A stretch of DNA of 64,000 bases from Streptomyces musisoli (GTDB lineage: Bacteria > Actinomycetota > Actinomycetes > Streptomycetales > Streptomycetaceae): the NCBI RefSeq assembly GCF_016741855.1, contig NZ_JAERRH010000012.1:124001-188000 (forward strand), written 5' to 3'. The position numbers and the translations under genes are program-made. The notes under the pieces were generated by a model, which was given only the letters and a program-made list of their open reading frames with translations, did not search any database and was not told where the DNA came from. This document shows positions 1 to 64,000 of the stretch, one piece after another; within the stretch, counting starts at the first letter, position 1; each line of letters opens with the position of its first letter.

Positions 1-327
1 AGCGCGCTGCTCCAGGGCGGCAGCGTGGTGGAGACCTCCCGCACCACCGCCATCGTGGACGGGGTGCGCCGGTCCGCCGCCGAGCACATCTACCAGCACC
101 TCGGCATCACCGGCCCCGGCCCCCGGCTGCGCATGACCGTGCGGATGTGGATCACGGCCGTGGAGGCGGCCTCGCTGATCTGGCTGGACGAGGACAAGCA
201 GCCCCCGGTGGAGGAGCTGCGCGACTGGCTGGTCGAGCAGTTCGTGGCCGTGCTCGCGGTCACCGCGGGCCGCGACCCGCAGACCGCCGCGCTCGTCGGC
301 ACGCTCGGCGAGGATGGCCGAGACTGA
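1..327 (+). CDS. TetR-family regulator, C-terminal part (gene begins before the window)
   Basis: The frame is open from base 1 and ends with TGA at 325-327, so only about the last 108 residues are present. The visible part is helical (TAIVDGVRRSAAEHIYQHL, then WITAVEAASLIWLDE and RDWLVEQFVAVLA), which is typical of the ligand-binding and dimerisation half of TetR regulators. The N-terminal DNA-binding helix-turn-helix lies outside the window, so the family call rests on the C-terminal pattern alone. The next gene starts inside it (14-base overlap), which suggests co-transcription and coupled translation. Target and ligand cannot be judged. Confidence 0.6.
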   Translation, partial: SALLQGGSVVETSRTTAIVDGVRRSAAEHIYQHLGITGPGPRLRMTVRMWITAVEAASLIWLDEDKQPPVEELRDWLVEQFVAVLAVTAGRDPQTAALVGTLGEDGRD

Positions 328-634
328 CACCGTGAAGAGTCAGGACACCCCCTTCGAGGGCGGCCCCATGGACGGGCGCGTGCTGCCCGTCCTGGTCGGC
401 CCCACCGGGCACCCCCCGAAGACGTACCGCATCCCCGTCCCGGACCCCGACGGCGGCCCGCCCACCGTGCTGGTCTACCGGCGCGTGCCGCGCGGGCACA
501 GCAAGCGGCTCGGGCTGCTCCAGGGATGGAAGTACCAGTACGACCCGGACGACAGGTCCGCGGGAAAGCTCCGCTGGCCCTGGTCGAAGCCGGATGCCGC
601 GCCGTCCGGCAAGCCGGGTGACGCGAACGGGTGA
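314..634 (+). CDS. conserved small hypothetical protein
   Basis: A protein of 106 residues that I do not assign to a named family. It starts at ATG 314 inside the end of the TetR gene. It is rich in Pro, Gly and Asp, has no signal peptide or membrane segment, and carries a basic, aromatic centre (VLVYRRVPRGHSKRLGLLQG, WKYQYDPDD). The composition and strong third-position GC are those of a real Streptomyces gene. The overlap with the regulator implies one transcript. Function unknown. Confidence 0.65.
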   Translation: MAETDTVKSQDTPFEGGPMDGRVLPVLVGPTGHPPKTYRIPVPDPDGGPPTVLVYRRVPRGHSKRLGLLQGWKYQYDPDDRSAGKLRWPWSKPDAAPSGKPGDANG

Positions 635-744
635 AAGCGCTGCGCCGAACCGCGCACGCCCGGCACCCGGCCGACCTGACACGTCTGATTATCACGTTGT
701 GATGGAGGCGGATATTCCGCTTTTACGGCAACGAAGGTGATGAC

Positions 745-1785
745 GTGTCAGGAAGATTTCTGCGCCTGACCTGTGCGGCCGCGGTGGCGGCACAGGCGGC
801 CCTCACGCCCGTACCCGCCGCGGCGGAGCCGGCACCGCAGCGTTCCGTGGCCGGGCTGCTGACGGATCTTCAGCGGCTGTACCGGCAGACCGAGCAGGCC
901 ACCGAGAGCTACAACGCGACCACGGAGAAGCTGGAGCGCCAGCGCGCCGAGGTGGACCGCCTGGACGGCGAACTGGCCCGCGCCCGGCTCGCCCTGCTGG
1001 GCAGCCGGTTCGACGCCGGGCGCCTGGCCCGGCAGCAGTACCAGAACAGCGACGGCCTCGGCCCCTACGTCCGCCTCCTCCTCGCGCCCGACCCGCAGCA
1101 CGCGCTCGACGAGGGCCATGTGATCGGCGAACTGGCCCGGCAGCGGGCCCGTACGGTGGCCAGGCTGACCGCCACGGAGAAGCGCACGGACGTCCTGGCC
1201 CGAGCGGCCCGCAAGGCCCTCGACACCCAGCTCGCCCTCGCCGGCCGGCAGAAGCGGCAGCGCGACGACGTCCGGACCGGACTCGCCGGTGTCGAACGCC
1301 TGCTGGCCGGCCTCACCCCGGAGCAGATCGCGGCCGTGGCCCGGCTGGAACAGCAGGGGGTCGGCGCGGCCCAGCAGCGCCTGGCCACCGCGGGCGCCCT
1401 CCCCGCCGACCGCGCGGCCACCCCGCGGGGCGCCCGCGCCGTCGGCTACGCCATGGACCAGCTCGGCAAGCCGTACCAGTGGGGCACGCAGGGACCCGAC
1501 GCCTACGACTGCTCGGGCCTGACGTCACGCGCCTGGTCCCAGGCGGGCACCCCCATCCCGCGCACCAGCCAGGAGCAGTGGCGGCGGCTGAAGAAGGTGC
1601 CGCTGGGCAAACTGCGCCCCGGCGACCTGGTGGTGTACTTCCCCGAGGCGACCCACGTGGCGATGTACGTGGGTGACGGGAAGGTCGTCCAGGCCCCGCG
1701 GCCGGGCCGAAAGGTCACGATCTCCCCGATCGCCAGTTACCCGATCCTGGGCGCCGTACGTCCGGACGCGGACGGGCGGGTCTAG
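745..1785 (+). CDS. secreted NlpC/P60 peptidoglycan endopeptidase
   Basis: Exported cell-wall hydrolase of 346 residues. It begins at GTG 745 behind the purine-rich GAAGG. An N-terminal signal peptide (hydrophobic AAAVAAQAALTPVPAAA) is followed by a long charged helical region (about residues 40-190), probably coiled coil, as in RipA-type hydrolases. The C-terminal 110 residues are an NlpC/P60 domain: catalytic Cys in YDCSGLTSRAW and His in THVAMYVGDG, with a third polar position after it. The family cleaves D-Glu-diaminopimelate bonds of stem peptides during growth or spore formation. The 13-base palindrome ATCAC-gtt-GTGAT at 691-703 lies about 40 bases upstream and may be an operator. Its 3' end overlaps the convergent small gene by 4 bases. 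Confidence 0.9.
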   Translation: MSGRFLRLTCAAAVAAQAALTPVPAAAEPAPQRSVAGLLTDLQRLYRQTEQATESYNATTEKLERQRAEVDRLDGELARARLALLGSRFDAGRLARQQYQNSDGLGPYVRLLLAPDPQHALDEGHVIGELARQRARTVARLTATEKRTDVLARAARKALDTQLALAGRQKRQRDDVRTGLAGVERLLAGLTPEQIAAVARLEQQGVGAAQQRLATAGALPADRAATPRGARAVGYAMDQLGKPYQWGTQGPDAYDCSGLTSRAWSQAGTPIPRTSQEQWRRLKKVPLGKLRPGDLVVYFPEATHVAMYVGDGKVVQAPRPGRKVTISPIASYPILGAVRPDADGRV

Positions 1786-2027
1786 TCCTCGCGGAACCGC
1801 TTCGCGGCATCGGCCGCGCCGTCGTCGTACCCCGACTTGCGGTCCGCGTCCACGGTCGGGGCGGTGAACTGCCGCGGCGCGTTCTCCTCGCAGCCCTTCC
1901 GCGGGTGGGCGAAGCCGTCCCGGTACCCCTCGCGGTACTGCCGCCCCGTGTTCTTCCGCTCCGTCTGCCCGACCGTGCGGCAGTTCCCCTCGGGCGCCGA
2001 TCCGCCGAGCGGTGACGGTTCCCTCAC
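1782..2027 (-). CDS. small hypothetical protein (81 aa)
   Basis: GTG start at 2027, ending 4 bases inside the convergent NlpC/P60 gene. The 81-residue product is highly charged, with a YREGYRDGF motif repeated loosely as SGYDDGAADAAKRF, and two cysteines (NCRTV, GCEEN). There is no signal peptide or transmembrane segment. The reading frame has the strong GC3 bias of neighbouring genes, which supports a real gene. I do not recognise a domain family, and the exact start is uncertain. Confidence 0.5.
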   Translation of the reverse strand: MREPSPLGGSAPEGNCRTVGQTERKNTGRQYREGYRDGFAHPRKGCEENAPRQFTAPTVDADRKSGYDDGAADAAKRFRED

Positions 2028-2124
2028 AACCGCCGGCTGCCACCGGATACCGCCAAGGCTTAATGGAGCAACCAGTATTGAGACGGCTATAGTGACAGCG
2101 CATCCGGGGACGCGTGTAACTTGA

Positions 2125-2140
2125 CCGTGTAGCTACACGG
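2125..2140. promoter_or_regulatory. 16-bp perfect palindrome, candidate operator
   Basis: The sequence ccgtgtagctacacgg is a perfect inverted repeat. It directly follows the hexamer TTGACC (2121-2126) and sits two bases before the possible TTG start at 2143. The form (GTGTAG-CTACAC) is that of a dimeric helix-turn-helix operator. The cognate regulator is not identifiable. Confidence 0.5.
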
Positions 2141-2235
2141 GATTGCCCGAGAACTCGGATTGCGCTCACGCCTCCAGCACGGAGGCCCGGCCCCGGTGGC
2201 CAGACCAGGACCGGGCTCGTGCGTGGAGTACTGAA

Positions 2236-2270
2236 GCGGGTCCGGCCGAGTACAAGACGGTCGGACCCGC
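2236..2270. other. stem-loop, 9-bp perfect stem
   Basis: Arms gcgggtccg (2236-2244) and cggacccgc (2262-2270) enclose a 17-base loop. There is no T-run after either arm, so a simple intrinsic terminator is less likely than an RNA structure or protein site. Confidence 0.4.
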
Positions 2271-2448
2271 GTCATTGCGGTCCGCCATCGCCGGGCACCA
2301 CTTCGGCATCACTGCGCTAGCGCGCTGTTCCACACAGGCCGCGAGCCGCCACGGCGGGCAGAGCAGCAATCAGGATCCTGTACCACCGCGGGACCGGACC
2401 TGGATCGCGCTTCTCTTCCTGCTCATCGGGCTCTCGCTCTTTCATCCC

Positions 2449-2531
2449 TACTCCTTACCTGTGGAGTTCACCCCGGCGAACCGGGGGCCTCGATCGCCAT
2501 CGCGTCGAGGCGCTGCGATCGGTAAGGAGTA
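2449..2531. repeat. 11-bp inverted repeat spaced by 61 bp
   Basis: Arms tactccttacc (2449-2459) and ggtaaggagta (2521-2531) are perfectly complementary. The right arm contains a Shine-Dalgarno-like AAGGAG. The spacing is large for a terminator. It could be a pair of binding sites or a structured leader. Confidence 0.4.
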
Positions 2532-2646
2532 AGGCGGCCTCAGCATACCTGCCGGCATCAGCAAAGACGGCCCCGGTTGCAGCCGGGGCCGTCAGTGGGC
2601 CGTGCGAGGGTGGCCGACGTCGGCCGCGCTCCAGGGCAGAGGCTCG

Positions 2647-3900
2647 TCAGGCCCCCGCCACCGAGGCCAGGTAGGCGGCCGTCTTCTCGGGCTCGTAGAA
2701 GAAGTTCTCGAAGTCGGCCGGGTCGTCGAACGCGTTGGCGAAACGATCCGCCACGGGCGGCAGCTGGCCCGCCGCGCCGAGGAGGTTCAGCACGTGCTCC
2801 GGCGGGGGCGCCAGCATGGCGTTCGTCCACTTGGTGACGTGCCGGGCGGTGGCCCAGTAGCGGTCGAACGCCTGCCGCATCCACTCCTCGTCGAACGGCT
2901 CGTCCCCCCGCTCCAGGATGGACGCGAGGTACGCCGCCGCGCACTTGGACGCCGAGTTGGAGCCCTGCCCGGTGATCGGGTCGTTGGCGACGACCACGTC
3001 GGCCACGCCCAGCACCAGCCCGCCGCCGGGCAGCCGGCCGACGGGGTTGCGGACGGTCGGGGCGTAACGGCCGGCCAGGGTGCCGCCGGCGTCGGTGAGT
3101 TCCACCTTCGTGGCCCGCGCGTACTCCCAGGGCGTGAACCGCTCCATGAGTTCCAGGGTCAGGGAGAGGTGCTCCGCCGGGTCCTTGACGCCCTTGAAGG
3201 CGTCGAGCGGGCCGCCGGGTATGCCCTCCCAGAACAGGATGTCGGCGCGGCCGGAGGTGGTCAGGGTCGGCATCACGAACAGCTCGCCGACTCCGGGGAC
3301 CACGTTGCAGCGGACCGCGTCGAACTCCGGGTGCTCGGGGCGCGGGCCGAGGCCGTGGACGTACGACACCGCGAGCGCCCGCTGCGGCTCGCCGTACGGG
3401 GAGCGCTCCGGGTCGCGGGTGAACATCGACACCAGCTCGCCCTTGCCGGCCGCGACCAGGACGAGGTCGTAGGTGCGGGAGAAGTAGTCCAGGTCGCCGA
3501 CCGCCACACCGTGGATGACCAGCTGGCCGCCGCGCTGCGCGAAGGTCTCCATCCAGCCGGCCATCTTCACCCGCTGGTCGACCGACTGCGCGTACCCGTC
3601 GAGCCTGCCCACCCAGTCGATCGCCCGCTGGGTGGGGCCCGGGTCGTGCGAGCCGGGGGCGGCGACCGAGACGCCGAGCCCCTCGATCTTCGGGGCCTGG
3701 GACTCCCAGAAGTTCAGCTGGAGATCGCGCTCGTGCTGGAGTGCCGTGTCGAACATGCACTGCGTCGACATGACCCGGCCGGAGCGGATCTCGTCCGCGG
3801 TCCGGTTCGACATCAGGGTGACCTCGTAGCCGTGCGACTGGAGGCCGAGGGCGAGCTGGAGGCCGGACTGGCCGGCTCCGACGACGAGTATCTTCCGCAT
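2647..3900 (-). CDS. styrene/indole monooxygenase-like FAD protein
   Basis: Flavoprotein of 417 residues resembling the StyA oxygenase component of two-component styrene/indole monooxygenases. The N-terminus has a Rossmann FAD motif (ILVVGAGQSGLQLALGL) and a late GADVVVANDPITGQGSN-like segment matches the FAD-pyrophosphate and substrate region of this family. Such enzymes take reduced flavin from a separate reductase and epoxidise or hydroxylate small aromatics; no reductase gene lies beside it. It is the last gene of the conservon on the minus strand, 45 bases after cvnD, so it is probably the output enzyme of that operon. In other conservons this position is often occupied by a cytochrome P450. 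The substrate is unknown. Confidence 0.8.
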   Translation of the reverse strand: MRKILVVGAGQSGLQLALGLQSHGYEVTLMSNRTADEIRSGRVMSTQCMFDTALQHERDLQLNFWESQAPKIEGLGVSVAAPGSHDPGPTQRAIDWVGRLDGYAQSVDQRVKMAGWMETFAQRGGQLVIHGVAVGDLDYFSRTYDLVLVAAGKGELVSMFTRDPERSPYGEPQRALAVSYVHGLGPRPEHPEFDAVRCNVVPGVGELFVMPTLTTSGRADILFWEGIPGGPLDAFKGVKDPAEHLSLTLELMERFTPWEYARATKVELTDAGGTLAGRYAPTVRNPVGRLPGGGLVLGVADVVVANDPITGQGSNSASKCAAAYLASILERGDEPFDEEWMRQAFDRYWATARHVTKWTNAMLAPPPEHVLNLLGAAGQLPPVADRFANAFDDPADFENFFYEPEKTAAYLASVAGA

Positions 3901-3945
3901 GCGGGTGGTGTCTCCTACGAGGTGAGGACTGCGGGGGAGGCAGGA

Positions 3946-4593
3946 CTACTCGGGGGTTTCGTCCAGCGCGTGCGCCACCAGGGCGAGGAGGGTCTCGATG
4001 GCCGAGATCCGCCGCCGCGCGTCCATGATCATGACAGGGATGTGCGCGGGTATCGTCAGCGCCTCCCGTACGTCCTCGGAATCGAACCGCTCGCTGCCGT
4101 CGAAGTGGTTGACCGCGACGACGTACGGCAGTCCGCAGCTCTCGAAGTAGTCCAGGGCCGGGAAACAGTCCTTCAGGCGGCGGGTGTCGGCCATGACGAC
4201 GGCGCCTATCGCGCCGCGCACCAGGTCGTCCCACATGAACCAGAACCGCTGCTGGCCCGGCGTGCCGAACAGGTAGAGCACCAGGTCGTCGTCGAGCGTG
4301 ATGCGGCCGAAGTCCATGGCCACGGTGGTGGTGAGCTTGCCCGGCGTGGCGGACAGGTCGTCGGTGCCCTCGCTGGCCTCGGTCATCAGCGCCTCGGTCT
4401 GCAGGGGCGTGATCTCCGAGACGGAGGTGACCAGGGTGGTCTTGCCAACGCCGAAGCCGCCGGCCACCACGATCTTCGTCGCGATGGGGGCGCGCGTCCG
4501 GTCCGTCTGCCAGGATTTCAGGTCCTCGTCGGGCTCGGCGAAGCCGGCGACGAGGGGGGCGACGCCGGTGGCGTCAGAGACGGCGGAGTCCAC
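3946..4593 (-). CDS. cvnD: conservon GTPase CvnD
   Basis: Small Ras-like GTPase of 215 residues. G1 is GGFGVGKTT near residue 45, the G3 equivalent is LFGTPGQQRFWF, and the G4 equivalent is NHFD. In conservons (cvn operons of actinomycetes) the CvnA sensor, CvnB roadblock protein, CvnC DUF742 protein and this GTPase form a membrane-associated signalling complex compared to eukaryotic G-protein systems. The start GTG (4593) lies 20 bases inside the end of cvnC, so translation is coupled. The flavin monooxygenase follows after 45 bases. Confidence 0.93.
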   Translation of the reverse strand: MDSAVSDATGVAPLVAGFAEPDEDLKSWQTDRTRAPIATKIVVAGGFGVGKTTLVTSVSEITPLQTEALMTEASEGTDDLSATPGKLTTTVAMDFGRITLDDDLVLYLFGTPGQQRFWFMWDDLVRGAIGAVVMADTRRLKDCFPALDYFESCGLPYVVAVNHFDGSERFDSEDVREALTIPAHIPVMIMDARRRISAIETLLALVAHALDETPE

Positions 4594-5020
4594 TCAGCAC
4601 CCTTTCCAGCAGAGCGCGGTCCGGTCGGCCGGTGCCGTGACCGGTTCCGGTGCCGTACACACGGATCTTTCCCTGGTCCGCGAGGTCGCTCAGGAGAACG
4701 CGGACCACGCCGAGCGGCATCTTCAGCAGCGCGGCGATCTCGGCCACCGTGCGCATACGGCGGCACAGTTCGACGATGGCCCGTATCTCCGGCATCACCC
4801 GGGTGGTGAGCGGGCCTCCCCCACCGCCGATGGCGTGGGCGGTGCTCCCGGTCAGTTCCTTGCGCTCCTGCGGGGCCTCCAGCGCCGCCACGAACGTCTC
4901 CACGAGGAGGACGTGGCCGAAGCGGGTACGGCCGCCGGTGAGCGAGTAGGGGCGCACGCGGGCGGGCTTGCGGTCGCCGCCGCGGACGGGGAGGTGCCGT
5001 TTCCCGGCGGCGCCGCTCAT
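4574..5020 (-). CDS. cvnC: conservon DUF742 protein CvnC
   Basis: DUF742 protein of 148 residues. It has the family's basic N-terminus (VRPYSLTGGRTR) and a C-terminal winged-helix-like stretch (RTVAEIAALLKMPLGVVRVLLSDLADQGKIRVY). It shares a 4-base ATGA overlap with cvnB upstream and a 20-base overlap with cvnD downstream. Its biochemical role is not settled; in the conservon model it bridges the roadblock protein and the GTPase. There is a Gly-rich insertion (IGGGGGPL) before the helical domain. Confidence 0.93.
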   Translation of the reverse strand: MSGAAGKRHLPVRGGDRKPARVRPYSLTGGRTRFGHVLLVETFVAALEAPQERKELTGSTAHAIGGGGGPLTTRVMPEIRAIVELCRRMRTVAEIAALLKMPLGVVRVLLSDLADQGKIRVYGTGTGHGTGRPDRALLERVLSGLRRL

Positions 5021-5514
5021 CGGGCGCTCCCGGTGGACTCGGCCTCCAGGGATTTCCTCAGCTCACTGCGGAGTTCGGGCGTCAGGACGTGGCCGGCGCG
5101 GCCCACGAACAGCGCCATGTGGTACGCCACGACGCTCATGTCGCACTCGGCGGAGCCGTGCACGCCGAGCAGCGAGCCGTCGCTGATCGACATGACGAAC
5201 AGGCTGCCCTCGTCCATCGCGACCATCGTGTGTTTGACCCCGCCGAACTCCATCAGCCGGGCGGCGCCCACGGTGAGGCTGCCGATGCCGGAGACGATGG
5301 TGGCGAGGTCGGCGGAGGACCCGCGCGGGCCCTTCGCCGGGCGGGCCCGGCGGGACTGTTCGGTGTGCCCGGGGTCAGACGAGAGCAGGAGCAGACCGTC
5401 CGAGGACACCACGGCGACGGACTGGATGCCGGGTACTTCCTCGACCAGGTTGGTCAGCAGCCAGTGCAGGTTGCGGGCTTCACTGCTCAGTCCGTAGGTA
5501 GTGGGCGCGGTCAA
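5017..5514 (-). CDS. cvnB: conservon roadblock/LC7 protein CvnB
   Basis: Roadblock/LC7-domain protein of 165 residues, somewhat longer than the usual 135-140 because of a basic insertion near residues 50-65 (HTEQSRRARPAKGPRG). The start (NLHWLLTNLVEEVPGIQSVAVVSSDGLLL) is diagnostic. Roadblock proteins dimerise and act as adaptors or GTPase regulators. It overlaps cvnA by 4 bases and cvnC by 4 bases, so the four core genes are translationally coupled. Confidence 0.93.
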   Translation of the reverse strand: MTAPTTYGLSSEARNLHWLLTNLVEEVPGIQSVAVVSSDGLLLLSSDPGHTEQSRRARPAKGPRGSSADLATIVSGIGSLTVGAARLMEFGGVKHTMVAMDEGSLFVMSISDGSLLGVHGSAECDMSVVAYHMALFVGRAGHVLTPELRSELRKSLEAESTGSAR

Positions 5515-8500
5515 CTGCTTGCCTCCTCGGCTGTGCCCCCCGTGGTTTCTTCGGCGTGTGCGTAGCGGGCCGGCCGCTGGTGGCCGGCCGTCTGTTCGGC
5601 GATCTCCGCCTCCACGTCGCGGTAGCCGGCCTGGGCGCCGCTGCGGAAGCCGCCGAGTCTGCGGCGCAGGGCTTCGGCGTCGACGCCGCCGGCGCGCTGG
5701 CGGGGCGGGGCGGTGGGTGCGGTGATCTTGGGCGTGCGTTTGGGGAGGCCCTTGCTGGTGAGCCGTTCCTCGGGTTCGGCCGGTGCCTGTGGGGTGCCGG
5801 CCGACGCCTTCGCCTCGGCTGCGCCATCGGCGTCCGGGTGCCCACCAAGTGCCTGCGGCGCACCCACCGGCACCTCCACCTCGGCTGCGCCTTCGGCGTC
5901 CGGGCGCCCACCCGCACCACCCGTGCGGGTTTCGTGGTCGGCTGCGGGTGGCCCCTGTGGGGTGTCCTCGCCGTCGGCGGCCGCCGGGCGGGCGGGATCC
6001 GTCGGCTCGGTCGGCCGTGCCGGCTCCGCCGCCACCTCCGGCAGCAGCAGCTCCATCGTCGTCTCGGCGTAGGTCTCCAGCGGGGCCTTCGGACGCGTCT
6101 CCGCGTGCTCGCCGGGGCCGTCGGCCTGCTCATGGGCCGGACGGCCACCGAAGTCATCCTGCGCGGCCGGCTCGGTGGTGTCGGCCTGCTCATGAGCCGG
6201 ACGGTCACCGAAGACATCCTGCGCGGGTGGCTCGGTCGTGTCGGCGGACGGATCGGCCTGACGGCCACCGAAGACGTCCTGCGCAGCCGGCTCGGTCGTG
6301 TCGGCGGACGAGTCGGCCGGGCCGTCGGCGAAGGGGGCCTGTGCCGTCTGCTCGGACGAGGCGGTGGGCGGGGTCTGCTGGGAGGAGGCACCGGGGGCGA
6401 CCGGGACATCCGCCGCCAAGCCTTCCGCCGCCAGGCCTTCCGCCGTCGGGCCTTCCGCCGTCGGGGCATCAGCCGCCGGGGCATCCGCAACCCGCGTCCC
6501 CGCGGGCGAGGCCGCCGTCGCCGAGGCTTCCGCAGCCGGAGCCTCCGCCACCAGGCCTTCCGCAGCCGGAGCCTCCGCCGCCGGAGCCTTCGTAGCCCGG
6601 GCCTTCGCCTCCGGGGCCTCCGCCGCCGGAACCTCCGTAGCCGGGGCCTCCATAGCCGGGGCCTCCGCCGCCGGGGTCTTCGTGGCGGTGTGGGTGGCCT
6701 GTTCTGCCAGGGTGATCAGGGGGTCCGGCGACTTCTTGCGGGCGTGGAGGACGTTGGAGTTGGCCTCCGCGTCGGCGCCGGGGAGGGTGAAGGTGCCCGT
6801 GGTGCCGGGTGCCGTCCGCGGCGGGAGTACCGTCGCGGGGGCCTCGGTGAGGAGTGACGCCGGCAGGACCACCACCGCCGCGGTGCCGCCCTGCTTCTGC
6901 TCGCGCAGCCGGACACGGACACCGTGGCGGTGGGCGAGGCGCGCGACGACGTACAGGCCGAGGCCGAGGCCCTCCTCGCCCTCCTGGTCGTAGAGCGAGC
7001 CGGGGTCGAAGTCGGTGAGGCGGGCGTTGAGGCGGGCCAGGCGGTCCTCCGCGACGCCGATGCCCTCGTCCTGGACCGACAGCATGACCTCGCCCGACTC
7101 CAGGAGCCAGCCGGAGACCTCCACCGGCAGGTCCGGCGGGGAGAACGAGGTGGCGTTCTCCATGAGTTCGGCCAGCAGGTGGGAGAGGTCGTCGGCGGCG
7201 AAGCCAGCGATGTGGGCGTGCGGGGGCAGGGCCGCGATCCGGACGCGCTCGTAGCGTTCGATCTCGCTGACCGCCGCCCGGACCACGTCGACCAGCGGCA
7301 CGGGGCCGGGGTGCTGCTGGACGTGCTCGGTGCCGGCGAGCACCAGGAGGTTCTCGCTGTGCCGGCGCATCACCGTGGCGAAGTGGTCCAGCTTGAAGAG
7401 CGTGGCGAGGCGCTCGGGGTCCTGCTCGCGCTCCTCCAGGCCCTCGATGACCGCCAGCTGGCGCTCGACCAGGCCCAGGGTGCGCAGGGCCAGGTTGACG
7501 AAGGTGGAGCCGATGCTGGCGCGCAGCCGCTCCAGCTGGGCGGCGGACTCGGTGAGTTCGGCGCGGAGTTCCTCGCGGGCGTCGGCCATCTTCTGGCGCT
7601 GGCCGACCAGGTGCTTGCGGTCGGTCTCCAGCGTGCCCACACGCTCGTGCAGGGCGACCGCGTGCGCGTGGAGGGCGTTGACGGAGCGGACCACCTGGGC
7701 GAACTCGTCGTTGCGGCCGGTGAACGCGATCGGTTCCTGGGCCGCCGGGTCCTCGCCCTCCGCGAGGCGGCCCGAGCCGCGGCGCAGGACCGACAGCGGC
7801 CGGGTGAGGGTGCGGGCCATGGCCGTGGCGATGCCGATCGCGACCAGCAGCAGCGCGCCCAGGACGGCGATCCGGATCTCCAGGGCGGTGACGTCGTCGT
7901 CCCGGAGCTTTCCGAGGTCCTTGGTGCGGTGGTCGTAGAGCGCGGACTCGGCGCCGCGCATCAGGTCGACGCGGGCGGACAGGGCCGCGTCCAGCTTCTT
8001 GGTGCTGGTGGTCAGCTCGCTGTCGGCGAGCGTCGGCTGGTCGGTGAGCGTGGCCAGGTACTTCTCCGCGTCGTTGACCTCGGAGCCGGTGACCGTGGAG
8101 TCGTAGGAGTCCGCCGCCTTCTCGGGCGCGGTCTCGCGGAAGTCGGCGAGGGCCGCGTCGGCGCGCAGGCGGGCCTGCTGGGCGGCGGCGGCGAGCGCGT
8201 CGCGCTGTTTGCGGTCCGCGTCGCTGGTGACGGCGGCCGTGGTGGGCAGGCCGGTGGTGGGGTCGATCACCGTCTGGGTGCGGGTCGGCACGTTCAGCGC
8301 GGCCAGCAGCAGGCCGCGGGCGGCGGCGGACTGCTGGACGGCGGAATCCAGTTCGGCGAGGGCGTAGGCGCCGGAGCCGGCCCGCGGGGGCATCTGCTCG
8401 GCCAGCCGCTCGGCGAGCCGGTGCAGTTCGGTGATCGTCTCGGAGTACGCCTGGTGGGCCTGGAGGGCCGTGGTCTTGCCGGTGAGGGCGGCCCTGCGGA

Positions 8501-8933
8501 CGGTGTCGACGCCGTCGAGGTCGGCCCGCAGACCCGCCGGGGTGTCGGTGTCGGCGCGCAGTTCCTCGACCTGCCGGTCCACGCGGGCGCTGCGGTCCTC
8601 CGAGGGTGCCTTGGACTTGGGGCGGCCGGCCGCGATGTAGGAGGTGACCTCGTCGCGTTCGTCGGCCAGGGAGTGGGCGAGCGTGAGCGCGTCCTGGGTG
8701 AGGGCGGCGAGCGTCACCAGGTCCTGGGAGTCACCGACGTCCTGGGAGGCGGTGAGCAGCGCGGGCGCGCCGGCTCCGGCGACGGCGGCGGCCACCACGG
8801 CGACGGCGACGATCAGCCGGGTGCGCACATGGGTGGGACGGCCGGTGCCCACGGGGGTCTGGGGGACGGTCCCCTCGGGGGCCGTCTGCCTGCCTGTGCG
8901 CCGAGGCCGCTTCTTCTGCACCGGTGCTCGCAA
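5511..8933 (-). CDS. cvnA: conservon sensor kinase CvnA (NIT-HAMP-HATPase, long repeat tail)
   Basis: Membrane sensor of 1140 residues. In order: basic N-terminus; TM1 about residues 38-62; extracytoplasmic nitrate/nitrite-sensing (NIT)-like domain to about 350; TM2 (IRIAVLGALLLVAIGIATAMA); HAMP; helical region with MRRHSENLLVLAG; HATPase with N-box LAELMENATSFSPP and G-boxes DEGIGV and GLGLGLYVVARLA. After about residue 690 come some 450 residues of low-complexity Ala/Pro/Glu tail with 20-residue repeats (TTEPAAQDVFG type), then a basic C-terminus. The start is unclear: TTG 8933 lacks spacing for a Shine-Dalgarno, and GTG 8921 is an alternative. It heads the cvnABCD-monooxygenase operon and is divergent from the PP2C-like gene. 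The ligand is unknown. Confidence 0.92.
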   Translation of the reverse strand: MRAPVQKKRPRRTGRQTAPEGTVPQTPVGTGRPTHVRTRLIVAVAVVAAAVAGAGAPALLTASQDVGDSQDLVTLAALTQDALTLAHSLADERDEVTSYIAAGRPKSKAPSEDRSARVDRQVEELRADTDTPAGLRADLDGVDTVRRAALTGKTTALQAHQAYSETITELHRLAERLAEQMPPRAGSGAYALAELDSAVQQSAAARGLLLAALNVPTRTQTVIDPTTGLPTTAAVTSDADRKQRDALAAAAQQARLRADAALADFRETAPEKAADSYDSTVTGSEVNDAEKYLATLTDQPTLADSELTTSTKKLDAALSARVDLMRGAESALYDHRTKDLGKLRDDDVTALEIRIAVLGALLLVAIGIATAMARTLTRPLSVLRRGSGRLAEGEDPAAQEPIAFTGRNDEFAQVVRSVNALHAHAVALHERVGTLETDRKHLVGQRQKMADAREELRAELTESAAQLERLRASIGSTFVNLALRTLGLVERQLAVIEGLEEREQDPERLATLFKLDHFATVMRRHSENLLVLAGTEHVQQHPGPVPLVDVVRAAVSEIERYERVRIAALPPHAHIAGFAADDLSHLLAELMENATSFSPPDLPVEVSGWLLESGEVMLSVQDEGIGVAEDRLARLNARLTDFDPGSLYDQEGEEGLGLGLYVVARLAHRHGVRVRLREQKQGGTAAVVVLPASLLTEAPATVLPPRTAPGTTGTFTLPGADAEANSNVLHARKKSPDPLITLAEQATHTATKTPAAEAPAMEAPATEVPAAEAPEAKARATKAPAAEAPAAEGLVAEAPAAEASATAASPAGTRVADAPAADAPTAEGPTAEGLAAEGLAADVPVAPGASSQQTPPTASSEQTAQAPFADGPADSSADTTEPAAQDVFGGRQADPSADTTEPPAQDVFGDRPAHEQADTTEPAAQDDFGGRPAHEQADGPGEHAETRPKAPLETYAETTMELLLPEVAAEPARPTEPTDPARPAAADGEDTPQGPPAADHETRTGGAGGRPDAEGAAEVEVPVGAPQALGGHPDADGAAEAKASAGTPQAPAEPEERLTSKGLPKRTPKITAPTAPPRQRAGGVDAEALRRRLGGFRSGAQAGYRDVEAEIAEQTAGHQRPARYAHAEETTGGTAEEASS
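6121..6360. repeat. four 60-bp tandem repeats inside cvnA
   Basis: Units start at 6121, 6181, 6241 and 6301, exactly 60 bp each (20 codons). The first two units differ at only a few positions, while the third and fourth are more diverged. Each encodes a segment of the TTEPxAQDVFGxRxA type in the cytoplasmic tail. Shorter 15-18 bp Ala/Glu/Pro repeats follow at about 6410-6680. Confidence 0.85.
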
Positions 8934-9306
8934 TCCTGAACTCGTCTACTCAGGGGCCCGGGTGGCACCCCGTCATCTCGGTGCCAAGTGGTGCGTGCAC
9001 CCGGTTCGTATGGTTCCCGACCCTCCCAGCGCCGGTGGGCAGTGGTCGCGCATCACCTGACCCGCCACCCGAAGGAGTGAACATCGTCGGAGAGTTGACG
9101 GGCAAGTTCCTCCGGCGTGTGCGCGGCCCTTGCGCGGCGGGCCGGTTGGACGCACGCGGCAGGCTTTGACAGTATTCGCCACCACGCCTTCCCGGAGTGC
9201 CCCATTCTCCCCCAAATCAGGCGCCTGACCTGCGGGGTCGTGAGAATTCACCGTGCGCTTGCCAGCCTTTGGCGCAGGGTGTGGAGGCCTCGTGCAGACT
9301 GGCCGG
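8934..9306. other. divergent intergenic region between cvnA and the PP2C-like gene
   Basis: 373 bases without a gene. It must contain the promoters of both divergent transcripts. Visible: an inverted repeat TGGCACC/GGTGCCA at 8963-8969/8980-8986 close to the cvnA start, and a consensus -35-like TTGACA at 9166-9171 on the plus strand with no good -10 at 17-18 bases. A GAAGGAG motif near 9073 is not followed by a coding frame that I trust. Confidence 0.4.
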
Positions 9307-10095
9307 ATGCGCACTGATCTCGTCTCGGAACCCGGCAACGCGACCCGTCCCAACGAGGACTTCGCCGGTGTCGGACTACCCGCCTCCGGACAGGGAGGTT
9401 GCGTGATCGTCCTGGACGGGGTGACGCCGCCCGACGGCGGGACGGGCTGTCTGCATTCCGTCCCCTGGTTCACCGCCCGGCTCGGCGGCGCACTGACCGA
9501 ACTGACCCTTTCCGGCGGAGATCTGACGCTCCCGGAGATTCTCTCGCGGGCGATCCGGCGCACCGCGGACGCCCACGCGGACACCTGTGACCTTTCTCAC
9601 CCGCGAACTCCGCAGGCCACCGTGGTCCTGACCCGCTGGGACGCGTCCACGCTCGACTACCTGGTGCTGTCCGACTCCGCGCTGCTGGTGCGGGGGCCCG
9701 ACGGGACCGTCACCCCCGTGCTGGACGACCGGCTCGCCCGGCTCCCCCGCTCCGCGCTCGCCACCGACACCCTCGTCGACGCGAACCTGCGCAACAAGGA
9801 GGGCGGCTTCTTCACGGCCGCCGCCGACCCCGGCGTGGCCGTCCGGGCGGTCACCGGCTCCCTGCCCCGGCACGAGGTGCGGGCGCTGGCCGCGCTGACC
9901 GACGGGGCGACCCGGTGGACGGAGAAGTTCCGCGAGGGCGACTGGACCGCCCTGTTCGACGTGGTCGCCAAGGAGGGCGCCCGGTCACTGGTCGAGCGGG
10001 TACGGGAGCTGGAGACGGCGGACCGGGAGCAGCGGGCGTTCCTGGGGCGGAGCAAGACCCACGACGACGCGACGGTGGTCTACGCGGAGCTGTGA
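9307..10095 (+). CDS. PP2C-like serine/threonine phosphatase-domain protein
   Basis: Cytoplasmic protein of 262 residues starting at ATG 9307; the frame is open further upstream, but MRTDLVSEPGNATRPNED is the natural family start. PP2C features: RPNEDFAGV near the N-terminus, metal-binding-like VLDGVTPPDGG, a late ALTDGATR and the terminal THDDATVVYAE. The metal motifs deviate from classical PP2C (no GGHG after VLDG), so activity is not certain. It is divergent from cvnA and convergent with the MarR gene. It could act on a phosphorylated signalling partner; the target is unknown. Confidence 0.75.
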   Translation: MRTDLVSEPGNATRPNEDFAGVGLPASGQGGCVIVLDGVTPPDGGTGCLHSVPWFTARLGGALTELTLSGGDLTLPEILSRAIRRTADAHADTCDLSHPRTPQATVVLTRWDASTLDYLVLSDSALLVRGPDGTVTPVLDDRLARLPRSALATDTLVDANLRNKEGGFFTAAADPGVAVRAVTGSLPRHEVRALAALTDGATRWTEKFREGDWTALFDVVAKEGARSLVERVRELETADREQRAFLGRSKTHDDATVVYAEL

Positions 10096-10107
10096 CCGCC
10101 CTTCCGC

Positions 10108-10599
10108 CTACTTCGCCATGACGCCGTTCAGCTCGTGGAGCAGCCGGGCCAGTTCGGAGACCTCGCGGCGGTCCCAGTGGGCCAGCTGGCGGACGTAGCG
10201 GGCGCGGCGGGCCTCGCGGACGGTGCCGACGCGGCGGCTGCCCTCCTCGGTGAGGGTGACGAGCCAGGCGCGGCCGTCGGCCGGGTCGGGCTCGCGGGCG
10301 ATCAGGCCCAGCTCCTCCAGGGCGCGCAGCTGGCGGGACATGGTGGCCTTGCCGACGCCGATGTAGCCGGCGAGTTCCGTGGCCCGCTGGCCGCCCTGCT
10401 CGTCCAGCCGGATGAGCAGACCGTAGGCGGAGGACTCCAGGTCGGGGTGGACCTCCCGGGCCATCTCGCCCTGGTTGGCCCGGGCACGCCGGAGCAGCAC
10501 GGTCAACTCCCGCTCCAGTGCCAGGAACTCCTGGTCTGCACCACTGGGCGTCACCTGGCCGGCAGCGTGGTGTGCGCCCCGGATTCCGTCCTCGTGCAC
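10108..10599 (-). CDS. MarR-family transcriptional regulator
   Basis: Winged-helix regulator of 163 residues. The recognition region is RATELAGYIGVGKATMSRQLRALEELGLIAREPDPADGR, a standard MarR helix-turn-helix and wing. I place the start at GTG 10599, preceded by AGGGG at 7 bases; the frame continues upstream to TTG 10644 without a good ribosome-binding site. It lies divergent from the GH25 gene. The palindrome GAAAGTTTC at 10630-10638 next to TTGACA on the minus strand is a plausible autoregulatory operator. The ligand is unknown. Confidence 0.88.
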   Translation of the reverse strand: MHEDGIRGAHHAAGQVTPSGADQEFLALERELTVLLRRARANQGEMAREVHPDLESSAYGLLIRLDEQGGQRATELAGYIGVGKATMSRQLRALEELGLIAREPDPADGRAWLVTLTEEGSRRVGTVREARRARYVRQLAHWDRREVSELARLLHELNGVMAK

Positions 10600-10626
10600 G
10601 TCAGCACCCCTGATCGGTTTCGCTGT

Positions 10627-10645
10627 ACTGAAAGTTTCTGTCAAA
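10627..10645 (-). promoter_or_regulatory. candidate operator/-35 region upstream of the marR gene
   Basis: GAAAGTTTC at 10630-10638 is a 9-base odd palindrome (GAAA-g-TTTC). Abutting it, TTGACA (minus strand, 10639-10644) matches a -35 hexamer. It sits about 30 bases before the chosen marR start. No convincing -10 hexamer was found, so this is a suggestion only. Confidence 0.3.
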
Positions 10646-10840
10646 CAACGTCATTGCCGCAGCTCCGTAAGTATTTCGCAGGCGTAGACCAACGGCGTCG
10701 CCCGGACCCCCTTCCACGCCGTCATCTACGTGCGTAGCTTCTTTACCACGCCACTCGTGGCATGCCCACGCCAGTGGGCCGGCGGTCAGCGCCACGATCC
10801 CCCCACACCACTCCCCCACCCCACTCCCCGGAGGCACGCC

Positions 10841-11674
10841 ATGACCGTGCTCAGACCCGGTTCCCCCCGCTCCGCGCGCCCGCGTCACCGCGCCGTCCTC
10901 GTCACGGCCCTGCTCGCGGCGCTCTCCCTCACGCTCCCCCTCACCTCCGCCCGGGCCGCGACCACTCCCGGCCGCGGCTCCGCCTACATGGGCATGGGCG
11001 TCGTCGCCCACGACGGCCGGAACGGCACCCCGACCACGGGCGACGTCACCCAGACCGAGGGGGTGGACGTCTCCGGCCACCAGGGCAACGTCGCCTGGTC
11101 GACCCTGTGGGGCAGCGGGGTGCGCTGGGCGTACACGAAGGCCACGGAGGGCACGTACTACACCAACCCGTACTTCGCCCAGCAGTACAACGGCTCCTAC
11201 AACGTGGGCATGATCCGCGGGTCGTACCACTTCGCCACCCCGGACACCACCAGCGGCGCCACCCAGGCCAACTACTTCGTCGACCACGGCGGCGGCTGGT
11301 CCCGGGACGGCAAGACCCTGCCGGGCGCCCTCGACATCGAGTGGAACCCGTACGGCGCCGCCTGCTACGGCAAGAGCGCGAGCCAGATGGTCGGCTGGAT
11401 CGCCGACTTCGTCAACACCTACAAGGCGCGCACCAGCCGGTACCCCGTGATCTACACGGCCACCAGCTGGTGGACCCAGTGCACCGGGAACTACGGCGGC
11501 TTCGCGGTGAACAACCCGCTGTGGATCGCCCGCTACGCCTCCGATCCGGGGACGCTGCCGGCCGGGTGGTCGTACTACACGATGTGGCAGTACACCTCCT
11601 CCGGCCCGACCGTCGGGGACCACGACAAGTTCAACGGAGCCCTGGACCGGGTGCAGGCCCTGGCCAACGGCTGA
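10841..11674 (+). CDS. secreted GH25 muramidase (lysozyme)
   Basis: Exported lysozyme of 277 residues, start ATG 10841 behind CGGAGG. The signal peptide has a twin-Arg-like basic stretch (RPRHRAVLV) and the hydrophobic core ALLAALSLTLPLTSARA, then a GH25 domain. The catalytic-type motifs are GVDVSGHQGNVAW and the acidic pair in ALDIEWNP; the end TMWQYTSSG is also typical. GH25 enzymes cleave the MurNAc-GlcNAc beta-1,4 bond. A GACGGCCCGG/CCGGGCCGTC hairpin downstream may end the transcript. It may be controlled by the divergent MarR, although that is only positional. Confidence 0.94.
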   Translation: MTVLRPGSPRSARPRHRAVLVTALLAALSLTLPLTSARAATTPGRGSAYMGMGVVAHDGRNGTPTTGDVTQTEGVDVSGHQGNVAWSTLWGSGVRWAYTKATEGTYYTNPYFAQQYNGSYNVGMIRGSYHFATPDTTSGATQANYFVDHGGGWSRDGKTLPGALDIEWNPYGAACYGKSASQMVGWIADFVNTYKARTSRYPVIYTATSWWTQCTGNYGGFAVNNPLWIARYASDPGTLPAGWSYYTMWQYTSSGPTVGDHDKFNGALDRVQALANG

Positions 11675-11804
11675 GGTCCGGGCCGGGGCCGACGACCGGG
11701 GTGCCGGCTCCTGCCCACGGGCCGAGACGCCGGTCGCGGCCCACGGATGAGGCGCAGGCCGGGGCCGACAGCCGGGGGCGGCCGGTTGCCGGGCCGACGG
11801 CCGC

Positions 11805-11829
11805 GACGGCCCGGTTTCGCCGGGCCGTC
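11805..11829 (+). terminator. hairpin downstream of the GH25 gene
   Basis: Arms gacggcccgg (11805-11814) and ccgggccgtc (11820-11829) form a 10-bp perfect stem with loop tttcg. There is no clear T-run, as is common in Streptomyces. It lies 130 bases after the muramidase stop. Confidence 0.5.
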
Positions 11830-11905
11830 CCTGCGTTGGTGCTCCGCGCCGCCCGGGATCATGCTGGTCAGGAGAGCCTGCCGAGCAAGGGCGAGATGAG
11901 CGGCG

Positions 11906-14257
11906 ATGGAGCGACAGTCGACGTACACGGCCACGGCCACCATCGATGAGCGGGGCATCCTGACCGGCTGGAGCGACGGCGCGCGGCGACTTCTCGGCTA
12001 CGACTCCCCGGCCGTCGTCGGCCGGCCCGCGTCCGCGCTGCTCGCCGCCGACGCCACCGCGGTCCGGCGGGCGCTGACCGGCCGGAACCGCTGGAACGGC
12101 GCCGTCCCCCTGCGCCACCGGGACGGCCGGTGCGTGGAGCTGGGCGTGCTGGCCCACCGCCGGACCTCGGACACCGGGGCCGCCGACTGGCTCGTGGTGA
12201 GCGCCGTGACGGCCCGGACACAGCCGCCGCGGGGCGAACCCCTGGAGGAGTGGACCTTTCTCCAGTCCCCCTTTCCGCTGGCCATCTTCGACGCGGACCT
12301 GCGCCTGGTGCGGGCCAACCGCAGGCTGGAACACGCCCTCGCCCTGCCCGAGGCGGCGATGCGCGGACTGCGCCTCGCCCACATCGTGCCGGGGCCCGTG
12401 AGCGAGGACGTCACCCGTTCGATGCGGCTGGCGCTGGAGTCCGGCCGGGCCCAGGAGGCAGGCCAACTGAGCCCGGCGTTCGGCCGGCCCACCGTCCTCA
12501 CCCCGCTGAAGGACGCCGACGGCCGGGTGCGGGCCGTCTGCCTGTCCGTGCAGCAGCCGGGCCAGGACTCCGCCGGCCGGCAGCGTTCCTCCCCGGAGAG
12601 CGGTTCGCGCGTCGGGACGGCGGCGGACCAGGCCCGCGCCGCGCAGGAACTCGGCCAGGTCACGGTGCCCCGGCTGGCCGACGTCATGGCGGTCGACCTG
12701 GTGGACTCCCCGCGCACGGGCGCCGAGGCCGCCGGCCCGCCGGCGGGCCAGACCGTGCTGCGCCGGGCCACCCTGCGCGCGGTCCCGGACCGTACCGGAC
12801 CCGGCACCGGCGTCGGCGAGGCGGTCGTGTGTCCGGCCGACTCGCCGCCCGCCCGGTGCCTGGCGGTGGGGCGCCCCCTGCTGTTCGACACGGCGGACCC
12901 GGCCGTCGCCGAGTGGGCGGCGCTGGACCCGGGCGCCGCGTGGCTGCGCGCGTCCGGGGTGCGTTCGCTGCTGACGGTGCCGCTGCTCGCCGAGGGCAGC
13001 ACACTCGGCGTCGCCCTGTTCGGCCGGCGACCGGAGCGGGAGCCCTTCGGGCCGGAGGACCTGCGGCTGGCCGAGGAGTTCACCGCCAAGGCGGCCGCCG
13101 GTATCGAGCAGGCCCGCGCGCACGCCCTGGCCCGCACCACCACCATGGCCCTTCAGCGCAGCCTGCTCCCGCACACGCTGCCCGACCAGGCGGCCCTGGA
13201 GATCGCGACCCGCTATCTGCCGGCCGCGAGCCGGGCCGGAGTGGGCGGCGACTGGTTCGACGTGATCCCGCTGTCGGGGGCGCGGGTGGCGCTCGTCGTG
13301 GGCGACGTGGTGGGGCACGGCATCCGCGCCTCCGCCACCATGGGCCGGCTGCGCACGGCGGTGCGCACCCTGGCCGACGTCGACCTGCCCGCCGACGAGC
13401 TCCTCACCCACCTGGACGACCTGGTGCTGCGGCTGGCCGCCGACGAGGGCAGCGCGGACCCGGCCGCCGAGACCGCCGGCGGCATCGGCACCACCTGCCT
13501 CTACGCCGTCTACGACCCGGTCTCGCGCCGGTGCACGGTGGCCCGGGCCGGGCATCCGCCGCCCGCCGTGGTGACCCCGGACGGCCTCGTCCGCTTCCTG
13601 GACGTGCCCGCGGGGCCGCCGCTGGGGCTCGGCGGGCTGCCCTTCGAGGCCGTCGAGGCGGAACTGCCCGAGGGCACTTTGCTCGCGCTCTACACGGACG
13701 GGTTGTTCGAGGCCCGCGAACACGACATCGACGAGGCGCTGGACAAGATGTTCGCCGCGCTCGGCCGTCCCGCGAAGACGCTGGACTCGGTGTGCGACCG
13801 GGTTCTCACCGAGCTGCTCAGCCACCGGCCCGACGACGACATCGCCCTGCTGGTGGCGCGTACGCGGGTCCTGCACGAGGACCGGGTCGCCTCCTGGGAG
13901 CTGGACAACGAACCCACCGTCGTCGCCCTGGCCCGCCGGTACGCCGACGAGCAGCTGGCCGCCTGGGGCCTGGACGAGGCGGCGTTCACCACCGAGCTGA
14001 TGGTCAGCGAGCTGGTCACCAACGCCATCCGCTACGGCCGCCCGCCCATCCGGCTCCGGCTGATCCATCAGGGCTCCACCCTGACCTGCGAGGTCTACGA
14101 CTCCAGCGGCACGACCCCGCACATGCGCCGGGCCCGGATCTTCGACGAGGGCGGCCGCGGACTGCTGCTGGTCGCACAGCTCGCCGAGCGCTGGGGCACC
14201 CGGCACGACCGGATCGGCAAGACCGTGTGGGCGGATCAGACCCTCCCCGCGGGCTGA
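11906..14257 (+). CDS. PAS-GAF-SpoIIE phosphatase with C-terminal HATPase
   Basis: Cytoplasmic signalling protein of 783 residues. Domains in order: PAS (about 5-105, TIDERGILTGWSDGARRLLGY), a second PAS-like region (about 110-210), GAF (about 245-405), SpoIIE/RsbU-type PP2C phosphatase (about 420-645, with GGDWFDVIPL, VVGDVVGHGI, ALYTDGLFE and HRPDDDIALLVA), then an RsbW-like HATPase (about 660-783, MVSELVTNAIRYG and DEGGRGLLLVAQLA). Such fusions combine the phosphatase that activates an anti-sigma antagonist with a kinase of the same switch. No partner antagonist is adjacent. ATG 11906 has only a weak Shine-Dalgarno. Confidence 0.92.
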   Translation: MERQSTYTATATIDERGILTGWSDGARRLLGYDSPAVVGRPASALLAADATAVRRALTGRNRWNGAVPLRHRDGRCVELGVLAHRRTSDTGAADWLVVSAVTARTQPPRGEPLEEWTFLQSPFPLAIFDADLRLVRANRRLEHALALPEAAMRGLRLAHIVPGPVSEDVTRSMRLALESGRAQEAGQLSPAFGRPTVLTPLKDADGRVRAVCLSVQQPGQDSAGRQRSSPESGSRVGTAADQARAAQELGQVTVPRLADVMAVDLVDSPRTGAEAAGPPAGQTVLRRATLRAVPDRTGPGTGVGEAVVCPADSPPARCLAVGRPLLFDTADPAVAEWAALDPGAAWLRASGVRSLLTVPLLAEGSTLGVALFGRRPEREPFGPEDLRLAEEFTAKAAAGIEQARAHALARTTTMALQRSLLPHTLPDQAALEIATRYLPAASRAGVGGDWFDVIPLSGARVALVVGDVVGHGIRASATMGRLRTAVRTLADVDLPADELLTHLDDLVLRLAADEGSADPAAETAGGIGTTCLYAVYDPVSRRCTVARAGHPPPAVVTPDGLVRFLDVPAGPPLGLGGLPFEAVEAELPEGTLLALYTDGLFEAREHDIDEALDKMFAALGRPAKTLDSVCDRVLTELLSHRPDDDIALLVARTRVLHEDRVASWELDNEPTVVALARRYADEQLAAWGLDEAAFTTELMVSELVTNAIRYGRPPIRLRLIHQGSTLTCEVYDSSGTTPHMRRARIFDEGGRGLLLVAQLAERWGTRHDRIGKTVWADQTLPAG

Positions 14258-14310
14258 CGCGGCACTGGCCCGCCGGGAGGGGCGGGGCAGTGCCGGTCGG
14301 TCACCTTCGG

Positions 14311-15267
14311 TCAGGCTTCGGTACCGCCCCGCGTGCTCCCGGCGGGGGCGCCGGTGCCCTGGGTGCCACCCTGCGGCTTGCCACTGTCGCCGCCCTGGGG
14401 GCCGCCCTGCGGCTTGCCGCTGTCGCCACCCTGCGGCTTGCCATTGTCGCCATCCTGGGCGCCGCCACCCTGCGGCTTGCCATTGTCGCCATCCTGGGTG
14501 CCGCCGCCTTGCGGCTTGCCGCTGTCGCCGCCCTGGTCGCCACCCTGCGGCTTGCCATTGTCCCCGTCCTGCGTCCCGCCCTGCGGCTTGCCGCTGTCGC
14601 CGCCCTGGGTGCCACCCTGCGTCTTACCGCTGTCGCCGCCCTGCGTCCCGCCCTGGGTGTTGTCGTTGCCGCTGCCCTGCGTCCCACCCTGGGTGTTGCC
14701 CTGGCCGCCGATCTGCGTGCCGCCGATGGTGTTGCCCTCGCCCCCGTTGATGGTGTTGTTGACGATGTTCGTCACGTTGTTCGTCACGTGGGTGACAGCG
14801 GCGGGCGGCAATCCGAGCTTTCGCGCTTCCGCTTTCGCCTCCCGCCGCCCCACCGCGGCCGCCTGCTTCTGGGAAGCGCCCTTGCTGACCGCCCGCCGTG
14901 CCGCTTCGGCTCCCTTCGCTGTTGCCGCCGCAGCGTCGGATGCCGTGGAGCCCGAGCCCTGTCCGGACGACTTGCACAGGACCTTGCCCACTGAGACCGG
15001 ACCGCCGCCCTTGACGACGGTCCTGACGTCACCCTTCGGCCCGGCGGAGACACGGGAAATGGTTTTACCGGCACGTTTGACGTCATATGCCCGGTGGTGA
15101 GCGAAGCCCTTGCCGCGAATCGTCCCGTCCTTCAGGCTGCATGTCGCAGCCTGGGCCGCGGCCGGAGCGGCCTGGGAGGTCTGGGCAGCCGCCACCCCCG
15201 CCGTTCCGGCGAGTATCGCGGCGGCGCAGGACAGACCGGTGATGTGCGCAATGCTCTTCCGTGCCAT
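14311..15267 (-). CDS. secreted Gly/Gln repeat protein 1
   Basis: Exported protein of 318 residues; ATG 15267 behind AAGGGAG. It has a clear signal peptide (SCAAAILAGTAGVAAAQ), a small domain of about 60 residues with two cysteines (TCSLKDGTI ... VLCKSSG, a likely disulfide), an Ala/Lys-rich helical linker, then an Asn-rich stretch (VTNNVTNIVNNTINGG). The last 150 residues are repeats built on NTQGGTQGG and DSGKPQGG/DNGKPQGG units. There is no LPXTG sorting signal, membrane anchor or catalytic motif. Its neighbour at 15661-16281 has the same NTQGGTQGG core, so the two are related. A structural or surface role is likely but not shown. Confidence 0.8.
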   Translation of the reverse strand: MARKSIAHITGLSCAAAILAGTAGVAAAQTSQAAPAAAQAATCSLKDGTIRGKGFAHHRAYDVKRAGKTISRVSAGPKGDVRTVVKGGGPVSVGKVLCKSSGQGSGSTASDAAAATAKGAEAARRAVSKGASQKQAAAVGRREAKAEARKLGLPPAAVTHVTNNVTNIVNNTINGGEGNTIGGTQIGGQGNTQGGTQGSGNDNTQGGTQGGDSGKTQGGTQGGDSGKPQGGTQDGDNGKPQGGDQGGDSGKPQGGGTQDGDNGKPQGGGAQDGDNGKPQGGDSGKPQGGPQGGDSGKPQGGTQGTGAPAGSTRGGTEA

Positions 15268-15486
15268 GAAAATCTCCCTTGAACAATCGGCCAGGATTCC
15301 GAAATCGGCTGCGAGTCGGGGTCTCGACTTGCCCGCCGTCTCGGTTCCGCTTGACGGCCGAACTCCTTATCTGCCATCAATGGTGCATTTTTCGGACGCC
15401 GGGGAGAAAGTGACGGGGATTCGGGGCTTGACAAGGCGACCGGAAACGCGCCGGACCGGCGCCCGTCAATTTCGGCCGACGCCACG

Positions 15487-15558
15487 GAGGAGTGCGGCTT
15501 CCCTGTCGACGTGCGGGACTCGTCCGAGTCCCACCGTCCCGGGTCAGCCGCACTCCTC
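15487..15558. other. nested double hairpin (13-bp outer stem, 8-bp inner)
   Basis: Outer arms gaggagtgcggct (15487-15499) and agccgcactcctc (15546-15558) are perfectly complementary. Inside, gggactcg (15515-15522) pairs with cgagtccc (15525-15532). A two-tier structure of this size in a spacer suggests a stable RNA, a processing signal or a cruciform protein site. Confidence 0.5.
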
Positions 15559-15612
15559 GGAGTTCGACATGGAGCCGCACGGTCCACGTCGTGGAAGCGC
15601 GGGGCCAGAACG

Positions 15613-15653
15613 GTTCAGCACCCCGCGGAGATTCACTCCGCGGGGTGCTGAAC
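15613..15653 (-). terminator. strong hairpin after repeat protein 2
   Basis: A 17-bp perfect stem with a 7-base loop (15613-15629 with 15637-15653). It starts 8 bases after the stop codon of the repeat protein encoded on the minus strand. There is no long T-run, but the stem is long enough to terminate or to protect a 3' end. Confidence 0.8.
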
Positions 15654-15660
15654 TCACTGA

Positions 15661-16281
15661 TCAACCCTGAGTACCACCCTGGGTGTTGCCATTGCCGCCA
15701 CCCTGGGTCCCACCCTGGGTGTTGCCGTTACCGCCACCCTGAGTACCACCCTGAGTGTTGCCATTGCCACCACCCTGAGTACCACCCTGGGTATTGCCGT
15801 TACCGCCACCCTGAGTACCACCCTGAGTGTTGCCGTTACCGCCACCCTGAGTACCACCCTGGGTATTGCCGTTACCGCCACCCTGAGTACCACCCTGGGT
15901 ATTGCCATTGCCACCACCCTGAGTACCACCCTGGGTGTTGCCATTGCCACCACCCTGAGTACCACCCTGAGTGTTGCCGTTACCGCCACCCTGAGTACCA
16001 CCCTGGGTATTGCCGTTACCGCCACCCTGAGTACCACCCTGAGTGTTGCCGTTACCGCCACCCTGAGTACCACCCTGGGTATTGCCGCCGTGGTTGCAGT
16101 GGTGATGGCACTTGTGCTTGTGGTGGTGTGCCGGGGCACTGGCGACCGAGGCGGGGGCCGCTACCGCGGAGGCTGCCGGAACGATGACTCCCCCGGCGAT
16201 CGCGGCGGACGCAACCGCCGTGGCGAGGAGCAGACCCCGGCGCTTGGGGCGGGACTCGGACGTCTTGGAGCTACGGAACAT
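15661..16281 (-). CDS. secreted GGNGNTQGGTQG repeat protein 2
   Basis: Exported protein of 206 residues. The start is ATG 16281, preceded by AGGAGAA; the open frame extends further but without a ribosome-binding site. Basic residues (RPKRRG) precede a hydrophobic signal sequence (LLATAVASAAIAGGVIVPAA). The mature N-terminus has a His/Cys cluster (HHHKHKCHHHCNHGG). The remaining 141 residues are 12 copies of NTQGGTQG separated by GGGN, ending on the repeat. There are no sorting or anchoring motifs. The His/Cys cluster could bind metal, and the Gly/Asn/Gln repeat is of a type that packs as beta or amyloid-like fibre; both are inference. It is related to repeat protein 1 next door. Confidence 0.8.
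   Translation of the reverse strand: MFRSSKTSESRPKRRGLLLATAVASAAIAGGVIVPAASAVAAPASVASAPAHHHKHKCHHHCNHGGNTQGGTQGGGNGNTQGGTQGGGNGNTQGGTQGGGNGNTQGGTQGGGNGNTQGGTQGGGNGNTQGGTQGGGNGNTQGGTQGGGNGNTQGGTQGGGNGNTQGGTQGGGNGNTQGGTQGGGNGNTQGGTQGGGNGNTQGGTQG
15664..16088. repeat. 12 x 36-bp tandem repeat within repeat protein 2
   Basis: Twelve units, period 36 bp (12 codons). Units differ almost only at silent positions (for example GTG/GTA and TTA/TTG alternations on the plus strand), so the protein repeat is perfect while the DNA is slightly varied. This implies selection for the peptide sequence plus recent unit shuffling. Confidence 0.95.
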
Positions 16282-16599
16282 GACATTTCTCCTGTTTCCT
16301 GGATCGGATCCCATTGAATGTGCTCCCGGAATACGGGGCACTGGGTGGCGGAATTGTTTCCGCCGTACCTCGCGACCTCATTTCCTGTTCGGTGGGGGCC
16401 GCACATCCAGTAAGCCCAATCGGCACCCCAAGGGGCACGTTCCGAGAAATCGGGACTTGACGGTTCCGTAAGGACGGGTTAAAAGCGCCGCGCAGGGGGG
16501 AGAGTGCCCTGCCCGCCCCCGGCCGCTACCCCTGCCCCTGCCCCTGCCCCTGCCCCTGCCCCTGCCCCTGCCCCTGCCCCTGCCCCTGCCCCTGCCGGG
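16282..16599. other. spacer upstream of repeat protein 2, containing a hexanucleotide microsatellite
   Basis: 318 bases between the repeat-protein start and the kinase stop, both on the minus strand. It should hold the repeat-protein promoter. I cannot point to reliable -35/-10 elements. The kinase-proximal part is the (CCCCTG)n tract annotated separately. Confidence 0.5.
16529..16594. repeat. (CCCCTG)11 microsatellite after the kinase gene
   Basis: Eleven perfect copies of a 6-bp unit, beginning 5 bases beyond the kinase stop codon (16600-16602). On the minus strand it reads as alternating Ala-Gly in one frame. A one- or two-base shift near the end of the kinase gene would read into it. Confidence 0.95.
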
Positions 16600-17598
16600 C
16601 TAACGGTCCGTCCGGAGGACGGGGTCGGCCCAGGGCGGCGGATCCGGGACCTCGACGCGGTCCCCGTCCGGCTCCGCGCAGGCGGCGCGCACCCGGGGAT
16701 CCACCAGCGTCGGCGTACGCCCGCGCGGCCCGGCCTCGCCGACGGCACCGCGCAACGCCGCCACGAACTCCAGACAGGTGTCGTAGCGGTCGTCGGGAAT
16801 CTTCGCCAGCGCCCGGCGCAGGACCTCGTCGACCTCACCCGGGATGTCCGGCCGGTCCTTGCTCAGCGCGGGCGGCGGATCGTACTGGTGGGCCCAGAGC
16901 AGCTCCAGGTGGTCCGCCCGCCGGAAGGGCGGGGCGCCCGCGAGGGTCTCGTGGACCACACAGGCGAGGCTGTACTGGTCGGACCTGCCGTCCACCGGGC
17001 GTCCCGCGATCCGCTCGGGCGCCACGTAGTCCAGCGTGCCGACGAACTCGCCCGCCGAGGTGAACCCGGTGAGCGACAGGGACTTCTTCGCCAGCCCGAA
17101 GTCGGTGAGGTAGACGTGCTCGGGGTGATCGCTGTCGACGCCCTTGCCGACCAGCACGTTGCCGGGTTTGACGTCCCGGTGCACCAGGTCGCGCGCGTGG
17201 GCGGCGTCGAGCGCGGAGGCGAGCTGGGAGGCGATGCGCAGCGCGGCCGGCACCGGGAGGGGGCCCTCGCGGTCGAGCAGGGCGCGCAGGTCGAACCCGG
17301 CGACGAAGCACATGGCGATGTACAGGATCCCGTCGGCCTCGCCGGCCTCGAAGACGGGCACGATGTTGGGGTGGTCGATGGCGGCGGCCACCCGGGACTC
17401 CTGGGCGAACCGGCGGCGGAAGGCGTCGTTGCGCGTGTACTCGGGGGCGAGCAGCTTGAGGGCGACCGTCCGGCCGAGGCGCAGGTCCTTGGCGCAGTAG
17501 ACGACGGCCATGCCACCGCGGCCGAGTTCGCGCTCGACCCGGTAGCCCGCGATCTCCGTCCCGATCAGACCGGAGGGCCGGCCGTCCTGCCCACTCAC
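16600..17598 (-). CDS. soluble Ser/Thr protein kinase
   Basis: Hanks-type kinase of 332 residues. It has the Gly-rich loop GRGGMAVVY (27-35), ATP lysine K48 in VALKLL, catalytic loop HRDVKPGN (D142, N147), DFG (166-168), APE (VAPERI) and a conserved DQYSLACVVHETL helix. After about residue 285 there is only a short Pro-rich tail and no membrane segment or PASTA domain, so the protein is cytoplasmic, unlike PknB-type kinases. GTG 17598 is the start. It ends at a TAG immediately before the CCCCTG microsatellite. Lon lies upstream on the same strand, 117 bases away. The substrate is unknown. Confidence 0.93.
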   Translation of the reverse strand: MSGQDGRPSGLIGTEIAGYRVERELGRGGMAVVYCAKDLRLGRTVALKLLAPEYTRNDAFRRRFAQESRVAAAIDHPNIVPVFEAGEADGILYIAMCFVAGFDLRALLDREGPLPVPAALRIASQLASALDAAHARDLVHRDVKPGNVLVGKGVDSDHPEHVYLTDFGLAKKSLSLTGFTSAGEFVGTLDYVAPERIAGRPVDGRSDQYSLACVVHETLAGAPPFRRADHLELLWAHQYDPPPALSKDRPDIPGEVDEVLRRALAKIPDDRYDTCLEFVAALRGAVGEAGPRGRTPTLVDPRVRAACAEPDGDRVEVPDPPPWADPVLRTDR

Positions 17599-17660
17599 GT
17601 CCGAATTCTACCGAGTTGCCCCCCGGGCGCGCCCGGCCGGGCAGCGGGACCCGGCATGGC

Positions 17661-17696
17661 GAAGACCCGGGCCTCCCTCACGGGACCCGGGCCTTC
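17661..17696 (-). terminator. probable hairpin terminator downstream of lon
   Basis: Imperfect inverted repeat gaagacccggg/cccgggccttc in the 117-base gap between lon and the kinase gene; 6-bp GC core and 4-bp outer stem with mismatches. No T-run. Confidence 0.4.
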
Positions 17697-17715
17697 ACTC
17701 ATCCCGCGACGTCCG

Positions 17716-20145
<2,430 letters not shown>

Positions 20146-20166
20146 GATCTCCCCTTAGGCAGTCAA

Positions 20167-20187
20167 CTTGAGCTATGCCGACTCAAT
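20167..20187. promoter_or_regulatory. HAIR operator (HspR binding site) upstream of lon
   Basis: CTTGAGC-N7-ACTCAAT, differing from the published HAIR consensus CTTGAGT-N7-ACTCAAG by one base in each arm end. It is 22 bases from the lon start. HspR repression of lon through such a site is established in S. lividans, so here it predicts heat-shock induction. Confidence 0.88.
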
Positions 20188-20323
20188 GTGTCTGCCGGGC
20201 CGATTGTTCCCAGGGGCGTGTTCGCTGTGAGCGATCATCAGATCCGCGCAGGTGAAGGGAGGGGCAGCGCAGGACGGGGGGCGGGTTCCGGAGCGCGTCG
20301 CCCCTACGACGTGGGGTGCGCGT

Positions 20324-21370
20324 TCACCGGGCGGCCGGGGAGGCCGACGCGTACGTGCGCTGCCAGCGGCGTGCCAGCGGCCAGCCGGCGACGCCCAGAC
20401 CGAGGGCGATGATGTGGCCCCAGTTGGTCATCGGGTCCTGGAAGGCGAACAGGTCGTTCAGCAGCACCCCGCCCATCAGCGCCAGCACGGACAGGCCCAG
20501 CCAGGGGCGGAGCAGGCCCGCCAGTGCGCCGACGCTGGTGGCGACGCCGAAGCTGATGCCGTAGTCGAGGCGGTGCAGGGAGGTCTGGGGCAGATGGCCG
20601 AACAGGACGGCGAGGCCGACCGGTACCTCGGTGGCGAGGGTCGCGAGGACATGGCCGGCCAGGAAGACGCAGGCGGCCCGCGCCCCGCCCATCCGCCGTT
20701 CCAGCGCCGTGAGCACCAGCAGGAACGTCACGGCGTACGGCGATACGACCCCGCCCGCGATCCACAGCGCGCTCGCCGGCAGCACCACCACGGGGGTGCG
20801 CACCAGGTGGGCCACGTCCGTGCTGGAGCCCTGGTAGAGGTCGTGCACCAGGCCGGGGTCGGCCAGGGACGCGAACAGGGAGGTGAGGGCGAGGACGGCC
20901 GCATAGGCGAAGGTGAACGGGGTGCCGGCCGGAGTGGGCAGCAGACGCCACGGCCGCAGGCCCCGCGCGAGCGGACGCGCCGCGGCCGGCGTGGAAGGAC
21001 CTGCCATCGCCGGCACGCAAGGGCCGACCACCGCCGGCACGGAAGGGCCTGCCACCGTCGGCACCGAAAGGCCTGCCTCCGCCGCCACGGAAGGGTCTGC
21101 CTCCGCCGCCACCTCCGCCGCGGACGGACTCACCCCGGCCGGTACGGACGGACGCACCTCGACCGGCACGGGCGGACTCGCCCCGGCCGGCGCTGACGGA
21201 CTCGCCCCGGCCGGCGCGGGGGCGGGTGCGGCGGCGCCGCGCTGGCGGGGCACGCCGTCCAGCAGACCGGCGATCGCCGGAGGCGGAACGGCTGCCGTGC
21301 CGTCCGGAAGAGGCGTGCCCGGCGGGGGCGTGGACGCGTCCGTCGCAGGGCCCGGCGTGATCCGTTCCAC
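20324..21370 (-). CDS. rhomboid-like membrane protein with Pro/Ala-rich N-terminus
   Basis: Membrane protein of 348 residues. I choose GTG 21370, which has GGAAGGAG 8 bases upstream; the frame also runs to GTG 21439. The first 150 residues are Pro/Ala/Val/Gly-rich with repeating PSVPAxVGP-type decapeptides. Then come about six hydrophobic segments. FLAGHVLATLATEV, LDYGISFGVATS and NWGHIIALGLG resemble the positions of the rhomboid His, Ser and His residues, though the classical GASG is absent. It may be a rhomboid protease or an inactive homologue. It is divergent from the spermidine-synthase-like gene. Confidence 0.7.
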   Translation of the reverse strand: MERITPGPATDASTPPPGTPLPDGTAAVPPPAIAGLLDGVPRQRGAAAPAPAPAGASPSAPAGASPPVPVEVRPSVPAGVSPSAAEVAAEADPSVAAEAGLSVPTVAGPSVPAVVGPCVPAMAGPSTPAAARPLARGLRPWRLLPTPAGTPFTFAYAAVLALTSLFASLADPGLVHDLYQGSSTDVAHLVRTPVVVLPASALWIAGGVVSPYAVTFLLVLTALERRMGGARAACVFLAGHVLATLATEVPVGLAVLFGHLPQTSLHRLDYGISFGVATSVGALAGLLRPWLGLSVLALMGGVLLNDLFAFQDPMTNWGHIIALGLGVAGWPLARRWQRTYASASPAAR

Positions 21371-21567
21371 GGTGAGGCGCTCCTTCCGTCGCGCCCCACC
21401 CTTCGTGTTCGGCGTGCCCGTGTCTATGACCGACGCCACCCGAGAGCGGATTCACAGCAACCTCTTGCTCCTCACCCGCGTCCGGCTTCCGGGTCCGGAG
21501 CCACTCGTCCGTGGGTGTCATGCACAATTCCCGTGAATGCCAAGCCGCGTTCGAGCAGGATGGGTTC

Positions 21568-22245
21568 ATGACTGCCGCGCACGACACCCCCGTGGTCCTG
21601 GACCGGCACGACGGCCCCTACGGCGAGGTGGTGCTGCGCAGGCACGGCGCGCTGTTGCAGATCATCGCCAACGGCTGTTTCCTGATGGACACCTCCGACG
21701 GCCGCTCGGAAAGACTGCTGGTCGACGCCGCCCGGAACGCGCTGGACGGGCGCCCGGCGCCAGAGGTGCTGATCGGCGGGCTGGGCGTGGGGTTCTCGCT
21801 GGCGCACGCCGCGGCCGACCCCCGGTGGGGGCGGATCACCGTGGTGGAACGGGAGCCTGCCGTCATCGGCTGGCACCGGGACGGACCGCTGGCCGGGGTG
21901 TCCGCCGACGCGCTCGCCGACCCGCGCACCACGATCGTGGAAGCGGATCTCGTGACGTACGTCAATGAGACATCGGACACGTTCGACGCCCTGTGCCTCG
22001 ACATCGACAACGGGCCCGGCTGGACCGTCACGGCGGACAACGACGGCCTCTACGCACCGGCCGGACTCGCCGCGTGCGCGCGGGTGTTGAGACCCGGCGG
22101 GGTGCTCGCGGTGTGGTCGGCGCAACCCTCTGCGGATTTCGAAGGAACCTTGCGGAATGCCGGATTCCAGCAGGTGCGTACCGAAGAGGTCCCCGTTGCC
22201 CGGGGCGTTCCCGACGTCGTCCACCTCGCCGTCCGACCTGGATAG
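21568..22245 (+). CDS. spermidine-synthase-like / SAM-dependent transferase
   Basis: Protein of 225 residues with the fold of polyamine synthases and class I methyltransferases. The start ATG 21568 (MTAAHDTPVVLDRHDG) has AGGATGGG upstream. The nucleotide-binding loop is VLIGGLGVGFSLAHA, followed by acidic VVEREPAVIGWHR; LCLDIDNGPGW matches the acidic active-site loop of spermidine synthase homologues. It lacks the N-terminal beta-hairpin of true spermidine synthases. The substrate is unknown. It precedes the two-component genes on the same strand after 112 bases. Confidence 0.75.
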   Translation: MTAAHDTPVVLDRHDGPYGEVVLRRHGALLQIIANGCFLMDTSDGRSERLLVDAARNALDGRPAPEVLIGGLGVGFSLAHAAADPRWGRITVVEREPAVIGWHRDGPLAGVSADALADPRTTIVEADLVTYVNETSDTFDALCLDIDNGPGWTVTADNDGLYAPAGLAACARVLRPGGVLAVWSAQPSADFEGTLRNAGFQQVRTEEVPVARGVPDVVHLAVRPG

Positions 22246-22357
22246 CGACAGCGCGGTGAGTCCCCGTAATGTGCTGCCCTGACGCGGATCATTCAAGCGT
22301 CAAACGCAGACATGGGATCACCCCACGGATTCCGGAAAGCAACAACAGGGGCGGGCG

Positions 22358-23098
22358 ATGGAGCAGACACACACCTCCCAGAGCGGCGCGGCGACGACCA
22401 CCCCGGGCGCGCAGCGCCGGGTGCTGGTCGTCGAGGACGACCCGACGATCGTCGACGCCATCGCGGCCCGGCTCCGCGCCGAGGGATTTCTCGTGCAAAC
22501 CGCGGGCGACGGTCCGGCCGCGGTCGACACGGCCGAGGCATGGCAGCCCGACCTGCTGATCCTCGACATCATGCTGCCCGGCTTCGACGGCCTGGAGGTC
22601 TGCCGCCGCGTGCAGGCCCAGCGCCCGGTGCCGGTGCTGATGCTCACCGCGCGCGACGACGAGACCGACATGCTGGTCGGGCTCGGGGTCGGCGCCGACG
22701 ACTACATGACCAAGCCGTTCTCGATGCGGGAGCTGGCGGCACGGGTGCACGTGCTGCTGCGCCGCGTGGAGCGGGCGGCCATCGCCGCCTCCACGCCCCG
22801 CTCCGGGATCCTGCGCCTCGGTGAGCTGGAGATCGACCACGCTCAGCGCCGGGTGCGGGTGAAGGCCGAGGACGTCCACCTGACGCCCACCGAGTTCGAC
22901 CTGCTGGTGTGCCTGGCGAACACCCCGCGCGCGGTGCTCTCCCGGGAGCAGCTGCTGGCCGAGGTGTGGGACTGGGCGGACGCCTCCGGCACCCGCACGG
23001 TCGACAGCCACATCAAGGCGCTGCGCCGGAAGATCGGCGCCGAGCGGATCCGCACCGTGCACGGTGTGGGTTACGCGCTGGAGACACCGACACCGTGA
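22358..23098 (+). CDS. OmpR/PhoB-type response regulator
   Basis: Response regulator of 246 residues. The receiver domain has the acidic pocket EDD (26-28), phospho-acceptor D70 in LLILDIMLPG, T in LMLTARDD and the lysine in MTKPFS. The C-terminal winged helix ends in TVDSHIKALRRKIG ... VHGVGYALE. The first 19 residues are a polar extension. ATG 22358 follows AGGGGCGGG. The stop overlaps the kinase start (GTGA), so the pair is translated together. Confidence 0.95.
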   Translation: MEQTHTSQSGAATTTPGAQRRVLVVEDDPTIVDAIAARLRAEGFLVQTAGDGPAAVDTAEAWQPDLLILDIMLPGFDGLEVCRRVQAQRPVPVLMLTARDDETDMLVGLGVGADDYMTKPFSMRELAARVHVLLRRVERAAIAASTPRSGILRLGELEIDHAQRRVRVKAEDVHLTPTEFDLLVCLANTPRAVLSREQLLAEVWDWADASGTRTVDSHIKALRRKIGAERIRTVHGVGYALETPTP

Positions 23099-24219
23099 GC
23101 GGCGGCGGGCGCCAGGCCGCACGGAGGAGCCCCGGGACCCTCGGCGAGGAACCCTGGGGCGGCGTACGCCCGTTCTCGATCAAGACCAAGCTGGGCGCTC
23201 TGGTCGTCATCGCGGTGCTGATCACGACCGGACTGTCCATCGTCGCGGTGCACACCAAGACGGAGCTGCGCTTCATCACGGTCTTCTCGATGATCGCCAC
23301 ACTGCTGATCACGCAGTTCGTGGCCCATTCGCTCACCATGCCGCTGGACGAGATGAACACGGTGGCCCGCTCCATCTCCCAGGGCGACTACACGCGCCGG
23401 GTGAAGGAGAACCGCCGGGACGAACTCGGCGACCTGGCCCAGACGATCAACGTCATGGCCGACGAGCTGGAGGCCCAGGACAACCAGCGCAAGGAGCTGG
23501 TGGCGAACGTCTCGCACGAGCTGCGCACCCCGATCGCGGGCCTGCGCGCGGTGCTGGAGAACATCGTCGACGGGGTCACCGAGGCCGACCCGGAGACCAT
23601 GCGGACGGCCCTGAAGCAGACCGAGCGGCTGGGCCGCCTGGTCGAGACCCTGCTGGACCTGTCCCGGCTGGACAACGGCGTCGTACCCCTGAAGATGCGC
23701 CGGTTCGAGGTGTGGCCGTACCTGTCGGGCGTGCTGAAGGAGGCCAACATGGTCGCCTCCGCGCGCGCCGGCATCGCCTCCGGCTCCGGCAGCCACACCC
23801 GTACGGACGTCCATCTGCACCTCGACGTCTCGCCGCCGGAGCTGACCGCGCACGCGGACCCCGAGCGCATCCACCAGGTCGTCGCCAACCTGATCGACAA
23901 CGCGGTCAAGCACAGCCCGCCGCACGGCCGGGTGACGGTGAAGGCGCGGCGCGGCCCGCAGCCGGAGTCGCTGGCGCTGGAGGTCCTGGACGAGGGGCCC
24001 GGCATTCCCCGGTCGGAGTGGCACCGGGTGTTCGAGCGGTTCAACCGCGGGGCGGCGACCCGGCCGCACGGGCCGGGCAGCGACGGCGGCACGGGGCTGG
24101 GGCTGGCCATCGCCCGGTGGGCGGTGGATCTGCACGGCGGCCGGATCGGTGTGGCCGAATCCGAGCGGGGCTGCCGGATCATCGTCACTCTTCCGGGACT
24201 GACTTCCGTCCCGAGTTGA
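23095..24219 (+). CDS. sensor histidine kinase (partner of the response regulator)
   Basis: Membrane kinase of 374 residues starting at GTG 23095, which overlaps the regulator stop by 4 bases. TM1 (about 34-53) and TM2 (about 58-78) are separated by only a few residues, so there is no extracytoplasmic sensor domain; signals would be sensed in the membrane or by a partner. HAMP follows (79-130), then the H-box VSHELRTP with H141, N-box LIDNAVKHS, and G-boxes DEGPGIP and GTGLGLAIA. It sits directly upstream of kgd. The signal and regulon are unknown. Confidence 0.94.
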   Translation: MSGGGRQAARRSPGTLGEEPWGGVRPFSIKTKLGALVVIAVLITTGLSIVAVHTKTELRFITVFSMIATLLITQFVAHSLTMPLDEMNTVARSISQGDYTRRVKENRRDELGDLAQTINVMADELEAQDNQRKELVANVSHELRTPIAGLRAVLENIVDGVTEADPETMRTALKQTERLGRLVETLLDLSRLDNGVVPLKMRRFEVWPYLSGVLKEANMVASARAGIASGSGSHTRTDVHLHLDVSPPELTAHADPERIHQVVANLIDNAVKHSPPHGRVTVKARRGPQPESLALEVLDEGPGIPRSEWHRVFERFNRGAATRPHGPGSDGGTGLGLAIARWAVDLHGGRIGVAESERGCRIIVTLPGLTSVPS

Positions 24220-24521
24220 CGTAGGGTCCGAACCGGAAGCACAAGATCCACGAGGGTCGCTGCCGTTCCGTGCAGCTGGACACGTGTGATCAGGGGAAGG
24301 CCCGCGCCATGCGTCGGACGAGGACGCGCCGGGTCCGGGCCGGTGCACCCTCCCACATGCGGAACCACGCTTGTTTCCCGCCATATCAAGCCCTGAAACA
24401 AGATTTTTGATGTGACTTACGCGACGATGAACGGGCCCGACCTGACCTTCGCGGTCTTGGAGGCGTAGCCTTTATTCCCGCTGTCCATCACCTTGTGAAG
24501 CGGAAGAGGGCGGTTGCCGCC
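24220..24521. other. spacer between the two-component operon and kgd
   Basis: 302 bases. It contains a terminator-like hairpin with a T-run at 24370-24408 that should end the two-component transcript, and the unmarked kgd promoter between it and 24521. I found no certain -10/-35 pair. Confidence 0.5.
24370..24408 (+). terminator. intrinsic terminator after the two-component operon
   Basis: Arms cttgtttc (24370-24377) and gaaacaag (24395-24402) form an 8-bp stem with 17-base loop, followed at once by ATTTTT. It is unusually AT-rich for this genome, the classical factor-independent form. Confidence 0.75.
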
Positions 24522-27500
24522 GTGTCGCCACAGTCCCCCAGTAACTCGAGCATCTCCACCGACGACCAAGCCGGGAAGAACCCCGCTGCCGCGTTCGGTC
24601 CGAACGAGTGGCTCGTCGACGAGATCTATCAGCAGTACCTCCAGGACCCGAATTCGGTAGACCGTGCCTGGTGGGACTTCTTCGCCGATTACAAGCCGGG
24701 TGCTCCTGCCACCCCGGCTCCGGCGGGTACTGCGGCCGCGGGGGCCGCAGAGACCACTCCCACGGCCCCGCAGGCCAAGCCCGCGGCCCCGGCCCCCCAG
24801 GCCGCCGCCCCGGCTCCCGCGGCCCCGAAGCCCGCCGCCGCTCAGGCACCGGCTCCGGCTCCGGCTCCCGCTCCCGCGGCGAAGGCCGCCCCCGCCCCGG
24901 CCAAGCCGGCGCAGCCCGCACAGGCGCCCGCTCAGCCCAAGGCGAAGGCCGCTCCCGCCACGGAGGCCCCCGACGGTCCCGAGTACGTGACGCTGCGTGG
25001 TCCGTCCGCGGCCGTCGCGAAGAACATGAACGCCTCGCTGGAGCTGCCGACCGCCACCTCGGTCCGCGCGGTCCCGGTGAAGCTGCTGTTCGACAACCGG
25101 ATCGTCATCAACAACCACCTGAAGCGCGCCCGGGGCGGGAAGATCTCCTTCACGCACCTGATCGGCTTCGCGATGGTGCAGGCCATCAAGGCCATGCCGG
25201 CGATGAATTACGCGTTCGGCGAGAAGGACGGCAAGCCGACCCTCGTCAAGCCGCCGCACGTCAACCTCGGCCTGGCCATCGACCTGGTCAAGCCGAACGG
25301 TGACCGCCAGCTCGTCGTGGCCGCCATCAAGAAGGCCGAGACGCTGAACTTCTTCGAGTTCTGGCAGGCCTACGAGGACATCGTCCGCCGCGCCCGCGAG
25401 GGCAAGCTGACGATGGACGACTTCACCGGTGTCACGGTCTCCCTGACCAACCCCGGCGGCCTCGGCACCGTGCACTCCGTGCCGCGCCTGATGCCCGGCC
25501 AGTCCGTGATCATGGGCGTCGGCTCCATGGACTACCCGGCGGAGTTCCAGGGCACCAGCCAGGACACCCTGAACAAGCTCGGCATCTCGAAGGTCATGAC
25601 GCTCACGTCGACCTACGACCACCGGGTGATCCAGGGCGCCGCCTCCGGCGAGTTCCTGCGCCAGGTCGCGAACCTGCTGCTCGGCGAGAACGGCTTCTAC
25701 GACGAGATCTTCGAGGCGCTGCGCATCCCCTACGAGCCGGTCCGCTGGCTCAAGGACATCGACGCCTCCCACGACGACGACGTCACCAAGGCCGCCCGCG
25801 TCTTCGAGCTGATCCACTCCTACCGGGTCCGCGGCCACGTCATGGCCGACACCGACCCGCTGGAGTACCGCCAGCGCAAGCACCCCGACCTGGACATCGT
25901 CGAGCACGGCCTCACCCTGTGGGACCTGGAGCGCGAGTTCGCCGTCGGCGGCTTCGCCGGCAAGTCGATGATGAAGCTGCGCGACATCCTCGGCGTGCTC
26001 CGCGACTCGTACTGCCGCACCACCGGCATCGAGTTCATGCACATCCAGGATCCCAAGCAGCGCAAGTGGATCCAGGACCGCGTGGAGCGCCCGCACTCCA
26101 AGCCGGAGCGTGAGGAGCAGCTGCGCATCCTGCGCCGGCTGAACGCGGCGGAGGCCTTCGAGACCTTCCTCCAGACCAAGTACGTCGGCCAGAAGCGCTT
26201 CTCGCTGGAGGGCGGCGAGTCCGTCATCCCGCTGCTCGACGCGGTGATCGACTCCGCGGCCGAGTCCCGCCTGGACGAGGTCGTCATCGGCATGGCCCAC
26301 CGCGGCCGCCTGAACGTGCTGGCGAACATCGTCGGCAAGTCGTACGCGCAGATCTTCCGCGAGTTCGAGGGCAACCTCGACCCGAAGTCGATGCACGGCT
26401 CCGGCGACGTGAAGTACCACCTGGGCGCCGAGGGCACCTTCACCGGCCTGGACGGCGAGCAGATCAAGGTCTCGCTGGTCGCCAACCCGTCGCACCTGGA
26501 GGCGGTCGACCCGGTCCTGGAGGGCGTCGCCCGCGCCAAGCAGGACATCATCAACAAGGGCGGCACGGACTTCACGGTCCTGCCGGTGGCGATCCACGGC
26601 GACGCGGCCTTCGCGGGCCAGGGCGTGGTGGCCGAGACCCTGAACATGTCGCAGCTGCGCGGCTACCGCACCGGCGGCACGGTCCACATCGTCATCAACA
26701 ACCAGGTCGGCTTCACCGCGGCCCCCGAGTCCTCGCGTTCCTCCATGTACGCGACGGACGTGGCCCGCATGATCGAGGCCCCGATCTTCCACGTGAACGG
26801 CGACGACCCCGAGGCCGTCGTGCGCGTCGCCCGTCTGGCCTTCGAGTTCCGCCAGGCGTTCAACAAGGACGTGGTGATCGACCTCATCTGCTACCGCCGC
26901 CGCGGTCACAACGAGTCGGACAACCCGGCCTTCACCCAGCCGCTGATGTACGACCTGATCGACAAGAAGCGCTCGGTGCGCAAGCTCTACACCGAGTCCC
27001 TGATCGGTCGCGGCGACATCACCCTGGAAGAGGCCGAGCAGGCCCTCCAGGACTACCAGGGCCAGCTGGAGAAGGTCTTTACCGAGGTCCGCGAGGCCAC
27101 CTCGCAGCCGGCCGCCGGTGACGCCCAGGCCCCGCAGGACGGCTTCCCGGTCGCGGTCCCGACCGCGATCTCCGCGGAGGTCGTCAAGCGGATCGCCGAG
27201 TCCCAGGTCACCGTGCCCGACCACATCACCGTCCACCCGCGTCTCCAGCCGCAGCTCCAGCGCCGTGCGGCGATGGTCGAGGACGGCACGATCGACTGGG
27301 GCATGGGCGAGACCCTCGCCGTCGGCTCCCTGCTGCTCGAGGGCACCCCGGTCCGCCTGGCGGGCCAGGACTCCCAGCGCGGCACCTTCGGCCAGCGCCA
27401 TGCGGTGCTGATCGACCGGGAGACCGGCGAGGAGTACACCCCGCTCCAGTACCTCTCCGAGGACCAGGCGCGGCTGACCGTCTACAACTCCCTGCTGTCC

Positions 27501-28340
27501 GAGTACGCGGCGATGGGCTTCGAGTACGGCTACTCGCTGGCCCGCCCCGACGCGCTCGTGATGTGGGAGGCGCAGTTCGGCGACTTCGTCAACGGTGCCC
27601 AGACGGTCGTGGACGAGTTCATCTCCTCGGCCGAGCAGAAGTGGGGCCAGACCTCCGGCGTCACCCTGCTGCTGCCGCACGGCTACGAGGGCCAGGGCCC
27701 GGACCACTCCTCGGCCCGCCCGGAGCGGTTCCTCCAGCTGTGCGCGCAGAACAACATGACGGTCGCGATGCCGACCTCGCCGTCGAACTACTTCCACCTC
27801 CTGCGGTGGCAGGTGCACAACCCGCACCACAAGCCGCTGGTCGTCTTCACGCCGAAGTCGATGCTGCGCCTGAAGGCCGCCGCTTCGAAGGCGGAGGAGT
27901 TCACGAGCGGCGAGTTCCGCCCGGTCATCGGTGACAGCACGGTCGACCCGGCCGCGGTCCGCAAGGTCGTCTTCTGCGCCGGCAAGGTCTACTACGACCT
28001 GGAGGCCGAGCGGCAGAAGCGCGGCGCCACGGACACGGCGATCATCCGCATCGAGCGCCTGTACCCGCTGCCGGGTGACGAGCTCCAGGCGGAGGTCAAC
28101 AAGTACCCGAACGCCGAGAAGTACCTGTGGACGCAGGAGGAGCCGGCGAACCAGGGTGCCTGGCCGTTCATCGCGCTCAACCTGATCGACCACCTGGACC
28201 TGGCGGTCGGCGCGGACATCCCGGCCGGCGAGCGGCTGCGGCGCATCTCGCGTCCGCACGGCTCGTCCCCGGCGGTGGGCTCCGCGAAGCGTCACCAGGC
28301 CGAGCAGGAGCAGCTGGTGCGTGAGGTCTTCGAGGCGTAG
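24522..28340 (+). CDS. kgd: multifunctional 2-oxoglutarate decarboxylase / dehydrogenase E1-E2
   Basis: TCA-cycle enzyme of 1272 residues from GTG 24522 (AGAGGG upstream); a GTG at 24495 is in frame but less likely. The N-terminal peptide ([31 protein letters not shown]) is followed by a flexible Ala/Pro linker (about 60-155). Next is an E2-like acyltransferase domain with DHRVIQGA, then a thiamine-diphosphate E1 module with [11 protein letters not shown] and [17 protein letters not shown], and a transketolase-like C-terminus. This matches mycobacterial Kgd/SucA. It decarboxylates 2-oxoglutarate and, with E3, can make succinyl-CoA. GarA/OdhI-type FHA proteins inhibit the family elsewhere; none is encoded here. 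Confidence 0.97.
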
Positions 28341-28365
28341 GCCTCCGGCGGTTTGGCCGAACACC

Positions 28366-28403
28366 AGGGCCCGGTGCCGAGTTCCGACTCGGTGCCGGGC
28401 CCT
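28366..28403. terminator. hairpin after kgd
   Basis: Arms 28366-28382 and 28387-28403 pair over 9 and 6 bp with a symmetric two-base internal mismatch and a tccg loop. It lies 26 bases after the kgd stop, between kgd and the convergent NB-ARC gene, and may serve both directions. Confidence 0.75.
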
Positions 28404-28505
28404 TCGCCTACCCGGGAGCGGCCCGGTGCCGTGCGCGAGTGCGGGTGCGTGGCGGCTGGTCGCGCGGTTCCCCGCGCCCCTGAGGGCAGTCCCTTGCGGG
28501 GCGCT

Positions 28506-31500
28506 TCAGCCCAGGTATGCCTCGAAGTCCCAGTACGGGCGGACCCGTTGGCGGGCCGAGAGGGTGTGCGGGTGCTGGGCGCCCAGCGTGCGGGTGAGGG
28601 CCAGCAGGGCGTCCTCCTCCAGCTTGCCGGCCTCCTCCTGCTCGTGGGCCGCCCGCAGATCCGCGGCGAGCGCCACCTGACCGGACAGCGTGAGCGGATG
28701 CTCGTGCCCCAGCATGTGCCGGGACCGGCGCAGGGTCTCCCGGCTCAGCTCCACCGCGTCGTCGATCCGGCCGTTGAAGTTGCGCGCGCCGGCCGCGTTG
28801 AGGGCGCAGCCCAGGACCCAGGGGTGGTCCGCGCCGAGCGTCGCGGTGAGACCGGCGAGCGCCGACTCGAACATCGACAGCGCCTCGGCCCGCTCGCCCG
28901 CGGACTGCATCACCAGCCCCGTGTTGGAGAGCATGCCGGTGGCCACGGGGTGTGCGGGGCCGAGCAGTGTCCGGTAGCCCGACTCCGCCTCGTCGATGAG
29001 GTCGCGGGCCTGGCTGAGGTCGCCGTGTTCGCGCAGGAAGTTGCCGTAGTTGGTGAGGAACGCGAGGGTGCGGTAGTGCTCGCGGCCGTGCAGCTGGATC
29101 AGCTGGTCCAGCAGGCTGGCCATGGACGGTCCGACGTCCGGCGCGTGCCCGCCCTCGCGGCGCCGGCACATGGCCAGCTGGGAGCGGGCTTCCAGGGTCT
29201 GCGGGTGCTGCGGGCCGAGCACCTGCACATGGAGCCGCACGACCGGTTCCTGCCGGGCCAGCGCCTCCCGGTAGCGGCCGAGCAGCCGGAGGCTGTGGGT
29301 GACCGCGTTGCCGGAGTGCAGGGTGTTGATGTGCCGGGCCCGCAGCACGCTCTCGCCGCGCGCCAGGGTCTCCAGGTCGAGGTCCAGCGCCTCGGCGTAC
29401 CGGCCCAGCATGCGCAGGGTGACGGCGAGGTTGTGCCGGGCGACCAGGGTGGGGGGCTCGTCCTGGCCGAGAAGCCGCTCGTTGCCGTCGAGGACCTCGC
29501 GCTGGAGGTCGTACGCCTCCTGGTAGCGGCCCAGGGAGCGCAGGCCGGACGCGATGGCGCTCTTGCTGAGCAGTTCGCCGATCTCGTTGCGCCGGGGGGC
29601 GGCCCGCAGCTGTTTCAGCACGCCACGGTGCAGCTCGTACAGCTCGCGGAACCGGCCGCTGTTGCGCAGCATGTTGCCCTCCTGGGTGGCCAGGTCGAGC
29701 ATCGGCTGGTCGATCGGGTCCATGAAGCGGGTCCACTGCTCGCGCACCTGCTGGGCCAGTTCCAGACCGCCGCTGTACTCGCCGCTGCGGGTGCAGTACC
29801 GCAGGCAGTTCAGGACCAGCTCCTGCACGCGTGGCTGGCGGCTCTCCAGGGCGCCGGAGGGCTGGAGGTGGGGCAGCAGTTCGGCGTAGCGCGGCCAGTT
29901 GCGGCTGTCGGCGGGGTTGCCCGGGTCGGCCTCGGCGAGCAGGGTGCGCACCGCCCGCCGGTGCAGGTCGCCGCCCGTGTCGCCGGTCAGCTTGGAGACG
30001 ATGTCGTGGACCAGGCGGTGCATGTGCACCGACTCCTGGTGGGGGCCGGCCTCGGCGGCGAGCGGCCCGCGGGTCTCCCGGGTGAGCACCGAGTAGTTGA
30101 CCAGGGTGTCCAGGGCCCGGGTCCAGGCAGGCAGGTCGGCGGACATCCAGCGCAGTTCCTCGGGCAGCTCGGCGCGCGGGTAGGCGCGGATGAGGCCGAG
30201 CGGGATGCGGCCGGGGGCGAAGGAGGTGCACAGGCCGAGCACGTCGATGGCCTGGGGCTGGGAGCGGCGCAGCCGGTTGAGCAGTATGGCCCAGGAGGTG
30301 AGGGAGGACTGCGGGAAGCCCTCGCCGGTGACGGGCTCGTCGACGGTGGACAGCCGCCGTTCGCGGACCATCCGCAGGTACTCGTCCACCTCCATGCCGG
30401 ACTCGCCGAGCCAGGAGGCGGCCTGCACCAGCGGCAGCGGCACGTCGCCGAACTCGGCGGCCACCTCGTCGGCCTCCTGCGCGCTGATGTGCGGGGCGCG
30501 GCGCATGAGGTAGCCGGTGGACTCGGGCCGCAGGAACGCGGGGATCTCCAGCACGTCGGTGTGCTCGCTCCAGCCGCGGTTGCGGGAGGTGATCAGGACG
30601 TGCCCGGTGCCCTGCGGGAGCAGCGCCGTCACGGCCTCGATGTCGTCCCAGCCGTCGAAGACGAGCAGCCAGTTCGCGTACGGCTCGCCGCGGCGCAGGG
30701 CGTTGCGGACCGCGCGGATGCGTTCGCCGGGCTCGCTGCCGATGCGCAGGCCGAGTTCGACGGCGAGTTCGCCGAGGCGGTCGCGCTGGATGGTGCGGTC
30801 GTCGCTGTTGACCCACCACACCAGGTCGTAGTCGGTGCTGAAGCGGTGCGCGTACTCGGCGGCCAGCTGTGTCTTGCCGATGCCGGACATGCCGACCAGC
30901 GTGCAGGCGGCGGCACCGCGCTCGGCGTCGGCGAGCCGCTGGTGGAGTTCGCCCAGCAGGTCGTCGCGGCCGGTGAAGCGCGGGTTGCGGCGCGGCACCT
31001 CGCCCCAGATCTCGCACCGCTCGTCCGGGAAGCGGATCCGGCCCGGGGTCGCGCGCGGGCGGGTGAGCGGCTCCAGGCCGAGCCGGCGCAGCAGGCGCTC
31101 CTCGGCGGCCTCCTCGCTCAGCGCCCACAGGCTGGCCGGTTCCAGTACGGCCGTCGCGGGCAGCAGCGGCCGGTTGGTGAGGTTGACCGCGGCGAACCGG
31201 TCGGCGTGCGCGGCGACGAAGCCGCGCAGCGCGTCGTTCCACTCGCCCGGCGGGCGCGGGCCCAGCTCGAAGAACCAGTCGTTGAGGACCAGCAGCACCT
31301 TGCCGCTGGCCAGCAGCAGATCGCCGAGCGAGTCCTCCAGCGCCACCTCGCGCGGCGGGTCCCAGCGCTGGAGTGTGGCCCGGTGTCCGTGCCGCTCCAG
31401 GCACTGCGCGATCCACGCCGCCCACGAGCGGTGGTACCCCGGGAAGACCACGAGGACATGCTCGGGTGCCACCGCGCCGTTCGCGCCCGGCCGCCGCTGT

Positions 31501-31508
31501 TCCGCCAT
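28506..31508 (-). CDS. TIR-like/NB-ARC/TPR protein, FxsT type
   Basis: Large STAND NTPase of 1000 residues. ATG 31508 has AGGGAG 5 bases upstream. N-terminal TIR-like domain (15-145: VLVVFPGYHRSWAAWIAQCLE, then LQRWDPPRE and GEWNDALRGF); NB-ARC domain from about 178 with Walker A GMSGIGKTQ (206-214) and Walker B-like WLLVFDGWDD; about 450 residues of TPR repeats built on LGPxHPxTL and GRYxEALxL. This layout is that of FxsT, the TPR component of FxSxx-COOH peptide systems, and of signal-sensing STAND switches. It is the last gene of the minus-strand cluster, 83 bases after the HExxH gene. The trigger and effect are unknown. Confidence 0.85.
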   Translation of the reverse strand: MAEQRRPGANGAVAPEHVLVVFPGYHRSWAAWIAQCLERHGHRATLQRWDPPREVALEDSLGDLLLASGKVLLVLNDWFFELGPRPPGEWNDALRGFVAAHADRFAAVNLTNRPLLPATAVLEPASLWALSEEAAEERLLRRLGLEPLTRPRATPGRIRFPDERCEIWGEVPRRNPRFTGRDDLLGELHQRLADAERGAAACTLVGMSGIGKTQLAAEYAHRFSTDYDLVWWVNSDDRTIQRDRLGELAVELGLRIGSEPGERIRAVRNALRRGEPYANWLLVFDGWDDIEAVTALLPQGTGHVLITSRNRGWSEHTDVLEIPAFLRPESTGYLMRRAPHISAQEADEVAAEFGDVPLPLVQAASWLGESGMEVDEYLRMVRERRLSTVDEPVTGEGFPQSSLTSWAILLNRLRRSQPQAIDVLGLCTSFAPGRIPLGLIRAYPRAELPEELRWMSADLPAWTRALDTLVNYSVLTRETRGPLAAEAGPHQESVHMHRLVHDIVSKLTGDTGGDLHRRAVRTLLAEADPGNPADSRNWPRYAELLPHLQPSGALESRQPRVQELVLNCLRYCTRSGEYSGGLELAQQVREQWTRFMDPIDQPMLDLATQEGNMLRNSGRFRELYELHRGVLKQLRAAPRRNEIGELLSKSAIASGLRSLGRYQEAYDLQREVLDGNERLLGQDEPPTLVARHNLAVTLRMLGRYAEALDLDLETLARGESVLRARHINTLHSGNAVTHSLRLLGRYREALARQEPVVRLHVQVLGPQHPQTLEARSQLAMCRRREGGHAPDVGPSMASLLDQLIQLHGREHYRTLAFLTNYGNFLREHGDLSQARDLIDEAESGYRTLLGPAHPVATGMLSNTGLVMQSAGERAEALSMFESALAGLTATLGADHPWVLGCALNAAGARNFNGRIDDAVELSRETLRRSRHMLGHEHPLTLSGQVALAADLRAAHEQEEAGKLEEDALLALTRTLGAQHPHTLSARQRVRPYWDFEAYLG

Positions 31509-31591
31509 CGCCGCTCCCTGCTCCCGCCGCGGCTGCCGGCCTCCTGGGCAGTCGCATGCACAACGTAACGCAATAATGCCTCTACGGAGCG

Positions 31592-32923
31592 TCATCCGGG
31601 CGGCCGGACGGCCACCCCGAGGTACGCGTGGTGGTACCCCATCTGCCGGACGAACTCCCGCCCGTACGGGGTCAGTTCATCCGAATCGGTCAGGAGGGAC
31701 AAGGCCTCGGCGACCTGCTCCCGGCACGTCTCGAACCGTTCGGCGGCGCGCCGCCGCCACACCCAGGCGGGTCCGGTGCGGGCCCGCCACCACAGGTCCA
31801 GCAGCGCCAGGTGCGCATAGGCGCCCTGGAGTACGCCGGGGACCGGGCGCGGGTCCCGCCGCCAGCCCACCCGGTGCAGGCTGCCGCCGGGCCGCCACAG
31901 CGGGACCATTTCGTCCAGGACGGCCAGCTTGGTGTGGTGCGTCTCGTGCACCAGCAGCTCGGCCAGCTCCCGCCGGTCCGCCGGCAGCTGGGCCAGGACG
32001 GCGCCGGGCGCGGTGCGTACGGTGGCGCTGAGCGGCGGTCCGGTGGCCGCGGGCGGTGCGAGCGGGACGACGGCGCGGACGAGCGCGCCGGTCTCGGCGG
32101 CGCGGGCGGGGTGGGTCGCGGCCAGCAGGGCGTGCGCGTCCCGCCACCGGGCGGCCCACGCGGCATGGTCGGAGTAGGGGCGCTCGGCCGCGGGCAGCGC
32201 CGCCGGTCCGATGCCGCCCGCGGGCACCCGGTGGGGGTCCACGTCGTCGAGTACGGCGGTGCCGCCGGGCAGCGTGTGCAGCGCCGACCAGGCGAGGGCG
32301 CCGTCGGCGGTCCAGCGGGTGCCGGGCCCGGCCGGGGCGGAGCCGGGCAACAGCAGGGTCTGGCCCGCGCCGTCGGTGACGCGTACGGCTCCGGCCCGGA
32401 CGGACAGCCGGACCCGGCCGCGGGCGGAGCGCAGCAGCCCGATGCCGGGCAGCGGCAGGCTGCCGGCCGGCAGCGGGCGGGTGGTGGTGAACCGGCAGCC
32501 GGCGCGCAGTGCGGCGGCCACGGCCACCGCGCCCAGGCCGGCGAGGGCCTCCCGGAAGTCCGGGCCGTCGGGCGCGGCGAGCGCCGTGGCCAGCCAGGCG
32601 CCGGTCGTCGGGTAGTCGAGTACGGCGCGTACGGCCGGGGCGTCGGTCAGCTCGGCCCGCTCCAGCAGCGCCCAGTCGTCCTCGAAGCGTCGCCGGGTCG
32701 CCGCGGGCAGGGTGCCGCGCGCGGTGTCGACCCGGACCAGCAGGGACTTCAGCAGCAGCATCCGCCGGGCGTGCAGGGCGGCGCCGAGGGCCGTGGTGGC
32801 CGCGGGCAGCGGCCGGGTGCGGGCCAGGGCGGTGAGGATCGCGGGCGGGACCGGGCCGGAAGCGGGGGCGGCCGGGGCGGGCGGCCGTATGTCTCCCGCG
32901 GGTCCGACGGCTGGCGGGGTCAT
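31592..32923 (-). CDS. HExxH-motif peptide modification enzyme (peptide beta-hydroxylase-like)
   Basis: Protein of 443 residues. The start ATG 32923 overlaps the stop of the small gene upstream (ATGA), which decides the start. HETHH at 326-330 with the following NxxL-like helix (TKLAVLDEMVPLWRPGG) matches the HExxH domain found as the C-terminal part of, or beside, FxsB radical SAM enzymes. This family is now associated with 2-oxoglutarate-dependent peptide hydroxylation. The N-terminal 300 residues are Ala/Leu-rich and helical. No radical SAM motif (CxxxCxxC) exists in this protein or its neighbours. The likely substrate is a peptide, perhaps the small protein encoded just upstream; this is inference. 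Confidence 0.8.
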   Translation of the reverse strand: MTPPAVGPAGDIRPPAPAAPASGPVPPAILTALARTRPLPAATTALGAALHARRMLLLKSLLVRVDTARGTLPAATRRRFEDDWALLERAELTDAPAVRAVLDYPTTGAWLATALAAPDGPDFREALAGLGAVAVAAALRAGCRFTTTRPLPAGSLPLPGIGLLRSARGRVRLSVRAGAVRVTDGAGQTLLLPGSAPAGPGTRWTADGALAWSALHTLPGGTAVLDDVDPHRVPAGGIGPAALPAAERPYSDHAAWAARWRDAHALLAATHPARAAETGALVRAVVPLAPPAATGPPLSATVRTAPGAVLAQLPADRRELAELLVHETHHTKLAVLDEMVPLWRPGGSLHRVGWRRDPRPVPGVLQGAYAHLALLDLWWRARTGPAWVWRRRAAERFETCREQVAEALSLLTDSDELTPYGREFVRQMGYHHAYLGVAVRPPG

Positions 32924-33198
32924 GCCACGGTGTCCTCGCCGGGTAAGGACCGGCGCACGGGACCGGCCGAAAACGCATGCCCGGACCGGCCGGGCGCGAT
33001 CCCGTCGTCGCCGCCGGTGGTGTACCAGACCCGGCGCAGCCCGTCCGGGTCGGCGAGCACGCCGGCGACCGCGGCGAGCACCTCCGGATCGTCCATGGCA
33101 CGCAGTGTCCGCAGGTCGACGTCGGTGAGGCCGGGCGGGAACACGGCCTCTGCGGCGTTCTCGCCGAAGCCGGCCCCCCGTGTCATTGGCTCCCCCAC
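32920..33198 (-). CDS. small protein, candidate modified peptide or leader (FxsA-like N-half)
   Basis: Product of 92 residues from GTG 33198 (GGAGGAG 8 bases upstream); ATG 33186 would give 88. The N-half FPPGLTDVDLRTLRAMDDPEVLAAVAGVL-like helix resembles the leader part of FxsA precursor peptides. The C-half is Gly/Ser/polar and contains RVWYTTGGDDGIAPG and SGHAFSAGPVRR. It does not end in FxSxx. Position is the strongest argument: it is coupled by a 4-base overlap to the HExxH enzyme. It may be the substrate, or a small recognition protein for it. Confidence 0.6.
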   Translation of the reverse strand: MGEPMTRGAGFGENAAEAVFPPGLTDVDLRTLRAMDDPEVLAAVAGVLADPDGLRRVWYTTGGDDGIAPGRSGHAFSAGPVRRSLPGEDTVA

Positions 33199-33290
33199 CC
33201 TCGGCTCCTCCCTGCCCTACGCCCGCCCCGCGCAGCCGCAGTGGCTGCCCACTTCTTCCCGACAGGCCGGAAGCAGAAACCCCGGGTGGT

Positions 33291-36200
33291 TCAACTCCGG
33301 TCAAGTTCGCCGGCGTCGGCCCAGTCCTGGGACCACGGCCACCAGGGCGGGGCCGTGTCCCGCCAGGCCTGCTCGGGCAGCGACCGGGCGTCCGCGGGCG
33401 GCGGTTCCCGCTCGGCCCGCCGGGTCAGCTCGACGTCGGTCCAGTCGACCTGGCGCAGCGCCCCGACGAGCCGCTGCCACTGGTCCAGGGCCGCCCGGAA
33501 CGCGCCGCCCGCCGCACCGGGCCGCCCCATCAGCGCCAGCACCGCCCCGCAGCCGTGCCGGGCGCGGGCGGCCGTCACGGAGCCGGGGTCGCCGCCGTGG
33601 GCCGACTCCGCCTCCCGTTCGGCGTTCTCGTACGCCTGAAGCGCCTCCATCAGCACCGGCGCGCCCGCGTGGTACCAGCCCTCCAGCCGCACCCGGCCCA
33701 GCTGGAGCCACACCTCGGCCCGTACGGCGGCGTCGGTCGCCGCGCGCACCGCCTGGCCGAGCAGGTGCCGGCTCTCGAACAGGTCGGGCAGGAAGCCGAG
33801 GTGGCGGAAGCGCTGGGCGAGGGCGCTGCCGACCAGGCCCTGGAGCCGGCCGCGGTGGGCGGACCGGGCGGGCAGCGACTTCAGTGCCTCGCGCAGCACG
33901 TACTCGGCCCGGTCCACCACGCCGGCGCCGGCGCCCGTGGAGGCCCTCCGGAGCAGCGACTCGCCCCAGGCGGTGAGGAGCTGGACGCGCAGGGGGCCGT
34001 CGGCGGGGGCGAGCAGCGCGGCCCGCTCGTAGGCCGCGTCGGCCTCCGCGGGCTCCCCGGCGGCGTCGTGGAACGCGGCGAGCGCGGCCAGGGACGGCAG
34101 CAGCAGGGCCGGGTCGTCGCCCGCGGCCCGCCGGGCCTCGTGCAGCGCCTGCCGTGTCTCGGCGTCCTCGGCGCCGGCCCCGCGCAGCGCTCGCGCGAGA
34201 TCGAGCAGCGCGGGCCCGCGCACGGCGTCGGAGGCCCGCTGCCGTGCCAACAGCGTGCATGCTTCGCGCAGTTCGGGTACTGCGGCACCGGGGTGCCGCA
34301 GATCGAGCAGGATCCGCCCACGCAGCAGGAGCCGGTCCCGATGGGCGGCCACCTCCCACGGCACACCCGGCGCCGCCCCGGCTCCCCGGCCGGCCGCCCC
34401 GCCGGGACCCGCGGACGGCACGGACGCGTGGTCCGGGTACGGATCGCCACCCGGCACGGCAGGGACCGTGCCCCCTGGCACCCCGCCCACGGCCGCCCCG
34501 CCGGGACCCGCGGACGGCACGGACGCGTGGTCCGGGTACGGATCGCCACCCGGCACGGCAGGGAGCGTGCGCCCCGACACGCCGTCCACGGGCGTCCCGC
34601 CGGCCGGTGCGGTGGCGGTCGGCTCGTTCTCGTCCCCGGCTTCCTCCCCGGCTCCTTCCCCGTCGCCGTCCCCGTCCCGCGCCGCGTCGTTCGGCCGGGC
34701 GCGGGCCGCGGCGGTGATCCGGGGCCACGGCGGTGTGCCGGCGTCCAGGGGGCGCAGCGCCTCCGTCAGCTGGTCCGGCTCCGCCGTCAGGCGCCACAAC
34801 TCGCGTCGACAGGCGGCCAGCTCCAGGGCAGCGTCGGCCCGCTCCCGGCTGTCGGCGGGGGCCGTGGCGTACGCGGCGGCGAGTTCGGTCGCGGCCTCCC
34901 GCAGCAGCCCGGCCCGCCGCCCCTGCGTACGCGGGCCCGCCGTGCCGGCCTCCGCGCGCAGCACACGGCCGAGGACCAGGCGGGCCCGGGCCGCGGGCCC
35001 GGGATCGTGGACGCCGCCGGTGCCGGCCGTGGCGACGCGGGCCTGCTCCCGGGCCCGGCGCAGCATCTCCGGGTCGGCCAGCTGCCGCCACCGGTCGAGC
35101 AGCCGCTCGGCCTCGGTCAGCGGGTCGGGCGTGACCAGGTCCGGCAGATAGAAGCGGAGCACGCGCGCGGGGATGCGGGCGAACAGCTCGGCCTCCACGC
35201 TGCCGCCGTCCCGCGGCCCGCCGTCCTCGGCGAGCCGCCCGGTGCCGGCGGCCGGGTCGTGGTCGGCGAGCCGGACCGCGGCCAAGGCGGCGAAGTTGCG
35301 GGTCCCCTTGCCGAAGTGCCGTTCCACATAGGCCGAGCAGTGCTTGAGGACGAGGCCGGCGGTGTCCTGGTCGAGGGAGGACAGCAGCAGGTCCTGCATC
35401 CGGGGCGAGTAGGCGAAGCAGGGCTGGTCCTCGGTGCCGGGCAGTTGCCGCAGCAGTCCGCCGAGCAGTACCTCGGCCAGTTCCATGGGGCCGGTGTCGG
35501 GCAGCATGGCCCGCTGGACCAGCTGCATCACGGGCAGGGTGAGGGGCGCGGCGGCGAGGTAGACGGCCAGCCGGAGGGCGCCGGGCGAGGCGCCGGCCCG
35601 GAAGGCGCGCAGCAGGTCGTCGTCGCTGCGCGGCGGCGGGGCGGCGGCCGGTTCCGCGGCTGCCGTACCGGCGTGGGCGATGCCGGCCCAGGCGTGCTCA
35701 CGGGTCGGTCCGGTGCCGCCGAGCAGCCGGGCGAACGCCTCGAACGCCTCCGGGGTGGGCTGGAGCACGGGCACGGGCCGGGCATCGGACGGCACCTCCT
35801 CCCACGGCTCGTCCTCGGGCAGGAAGTCCAGGTGCCCGCCGGTCTCTCCGGCCCGGACCAGCAGCCCGGGCTCGGCGGGCAGCGCGGTACGGCCCCACAG
35901 GCGGGGCGGCAGCGGCTGGACCACGGCCAGCGGGGCGGTGCGCGGCCAGCGGTGCAGCAGGCGCTGCGCGATGCCGTTCTGCCACAGCGGACCGACGCAG
36001 TCGCTGATGACGAAGGTGAGCCGGCGCCCGCTGGGGTCGTGCAGTTCGTCGACGGGGCGCAGCCGGGTGCGCCGGCCGGGGCCGGCGGTCGTGCCGACCA
36101 GGGGGGTGCCGGAGTCGTCGGCGTACAGGTGGTGGACGCGGACGGAGGCGAACGCGCCGGACTGCTGGCAGGCCTGGCGCAGTTCCTCGACCATCTCGCC

Positions 36201-36812
36201 CCAGACGGCCATGGCGGGGCCGGTGTCCATGAGCAGCTGGACGTCGCAGCGCCGGCGGCGGCCGGGCCGGGTGACGGGGAGCAGGATGCCGCTGGCGGCG
36301 GCCCGGTCGGCGGTGGCCGCCTCGTCGATCCGCTCGTCCCGGCCGCGCGGGGAGGCGGTGCGGTAGCGGCCGAGGGCGCGCAGTGCCTTTTGCAGGCCGA
36401 GCAGTCCGGGCAGGGCGCCGGCGGCGGGAGCACGGACCGGGAAGGCCGCGGGGGCGTCGCCCTCGGCCCGCCCGCCCGGGACACGGCCCGGGGTGTGCAG
36501 CGGGACGGCGGGGGCGAGGGCGTCCGTGGGGGCCGTGGGCGGGGCGCCGGGGCCGGCTGCCGGGGAGGCGCCGGGCGGTGCGGACTCCGGCTGGGGGCCG
36601 GGCGCACCGTCCGATGCCGCCGCGGGCGTGCCGGGCGCGCCGTCCGGTGCCGCCGCGGGCGTGCCGGTGCCGGGTGGGCCGGGGTCGTCGCGGGGCGGTG
36701 CCGTGCCGAGCCGCCGGGCCAGCCACAGCGCGTCCGCCACGTCCTCGGCGGTCGGCTGGAGCCCGCCCTGGCGCAGCTTGCCGATCAGCTCGTCCAGACG
36801 CATCCCCGGCAT
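33291..36812 (-). CDS. SAV_2336-like protein with vWA-type domain and TPR-like C-terminus
   Basis: Protein of 1173 residues. The first 36 residues are helical ([28 protein letters not shown]), a domain recurrent in this family. A Pro/Ala/Gly linker (37-135) precedes a vWA-like fold (about 185-330) whose MIDAS is degenerate: DTGPAM at 196-201 in place of DxSxS, with [10 protein letters not shown] later. Residues 400-560 are helical; the C-terminal half has Ala-rich TPR-like helices interrupted by an acidic/Pro-Gly insert with a duplicated 33-residue unit. Only 7 bases separate it from moxR. In vWA-MoxR-VMAP systems the vWA protein is the presumed client of the MoxR ATPase. Confidence 0.75.
34392..34564. 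repeat. perfect 74-bp direct repeat within the vWA-protein gene
   Basis: Copies at 34392-34465 and 34491-34564 are identical over 74 bases with 25 bp between; the 99-bp period keeps the reading frame. They encode the repeated [18 protein letters not shown] segment in the low-complexity insert. Confidence 0.95.
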
Positions 36813-36819
36813 CCGCCTC

Positions 36820-37833
36820 TCACCTCGTACGGTCGAGCGGTTGCATCAGCATCTCGGCGATCCGCTCCCGGGTGAGGCCCTGGGCGTGCGGATCGTGCTG
36901 GGTGAGGAACAGGGCGTTGAGGAGCTGGTCGGCGGCGAGCACCTCGCCGGGGTCGCGCTCCAGGAACCTGCGGATCAGGTCCGCGCCGGCACCGGCGCCG
37001 TCCGTGCCGAGGTGCGCCTCGACCATGGCCGTGAGCTGCTCCTCGCCGGGCGGGTCCAGTTCCAGCTGGACGCAGCGGCGCAACAGCGGGGCGGGGAAGT
37101 CGCGTTCGCCGTTGGAGGTCAGCACGATCACCGGGAACGCGGTGCACGCGATACGGCCGCCCTGCACGGCCACCCGGTCGCCGTCGTGCGTGAGCACCTC
37201 GACGACGGGCTCCCGGTCCGCCAGCCGTTCCAGCTCGGGGATCGAGAACTCGCCCTCCTCCAGGGTGTTCAGCAGGTCGTTGGGCAGGTCGAGGTCGCTC
37301 TTGTCCAGCTCGTCGATAAGCAGCACGCGGGGCTGCCCGGCGGGCAGGAGCGCGGTGCCGAGCGGCCCGAGCCGGATGTAGGAGCCGATGCCGGAGGCAG
37401 CGGCGGCGCCGTCGTCCCCGCGGGCGCGTTCCAGCTGGACGTCCTGGAGCCGGGCTATGGCGTCGTACCGGTACAGCCCGTCCTGGAGGGTGGTGCGGCT
37501 GACGATGGGCCAGCGCAGCACCTTGCCCAGACCGAGTTCGTGGGCGATGGCGTACGCCAGGGTCGACTTGCCCGTCCCCGGATTGCCGGTCACCAGCAGG
37601 GGCCGGCGCAGATAGAGGGCGGCGTTGACCGCGTCCACCTCCGCGGGGCGAGGGGCGTAGTTCTCGACCATGCGGCGGCGCACGCCGAGCCGGCGGGCGC
37701 TGCTGGGGTCCTCGGGGCCGCTGTCCGCGCCGTCCCGGGAGGCGGCGAAGTCGCGCCAGGGCGGTGGCGCCGGCAACCGCCGCATGCCGTCGTGCGGCTG
37801 ACCCACTCCGCGGTAGATCCGCCAGTCGTTCAC
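36820..37833 (-). CDS. MoxR-family AAA+ ATPase
   Basis: AAA+ ATPase of 337 residues. Walker A is GNPGTGKST (83-91), Walker [10 protein letters not shown], sensor 1 [11 protein letters not shown], and arginine finger in [10 protein letters not shown]. The first 55 residues are an extension containing an RDFAASRDG segment. GTG 37833 has GGGAGGAG upstream. MoxR proteins act as chaperone-like remodelers of vWA partners; the SAV_2336-like vWA gene follows after 7 bases, giving the expected pair. The trypsin/VMAP-C gene precedes it on the same strand by 187 bases. Confidence 0.92.
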
Positions 37834-38020
37834 CTTGGGCTCCTCCCGGCTCTGGTGATCATTCAGCGGGCCACGGCCGTCCGACGTACGAGGCTACCGC
37901 CCGCCGCCCGTGCCCGCCGACGTTCGCGGCGCCCGGTGCCCCGCCCGTCTTCCCGTGAACATCCGTACGACTCCGCGAAGTTGACGGAGCGTCCACCGGA
38001 AGCGGCGGCGCACCGGCGGG

Positions 38021-40750
38021 TCAGCCGCCGGGCGCGGCCAGGGGCGGCGGCCGCATGCTCTCCGTCCCGTACGGCGGCCGGTCCGGCGGGTCGAACAGCA
38101 CGGCGATCTTCCCGCGCAGGCCGTGCGCCCGGGCGGTGTCCGGGTCGGCCAGCCGGATGCGCAGGTCACGCACCGGGCCGTGCAGCCCCTCGGCGTGTCC
38201 GCCGAGCCCGAGCAGCACGGCGGCCTGCCGGTGGAAGTCCCCGCACTCGTCGTGATCATGCCGGTCGCGGCGCCACACCACCACCGAGTGCCCGGAGCGC
38301 AGCGCGTCGCGCATCGCCGCGTAGCCCTCGCCGCTGCCGACGGGGCCGCAGTAGACGGGCACGGACGCGTCGCTCAGCGCCGTCAGGGGGCCGTAGTAGG
38401 GGTACTTGCCCCCGGCCGGGGCCCCCGGCGGATGCCCCTCGCCGGGGGGCCGCCCGTGGAGGGGCGCGTGCGTCAGCGGACCGCGCAGGACGCCCTTCCA
38501 GCGCCGGCGCCACTCCGGGGAGGGCGGCAGGCCGTTGCGCCGGATCTCCCGGAGGACGACGGTGCGCCGCATCCCGAGCGGCATGGCCCGCTCGTCCACG
38601 AAGTCGTCGTCCTCGTCGTCCGCACCGGCCCAGGCGTCGTCCGGCACGTCGGGCAGCAACTGCCAGTCGTCCACCGGGAGATCGAACAGCTTGCGGGGCA
38701 GGAAGACCTCGACCGCGGCGAGGTGCTCCCCGTGGTCGGCCTGGCTCAGCGCCCGGGCCAGCGGCTCCCGCAGCACTTCCGCCAGCTCCTCGGCCCGCGC
38801 ACCCCGGTCGTCCGCGTCGACCGGGGTGACGTCCTGACCGTCGTAGATCAGCTGGACGCTCCATGGATGCCGGCCGTAGGTGGCGGGGCCGACCCTCACG
38901 AGGACGTCGGTACGGGTGCCGGAGGAGGGGGCGGGGACGGGCCATGCCGCGCGGCTCCCTTCCGGGGCGGACGCGGGCGCCGGTTCCGGGGTCGGCGCGG
39001 GCGACGCATGCGGGGCTGGCGCGGGCGACGCTTGCGGGGCGGCGACGCCGGGGGCGTCGGGGGCGTCGGCGACCGCGGGCGCAAGGGGGGCCGGCGGGGA
39101 CCCTGCCGGGAGCGGCACTGCGGCGGGAACGGCCGAAGCGGCGGGAGCGGCGGGAGCGGCGGGAGCGGCGGGCAAGGGTGTACCGGTGTGCTGGGCCGGG
39201 GGATGCGCTTCGACGGAGCCGACCGCGAAGACGCTGTCCAGGCGGTCCATCTCGGCCGGCGCGTCGGGGGTATCCGTCGGCGACGGCGCCTCGGCGGCTC
39301 CGACCGCGGACAGCACGTCGGGGGACCCCGTCGGCGGCGGTGCTCCGGCCGGCCCTGCCGGCGACAGGACGTCGACCGCCCCGTTCGGCGCCGGTGCCGC
39401 GTCGGACCGGCCGCCGGACGGTGCAGCGGAAGGGCCGCCAGGCGGTGCAGCGGAGGGGCTGCCGGACGGTACAGCGGAAGGGGCGCCGGACGGTGCGGCG
39501 GAAGGGACGCCGGACGGTGCGGCGGAAGGGGCGCCGGGCGGGGTGGGCGGGCCGTCGGCACCCTCCGCCCCGCCGGTCCCCTCCAGCAGTGCGCGGATGG
39601 CTTCGCCGACCGCCCAGTGCCGGTGGCCTGCGGCCTGCCCGGCGATCCAGTCGGTGAACGCCCGCACCCGCGCCGGGTCCACCGCTCCGGCGTGTTCCCG
39701 GAGGGCCCTGCGGGCGACCCGGGCCGCGTACAGCAGTACGGCGTCGAGGTCGACCAGCGTTCCGCCGCCGCCCGGCTCCAGCGTGCGCAGGCCGTGGAGC
39801 AGTCCGGCGCCCTCGCGCCAGGTCCGCACGTTCCGCAGCACCAGCGAGGGCAGACGTTCGCCGCGGACCTGCTCCTTGACGTCCTCCACGAGGTGGACGA
39901 CCTCGCCGGCCCCGGCCGGGGGCGGCAGCTGTGCGAGATGGCCGTACAGACGGGTGCGCAACTCGGCGGTGATCCCGGAGACGGTGGGCGCGTGACCGGA
40001 CAGCGCGGCCTGGACCGCGGTCCAGTGCGGGTACGGCGACGGGGTGTCGAGGAGGCTCGCGTGATGCAGGTCGTGCGCGCGCAGCACCTCACGCACCACG
40101 CGCCCCGACTCGCGCGAGTCCAGCAGTTCGTACAGCGCGGTGACCGGAACGGCGACGCCCTCCTCCCGCCGGCGCCCCTTGATCACGCCGATGACGGAGC
40201 CGTGCCGCAGGTCGAGCACCGGCCCGCCGGACAGTCCGCCGATCGGCAGGCTCCCGGCGAGCAGCAGGGCTCGCGCGTCGGAACCGGCGAGTTCACCGGT
40301 TCCGTGCCTTATACCCAGCTCGCCGGTCTGCACCGACCAGCCGTACAGCCCGAGGGAGGCCCGCGGGCCCGCTTCCCGGTCGCCGAGCCACAGGCAGCGG
40401 ACCTCGTCGGCGCCGGCCACCCGGACGAGCGCGAGGTCGGGGAACGGCCAGGGATCGCGCGCCGGGCCCGCACCCTCGGGCCGGGGCACGACGACGGCGG
40501 CCGTCCCGGTGCCGCTGCGCGGCTCCCAGGCGCCGACGGCGGTGCGCTCCTGCCAGGTCACGCTCAGGGCGTTCTCCCCTCGGCACACCGCGGCTCCCCC
40601 CTTCCCCACGACGTGGGCGCAGGTCAACAGCCAGCCCGGGGCTATGAAGAACCCCGACCCCCAGTACGCGTCACGGTCCGTTGCATACCCGTCACCCGGT
40701 GCGCCGATGCGTGCGAGGGAGGGGCGCACCATCTCGTCGAAGGCGCTCAT
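38021..40750 (-). CDS. trypsin-like serine protease with VMAP-C-like C-terminal domain
   Basis: Protein of 909 residues without a signal peptide, hence cytoplasmic. Trypsin-like domain with triad H46 (LTCAHVV), D105 (FPDLALVRV) and S174 (GLSGGPV). A helical middle domain (about 235-400) follows, then a Pro/Ala/Ser linker (about 400-620), then a C-terminal domain (about 625-909, DVLVRVGPATYG, VFLPRKLFDLPVDDWQL, IAVLFDPPDRPPYG) of the VMAP-C type found in vWA-MoxR associated proteins. The start overlaps the Trypco1 gene by 4 bases. The protease is the probable effector, released when MoxR/vWA signals; this is inference from published comparative genomics of such systems. Confidence 0.85.
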   Translation of the reverse strand: MSAFDEMVRPSLARIGAPGDGYATDRDAYWGSGFFIAPGWLLTCAHVVGKGGAAVCRGENALSVTWQERTAVGAWEPRSGTGTAAVVVPRPEGAGPARDPWPFPDLALVRVAGADEVRCLWLGDREAGPRASLGLYGWSVQTGELGIRHGTGELAGSDARALLLAGSLPIGGLSGGPVLDLRHGSVIGVIKGRRREEGVAVPVTALYELLDSRESGRVVREVLRAHDLHHASLLDTPSPYPHWTAVQAALSGHAPTVSGITAELRTRLYGHLAQLPPPAGAGEVVHLVEDVKEQVRGERLPSLVLRNVRTWREGAGLLHGLRTLEPGGGGTLVDLDAVLLYAARVARRALREHAGAVDPARVRAFTDWIAGQAAGHRHWAVGEAIRALLEGTGGAEGADGPPTPPGAPSAAPSGVPSAAPSGAPSAVPSGSPSAAPPGGPSAAPSGGRSDAAPAPNGAVDVLSPAGPAGAPPPTGSPDVLSAVGAAEAPSPTDTPDAPAEMDRLDSVFAVGSVEAHPPAQHTGTPLPAAPAAPAAPAASAVPAAVPLPAGSPPAPLAPAVADAPDAPGVAAPQASPAPAPHASPAPTPEPAPASAPEGSRAAWPVPAPSSGTRTDVLVRVGPATYGRHPWSVQLIYDGQDVTPVDADDRGARAEELAEVLREPLARALSQADHGEHLAAVEVFLPRKLFDLPVDDWQLLPDVPDDAWAGADDEDDDFVDERAMPLGMRRTVVLREIRRNGLPPSPEWRRRWKGVLRGPLTHAPLHGRPPGEGHPPGAPAGGKYPYYGPLTALSDASVPVYCGPVGSGEGYAAMRDALRSGHSVVVWRRDRHDHDECGDFHRQAAVLLGLGGHAEGLHGPVRDLRIRLADPDTARAHGLRGKIAVLFDPPDRPPYGTESMRPPPLAAPGG

Positions 40751-41157
40751 GCGGCGCCGGGTGCCGGGGACCGCGGCGCCACGACTCCGCCACCCGACGC
40801 CGCGGGATCCGCGCCGTCCGCCACGGTGGCCGGCTCGGTCCAGGTCAGGGACACGGTGAGGGAGGACCTGCCGCCGCCCTCCGCGATGGCGCTCACGATC
40901 TTGCCCGACTGCGCCGTCAGTTCGATGCCGAAGCTGACGGAGACCTCGACGGGGGCCGGTGTGTCCAGACCGGCGCGCAGGGAGCGCACGACACCGCCGA
41001 CGGTGCCGGCCAGTCCCTCCGCCATGTCGATGACGCGGCCGCCGAGTCCGGTGTCCCAGTAGCCGCCGTCGTCCAGCGCCTCCTCGTCGGCCGCGCCGAT
41101 CCTGGCCCAGACGACGGTTCCGTCGTCCAGGCGCACACGTTCGACTCCTCCGGCCAT
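40747..41157 (-). CDS. Trypco1 / CU044_2847-family protein
   Basis: Protein of 136 residues: a small beta-rich domain (VERVRLDDGTVVWARIG) and a second conserved block (EVSVSFGIELTAQSGKIVSAIAEGG), the pattern of the trypsin-co-occurring domain 1. Such proteins sit beside trypsin-like effectors in actinobacterial conflict systems. Here the stop overlaps the trypsin start (ATGA). It is the first gene of the seven-gene cluster. The role is unknown, presumably a regulator or chaperone of the protease. Confidence 0.82.
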   Translation of the reverse strand: MAGGVERVRLDDGTVVWARIGAADEEALDDGGYWDTGLGGRVIDMAEGLAGTVGGVVRSLRAGLDTPAPVEVSVSFGIELTAQSGKIVSAIAEGGGRSSLTVSLTWTEPATVADGADPAASGGGVVAPRSPAPGAA

Positions 41158-41531
41158 GACGCCCCCGTTCGTCGATGGGAGGAGAAGGCTAACCCCCGGG
41201 AAGGAAGAGGGGGAGGGGAAGTCGAGAGCCGGTGAACGATACGGCCGATGATCGCCCCCGAAGCCGCGGACGTGGCCGTGTCACCACGGTCCTCCCGCAC
41301 TTCCGCACTCCCGCACCCACCCACCCACCCGTGGCGCTCGTGGCCCTCGCGGCACTCCTGCGCTCATGGCCTACGCGGCACTCGCGGCACTTCTGCGCTC
41401 ACGGCGTACGCGGCACTCGCGACTCTCGTGGCGGTCGTGCGCCCCGCGGTGTGCGTGCATCTCGTGGCGTTCGGGCGCGTCCCATCGCTTTCGCGCGTCC
41501 CGCGACGCGCGCGGCTCTCGCCGTCCCGCCC
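41158..41531. other. upstream region of the seven-gene cluster, with 35-bp degenerate repeats
   Basis: 374 bases without a convincing gene. It should contain the cluster promoter near 41160-41230. A 35-bp tandem duplication lies at 41349-41385/41384-41420 (two mismatched copies of a GCGGCACT...CTCGC unit), with further CGCGGCACTCG-like echoes to about 41500. The repeats resemble decayed low-complexity coding sequence. Confidence 0.5.
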
Positions 41532-41711
41532 CTACTCGTCGTCCTCGTCGTCGAGCCGCGCGAGCCAGGTGGCGAGCCGCTCCACGGGTACCTCGAAGTC
41601 GGGGTTCAGATCCACGAACGTGCGCAACTGCTCGGCAAGCCACTCGAAGGTGACCTCCTCCTCGCCGCGCCGCTTCTCCAACTCCTCGATACCGCGGTCG
41701 GTGAAGTACAT
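41532..41711 (-). CDS. DUF6104-type small protein (59 aa)
   Basis: Short acidic protein of 59 residues starting MYFTDRGIEELEKRRGEEE and ending ARLDDEDDE. ATG 41711 has AGGAGA 10 bases upstream. The helical sequence is very conserved in Streptomyces as far as I recall, but has no known function. It is on the minus strand just upstream of the conflict cluster, though separated by 374 bases, and is divergent from the DUF4097/PadR operon. Confidence 0.85.
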   Translation of the reverse strand: MYFTDRGIEELEKRRGEEEVTFEWLAEQLRTFVDLNPDFEVPVERLATWLARLDDEDDE

Positions 41712-41996
41712 AGGGGTTACGTCTCCTGCGTTCACGTCCAGCCTGGAAATGTCTCCCACCAGCCTATGCGCCCCGGCCGGGTCGCCGGCCCGGGAGACCC
41801 CGCGCGGTTCGGGCCACCGCTCCCGCGCACGCCTCCCCCGCGCCGGCGCTTCCCCCCTCACACCACCCCCGGCGCTCCGCGCGCTGGAGGTCCGCGGACA
41901 CGACCGCCTTGACTTCCCGTGACCGCGATATATCGTGTTTACCCAGAGGACGCGATATGGCGTGTCGCGAGACCGTGCCCCGGCCGAGGAGGTCCC
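41712..41996. other. divergent control region for DUF6104 and the DUF4097-padR operon
   Basis: 285 bases. It contains on the plus strand the promoter and palindromic operator at 41909-41936, and a second CGCGATAT copy at 41951-41958. Nothing else distinctive was seen. Confidence 0.6.
41909..41958 (+). promoter_or_regulatory. promoter with CGATATATCG operator, probable PadR autoregulation site
   Basis: TTGACT (41909-41914), 16-base spacer, TATCGT (41931-41936). The palindrome CGATATATCG (41926-41935) overlaps the -10, and CGCGATAT recurs at 41951-41958. PadR regulators commonly bind AT-centred palindromes in their own promoters, so binding here would block the polymerase. Confidence 0.6.
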
Positions 41997-43049
41997 ATGT
42001 CCGAGTGGTCCGTCACCGAACCCCGGAAACTGACGTTCGACACCCCCGTGCGCGACCTCCAGGTCCGCATCGTCAACGGCACGGTGAACGTCGTGGGCAC
42101 GGACGAGGGTCCCGCACGGCTGGAGGTCTCGGAGCTGGACGGCCCGCCCCTGGTGGTGACCCGTAGCGGCACCACCCTCACCGTGGCCTACGACGACCTG
42201 CCCTGGAAGGGCTTCCTCAAGTGGCTCGACCGCAAGGGCTGGCGGCGCAGCGCGGTCGTCTCCCTTGCGGTCCCGGCCGGCACCCGCGTGGAGGTGGGCG
42301 TGGTCGGCGCGGGCGCGGTCGTCTCGGGCATCCGCGGCCCCGCGGTGATCAAGGGCGTGACCGGCGACACCACGCTGGTCGGCCTCTCGGGCCCGGTCCG
42401 CGCGGACACCGTCTCCGGGAACCTGGAGGCGCAGGCGGTCACCGGTGACCTGAGGTTCCACTCGGTCTCGGGGGACCTGACGGTCGTCGAGGGCTCCGGG
42501 CCCTCCGTGCGCGCCGACACCGTCAGCGGCTCCATGATCGTCGACCTGGACCCGGACGGTCCCACGGACATCGGCCTCACCAGCGTCTCCGGCGAGATCG
42601 CCATCCGTCTGCCGCACCCGGCGGACGCCGAGGTGGAGGCGAACACCGCGAGCGGCACGATCTCCAACGCCTTCGACGGACTGCGGGTGCACGGCCAGTG
42701 GGGCGCTCACAAGATCACCGGCCGCCTGGGCGCGGGCACGGGCCGACTCCGGGCCACCACGGTCTCCGGCTCGATCGCCCTGCTGCGCCGCCCGCCCCGA
42801 GACGACGAGGACAGGACCCCCTGGGTCACCGAGCCCCCACGAACCCCCGACGACACCGACACGAGCGGCACGAGCGGCACCGACACGAGCGGCACTGGCA
42901 CAGCCGGCACCGACACGACCGGCACACGCACCGCACCCCACCCGGCCGACCGTTCCCCGGCCGCCCCGGGAGACAATTCCGTCTCCGGCCAGGACGCCGG
43001 CGCCACCGGCGCCCCGGCCGACGGCACGACCGACAAGAAGGTGCTCTGA
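41997..43049 (+). CDS. DUF4097-type beta-strand repeat protein
   Basis: Protein of 350 residues from ATG 41997 (GAGGTCCC upstream). The repeated SGxLxAxxVSGDL/VSGSM motifs (for example ADTVSGNLEAQAVTGDLRFHS) mark the DUF4097 right-handed beta-helix-like family. The last 80 residues are Thr/Ser/Gly/Asp low complexity (DTSGTSGTDTSGTGTAGT). There is no signal peptide. It is co-transcribed with padR, one base apart. In other bacteria DUF4097 proteins pair with PadR or anti-sigma genes in envelope-stress circuits; the role here is unknown. Confidence 0.87.
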   Translation: MSEWSVTEPRKLTFDTPVRDLQVRIVNGTVNVVGTDEGPARLEVSELDGPPLVVTRSGTTLTVAYDDLPWKGFLKWLDRKGWRRSAVVSLAVPAGTRVEVGVVGAGAVVSGIRGPAVIKGVTGDTTLVGLSGPVRADTVSGNLEAQAVTGDLRFHSVSGDLTVVEGSGPSVRADTVSGSMIVDLDPDGPTDIGLTSVSGEIAIRLPHPADAEVEANTASGTISNAFDGLRVHGQWGAHKITGRLGAGTGRLRATTVSGSIALLRRPPRDDEDRTPWVTEPPRTPDDTDTSGTSGTDTSGTGTAGTDTTGTRTAPHPADRSPAAPGDNSVSGQDAGATGAPADGTTDKKVL

Positions 43050-43050
43050 C

Positions 43051-44112
43051 ATGGCCCCCGTCTTCGCCCACGGCCGCCTCCGCCTCTACCTGCTCAAGCT
43101 GCTCGACGAGGCCCCGCGCCACGGCTACGAGGTGATCAGGCTCCTGGAGGAACGCTTCCAGGGGCTGTACGCCCCCTCGGCGGGCACGGTCTACCCCCGC
43201 CTGGCCAAGCTGGAGGCGGAGGGCCTGGTCCGGCACACCACCGAGGGCGGCCGCAAGGTGTACGCCATCACGGACGCGGGCCGAGCCGAACTGGCCGACC
43301 GCAGCGGCGAGCTGGCCGACCTGGAGCTGGAGATCCGCGAGTCGGTCGCGGAACTGGCCGCCGAGATAAGGGCCGACGTGCGCGGCGCGGCCGGCGACCT
43401 GCGCCGCGAGATGCGCGCCGCCGCCTCCGAGGCCCGCCGTGGCACCAAGGCACCCGGGGGCGAGACGCCCTACGGGGAGTACGGCGAGATGAACGACAAG
43501 GAGGCGTGGAAGGCCGCCAAGGAGGAGATGCGCCGCGTCAAGCAGGAGTGGAAGGAGCAGGCGCGGCGCGCCAAGGACGAGAGCCGCCGGGCCCGCGAGG
43601 AGGCCCAGCGGGCCAGGCGCCAGGCGCAGGAGGCGCAGGCGCGGGCGCGGGCCCAGGCCCAGGAAGAGGTGCAGCGCATCGCCCGCCGGGTCCAGGACCG
43701 GGTCCAGGACCACTTCAGCCGCGGCGACTGGCCGACCGGCGTCCGCGAGGGCCTGACCGAGCTGGCCAAGGAGTTCGGCGAGTTCGGGAAGGACCACGGC
43801 AAGGAATTCGGCTGGGACTGGGGCTTCGGCCGCCCCGCCGAAGGAGCGGCGAAGTCCGCGCCCGCCGCGGAACCGCACTACACCTCCGCCAAGGAGGACT
43901 TCCCCGCCGAGTACGAGCCCTCCTGGGCGCACGAGGACTCCACCGGCGACCCGGCCCGTGACCTCGACCGCCTCCTGGACCGCTTCCGCGACGACATCCG
44001 CGACGCGGCCCGCGACCACGGCGTCACCCCCACCCAGCTCAGCGAGGCCCGCCACCACCTGTCCACAGCAGCGTCCCGCATCGCGGCCCTGCTCCACACC
44101 CCGCCCCGCTGA
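43051..44112 (+). CDS. PadR-family regulator with long coiled-coil extension
   Basis: Regulator of 353 residues, far longer than ordinary PadR (about 110-180). The first 85 residues are the winged helix (LRLYLLKLLDEAPRHGYEVIRLLEERFQGLYAPSAGTVYPRLAKLEAEGLV motif set). Residues 90-230 form a highly charged Arg/Glu/Ala coiled coil (REEAQRARRQAQEAQARARAQAQEE type); the end is acidic and helical. It probably controls its own operon through the CGATATATCG site. It starts one base after the DUF4097 stop. Confidence 0.9.
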   Translation: MAPVFAHGRLRLYLLKLLDEAPRHGYEVIRLLEERFQGLYAPSAGTVYPRLAKLEAEGLVRHTTEGGRKVYAITDAGRAELADRSGELADLELEIRESVAELAAEIRADVRGAAGDLRREMRAAASEARRGTKAPGGETPYGEYGEMNDKEAWKAAKEEMRRVKQEWKEQARRAKDESRRAREEAQRARRQAQEAQARARAQAQEEVQRIARRVQDRVQDHFSRGDWPTGVREGLTELAKEFGEFGKDHGKEFGWDWGFGRPAEGAAKSAPAAEPHYTSAKEDFPAEYEPSWAHEDSTGDPARDLDRLLDRFRDDIRDAARDHGVTPTQLSEARHHLSTAASRIAALLHTPPR

Positions 44113-44376
44113 CCCCCACTCGACCGCCCCCGGGCTGACCGGGCTGACGGACCGGCCGGACTGACTGGACTGGCCGGAGTGACCGGACTGACGGACTGAC
44201 CGGACTGACCGGACTGAAGGAACCAACCCGACTGAAGGAAACCAAAGCGACCACGCGCCCCGGCCCGAAACCCCCCAGACCAGCCCTCCAGCCCTCCAGA
44301 CAATCGATCCGGGTGGGCGGGCAGACCCCCGGGGCCCGGAGGAAACTCCCAGGGCCCGGGGGCAGCCCCGGGTAAC
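44113..44376. repeat. convergent spacer with a ctgaccgga-type minisatellite
   Basis: 264 bases between convergent genes. From about 44130 to 44218 it is a run of short units of 8-11 bases related to CCGGACTGA, with CCGGGCTGA variants at the left. Further right are GACTGAAGGAA repeats and CCAGCCCT duplications. No hairpin terminator stands out. Confidence 0.7.
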
Positions 44377-44940
44377 TCACCCCCGAGCCGGGCGGACGGG
44401 CGGGCAAACCCTCGTCACCGCCTCGAACGTCACCCCATGGTCGGCCAGCACCTCCCCCGCCACCCCCGGCAGCACCGTAAACGCCAGCAACAGGTGCTCA
44501 TCCCCGATGTGCCGGTCACGCCGAGCGAGAGCGACCCGCAGGGCCCGCTCCAGCACATCCTTCGCAGCCCGGCCGAAGTTGGGCCGCCGCCCGCCCCACC
44601 AACGCCTGTCCCCACGGTCGCCGGACATCGCCCCGACGCCGTGCACCTCCTCCACCCGTGCCACGATCTGCGCGACATCGATACCCAGCCCCGCCAGCGC
44701 GTCCGCCTCGGCCCGGGTGATGCCGGCGCGCCGCCTCGCCTCCCGCAGGGCGTCCCGCACCACCTCCCGGCGCTCCGCGAGCCCCAACACGGCCAGTGCG
44801 AAGGACCCCCGGCTCCCCTCACGGTCGAGGAGCGCGAGCAGCAGATGCTCGGCGTCGACGGTCCCCGCCCCGCCCTGCTCCGCGTACCCCCACGCCCCTT
44901 CGACCACCGCCCGGGCGTCCTTCGTGAACCGCTCGAACAT
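44377..44940 (-). CDS. Clp N-terminal repeat-domain protein
   Basis: Protein of 187 residues from ATG 44940. It has two Clp_N-type repeats: FTKDARAVVEGAWGYAEQGGAGTVDAEHLLLALL and RAAKDVLERALRVALARRDRHIGDEHLLLAF. There is no AAA+ module, so it is a free adaptor-like domain and not a Clp ATPase. It may bind ClpC/ClpP substrates or compete for them. The start overlaps the stop of the preceding HTH gene by one base, so the two are an operon. Confidence 0.87.
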   Translation of the reverse strand: MFERFTKDARAVVEGAWGYAEQGGAGTVDAEHLLLALLDREGSRGSFALAVLGLAERREVVRDALREARRRAGITRAEADALAGLGIDVAQIVARVEEVHGVGAMSGDRGDRRWWGGRRPNFGRAAKDVLERALRVALARRDRHIGDEHLLLAFTVLPGVAGEVLADHGVTFEAVTRVCPPVRPARG

Positions 44941-45149
44941 CAATGCCTCCCGTACTTCTTGTGCACGGCCTGCCTGCTGACGCCCAGCTCCGCGGCGATC
45001 TCCTGCCACGACCAGCCCTGATTGCGCGCACTGCGCACCTGCACAGCCTCCAGCTGTTCCAGCAGCCGGCGCAGCGCGGCCACGGCCCGCAGCCCGATGC
45101 GCGGATCGCGGTCACCGGCACGCTCGGCGAGATCGGTTGCCTCACTCAT
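44940..45149 (-). CDS. small helix-turn-helix regulator
   Basis: Protein of 69 residues: a helical N-half (RIGLRAVAALRRLLEQLEAVQVRSA) and a C-terminal helix-turn-helix (GWSWQEIAAELGVSRQAVHKKYGRH). It is first in a two-gene operon with the Clp-N protein. The ATG at 45149 lies 6 bases after a TAGATT -10 element, so the mRNA is probably leaderless. Two near-identical palindromes overlap the -35 and -10, which predicts autorepression by this protein. Confidence 0.87.
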   Translation of the reverse strand: MSEATDLAERAGDRDPRIGLRAVAALRRLLEQLEAVQVRSARNQGWSWQEIAAELGVSRQAVHKKYGRH

Positions 45150-45151
45150 AC

Positions 45152-45197
45152 TGTCAATCTAGGTTGACAGCCCCTCCGTTGTCAACCGAGGTTGACG
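45152..45197 (-). promoter_or_regulatory. leaderless promoter with two 18-bp operators
   Basis: On the minus strand: TTGACA (45180-45185), 18-base spacer, TAGATT (45156-45161); the start codon is at 45149. Operators at 45152-45169 and 45180-45197 share the core TGTCAAyCkAGGTTGAC, with 28-base spacing between equivalent positions, nearly three helical turns. Confidence 0.8.
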
Positions 45198-45267
45198 CGC
45201 GGGATGCGCGAAAGGCGGGTCCGGCACCCCGGACCCGCCTGTAGACAACTCAGCTCGCGCGCAGCCG

Positions 45268-46233
45268 TCAGGAGTTGGTCAGTACGATCTTCCCGAACTG
45301 TTCGCCGGACGCCAGCCGTTCGAAGCCCTCACGGGCCCGGTCCAGCGGCAGCTCCTCGTCGATGACGGGCCGCACGCCGGTCGCGGCGCAGAAGGACAGC
45401 AGGTCCTCCAGCTCGTCCTTGGTGCCCATCGTGGAGCCGACCACCTTCAGCTCGAGGAAGAAGATCCTCGTCAGCTCGGCGTGCGAGGGCCGGTCCCCGC
45501 TGGTGGCGCCGGAGATGACGAGCGTGCCGCCGGGCCGCAGGGACTTCACCGAGTGCGACCAGGTGGCGGCCCCCACGGTCTCGATGACGGCGTCCACCCG
45601 CTGCGGCAGCCGCGCGCCGGGCTCCACGGCCTCCACCGCCCCCAGCTCCAGGGCCCGCTTCCGCTTCGCCTCGTCCCGGCTGGTGGCGAATACACGCAGC
45701 CCGGCCGCCTTGCCGAGGATGATCGCGGCCGTGGCGACACCGCCGCCCGCGCCCTGCACGAGGACCGAGTCGCCGGGTCGTACCCCCGCGTTGGTGAACA
45801 GCATCCGGTACGCCGTCAGCCAGGCCGTCGGCAGACAGGCCGCCTCGGCGAAGGACAGTTCCTTCGGCTTGGGCAGGACGTTCCAGGTCGGCACGGCGAC
45901 CTGCTCGGCGAAGGTGCCCTGATAGCGCTCGGTGAGGATCGAGCGCGGCTCGCCGGGGCCGACGCCGTGGCCGGTCTGCCCGATGACGGAATGCAGGACG
46001 ACCTCGTTGCCGTCCACGTCGATGCCGGCGGCGTCGCAGCCGAGGATCATCGGCAGCCGGTCCTCCGGCAGGCCGACGCCCCGCAGGGACCAGAGGTCGT
46101 GGTGGTTGAGGGAAGCGGCCCGTACCGTGACGGTGCTCCAGCCGGGACGGGCCTCGGGAGCCGGACGCTCCCCCAACTCGAGGCCGGTGAGCGGCTGGTC
46201 GCGGTCGATTCGGGCGGCGTAGACAGCGAACAT
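45268..46233 (-). CDS. zinc-type MDR alcohol dehydrogenase / quinone reductase
   Basis: Medium-chain dehydrogenase of 321 residues. N-terminal GroES-like domain (SLNHHDLWSLRGVG, ILGCDAAGIDVDG) and NAD(P)-binding VLVQGAGGGVATAAIILGKAAG. It lacks the Cys-rich structural-zinc loop and the catalytic Cys/His zinc set, so it is closer to quinone oxidoreductase or enoyl reductase members. The end is GEQFGKIVLTNS. The start ATG 46233 has no strong Shine-Dalgarno. It stands alone on the minus strand, downstream of malic enzyme by about 240 bases. The substrate is unknown. Confidence 0.9.
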   Translation of the reverse strand: MFAVYAARIDRDQPLTGLELGERPAPEARPGWSTVTVRAASLNHHDLWSLRGVGLPEDRLPMILGCDAAGIDVDGNEVVLHSVIGQTGHGVGPGEPRSILTERYQGTFAEQVAVPTWNVLPKPKELSFAEAACLPTAWLTAYRMLFTNAGVRPGDSVLVQGAGGGVATAAIILGKAAGLRVFATSRDEAKRKRALELGAVEAVEPGARLPQRVDAVIETVGAATWSHSVKSLRPGGTLVISGATSGDRPSHAELTRIFFLELKVVGSTMGTKDELEDLLSFCAATGVRPVIDEELPLDRAREGFERLASGEQFGKIVLTNS

Positions 46234-46437
46234 GCTGCCGACGATAGGTGCGCCGTGCAGCCGGCGGAACTACACGGGGCTGTGACACATGCCCTCTTGC
46301 GTGACGGCACCCGTGCAGCGCAGCCCGGCACCGACGAACCCGGCCGGCACCTCCGCGGCACCCGCCCGAACGAGCCGGGGGTGACCGGGGAGCCGGGGTG
46401 ACCGCGTGACCGCGTGACCGCGTGGCCGGGTAGAGAA

Positions 46438-46467
46438 AATGGCCCCGCCCGGAGGGGCGGGGCCATT
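46438..46467 (-). terminator. intrinsic terminator downstream of malic enzyme
   Basis: A 13-bp perfect stem (46438-46450 with 46455-46467, loop ggag), followed on the minus strand by TTTTCTC. It lies 11 bases after the malic enzyme stop. Beside it (46401-46428) is a short tandem repeat of GACCGCGT, three units. Confidence 0.9.
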
Positions 46468-46477
46468 CGGTGCAGCG

Positions 46478-47701
46478 TCAGCGACGAGCGACACCCTCGG
46501 CACGAGCGGCGGCGGCCACCGCCGCGGTCACGGCCGGGGCGACCCGCTCGTCGAAGGGCGAGGGAATGACGTAGTCGGCGGCGAGGTCGTCCCCGACCAC
46601 CGCGGCCAGCGCCTCCGCCGCCGCGATCTTCATCCCCTCCGTGATCCGCGAGGCCCGCACCTGGAGCGCGCCCGCGAAGATCCCGGGGAAGGCCAGCACG
46701 TTGTTGATCTGGTTCGGGAAGTCCGAGCGCCCGGTGGCGACGACCGCCGCGTACTTGTGCGCGACGTCCGGGTGCACCTCGGGGTTCGGGTTGGCCATGG
46801 CGAACACGAAGGCGCCCTCGGCCATGGTGGCCACGGCCTCCTCCGCGACCGTACCGCCGGAGACGCCGATGAAGACGTCCGCGCCCGCGAGGGCGTCCTC
46901 CAGCGAGCCGGTGAGGCCGGCCTTGTTGGTGAATCCGGCCAGCTCGCGCTTGACCGGGGTGAGGTCGTCCCGGTCGGCCGACACGACGCCCTTGCGGTCG
47001 GCCACCGCGACGTCCCCGATGCCGGCCTCGACCAGCATCTTGGCGATGGCGACACCGGCCGCGCCGGCACCCGAGATGACGGCCCGCAGCTGCCCGATCT
47101 CGCGTCCGCTCAGCCGGGCCGCATTGCGCAGCGCGGCGAGCGTCACGACGGCCGTACCGTGCTGGTCGTCGTGGAAGACCGGGATGTCCAGGCGCTCCTG
47201 GAGCCGGCGCTCGATCTCGAAGCACCGGGGCGCCGAGATGTCCTCCAGGTTCACTCCGCCGAACGAGGGAGCGAGCCGGACCACGGTCTCGACGATGTCG
47301 TCGACGTCCGTGCAGTCGAGCGCGATCGGCACCGCGTCGACGCCGCCGAACTGCTTGAACAGGATCGCCTTGCCCTCCATCACGGGGAGGGAGGCCTGGG
47401 GACCGATGTCCCCGAGCCCGAGCACGGCCGTACCGTCGGTCACGACGGCGACCACGGACGACTTCCACGTGTAGTCGTTGACCAGTTCCGGCTGTTCCGC
47501 GATCGCGGTGCACACGCGCGCCACACCGGGCGTGTACGCGAGGGAAAGGTCGTCCTTGTCGCGGACCGGCACGGTGGCCTGCACGGCCATCTTGCCGCCG
47601 CGGTGCAGCGCGAACACCGGATCGAAGGAATCGAGGGGCTCGGCCCCGCCGTCCTGGTCCGTTTTGCTGTCGCTGCGAGGATTGACGATCTCCGCTGCCA
47701 C
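46478..47701 (-). CDS. NAD(P)-dependent malic enzyme
   Basis: Malate oxidoreductase (decarboxylating) of 407 residues, the short bacterial form. Conserved: [38 protein letters not shown], metal-binding [11 protein letters not shown], and Rossmann [17 protein letters not shown]. It converts malate to pyruvate and CO2, supplying NADPH or NADH; the cofactor cannot be decided from sequence here. GTG 47701 has AAGGGG upstream. It has its own terminator and lies alone. Confidence 0.95.
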
Positions 47702-48247
47702 TTTGTCTTACCCCTTAGGTATGCATGGTTTGAGGGTCGACCACTCCTGGTGAGGGGTGGGCGGGCACCGCGTACGGCCTGATTGCTGATACGTGCGAGG
47801 CCATACGCGACGGGCGCGCCGCACACGCGCCCTGAGCCCCGGATGAGGGGTGTAAAGAACCTTCTTACCGGACGGACGGTGCCCGCGACGAGTCCATTAG
47901 GTCCAAGGTCACATCCAGGAACCGGAAGGCGACGCGGAGGTGACGTACGGCCGACGGGCCGGAATGGCGTGAAAACACACAAGCCCGGCTGATCACATCG
48001 TGAGACACGCTGAAGATTTTCCGGCCGGAGTGCTTGATTCCCGCAGATGATCCGGCGGCTATGGACCAAGGATGTACCGACCTGATGCGGTTCGGGGGTC
48101 ACCCGTTATCCGATTTTGACATTTCGACTCCCCTGAATGGCGCAGTCCGAATGGCAAGATGCCGTAAACCCACGAGGTCGCGACACCCGAAGGTGTGTGT
48201 TTCCGTCGACCCATCGGCAACTCTTCCCATCCGCCGGAGGAACCACG
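47702..48247. other. divergent control region between malic enzyme and the ABC transporter
   Basis: 546 bases without a gene of good codon bias. Near 47851-47869 is a nearly palindromic GTAAAGAAC/CTTCTTACC. A TTGACA at 48116-48121 has no matching -10 at normal spacing. The ribosome-binding site GGAGGAACC precedes 48248. Both divergent promoters must be here. Confidence 0.5.
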
Positions 48248-49207
48248 ATGACCGCAAGCTCCACCCGTCGTACCACCGCCGCGCGCTCCCGTCTGGCCGC
48301 GGTCGGTGCGATCGCGGTCGCAGGCGCCCTGCTGCTCACCGGCTGCGGTGATCAGACCAAGGAAAAGGACAACGACTCCGGCAGCGCGTCCACCATCAGC
48401 GCCCCGCTCGCCGACAAGCTCCCCCAGGACATCCGCAACAAGGGCAAGATCCGCGTCGGCTCGGACATCGCGTACGCGCCGGTCGAGTACAAGGACTCCG
48501 CGGGCAAGGTCGTCGGCCTGGACCCCGACCTGGCGGACGCCCTCGGCAAGCAGCTCGGCGTGACGTTCGACTTCCAGAACGGCACCTTCGACGGCCTGCT
48601 CACCGGTCTGCGCTCGGACCGCTACGACATGGCGATGTCGGCGATGACGGACAACAAGAACCGTCAGGAGGGCGTCGACCCGGACAGCGGCAAGAAGGTC
48701 GGCGAGGGCGTCGACTTCGTCGACTACCTGACCGCCGGCGTCTCGATCTACACCCGCAAGGGCGACACCAAGGGCATCAAGGCCTGGGACGACCTGTGCG
48801 GCAAGAAGCTGGCCGTCCAGCGCGGCACCACCTCGGAGGACCTGGCCAAGCAGCAGGCCAAGAAGTGTCCGAGCGGCAAGAAGCTCGCCATCGAGCCCTT
48901 CGACGACAACCAGCAGGCCCAGACCCGGCTGCGCTCGGGCGGTGCGGACGCCGTGTCCGCCGACTTCCCGGTCGCCGCGTACGCGGTGAAGACCTCGGGC
49001 GGCGGCAAGGACTTCGAGATCGTCGGCGAGCAGGTCGAGGCGGCCCCGTACGGCATCGCCGTCGCCAAGGGCGACACCCAGCTGCGGGACGCGCTCCAGG
49101 CCGCGATGGACGCGATCATCGCCAACGGCGAGTACCAGAAGATCCTCGAGAAGTGGGGCGCGCAGGACGGCGCCCTCAAGAAGTCCGTGATCAACGGCGG
49201 CAAGTGA
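48248..49207 (+). CDS. amino-acid ABC transporter substrate-binding lipoprotein
   Basis: Periplasmic-type binding protein of 319 residues, ATG 48248 behind GGAGGAACC. Signal peptide with lipobox ALLLTGC, so the mature protein is a lipoprotein anchored outside the membrane. The SBP family 3 pattern includes KIRVGSDIAYAPVEYKDSAGKVVGLDPDLADALGKQLG and the later FDGLLTGLRSDRYDMAMSAMTDN. It probably binds a polar amino acid such as glutamate or glutamine. It is first of three genes encoding one ABC importer. Confidence 0.95.
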   Translation: MTASSTRRTTAARSRLAAVGAIAVAGALLLTGCGDQTKEKDNDSGSASTISAPLADKLPQDIRNKGKIRVGSDIAYAPVEYKDSAGKVVGLDPDLADALGKQLGVTFDFQNGTFDGLLTGLRSDRYDMAMSAMTDNKNRQEGVDPDSGKKVGEGVDFVDYLTAGVSIYTRKGDTKGIKAWDDLCGKKLAVQRGTTSEDLAKQQAKKCPSGKKLAIEPFDDNQQAQTRLRSGGADAVSADFPVAAYAVKTSGGGKDFEIVGEQVEAAPYGIAVAKGDTQLRDALQAAMDAIIANGEYQKILEKWGAQDGALKKSVINGGK

Positions 49208-49245
49208 CCGCGACCGGCAGAAGCGGCCACTGAGAGGCACTACCC

Positions 49246-50184
49246 GTGACTGACATAGACAAGACGGCGGAACCGGCGGACACGCCCGTGGCCGGCGCCG
49301 AGGCCATCAAGGCCATCCCGGTGCGGCACTACGGACGCTACGTCGCCGCCGTCATCGCGATCGCGATCCTCGTCGCGATCATCTACGCGTTCGGCCAGGG
49401 CAAGATCAACTGGAACGCGGTACCGGACTACTTCTTCGACGACCGGATCATGACCGGCGTCAGCAAGACCCTCCTGCTGACGGTCCTGTCGATGCTGATC
49501 GGCATCGTCGGCGGCATCCTGCTGGCGGTGATGCGGCTGTCGAAGAACCCGGTGACCTCGTCGATCGCCTGGTTCTACATCTGGTTCTTCCGCGGCACCC
49601 CGGTCCTGGTCCAGCTGTTCCTCTGGTTCAACCTGGGCCTGGTCTTCGAGTACATCAACCTGATGCCGTTCTACAAGGACTACTGGTCGAACTTCATGAC
49701 GCCGCTGCTGACGGCGTTGCTCGGCCTGGGCCTGAACGAGGCGGCGTACATGGCGGAGATCTGCCGGGCCGGCCTCCTCGCGGTGGACGAGGGCCAGACC
49801 GAGGCGGCCCACGCCCTCGGCATGAGCCACAGCAAGACGCTGCGCCGGGTGGTCATCCCGCAGGCGATGCGCGTGATCGTGCCGCCGACGGGCAACGAAG
49901 TGATCAACATGCTGAAGACGACCTCGCTCGTGGCGGCCGTCCAGTATCCCGAGCTGTTCCGCTACGCCCAGGACATCGGCCAGAACTCCGGTGCCCCGGT
50001 GGAGATGTACTTCCTCGCCGCGGCCTGGTACCTGATCATGACCTCGGTGCTGAGCGTGGGCCAGTACTACATCGAGCGCTACTACGCCCGCGGCTCCAGC
50101 CGCCAGCTGCCGCCCACGCCGTGGCAGAAGGTGAAGGCCAACATGCTGTCGCTGGGCCGCCCGAAGGGAGCGGTGGGCGCATGA
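49246..50184 (+). CDS. amino-acid ABC transporter permease
   Basis: Inner-membrane permease of 312 residues, GTG 49246. Five or six hydrophobic segments, with the HisM/GlnP-type loop [35 protein letters not shown] that contacts the ATPase. There is only one permease gene, so it presumably forms a homodimer. Its stop overlaps the ATPase start (ATGA). Confidence 0.95.
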
Positions 50185-50987
50185 CCGACAAGCTGAGCAA
50201 GACGCAGGACGCCCCGGCCAAGGGCACCGTCCCGATGGTCAGGGCGCAGGGCGTGCACAAGTCCTTCGGCCACGTCGAGGTGCTCAAGGGCATCGACCTG
50301 GAGGTGAAGCCGGGCGAGGTGTTCTGCCTCATCGGCCCCTCCGGTTCCGGCAAGTCGACCTTCCTGCGGTGCATCAACCACCTGGAGAAGATCAACGCCG
50401 GGCGGCTGTACGTCGACGGCGAGCTGGTCGGCTACCGCCAGCAGGGCGACAAGCTGTACGAGCTGCGCGACCGCGAGGTCGCCATGAAGCGCCGCGACAT
50501 CGGCATGGTCTTCCAGCGCTTCAACCTGTTCCCCCACATGACGGCTCTGGAGAACGTCATGGAGGCGCCGGTGCAGGTGAAGGGCGCGAGCAGGTCGCAG
50601 GCCAAGGAACGCGCCATGCAGCTGCTGGACCGGGTGGGCCTGGGCGACCGGGCCGGGCACTACCCCTCGCAGCTCTCCGGCGGCCAGCAGCAGCGCGTGG
50701 CGATCGCCCGGGCCCTGGCGATGGACCCGAAGCTGATGCTGTTCGACGAGCCGACCTCGGCCCTGGACCCGGAGCTGGTCGGTGACGTCCTGGACGTCAT
50801 GCGGGACCTCGCCGAGTCCGGCATGACCATGGTCGTCGTCACCCATGAGATGGGCTTCGCCCGCGAGGTGGGCGACAGCCTGGTCTTCATGGACGGCGGT
50901 GTGGTGGTCGAGTCCGGCAACCCGAGGGACGTCCTGACCAACCCGCAGCACGAGCGGACGCAGTCGTTCCTGTCGAAGGTGCTGTAG
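50181..50987 (+). CDS. amino-acid ABC transporter ATP-binding protein
   Basis: GlnQ-type ATPase of 268 residues. The start ATG 50181 is set by the 4-base overlap with the permease gene. Walker [11 protein letters not shown]-loop, signature [15 protein letters not shown], Walker [14 protein letters not shown], and H-loop VTHEMGFA. It powers uptake by the preceding permease and binding protein. The operon ends at the large hairpin at 51060-51113. Confidence 0.97.
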
Positions 50988-51059
50988 CGCTCCGCGGGTA
51001 GCGCCGGCACCGGGCCGCCGGTGGCCGGGGGCGCGGTTCGCGCGCCCCTCCGGGGGCGC

Positions 51060-51113
51060 GGACATGCGGGAGGGGCGGTACGAGAGTTCTCGTACCGCCC
51101 CTCCCGCATGTCC
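51060..51113. terminator. 26-bp perfect hairpin, bidirectional terminator
   Basis: Arms 51060-51085 and 51088-51113 are perfectly complementary over 26 bp with a two-base centre. It lies 73 bases after the ABC ATPase and 12 bases before the end of the convergent methyltransferase, so it can stop both transcripts. No T-run. Confidence 0.9.
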
Positions 51114-51124
51114 GGACCAGGGCT

Positions 51125-51883
51125 CTACTTCACGGCGAGCACCAGGCTGTCCGACGGCGACGCCCACACCGTCCGGGCCTCACCGAATCCCCGCGCCAGC
51201 AGCGTGCGCGCATGCCACCCCGCCGACGGCGCGTCACCGTCGGCGTGCTCGCCGTAGATCTCGAAGCGGCGGGCGGTCGGCTCGGCGAGGACCGGGTCCT
51301 GGGCCGCCAGCTGCCACCACTCGGCCCAGTCCAGGGCGCCCTCCCGTTTGGCCTGATCCATGCGGGCGTGGCGCCGGGCGCGCTCCCCCGCGTTGATCCG
51401 GGGCGTGGTCTCGTCGATCATGTGGTCCGCGTTCATGAAGACGCCGCCGTCGCGGACCAGCTCCGCGACCTGACCGTAGAGGGCCGCGAGGGGTTCGGTG
51501 TGCAGCCAGTGCAGGGCCGTGGCGGTCAGGACGGCGTCGTAGGAGTCGTACGGCAGCCGCGTCCGCCAGTCCGGGTCCGTGAGGTCGGCGGTGACGAGGG
51601 AGACCCGGTCGTCGCCCTCGAAGGTGCCGTGCGCGATGGCGAGCAGCGCCGGGTCGAGGTCGACTCCGGTGCTGGTGGCCTCGGGGAAGCGGCGGAGCAG
51701 CCGGGCGGTGATGCTGCCGGTGCCGCATGCCAGGTCGAGCACGCGCGGGGCCGTGCCGACGAGCGCCTCGACCAGGTCGAGCATGACCGCGAAACGTTCC
51801 TCGCGGTCCGGCATGTACCACTCCTGCTGCCGGTCCCAGCTCTCCTGCCAGGCCGCCCAGTCAGTTCCGGCACTCGTGGTCAT
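51125..51883 (-). CDS. class I SAM-dependent methyltransferase
   Basis: Methyltransferase of 252 residues from ATG 51883 (GAGAGGGGCGG upstream). SAM motif VLDLACGTGSITARLL, acidic motif STGVDLDPALLAIA, and motif III-like YDAVLTATALHWLHTEP. The usual metal-independent small-molecule fold. The substrate is unknown. It is divergent from the CGNR gene and convergent with the ABC operon. Confidence 0.92.
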   Translation of the reverse strand: MTTSAGTDWAAWQESWDRQQEWYMPDREERFAVMLDLVEALVGTAPRVLDLACGTGSITARLLRRFPEATSTGVDLDPALLAIAHGTFEGDDRVSLVTADLTDPDWRTRLPYDSYDAVLTATALHWLHTEPLAALYGQVAELVRDGGVFMNADHMIDETTPRINAGERARRHARMDQAKREGALDWAEWWQLAAQDPVLAEPTARRFEIYGEHADGDAPSAGWHARTLLARGFGEARTVWASPSDSLVLAVK

Positions 51884-51982
51884 GGAACACCGCCCCTCTC
51901 GATCCGCGTAATACCCTGGAAGCACGACCGGCTGTTACCCGACCGCAGACATGACGATAAGACGCGCTCGTAAGGACTACAA

Positions 51983-52612
51983 GTGGAACTGGCCTATTAC
52001 TCGGATTACGCCGTCCGTCTCGTCAACAGCGAGGAACCGGCCCGGGGCAAGGACGCCCTGACCACGGTCGAGGCCGTCCGCGACCTGTTCGGCGTCAACG
52101 CGTCGGCCGCCCGCCGCGCCACCGACGCCGACGTCACACGCTTCCGCTCGGTCCGGGCGCGGCTGCGCGGGGTCTTCGAGGCCGCCGACCGGGGCGACGA
52201 GACCCTGGCCGTGGACCTGCTGAACTCACTCCTGCTGGAGTTCCCGGTCAGCCCGCAGATCTCCGGGCACGACTTCCGCGACGAGGACGGCCGCCCGCTC
52301 TGGCACATGCACCTGGCCGACCACCCCTCCAACGCCACCGCCGGCTACGCGGCCATCGCGGCGATGGGCCTCGCCTTCCACCTCACCGAGTACGGCGTCG
52401 ACCGGCTCGGACTGTGCCAGGCGCCCCCCTGCCGCAACGCCTACCTGGACACCTCCACCAACCGCTCCCGGCGCTACTGCTCGGACCGCTGCGCCACCCG
52501 CGCCAATGTGGCCGCCTACCGGGCCCGCAAGCGCCTGGAGGCCGACCGGTCGGGCAGCAGCGGCCTCGCCGCCGAGAGCGCCCAGCGCAGCAGCGCGAGC
52601 GGCGAACGCTGA
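51983..52612 (+). CDS. CGNR zinc-finger (ABATE-domain) regulator
   Basis: Protein of 209 residues from GTG 51983. The N-terminal 135 residues are the ABATE-type domain (DYAVRLVNSEEP, LRGVFEAADRG) and the C-terminus holds the zinc finger CQAPPCRNAYLD ... RRYCSDRCATRANVAAYRARKR. Such proteins are treated as putative stress-related regulators. The 3' end overlaps the convergent sodX gene by 97 bases, an unusually long overlap. The last 25 residues are Ser/Ala-rich and probably disordered. Confidence 0.88.
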   Translation: MELAYYSDYAVRLVNSEEPARGKDALTTVEAVRDLFGVNASAARRATDADVTRFRSVRARLRGVFEAADRGDETLAVDLLNSLLLEFPVSPQISGHDFRDEDGRPLWHMHLADHPSNATAGYAAIAAMGLAFHLTEYGVDRLGLCQAPPCRNAYLDTSTNRSRRYCSDRCATRANVAAYRARKRLEADRSGSSGLAAESAQRSSASGER

Positions 52613-52950
52613 CCGGCCCGGACCGGCCGGAACCGGAACCACGCCTTGCCGAGGATCAGTTCCTCGGGCACCACCCCGTAGTCCGTGCTGTCCCCGCCCG
52701 CGTAGGGGTTGTCCCCGAGCACCCACCAGCCGCCGTCGCGCCGCTCCACGGCCCGCTTGACCACCAGCAGGTCCTGCTGGAACGGATGGCGCAGGACCAC
52801 CACGTCACCGGGCCTGACCGCACCCCCGTAGCGCACCAGCAGCTGGTCCCCGTGGTGCAGCGTGGGCACCATGGACGGGCCCGTCACCTCGGCCAGCCCG
52901 AAGGGCGCCGCCGCCCTTCCCCGCTCGGTCTCCTGCGACAGCTCCGGCAT
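52516..52950 (-). CDS. sodX: nickel superoxide dismutase maturation protease
   Basis: Signal-peptidase-I-like protease of 144 residues. ATG 52950 has GGGGAGG 8 bases upstream; longer in-frame starts lack this. Ser/Lys dyad: S26 in GPSMVPTL and K65 in VVKRAVERRDGGWWVLGDN. No N-terminal membrane anchor, as in the SodX group that removes the NiSOD propeptide. It is divergent from sodN with 145 bases between, a conserved pairing. The C-terminal 35 residues are a basic extension overlapping the CGNR gene on the other strand. Confidence 0.9.
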   Translation of the reverse strand: MPELSQETERGRAAAPFGLAEVTGPSMVPTLHHGDQLLVRYGGAVRPGDVVVLRHPFQQDLLVVKRAVERRDGGWWVLGDNPYAGGDSTDYGVVPEELILGKAWFRFRPVRAGQRSPLALLRWALSAARPLLPDRSASRRLRAR

Positions 52951-53095
52951 CTCCGGCACCTCCCCGGTCCGTTCCTCCACCAGTCTCAGTCTCACCCTGG
53001 ACTTTTGTCCTAAGCCCTAGGGGGCAGCCGAGAAATCGCCTTCCTCAGGGAGTAATGTCGCACCTGAGAAGACGATCACGAGGAAGGAATGCTCC

Positions 53096-53491
53096 ATGCT
53101 TTCCCGCCTGTTTGCCCCCAAGGTCAAGGTCAGCGCCCACTGCGACCTGCCCTGCGGCGTGTACGACCCGGCCCAGGCCCGCATCGAGGCGGAGTCGGTG
53201 AAGGCCGTCCAGGAGAAGATGGCCGGCAACGACGACCCCCACTTCCAGGCGCGCGCCACTGTCATCAAGGAGCAGCGCGCGGAGCTTGCCAAGCACCACG
53301 TCTCCGTCCTGTGGAGCGACTACTTCAAGCCCCCGCACTTCGAGAAGTACCCGGAGCTGCACCAGCTGGTCAACGACACCCTGAAGGCCCTCTCGGCCGC
53401 CAAGGCGTCCACCGACCCGGCGACGGGCCAGAAGGCTCTGGACTACATCGAGCAGATCGCCAAGATCTTCTGGGAGACCAAGCAGGCCTGA
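53096..53491 (+). CDS. sodN: nickel superoxide dismutase
   Basis: Ni-SOD precursor of 131 residues. The 14-residue propeptide MLSRLFAPKVKVSA is followed by the nickel hook HCDLPCGVY (mature His1, Cys2, Cys6). The rest is a four-helix bundle that forms a hexamer. It disproportionates superoxide in the cytoplasm. Maturation requires cleavage by SodX, encoded divergently. In Streptomyces, sodN is expressed with nickel and a 3'-UTR fragment silences the iron enzyme sodF; a matching 3' region is annotated separately. AGGAAGGA precedes the start by 8 bases. Confidence 0.97.
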   Translation: MLSRLFAPKVKVSAHCDLPCGVYDPAQARIEAESVKAVQEKMAGNDDPHFQARATVIKEQRAELAKHHVSVLWSDYFKPPHFEKYPELHQLVNDTLKALSAAKASTDPATGQKALDYIEQIAKIFWETKQA

Positions 53492-53572
53492 CCGGCCGGC
53501 CTTCCGTTTGGCCTCTGCCCGCACCCGGCTCCGCGGGTCGCCGTCCACGGCGTCCACGCGGGCCGGGTGCGG
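53492..53572 (+). ncRNA. possible 3'-UTR small RNA of sodN (s-SodF-like) ending in a hairpin
   Basis: After the sodN stop there are 80 bases ending in an inverted repeat ccgcacccggc (53519-53529)/gccgggtgcgg (53562-53572). In S. coelicolor a small RNA cut from the sodN 3' UTR pairs with sodF mRNA and lowers FeSOD when nickel is present. The position fits; the pairing region cannot be tested because sodF is not in the window. Confidence 0.4.
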
Positions 53573-53635
53573 TCGTTCTCGCCCCGGCCCGGACCGCAGG
53601 GCTCCCGCCGTGCGCCCCTGTGCGAAGCTGGGCGG

Positions 53636-54037
53636 GTGACCCCCCTGGAGGATCTGAGACGGCTGCGGCGCGTACGGGACCGCATGGACCGCGAGTACGC
53701 CGAGCCGCTCGACATGACCGCCCTGGCCCGTGACGCGCTGATGTCGCCGGGCCACTTCCAGCGCAGCTTCCGCAAGGCGTTCGGCGAGACGCCGTACAGC
53801 TATCTGATGACCCGCCGGATCGAGCGGGCCAAGGCACTGCTGCGCCGGGGCGATCTCACCGTCACCGAGGTGTGCCTCGCCGTGGGCTGTACCTCGCTCG
53901 GTTCCTTCAGCTCCCGCTTCACCGAGCTGGTCGGCGAGACGCCGAGCGCCTACCGGGCCCGCGACCACGAGGAGAGCGCGGTGATCCCGTCCTGCGTGGC
54001 CCGCAGGCTGACCCGGCCGCGGCGCCGCCTTTACTGA
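53636..54037 (+). CDS. AraC-family regulator (short, DNA-binding domain only)
   Basis: Protein of 133 residues from GTG 53636. It contains two helix-turn-helix motifs: LDMTALARDALMSPGHFQRSFRKAFGETPYSYL and LTVTEVCLAVGCTSLGSFSSRFTELVGETPSAYRAR. There is no separate ligand-binding domain, so it is of SoxS/MarA size. A VOC protein gene follows after 34 bases and may be its target or sensor. Confidence 0.92.
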   Translation: MTPLEDLRRLRRVRDRMDREYAEPLDMTALARDALMSPGHFQRSFRKAFGETPYSYLMTRRIERAKALLRRGDLTVTEVCLAVGCTSLGSFSSRFTELVGETPSAYRARDHEESAVIPSCVARRLTRPRRRLY

Positions 54038-54071
54038 GGCGGGGCGTGTCCGCCGGCTCTAGGGTGAGTCC

Positions 54072-54488
54072 ATGGACGTGAAACTCTCGCAGTGTTTCAT
54101 CGCGGTGGACGACCACGACAAGGCCATCGCCTTCTACCGCGATGTGCTCGGTCTGGAGATCCGCAACGACGTGGGCTTCGAGGGGATGCGCTGGGTGACC
54201 CTCGGCTCCCCGCTCCAGCCGGACGTGGAGGTCGTCCTGGAGCCGCCGGACGCGAGCCCGGACGCCTCCCCCGCGGACAAGCAGGCGCTCAACGAACTCC
54301 TGGCCAAGGGCCTGCTGCGCGGGGTCATCTTCACCACCCCCGACTGCGACGCGCTGTACGAGCGGGTGCGCGAGTCCGGCGCGGACGTCCTCCAGGAGCC
54401 GACGGACCAGGCCTACGGGGTGCGCGACTGCGCCTTCAGGGACCCGGCCGGCAACCAGCTCCGCTTCATCGAGCGTCCCACGCGGTGA
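54072..54488 (+). CDS. VOC-family (glyoxalase-like) protein
   Basis: Vicinal-oxygen-chelate protein of 138 residues, ATG 54072. Two beta-alpha-beta-beta-beta modules: LSQCFIAVDDHDKAIAFYRDVLGLEIRND and a second ending CAFRDPAGNQLRFIE. Metal-ligand-like positions at C/H near residue 8 and E at the end of the second module are present but incomplete, so it may be a binding or resistance protein and not an enzyme. The partner gene is the AraC regulator upstream. Confidence 0.9.
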   Translation: MDVKLSQCFIAVDDHDKAIAFYRDVLGLEIRNDVGFEGMRWVTLGSPLQPDVEVVLEPPDASPDASPADKQALNELLAKGLLRGVIFTTPDCDALYERVRESGADVLQEPTDQAYGVRDCAFRDPAGNQLRFIERPTR

Positions 54489-54531
54489 ATCACCCGGCAC
54501 CGCCCGGGAGTTCGCACCTACACTCCCGACC

Positions 54532-55290
54532 GTGATCATTCGCTGGACGTACGCCTTCATCGACCGCCCCGCCGCACGCCTCGCCGAGGCGTGCGCCTTC
54601 TGGACGGCCGCGACCGGTACCGGGCTGTCCGAATTCCGTGGCGGCGACGACGAGTTCGTGACCCTGCTGCCCGAGGGGACGGACCCGCACCTGAAGGTCC
54701 AGGGCGTCCGCGAGGGGGACGGCGGCGCCCACATCGACCTGTGCACCGAGGACGTACGGGAGCTGACCGCGCTCGCCCGCCGGCTCGGCGCCGATCTCGT
54801 GGCGGACCACGGCGACTGGGCCGTGCTGCGCTCGCCGGCGGGCCAGTCGTTCTGCGCGGTGCCCTGGCACGGGGAGACGGTACGGCCGCCGGTGGTGTCC
54901 GGCAGCCGTCTGGACCAGGTGTGCCTGGACATCCCGCCGTCCCGGTACGACGCCGAGCGCGCCTTCTGGGCCGGGCTGACCGGGTGGCGGCAACAGGCGG
55001 GATCGCGACCGGAGTTCACCGTGCTGCTGCCGCCGACGGGCTTTCCCGTCCGGCTGCTGCTCCAGCGGCTCGACGGGGAACGCCCGGCCTCCGCCCATCT
55101 CGACCTGGCCTGCGCCGGCATCTCCGCCGTCCGCGCACGGCACGAGGAGCTGGGTGCCGTCCTGGTGGGCGAGGGCGCCCACTGGGCGGTGATGCGTGAC
55201 CCGGCCGGCGGCACGTACTGCCTGACCGGCCGCGATCCGGAGACGGGCGGTCTGCCCGGCGGCAGCGGTCAGGGCGCCGTCGCCGGGTAG
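54532..55290 (+). CDS. two-domain VOC protein
   Basis: Protein of 252 residues from GTG 54532 with two glyoxalase-like halves (about 5-115 and 125-245): FWTAATGTGLSEFRG and FWAGLTGWRQQAG, each with an HIDL/HLDL core strand and a DPAGxTYCL-type end. The family binds small molecules or metals. The substrate is unknown. It lies 43 bases after the single-domain VOC gene, so possibly in the same transcript. Confidence 0.88.
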   Translation: MIIRWTYAFIDRPAARLAEACAFWTAATGTGLSEFRGGDDEFVTLLPEGTDPHLKVQGVREGDGGAHIDLCTEDVRELTALARRLGADLVADHGDWAVLRSPAGQSFCAVPWHGETVRPPVVSGSRLDQVCLDIPPSRYDAERAFWAGLTGWRQQAGSRPEFTVLLPPTGFPVRLLLQRLDGERPASAHLDLACAGISAVRARHEELGAVLVGEGAHWAVMRDPAGGTYCLTGRDPETGGLPGGSGQGAVAG

Positions 55291-55301
55291 GCCCCGCCCC
55301 T

Positions 55302-55634
55302 CTACCCCCAGGGCTCCACGTCCACCACGGCCTCGACCGGCAGGGGGCCGTACACGTGCGGGAACTCCTCCCCGCCCGGCTCGGCGGACTCGTACCGCAC
55401 CGGCGCCCCGACCCGGGCCGGGTCCACCACCAGGACGACCAGTTCGTCCGGCCCGTCGTAGCCGCCGTAGAGGAAGTCGGCGACGCGCGGGAGCTGCTCA
55501 CGGGTGGAGAAGTGGATGAAGCCCTCCTCCTGGAGGGTGCGGCCCCGGGTGGACAGCTCGTAGGCGCCGCGCTCGCGGGCCGCCTCCCACCGGGAACGCT
55601 CGGTGATGTGCAGGATGTACGGCAGTTTCGGCAT
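55302..55634 (-). CDS. DUF952 protein
   Basis: Protein of 110 residues, ATG 55634. The start YILHITERSRWEAARERGAYE and the centre EEGFIHFSTREQLPRVADFLYGG ... LVVLVVDPARV are diagnostic of DUF952, a cupin-like or glutathione-transferase-related small fold of unknown function. It is convergent with the VOC gene. Confidence 0.92.
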   Translation of the reverse strand: MPKLPYILHITERSRWEAARERGAYELSTRGRTLQEEGFIHFSTREQLPRVADFLYGGYDGPDELVVLVVDPARVGAPVRYESAEPGGEEFPHVYGPLPVEAVVDVEPWG

Positions 55635-55665
55635 GCGCCCACGCTACGGCGTTCCGCCGGCCCGC

Positions 55666-56073
55666 TCAGAGGGCGCTGTTCCCCGCGCCGGCCGCCGAGG
55701 GACCCTCCGGACCGCTGTCGCCCGACCGGGCCTCCGGACCGCTGTCGCCCGACCGGGCCTCCGGACCGCTGTCGCCCGACCGGGCCCGCACGTCGGCGGA
55801 GCGGCCGGGGTCGGCGGAGCGGGAGTCGCCGGGCCGACCGGCTTCGGCGGACCGAGCGGTTTCGGCGGGGCGGCCGGTTTTTGCGGGGCGGCCGGTTCTT
55901 GCGGGGCGGCCGGTTTCGGCGGGCCGTTCGGGGGCGGCGGAGGCGGCGCAGCCGGGGTTGCGGCACGGGCCCGGGGCCCACAGCGGCACCCAGGCGCCCA
56001 GGGTCTTGTGCCGCTTGACGACTGTTTGGACCGGCTGTCCGCAGACGGGACAGACGGGTTGGTCGCTGCCCAT
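55666..56073 (-). CDS. zinc-ribbon-like repeat protein
   Basis: Protein of 135 residues, ATG 56073. The N-terminal 45 residues contain CPVCGQPVQT and CRNPGCAAS, a four-Cys zinc ribbon. The remainder is low complexity: GRPAKTGRPAETAR-type repeats, then three ARSGDSGPE repeats encoded by perfect 27-bp units. It is the gene before the DUF952 gene on the same strand. Function unknown. Confidence 0.65.
   Translation of the reverse strand: MGSDQPVCPVCGQPVQTVVKRHKTLGAWVPLWAPGPCRNPGCAASAAPERPAETGRPARTGRPAKTGRPAETARSAEAGRPGDSRSADPGRSADVRARSGDSGPEARSGDSGPEARSGDSGPEGPSAAGAGNSAL
55704..55784. repeat. 3 x 27-bp perfect tandem repeat
   Basis: Identical 27-bp units at 55704-55730, 55731-55757 and 55758-55784, in frame (9 codons) within the zinc-ribbon repeat protein. 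A further 18-bp CGGGGCGGCCGGTTTT-like repeat lies at about 55870-55930. Confidence 0.95.
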
Positions 56074-56301
56074 GCCTTCAGGGTAGAGCGGCGGAGACGT
56101 CAGCGCTTCCTGCCGTACGTCCGCACCAGGGCGCCGTTGCCGAAGGTGCGCAGGGAGGCCAGGGTACGGGCACGGCGACAGCCCCGCACACGGTGGGATG
56201 TGCGGGGACCGCCTGACCGGAGCCCCCGGCGGCCGCGCGGGGTCAGGAGCCGCGCGGGTCCGGGGACTCCGGGTTCTTCCCGGCCGCCGGTCCGGCGGCC
56301 C

Positions 56302-57444
56302 TCAGCTGGTGCGCCGGGTGACGAACTCGGCGAGCGCCAGCAGTCCGCCCGCCGCATCGGGATCGGGCACCGCCCGGGCCAGCTCCTGCATGGCCTGCGC
56401 CATCCGGTCGGCCGCCTCGGCCTGCGCCCAGTCCCGGCCGCCGGCGCGCTCCACCGCCAGCGCCGTACGGGCGATCTCCTCGGCCCCCGCCCCGTCCTGC
56501 GGGTACGGCTTCCCGTACAGCTCGGCGAGTTCGGCCGCCGCCGGGGCGCCGGAAGTGAGCGCCGCCACCACTGGCAGGGACTTCTTGCGGGCGGCGAGAT
56601 CCGCGCCGGCCGGCTTGCCGGTGCGTCGCGGGTCGCCCCATATGCCGATGACGTCGTCGATCAGCTGGAAGGCGAGCCCGGCCTGGCGGCCGAAGCCGTC
56701 CAACGCGGCCACGTCCTCCTCGCTCGCGCCCGCGTAGAGCGCGCCGAGCGCACAGGCACAGCCCAGCAGGGCGCCCGTCTTGGCCTCCGCCATGGCGAAC
56801 ACCTCGTCCAGGGTGACCGCGTCCGGCGCTCGCCGCTCCAGGTCGGTGTCCACGTGCTGCCCCTCGCACAGCTCCACGACACAGGCCGCGAGCCGGGCCG
56901 CGGCCGGGGCGGAGGCCGGGTGCGGGTCGTCGGCTAGCAGCCGCAGGGCCAGCGCCTGGAGGGCGTCCCCGGCGAGGATCGCGTCCGGTACCCCGAAGAC
57001 GCTCCAGGCTGTCGGCCGGTGCCGACGGCTGGTGTCCCGGTCCATCACGTCGTCGTGCAACAGCGTGAAGTTGTGCACCAGTTCGACCGCCACCGCCGCC
57101 CGGACCGCGGCCGTCCGGGCCGCAGGCCCGCCGAGCGCGGCCGCAGCCGCCAGCACGAGCGCCGGCCGTATGGCCTTGCCCGCGTTGCCCGCCGCAGGCG
57201 TGCCGTCGGCTTGCTCCCAGCCGAAGTGGTAGAGCCCGACCCGGCGCATGGCGCCGGGCAGCGACTCGATGGCCGCCCGCAGCTCCGGGTCGACCAGGGC
57301 CCGGGTGCGCTCCAGTTGTGCCGCCGCCTCCTGCCCGTCGAGCGGACCGGCGACGGCCCCGGCCCCCTCGTGCGGCTCCCCCGCCGTGCCGGCACGCGGC
57401 ACACCGGGGGAACGCTCGTCGGTCTCCGTCATGAACTCGGCCAT
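56302..57444 (-). CDS. polyprenyl diphosphate synthase, probable encapsulin cargo
   Basis: Trans-isoprenyl diphosphate synthase of 380 residues. ATG 57444 has GAGGGGG upstream. Residues 1-45 are a Gly/Ala/Pro-rich disordered extension absent from ordinary synthases. First Asp-rich motif DDVMD (131-135) with HRHRPTAW after it, EGQHVD, KTGALL, and second motif DDVIG (263-267, the last Asp replaced by Gly). It makes a linear isoprenoid diphosphate such as GPP to GGPP; chain length cannot be read safely. The Family 2B encapsulin gene lies immediately upstream on the same strand (112 bases). Such synthases are the reported cargo of this encapsulin group, loaded through the disordered N-terminus. 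Confidence 0.92.
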   Translation of the reverse strand: MAEFMTETDERSPGVPRAGTAGEPHEGAGAVAGPLDGQEAAAQLERTRALVDPELRAAIESLPGAMRRVGLYHFGWEQADGTPAAGNAGKAIRPALVLAAAAALGGPAARTAAVRAAVAVELVHNFTLLHDDVMDRDTSRRHRPTAWSVFGVPDAILAGDALQALALRLLADDPHPASAPAAARLAACVVELCEGQHVDTDLERRAPDAVTLDEVFAMAEAKTGALLGCACALGALYAGASEEDVAALDGFGRQAGLAFQLIDDVIGIWGDPRRTGKPAGADLAARKKSLPVVAALTSGAPAAAELAELYGKPYPQDGAGAEEIARTALAVERAGGRDWAQAEAADRMAQAMQELARAVPDPDAAGGLLALAEFVTRRTS

Positions 57445-57556
57445 GCCTCCCCCTCGCCAGGTCCGCGAGGGCCGGCGTCACCGGCCCGGCCGGACGCATA
57501 CCCCGAGGGCCTACCCGCCACGACGGGCGGAGACACGGCCGCGACGTGCGGAAACG

Positions 57557-58963
57557 TCACCTCCACCGGCCGATCTCGACGTTCTCCAGCACACCGAGCG
57601 CGTCCGGCACCAGGACGGCGGCCGAGTAGTACGCCGTCACCAGGTACTTGATGATGGCCTGCTCGTTGATGCCCATGAAGCGGACGGACAGGCTCGGCTC
57701 GATCTCGTCCGGGATGCCGGACTGCCTGAGGCCGATGACGCCCTGCTCGGACTCGCCGGTACGCATGGCGATGATCGAGGTCGTACGGGCCTCACTGATC
57801 GGGATCTTGTTGCACGGGTAGATCGGCACCCCGCGCCAGGTGGGGATGCGGTTGCCGGAGATGTCGATCGTCTCGGGCACCAGCCCCCGCTTGTTCAGCT
57901 CACGCCCGATCGCGGCGATCGCGCGCGGGTGGGCCAGGAGCAGCTTGGTGCCCCGGCGGCGACTGAGCAGCTCGTCCAGGTCGTCCGGGCTGGGCACGCC
58001 GTCGTGCGGCTGGATCCGCTGGTCGTACTCGCAGTTGCTGAGCAGACCGAACTCCGGGTTGTTGACCAGCTCGTGCTCCTGGCGCTCCTTCAGCGCCTCG
58101 ACCGTGAGCCGCAACTGCTGCTCGGTCTGGTTCATCGGCTGGTTGTAGAGGTCGGCGACGCGTGAGTGGATGCGCAGGACGGTCTGGGCGATGCTCAGTT
58201 CGTACTCGCGGGGCCGCGCCTCGTAGTCCACGAAGGTGTGCGGGATGTCGGGCTCGCCGGAGTGGCCGGCCGCCAGCTCGACCTCCTTCTCGCCGTACTT
58301 GTTGGTGCGCTGCTCGGGGATCGCGCGCAGCTGTTCGAGGTGCGCGCGCAGGGAGTCGGAGCGCTCCGCGACCTGCTCGAAGTCCTGGCGGGAGAGGATC
58401 AGCACCGTGCTCGCGGTGTCCGCACGGACGGTGTACTCCCAGATGGCCTCCGGGTCGAGCAGCGACTGGTCGCCGAAGTAGGCGCCGTCGGCGAGTACTC
58501 CGAGGACGGCGTCGTCGCCGTAGGGACCGGTGCCGATCTTCTCCACCCGGCCATGGGCGAGCAGATAGACCTCGTTCGTCTGGTTGCCGAAGTCGGCGAT
58601 CACCTCGCCGGGCGCGAAGTCGCGCTGGCGGCAGCGCCGGGCCAGCTCCGTCAGCACCTCCTCGTCCTCGTACGACCGCAGGGCCGGGAGTTCGCCCAGT
58701 TCCGCCGGGATGACCTCCACCTGGTCCCCGGTCTTCACGAAGGTGATGCGGCCGTCGCCGACGGCGTAGGTCAGCCGCCTGTTCACGCGGTAGGTGCCGC
58801 CCTGGACGTCCACCCAGGGAAGCGTGCGCAGCAGCCAGCGGGAGCTGATCTCCTGCATCTGTGGAACGGACTTGGTGGTGGTGGCCAGGTTCCGCGCTGC
58901 CGCCGTCCCGAGGGACTGCTGCGGCTTGCCCTGATCCGTGCGGACCTCTTCGCCTACCGACAT
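57557..58963 (-). CDS. Family 2B encapsulin shell protein with inserted cNMP-like domain
   Basis: HK97-fold nanocompartment shell protein of 468 residues. ATG 58963 has GGGAGG 10 bases upstream. The N-terminal arm ([28 protein letters not shown]) is typical of the SrpI/Family 2 group. A cyclic-nucleotide-binding-like domain is inserted at about 100-215 ([24 protein letters not shown]). The HK97 core resumes with [30 protein letters not shown] and ends [29 protein letters not shown]. The phosphate-binding cassette lacks the usual Arg. It probably assembles an icosahedral shell housing the adjacent prenyl synthase. This gene is often mis-annotated as a Crp-like regulator. Confidence 0.93.
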
Positions 58964-59259
58964 AAGGAAATGACCTCCCGTGTATGCCCGGTGCCGAACT
59001 TGCACCGGGCACCGGTCTCATGTCCGACCCTTCCAGCACGGTGCGTAGGCACGCCATTACCCGAAAGAGCGGGAATGGATCATCTGATTACCGGGCACAA
59101 AGAGGGACCTCATCCGACCTCGGCGGAATGCGCGTCCTGTCCTGATCGGCTCGCACAGCGTACGAACGATGTGTTCCGAGACGTCCGTTTTAGGTAGAAG
59201 CAGCCAGGACAGACGGCCGCGACCGGCGGCCGGACGGGCACGGCACGAAGGAGTCGGGC
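58964..59259. other. divergent region between the encapsulin and amidase genes
   Basis: 296 bases. It carries a perfect 9-bp hairpin close to the encapsulin ribosome-binding site and a shorter inverted repeat CCCG-N6-CGGG near 59061. I cannot assign promoter elements with confidence. Confidence 0.5.
58986..59010 (-). promoter_or_regulatory. 5'-UTR hairpin upstream of the encapsulin gene
   Basis: Arms gcccggtgc (58986-58994) and gcaccgggc (59002-59010), loop of 7. On the minus strand it ends 22 bases before the ATG and just before the GGGAGG site, a position where a structure or a bound protein could gate translation or transcription. Confidence 0.55.
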
Positions 59260-59853
59260 ATGGCCTCACCCATGTCGGCGGACGGATTCCTGGACGCGCT
59301 TCGGGCGGAGGGCGTCACGGTCGTCGAGGTCGGCGACTGGCGGCAACACAACCGCAATCACAAGGGCCCCTGGGGCCCCGTCCACGGCGTGATGGTCCAT
59401 CACACGGTGACCAGCGGCAGCGAGCGCACCGTGGCGCTGTGCCGGGCCGGCTTCCCGGACCTGCCGGGGCCGCTGTGCCACGGCGTGATCACCAAGGACG
59501 GCAAGGTCCATCTGATCGGCTACGGCCGCACCAACCACGCCGGGCTCGGCGACGACGAGGTGCTGCGCGCGGTGATCGCCGAGAAGGGGCTGCCGCTGGA
59601 CAACGAGGCGAACACCGACGGCAACCGGCACTTCTACGGCTTCGAGTGCGAGAACCTCGGCGACGGGGAGGACCCGTGGCCGCAGGAGCAGCTGACCGCG
59701 ATCCAACAGGTGGCCGCGGCGCTGTGCCGCCATCACGGCTGGACGGAACGGTCGGTCATCGGCCACCGGGAGTGGCAGCCGGGCAAGGTGGACCCTCGGG
59801 GGTTCACGATGTCGTGGCTGAGAGAACGGGTCGCCGAACGCCTGAAGGGATGA
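59260..59853 (+). CDS. N-acetylmuramoyl-L-alanine amidase / PGRP-like protein
   Basis: Amidase_2-type protein of 197 residues, ATG 59260 behind GAAGGAG. Zinc-site residues are seen in VMVHHTVTSG and GHREWQPGKVDPRG (Asp in place of Cys, a known variant), and an aromatic GFECEN segment fits the family. It has no signal peptide, which is unusual for a cell-wall enzyme; it may act after lysis, from a phage-like origin, or be exported otherwise. It is divergent from the encapsulin gene. Confidence 0.88.
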   Translation: MASPMSADGFLDALRAEGVTVVEVGDWRQHNRNHKGPWGPVHGVMVHHTVTSGSERTVALCRAGFPDLPGPLCHGVITKDGKVHLIGYGRTNHAGLGDDEVLRAVIAEKGLPLDNEANTDGNRHFYGFECENLGDGEDPWPQEQLTAIQQVAAALCRHHGWTERSVIGHREWQPGKVDPRGFTMSWLRERVAERLKG

Positions 59854-59939
59854 CGGCGCCGGGGTGCGGACCGGGACGGACGTCGGCCGGGTGCGGCCGT
59901 GCCACTGCCCGGTTCCCCGCACCGGGCGACAATGAAGCC

Positions 59940-60863
59940 GTGACCAGCCCCGACCCGCTCGCTCCCAGCCTCCCCTCCCCCCTCCAGGAAATACGCGACG
60001 ACCGTTTCCGCCGGCGCGGGCTGCGACTGCTGCTCAAGCGCGACGACCTGATCCACCCCGACCTCATCGGCAACAAGTGGCGCAAGCTGGTGCCGAACAT
60101 CGCGGCGGCAGACGGCCGCGCCCTGGTCACCTTCGGCGGGGCCTACTCCAACCACCTGCGGGCCACCGCCGCCGCGGGCCGTCTGCTGGGCCTGGCGACC
60201 ACGGGCGTGGTCCGCGGCCAGGAGCTGGCCGACCGCCCGCTCAACCCGTCCCTGGCCCGGTGCGCGGCCGACGGCATGCGACTGCACTTCATCGACAGAT
60301 CGACATATCGCCGCAAGACCGAGCCGGACACCCTGGCCGGGATACTCCGCGCGGCCGGCGCCGCGGGGGCGTACGTCGTGCCCGAGGGCGGCAGCAACGC
60401 CGAGGCGGTGCGCGGCTGCCGCGCCCTCGGTGCGGAACTGCGCGGCCACGCGGACGTCGTCGCGGTCGCCTGCGGCACCGGCGGCACCCTGGCCGGCCTC
60501 GCCGCCGGGCTGGCGGCCGGCCAGCGGGCGCTCGGCATACCGGTACTGAAGGGCGGGTTCCTGGAGGCCGACGTACAGGCCTTGCAGGAACGTGCCTTCG
60601 GTGCCCGCGGCGGTACCTGGTCGCTGGACGACCGCTTCCATTGCGGCGGCTACGCCCGCACGACACCCGACCTGGACGCATTCGCACGGGACTTCGAGCA
60701 GCGGCACGGACTGCCCGTGGAGCGTCTCTATGTCGCCAAGTTGCTGCACGGACTCGTCACCCTCGCGGAGGAGGGCGCCTTCGCGCGCGGGACCACGATC
60801 GCGGCCGTCGTCACCGGACGTCCGTTCCCCGAGTCCCCCGACAGCCGCATCCCCGAGCGCTAA
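59940..60863 (+). CDS. PLP-dependent D-cysteine desulfhydrase / ACC deaminase-like enzyme
   Basis: Fold-type II PLP enzyme of 307 residues from GTG 59940. The PLP lysine is in DLIGNKWRKL, followed by TFGGAYSNHLRATAAAGRLLGL; the phosphate loop is ACGTGGTLAGLAAG. The family converts D-cysteine to pyruvate, H2S and ammonia, or 1-aminocyclopropane-1-carboxylate to 2-oxobutyrate; the choice cannot be made here. It follows the amidase by 86 bases and overlaps the convergent antiporter by 4 bases. Confidence 0.9.
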   Translation: MTSPDPLAPSLPSPLQEIRDDRFRRRGLRLLLKRDDLIHPDLIGNKWRKLVPNIAAADGRALVTFGGAYSNHLRATAAAGRLLGLATTGVVRGQELADRPLNPSLARCAADGMRLHFIDRSTYRRKTEPDTLAGILRAAGAAGAYVVPEGGSNAEAVRGCRALGAELRGHADVVAVACGTGGTLAGLAAGLAAGQRALGIPVLKGGFLEADVQALQERAFGARGGTWSLDDRFHCGGYARTTPDLDAFARDFEQRHGLPVERLYVAKLLHGLVTLAEEGAFARGTTIAAVVTGRPFPESPDSRIPER

Positions 60864-62443
60864 CCGGCCTCCCTGAAGGCCGCCGCCTCCTCCAGGTCCA
60901 GCCGGCGCAGCAGGGCGCGCAGCATCTCGTCGTCGATGTAGCGCTGGTCACGGAGCCTGACGAAGACCTCGCGTTCGGCGCTGATCATCTCCCGGGACAG
61001 CCGGCGGTAGGTGTCGTCCACGGACTCGCCGGTGATCGGGTTGACCTGGCCGAGCCGTTCCCAGACGGCGTTGCGGCGGCGCTCCAGGACCGTGCGCAGC
61101 CGGTCGGCGAGCGGCGGCGGCAGGGCGTTGCGCTCGTCGGAGAGGAGTTCGTCGAGCCGGGCCTCGGCGGCCCGGGAGGCCTGCGCCTGGGCGTTGGCCT
61201 CGGCGAGCGTCTCGGCCTGCCGGTCGCGGGCGGGGAACTTCAGCAGCCGGATCAGCGGCGGCAGGGTCACACCCTGCACGACGAGCGTGCCGATGACGGT
61301 GGTGAAGGTCAGGAAGAGGATCAGGTTGCGGGGACCGTCGGCCATGGTCGACGGGATGGCGAAGGCGATGGCCAGGGACACGACACCGCGCATGCCGGCC
61401 CACGAGGTGACCATCGCGCCCCGCCAGGTGGGGTCCTGCTCGCGCTCCCGGACCCGCGCCGACAGCAGCCGGGGCAGGAAGGTGGCCGGGTAGACCCAGA
61501 CGAACCGGGCCACGACGACGACCAGGAAGACGGCGACCGCGTACCACGCGGCGGAGATCCCCTCGTACTCGCCGAGCCGCTTCAGGACGATCGGCAGCTG
61601 GAGACCGATCAGGGCGAACACCGCGGATTCCAGCACGAAGGCGACCATCTTCCACACGGCCTCCTCCTGGAGCCTGGTGGCGAAGTCGACCTCCCACGCG
61701 CGATGGCCGAGATAGAGGGCGACGACCACGACGGCGAGCACGCCGGAGGCGTGCGCCTGCTCGGCGACCCCGTAGGCGACGAACGGGATCAGCAGCGATA
61801 GCGTGTTCTGGAGGAGGGGCTCGGTCAGATGCGTGCGCAGCCAGTGCAGGGGCGCCATCAGGACGAGACCGATCCCGACGCCGCCGATCGCGGCGAGCGC
61901 GAACTCGCCGATCCCTCCGGCCCAGGTGGCCCCCTCGCCGACGGCGGCGCCGAGCGCCACCTTGTAGGCGGTGATCGCCGTGGCGTCGTTCAGCAGCGAC
62001 TCGCCCTGGAGGATGGTGGTGATCCGGGAGGGCAGCCCGACCCGGCGCGCGACCGCCGTGGCGGCCACCGCGTCCGGCGGCGCCACCACCGCGCCCAGCA
62101 CCAGCGCGGCGGGCAGCGACAGCCCGGGAACGATCAGATAGGCGGCCCAGCCGACGACGAAGGTCGCGAAGAGCACGTAACCGACCGAGAGCAGCGCCAC
62201 CGGCCGCAGCTGCGCCCGCAGGTCGAGGTAGGAGCTGTCGCTCGCCGAGGTGTACAGCAGCGGGGGCAGCAGCAGCGGAAGAACGACGTGCGGGTCGAGG
62301 GTGTACGACGGCACTCCGGGGATGTAGGAGACCGCGAGACCGACGGCGACCAGCAGCAGGGGCGCCGGCGCGGGGGTGCGCCTGGCCGCCGCGGCCACCG
62401 CCGCACTGCCCGCCACCAGCAACAGCAGGGGCATCACGTCCAT
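60860..62443 (-). CDS. CPA1-type Na+/H+ antiporter
   Basis: Membrane antiporter of 527 residues from ATG 62443. About 11-12 hydrophobic segments; characteristic VVAPPDAVAATAVARRVGLP and GESLLNDATAITAYKVAL around the ion-binding Asp residues, and RGVVSLAIAFAIP later. The C-terminal 120 residues are a charged cytoplasmic domain (ETLAEANAQAQASRAAEARLDELL). It exports Na+ or other cations for pH and salt homeostasis. A UBP zinc-finger gene is divergent at 61 bases, a pairing I recall as common. Confidence 0.95.
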   Translation of the reverse strand: MDVMPLLLLVAGSAAVAAAARRTPAPAPLLLVAVGLAVSYIPGVPSYTLDPHVVLPLLLPPLLYTSASDSSYLDLRAQLRPVALLSVGYVLFATFVVGWAAYLIVPGLSLPAALVLGAVVAPPDAVAATAVARRVGLPSRITTILQGESLLNDATAITAYKVALGAAVGEGATWAGGIGEFALAAIGGVGIGLVLMAPLHWLRTHLTEPLLQNTLSLLIPFVAYGVAEQAHASGVLAVVVVALYLGHRAWEVDFATRLQEEAVWKMVAFVLESAVFALIGLQLPIVLKRLGEYEGISAAWYAVAVFLVVVVARFVWVYPATFLPRLLSARVREREQDPTWRGAMVTSWAGMRGVVSLAIAFAIPSTMADGPRNLILFLTFTTVIGTLVVQGVTLPPLIRLLKFPARDRQAETLAEANAQAQASRAAEARLDELLSDERNALPPPLADRLRTVLERRRNAVWERLGQVNPITGESVDDTYRRLSREMISAEREVFVRLRDQRYIDDEMLRALLRRLDLEEAAAFREAG

Positions 62444-62504
62444 GGTCCTCGCCCACCCTCTTTTTCCGCGCGGCCACCCGCACACCCGTCGTAATCTGGC
62501 AATC

Positions 62505-62765
62505 ATGAAACAGTGCACGCACGCCGACGCGCTGCCGCACCCGGAACCGGAGCCGCTCGGCGAGACCTGTCCGGAGTGCCTGCGGGACGGCACGCACCCC
62601 GTGCAGCTGCGGCTGTGCCTCACCTGTGGACACGTCGGCTGCTGCGATTCGTCGCCGGGACGGCACGCGACGGAGCACCACGCGAGGTCCGGCCACCCGG
62701 TGATGCGGACCTTCGAGCCCGGCGAGGACTGGCGGTGGTGCTTCGTCGACCACGTGCTCGTCTGA
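62505..62765 (+). CDS. UBP-type zinc finger protein
   Basis: Protein of 86 residues, ATG 62505. The Cys/His set CTHAD, CPECLRDGT, CLTCGHVGCCDSS, HATEHH and SGHPVMRTF forms a UBP zinc finger. Bacteria lack ubiquitin, so its partner is unknown. It is divergent from the antiporter and may be co-regulated with it. Confidence 0.92.
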   Translation: MKQCTHADALPHPEPEPLGETCPECLRDGTHPVQLRLCLTCGHVGCCDSSPGRHATEHHARSGHPVMRTFEPGEDWRWCFVDHVLV

Positions 62766-63063
62766 GCGGGAGAGTCTCGCCCGACCCCGTTCTCGTGTGA
62801 CACTGCATGCGGCGGCTGCCGCACGACGGTTCGAGCGCCTGACGTCTGGGTACGTCAACCCGGCGCGCGCTCTTCCCATTTGGGGACGCAGACCCTCTAG
62901 ACACGGAGCGTATCCACAGCTTTACTGTGAGTGACGCCAGGGGGTTGGGGTCCCGGGACAGGAACGTTCGGAGCGCGATAGCGTCACCGCTTGAACCATC
63001 TACGCGTTACCCCGGGGGGCGACCCTCGGCCCCCGTAAAGCTTGTACCACCATGGAGGTGAGG
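62766..63063. other. promoter region of the anti-sigma/sigma operon
   Basis: 298 bases. It includes an AGTGAC half-site at 62930-62935, like part of the BldD recognition sequence; BldD represses one sigH promoter in S. coelicolor. The Shine-Dalgarno GGAGGTGAGG at 63054-63063 decides the downstream start. No clear -35/-10 pair was found. Confidence 0.45.
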
Positions 63064-63480
63064 GTGTCCCAGATCGCAGGCGAGCCCGCGGCGAACCAGG
63101 ACTTCGTGGAAGTCCGGCTGCCGGCTGCGGGTGCCTACCTGTCGGTGCTGCGGACGGCCACGGCCGGTCTCGCGGCCCGCTTGGACTTCACCCTGGACGA
63201 GATCGAGGACCTGCGCATCGCCGTGGACGAGGCCTGCGCGATCCTGCTCCAGCAGGCCGTGCCCGGCTCGGTCCTCAGCTGCGTCTTCCGGCTCGTCGAC
63301 GACTCGCTGGAAGTCACCGTGTCGGCGCCGACCACGGACGGCCACGCCCCCTCGCGGGACACCTTCGCCTGGACCGTGCTGTCGGCCCTCGCGGGCAAGG
63401 TCTCGTCCGCCGTGGACGAGGACAAGACGGTGTCGATCAGCCTCTACAAACAGCGCGGCGTCGGCCCCGGGCCGGCGTGA
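63064..63480 (+). CDS. rshA: RsbW-like anti-sigma factor (SigH antagonist)
   Basis: Anti-sigma kinase-fold protein of 138 residues. I place the start at GTG 63064 because GGAGGTGAGG lies directly before it; ATG 63052 would put that site inside the gene. N-box-like region EIEDLRIAVDEACAILLQ and a degenerate ATP lid. It overlaps the sigma gene by 4 bases (GTGA), the arrangement of ushX/rshA-sigH in S. coelicolor, where this protein binds and inactivates SigH. The symbol is by synteny and not proven here. Confidence 0.85.
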   Translation: MSQIAGEPAANQDFVEVRLPAAGAYLSVLRTATAGLAARLDFTLDEIEDLRIAVDEACAILLQQAVPGSVLSCVFRLVDDSLEVTVSAPTTDGHAPSRDTFAWTVLSALAGKVSSAVDEDKTVSISLYKQRGVGPGPA

Positions 63481-64000
63481 GGAACGGGGACGGGCCGGTG
63501 CGGGACGAAGAGCGCGGCACACGGGAGCTGCCGACCGGGGACGGAGGTGCCCCCTGGTCATGGGGATCCTCCCGCTCGAGCGAAGCCGACGGCGGAGGCG
63601 CCGCCGAGACCCCCGGGGCTGTCCCCCGGGACGATTCCCAGCGCATGGCGGACGGCATCGACGGCATCCCCGAGCAGGCCAGACCCCACCCGGAGGACGA
63701 CGCCGCGCGGGTCGACGGTGACGATGCCGGACAGGGCACGCCACCGGAGGCACGCGACGGCGCCGGATCCACCGTCCGCACGGGTGCGAGGGCTCGGGGA
63801 AGGGCTACGGGCGGGACGATGAGCGAGCACGAGCGGTACGCCGAGGACGACGCGGAGTCCGTGCAGGCCGCACGGCACGACGACCGGGACCGCAGCGGAG
63901 CGCGGGCGATGTTCGTCGAGCTGCGTCGGCTGAACGCGGGCAGCGCGGAGTACGCGGAGCTGCGCAACAAGCTGGTCCGTATGCACCTGCCGCTCGTGGA
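63477..64000 (+). CDS. sigH: SigH-like SigB/F-type sigma factor, 5' part (runs off the window)
   Basis: The open frame starts at GTG 63477 and continues past 64000. About 115 residues of Gly/Asp/Pro-rich, poorly structured N-terminus precede region 1.2/2 (ARAMFVELRRLNAGSAEYAELRNKLVRMHLPLV), typical of SigB/SigF-group factors. Internal ATG codons at 63645 and 63819 are in frame; S. coelicolor SigH is known to occur as several size forms from different starts and processing. It is translationally coupled to the anti-sigma gene. Confidence 0.85.
   Translation, partial: MRNGDGPVRDEERGTRELPTGDGGAPWSWGSSRSSEADGGGAAETPGAVPRDDSQRMADGIDGIPEQARPHPEDDAARVDGDDAGQGTPPEARDGAGSTVRTGARARGRATGGTMSEHERYAEDDAESVQAARHDDRDRSGARAMFVELRRLNAGSAEYAELRNKLVRMHLPLV

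Follow-up and report, generated by a model that had tools for sequence, protein, structure and literature searches.

The minus-strand gene pair described here, located in a 64,000-nucleotide stretch of the Streptomyces musisoli genome (G000:C24:124001-188000, hereafter the window), probably specifies an EshB-type Family 2B encapsulin with a single shell protein, whose lumen houses a synthase making a C15-C20 prenyl diphosphate, as judged from sequence comparison and from analogy with characterized homologues. The operon type itself is already known. It was published in 2021 (PMC8346489, PMC8049743), there are named NCBIfam models for both genes, and the pair in the window belongs to this type and is found across the genus. 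About 900 such operons are described, 888 of them in Actinobacteria (PMC8346489), and a polyprenyl diphosphate synthase is the most frequent neighbour of Family 2b shells (PMC8049743). The type is among the commonest encapsulin systems, and its cargo, product and purpose are described only as predictions in the literature examined. Our comparisons of sequences add that the N-terminal extension of the synthase does not diagnose a cargo, that one species has lost the shell while keeping the synthase, and that the tag of the terpene cyclases is absent from the synthases yet matches the arm of the shell. Positions of the features are collected in Table 1.

In the preferred reading, sixty shell proteins would assemble into a T=1 particle of the HK97 fold, about 28 nm across as in the solved homologues, with the cNMP-like domains sitting on the outer face above the two-fold pores. 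The next gene encodes the synthase, which would be retained in the lumen, most likely as a dimer. Its substrates, IPP and an allylic diphosphate, would pass in through the pores and presumably be converted into a C15-C20 prenyl diphosphate. The likely purpose would be a dedicated prenyl diphosphate pool, kept apart from the housekeeping synthases during development. A 28-nm T=1 shell was reported for a Family 2B homologue (PMC12407261), and eshB of S. coelicolor was up-regulated during development (PMC3878966).

Table 1. Features of the shell-synthase locus in the window.
Feature	Position	Strand	Basis
Family 2B encapsulin shell, EshB type (most likely), 468 aa	57557..58963	-	NF041163, PF19307 + PF00027, identity to 9bhu, adjacency of the synthase
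cNMP-binding-like insertion domain, about aa 89-215 of the shell	58319..58699	-	PF00027 at aa 114-201
Conserved N-terminal segment of the shell, aa 14-32	58868..58924	-	LGT[SA]AAR match to the published terpene-cyclase cargo motif
Intergenic gap, 112 bp; the synthase ATG is preceded by a purine-rich ribosome-binding site GAGGGGGAGG	57445..57556	-	sequence
Polyprenyl (isoprenyl) diphosphate synthase, predicted cargo, 380 aa	56302..57444	-	NF041169, PF00348, 3nf2 fold, Asp-rich motifs
Disordered N-terminal extension, synthase aa 1-35	57340..57444	-	AlphaFold2 pLDDT about 25

The shell protein and its relatives

The shell protein scored 770.9 bits (cut-off 400) against NF041163, the NCBIfam model for Family 2B shells. 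Residues 216-466 corresponded to the SrpI-like Pfam domain PF19307 (452 bits), and the PF00027 domain lay ahead of it, colinear with 9bhu. By these matches the protein has a SrpI/Family 2-type HK97 shell domain (PF19307, NF041163, 9bhu) with a cNMP-like domain inserted in the E-loop (position of PF00027, colinearity with 9bhu). The best solved relatives were 9bhu, 9bix and 9bje. Identity to 9bhu was 63% over 454 aligned residues, reaching 71% in the C-terminal HK97 part and 47% in the insertion; furthermore, SrpI (6x8m) was matched at 287 bits. Our own AlphaFold2 model of the shell, built on an alignment of 25 near-identical sequences, had a pLDDT of 50.6, and because a model of such low confidence speaks neither for nor against HK97, the fold was assigned from homologues and rests on the 9bhu identity and the 6x8m match. 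Icosahedral self-assembly would likewise be expected by analogy with the solved homologues. Among relatives, pairwise identity was highest at residues 14-40 (95%); it was 91% in the C-terminal HK97 part and 78% in the insertion domain, the most variable folded part. Both ORFs of the pair had a coding-type GC content by codon position.

The names attached to the solved shell relatives, 'Crp/Fnr family transcriptional regulator' and 'Nucleotide-binding protein', bear out the remark of an earlier note on this DNA that homologues are annotated as a regulator. Such names would fit a different reading, in which EshB is a nucleotide-binding protein acting on development or ppGpp and its shell form is incidental. 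However, Pfam detected no DNA-binding domain, the HK97 and cNMP-like parts being its only matches. Cyclic-nucleotide sites usually carry a Glu and an Arg; the pocket of the window shell has an Asp in place of the Glu, lacks the Arg where it would be expected, and departs from the customary phosphate-binding pattern. This altered pocket agrees with the published lack of cyclic-nucleotide binding by Family 2B insertion domains (PMC12407261). We therefore regard a regulator as very improbable, even with the history of eshA and eshB in development on its side (PMC3878966, and titles of cited references).

Several known systems can be set beside the locus. In S. coelicolor, eshB is SCO5249, a paralogue of eshA (SCO7699; PMC3878966), and SCO5250, the following gene number, was listed with isoprenoid metabolism (PMC7494193). 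SCO5249/SCO5250 have the same pairing as the genes in the window, a probable correspondence drawn from gene order, paralogy and published descriptions. A second Family 2B shell was found in the same genome on contig C57 (L013 1689-5146). It has the same shell architecture, was 58% identical to the window shell and has downstream, in place of the prenyl synthase, genes for a terpene-cyclase cargo-family protein and a geranyl diphosphate 2-C-methyltransferase, indicating an EshA-type 2-methylisoborneol operon; the arrangement matches the eshA-mibA-mibB order described in S. venezuelae (PMC6428758). Since the EshA-type shell of the genome sits in this separate operon, the window shell is most likely of the EshB type. 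According to PMC12407261, 9bhu is a Family 2B encapsulin of S. griseus, and 9bje and 9bix are Sl-Enc1 and Sl-Enc2 of S. lydicus. The S. griseus shell shares the architecture of ours, as the S. lydicus proteins share the shell family and the CBD insertion. However, the S. lydicus two-component system combines two shell genes with a xylulose kinase, whereas the window has one shell gene and a prenyl synthase (PMC12407261).

The synthase and its locus

The synthase scored 488.8 bits against NF041169 ('Family 2 encapsulin cargo polyprenyl transferase', cut-off 450) and 196.8 bits against Pfam PF00348. In the AlphaFold2 model, the pLDDT was above 90 over most of the core. The predicted structure matched geranylgeranyl diphosphate synthases and 3nf2, a polyprenyl synthetase of S. 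coelicolor, which was the closest solved fold (TM 0.84 by query length and 0.94, 45% identity). The Asp-rich motifs were DDVMD at residues 131-135 and DDVIGIWGD at 263-271, conserved in 31 relatives; the latter is a DDxxG variant conserved in the family. Two Asp-rich motifs and an all-helical fold place the protein among the isoprenyl diphosphate synthases, with a predicted activity. Phe126 lies five residues before DDVMD, which has no insertion. A Phe at position -5 from the first Asp-rich motif, together with an uninserted motif, is the pattern of archaeal type-I geranylgeranyl synthases, and on these two features our guess for the product is a C15-C20 prenyl diphosphate. The N-terminal sequence of 3nf2 matched not the shell-linked synthase but a paralogue on contig C1, beside two SQS_PSY genes, and 3nf2 was therefore rejected as the S. 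coelicolor partner of EshB.

Most of what the earlier note had claimed for the pair held up, its coordinates included: a minus-strand shell gene with HK97-type and cNMP-like parts (PF19307, PF00027, NF041163, 9bhu), an isoprenyl diphosphate synthase with a disordered N-terminus downstream of it (PF00348, NF041169, the low pLDDT of residues 1-35), and, through the curated models NF041163 and NF041169, a Family 2B operon with a prenyl synthase. The pair resembles the Family 2B and polyprenyl transferase operons of Andreas and Giessen 2021 (PMC8346489; NF041163 and NF041169), in which a cNMP-insertion shell directly precedes a synthase with a disordered N-terminus. Those operons are likewise actinobacterial, with a synthase lacking a tag motif (PMC8346489). 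Nothing essential differs, though the disordered extension has about 35 residues here and 50-100 are quoted for the disordered domain of the family (PMC8346489).

In every one of the 64 full-length Streptomyces loci, and for 29 of the 30 best genome hits, shell and synthase were adjacent and in the same order; with the gap given in Table 1, the synthase gene thus immediately neighbours a Family 2B shell gene, as expected of an NF041169 cargo. Nearly all of the nearest named loci came from Streptomyces. Shell identity among relatives was 83-98%. Flanking genes (an amidase, an Na/H exchanger, a glyoxalase-like gene and Ni-SOD) recurred in many of the Streptomyces loci, and because they recur between species, the pair is, on comparison of these loci, a vertically inherited, syntenic chromosomal locus and no mobile cluster. 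An HK97 fold and a sub-threshold hit to an epsilon-15 capsid model (31.6 bits, cut-off 75) could also be expected of a phage capsid remnant lying beside an unrelated synthase. However, the encapsulin model was matched above its threshold, the checked flanks (amidase, Na/H exchanger, Ni-SOD, glyoxalases) were chromosomal and conserved between species, and the shells are as similar among relatives as stated above; the curated match and the synteny refute such an origin, to which we give practically no weight.

Is the synthase the cargo?

Based on adjacency and the published pattern, the synthase is likely to be the shell cargo. A plausible, though clearly less probable, alternative is a shell that forms but has a main cargo other than the synthase: shared transcription and a common pathway would link the two genes, the synthase would act outside or be loosely bound, and the lumen would hold something encoded elsewhere. 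The earlier note had taken the disordered extension as an argument for the cargo, and this argument failed to discriminate. Extensions were counted up to the conserved VDPxLR motif from starts picked by ribosome-binding site, which makes the lengths approximate. Their median was 51 residues in shell-linked synthases versus 39 in those whose fetched stretch contained no shell, a group that includes truncated loci. In a short-extension clade of about ten shell-bearing species, the synthase started only about 25 residues before VDPxLR. Synthase paralogues without a shell mostly had 25-80 residues before the motif, for example the copy on C1. Because a shell-bearing clade is almost without the extension and shell-less paralogues carry similar ones, the extension is, by these sequence comparisons, not diagnostic of a cargo, and both observations favour the alternative.

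Two further observations point the same way. The synthases have no tag in common, in line with the published account; for example, the cyclase tag LGT[SA]AAR occurred in none of 114 synthase ORFs, and pairwise identity among relatives was only 29% at residues 9-33 versus 85% in the core, so that the N-terminus probably holds no simple targeting tag. Furthermore, in one species (G076) the synthase is kept and the shell is lost. On the other side, shell and synthase are neighbours almost without exception in the genus, and the genes for other Family 2 cargos, which have disordered termini, immediately adjoin those for the shells (PMC8346489). An experimental prenyl-synthase cargo of an encapsulin was not found in the literature covered, which was that outside subscription. 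Encapsulation of the synthase in the EshB-type shell remains our preferred reading, and natural shell loss and the short-extension clade offer comparison cases for the cargo question.

At the locus of G076 (L127 6010-7324, G076:C2), the shell gene was lost while the synthase, the amidase and the Na/H exchanger were kept in otherwise conserved synteny, and the synthase was 70% identical to that of the window. Among 150 relatives surveyed, 71 had a synthase scoring above the NF041169 cut-off, and for four over-threshold synthases outside the genus (L128, L129, L130 and L132) the 10-14 kb fetched contained no shell. The 'encapsulin cargo' label of NCBIfam can thus over-call and is by itself no proof of encapsulation.

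The start of the synthase gene was conserved in another manner. The first 24 nt of the ORF (ATGGCCGAGTTCATGACGGAGACC, 57421-57444, minus strand) were conserved among relatives at the nucleotide level beyond codon bias. The first eight codons were conserved and their silent sites nearly frozen, with Thr6 encoded by ACG in 43 of 44 sequences versus a baseline of 30%, which suggests a constraint on the DNA or on the translation start. MAEFMTET, the peptide encoded there, was set aside as a targeting peptide in view of these frozen silent sites. The ribosome-binding site GAGGGGGAGG upstream was also kept in relatives.

The luminal loop of the shell read GNRIPT in the long-extension clade versus GGHHVPA-like in most of the short-extension clade. 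The correlation between loop and extension length was rejected as independent evidence, as it reflects a single clade split.

The shell arm and the neighbouring genes

The published tag of terpene cyclases, GPTGLGTSAAR, closely matched the nearly invariant N-terminal segment SLGT[AS]AAR of the shell, which falls within its most conserved stretch. Some EshB shells carried the exact 7-mer LGTSAAR of the tag, and GPTGLGTSAAR itself, with small variations, was present in seven of the fetched cyclase loci. This likeness is not noted in the encapsulin papers, in the text of them available to us; the coverage was limited to that literature. One explanation, which we offer tentatively and consider unlikely, is that Family 2B shells load terpene-cyclase cargo through mimicry of their own N-terminal arm, the tag and the arm docking in the same groove; the tagless prenyl-synthase cargos would be held by another, unrecognised route, perhaps the luminal loop. 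The motif common to the cyclase cargo and the arm of the shell points to a specific docking site that could be examined.

No terpene cyclase and no UbiA was matched within the window, as the earlier note had said of cyclase and prenyl acceptor genes near the pair, and a consumer of the synthase product was likewise not found there. The nearest terpene cyclase, an epi-isozizaene synthase (NF045483, 723 bits; G000:C24:204944-205534), lies outside the window, about 22 kb past the pair. The long plus-strand ORF at 59169-60863 was not a single gene: it overlaps an N-acetylmuramoyl-L-alanine amidase read in another frame (59260-59853), followed by a PLP-dependent enzyme in the second half. The gene for the nickel-containing superoxide dismutase (53096-53491, plus strand) adjoins a short signal-peptidase-like gene on the opposite strand (52516-52995). 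Farther away, at 28506-31595 on the minus strand, a 1029-aa protein with TIR, NB-ARC and TPR domains resembles an NLR-type immune or regulatory protein.
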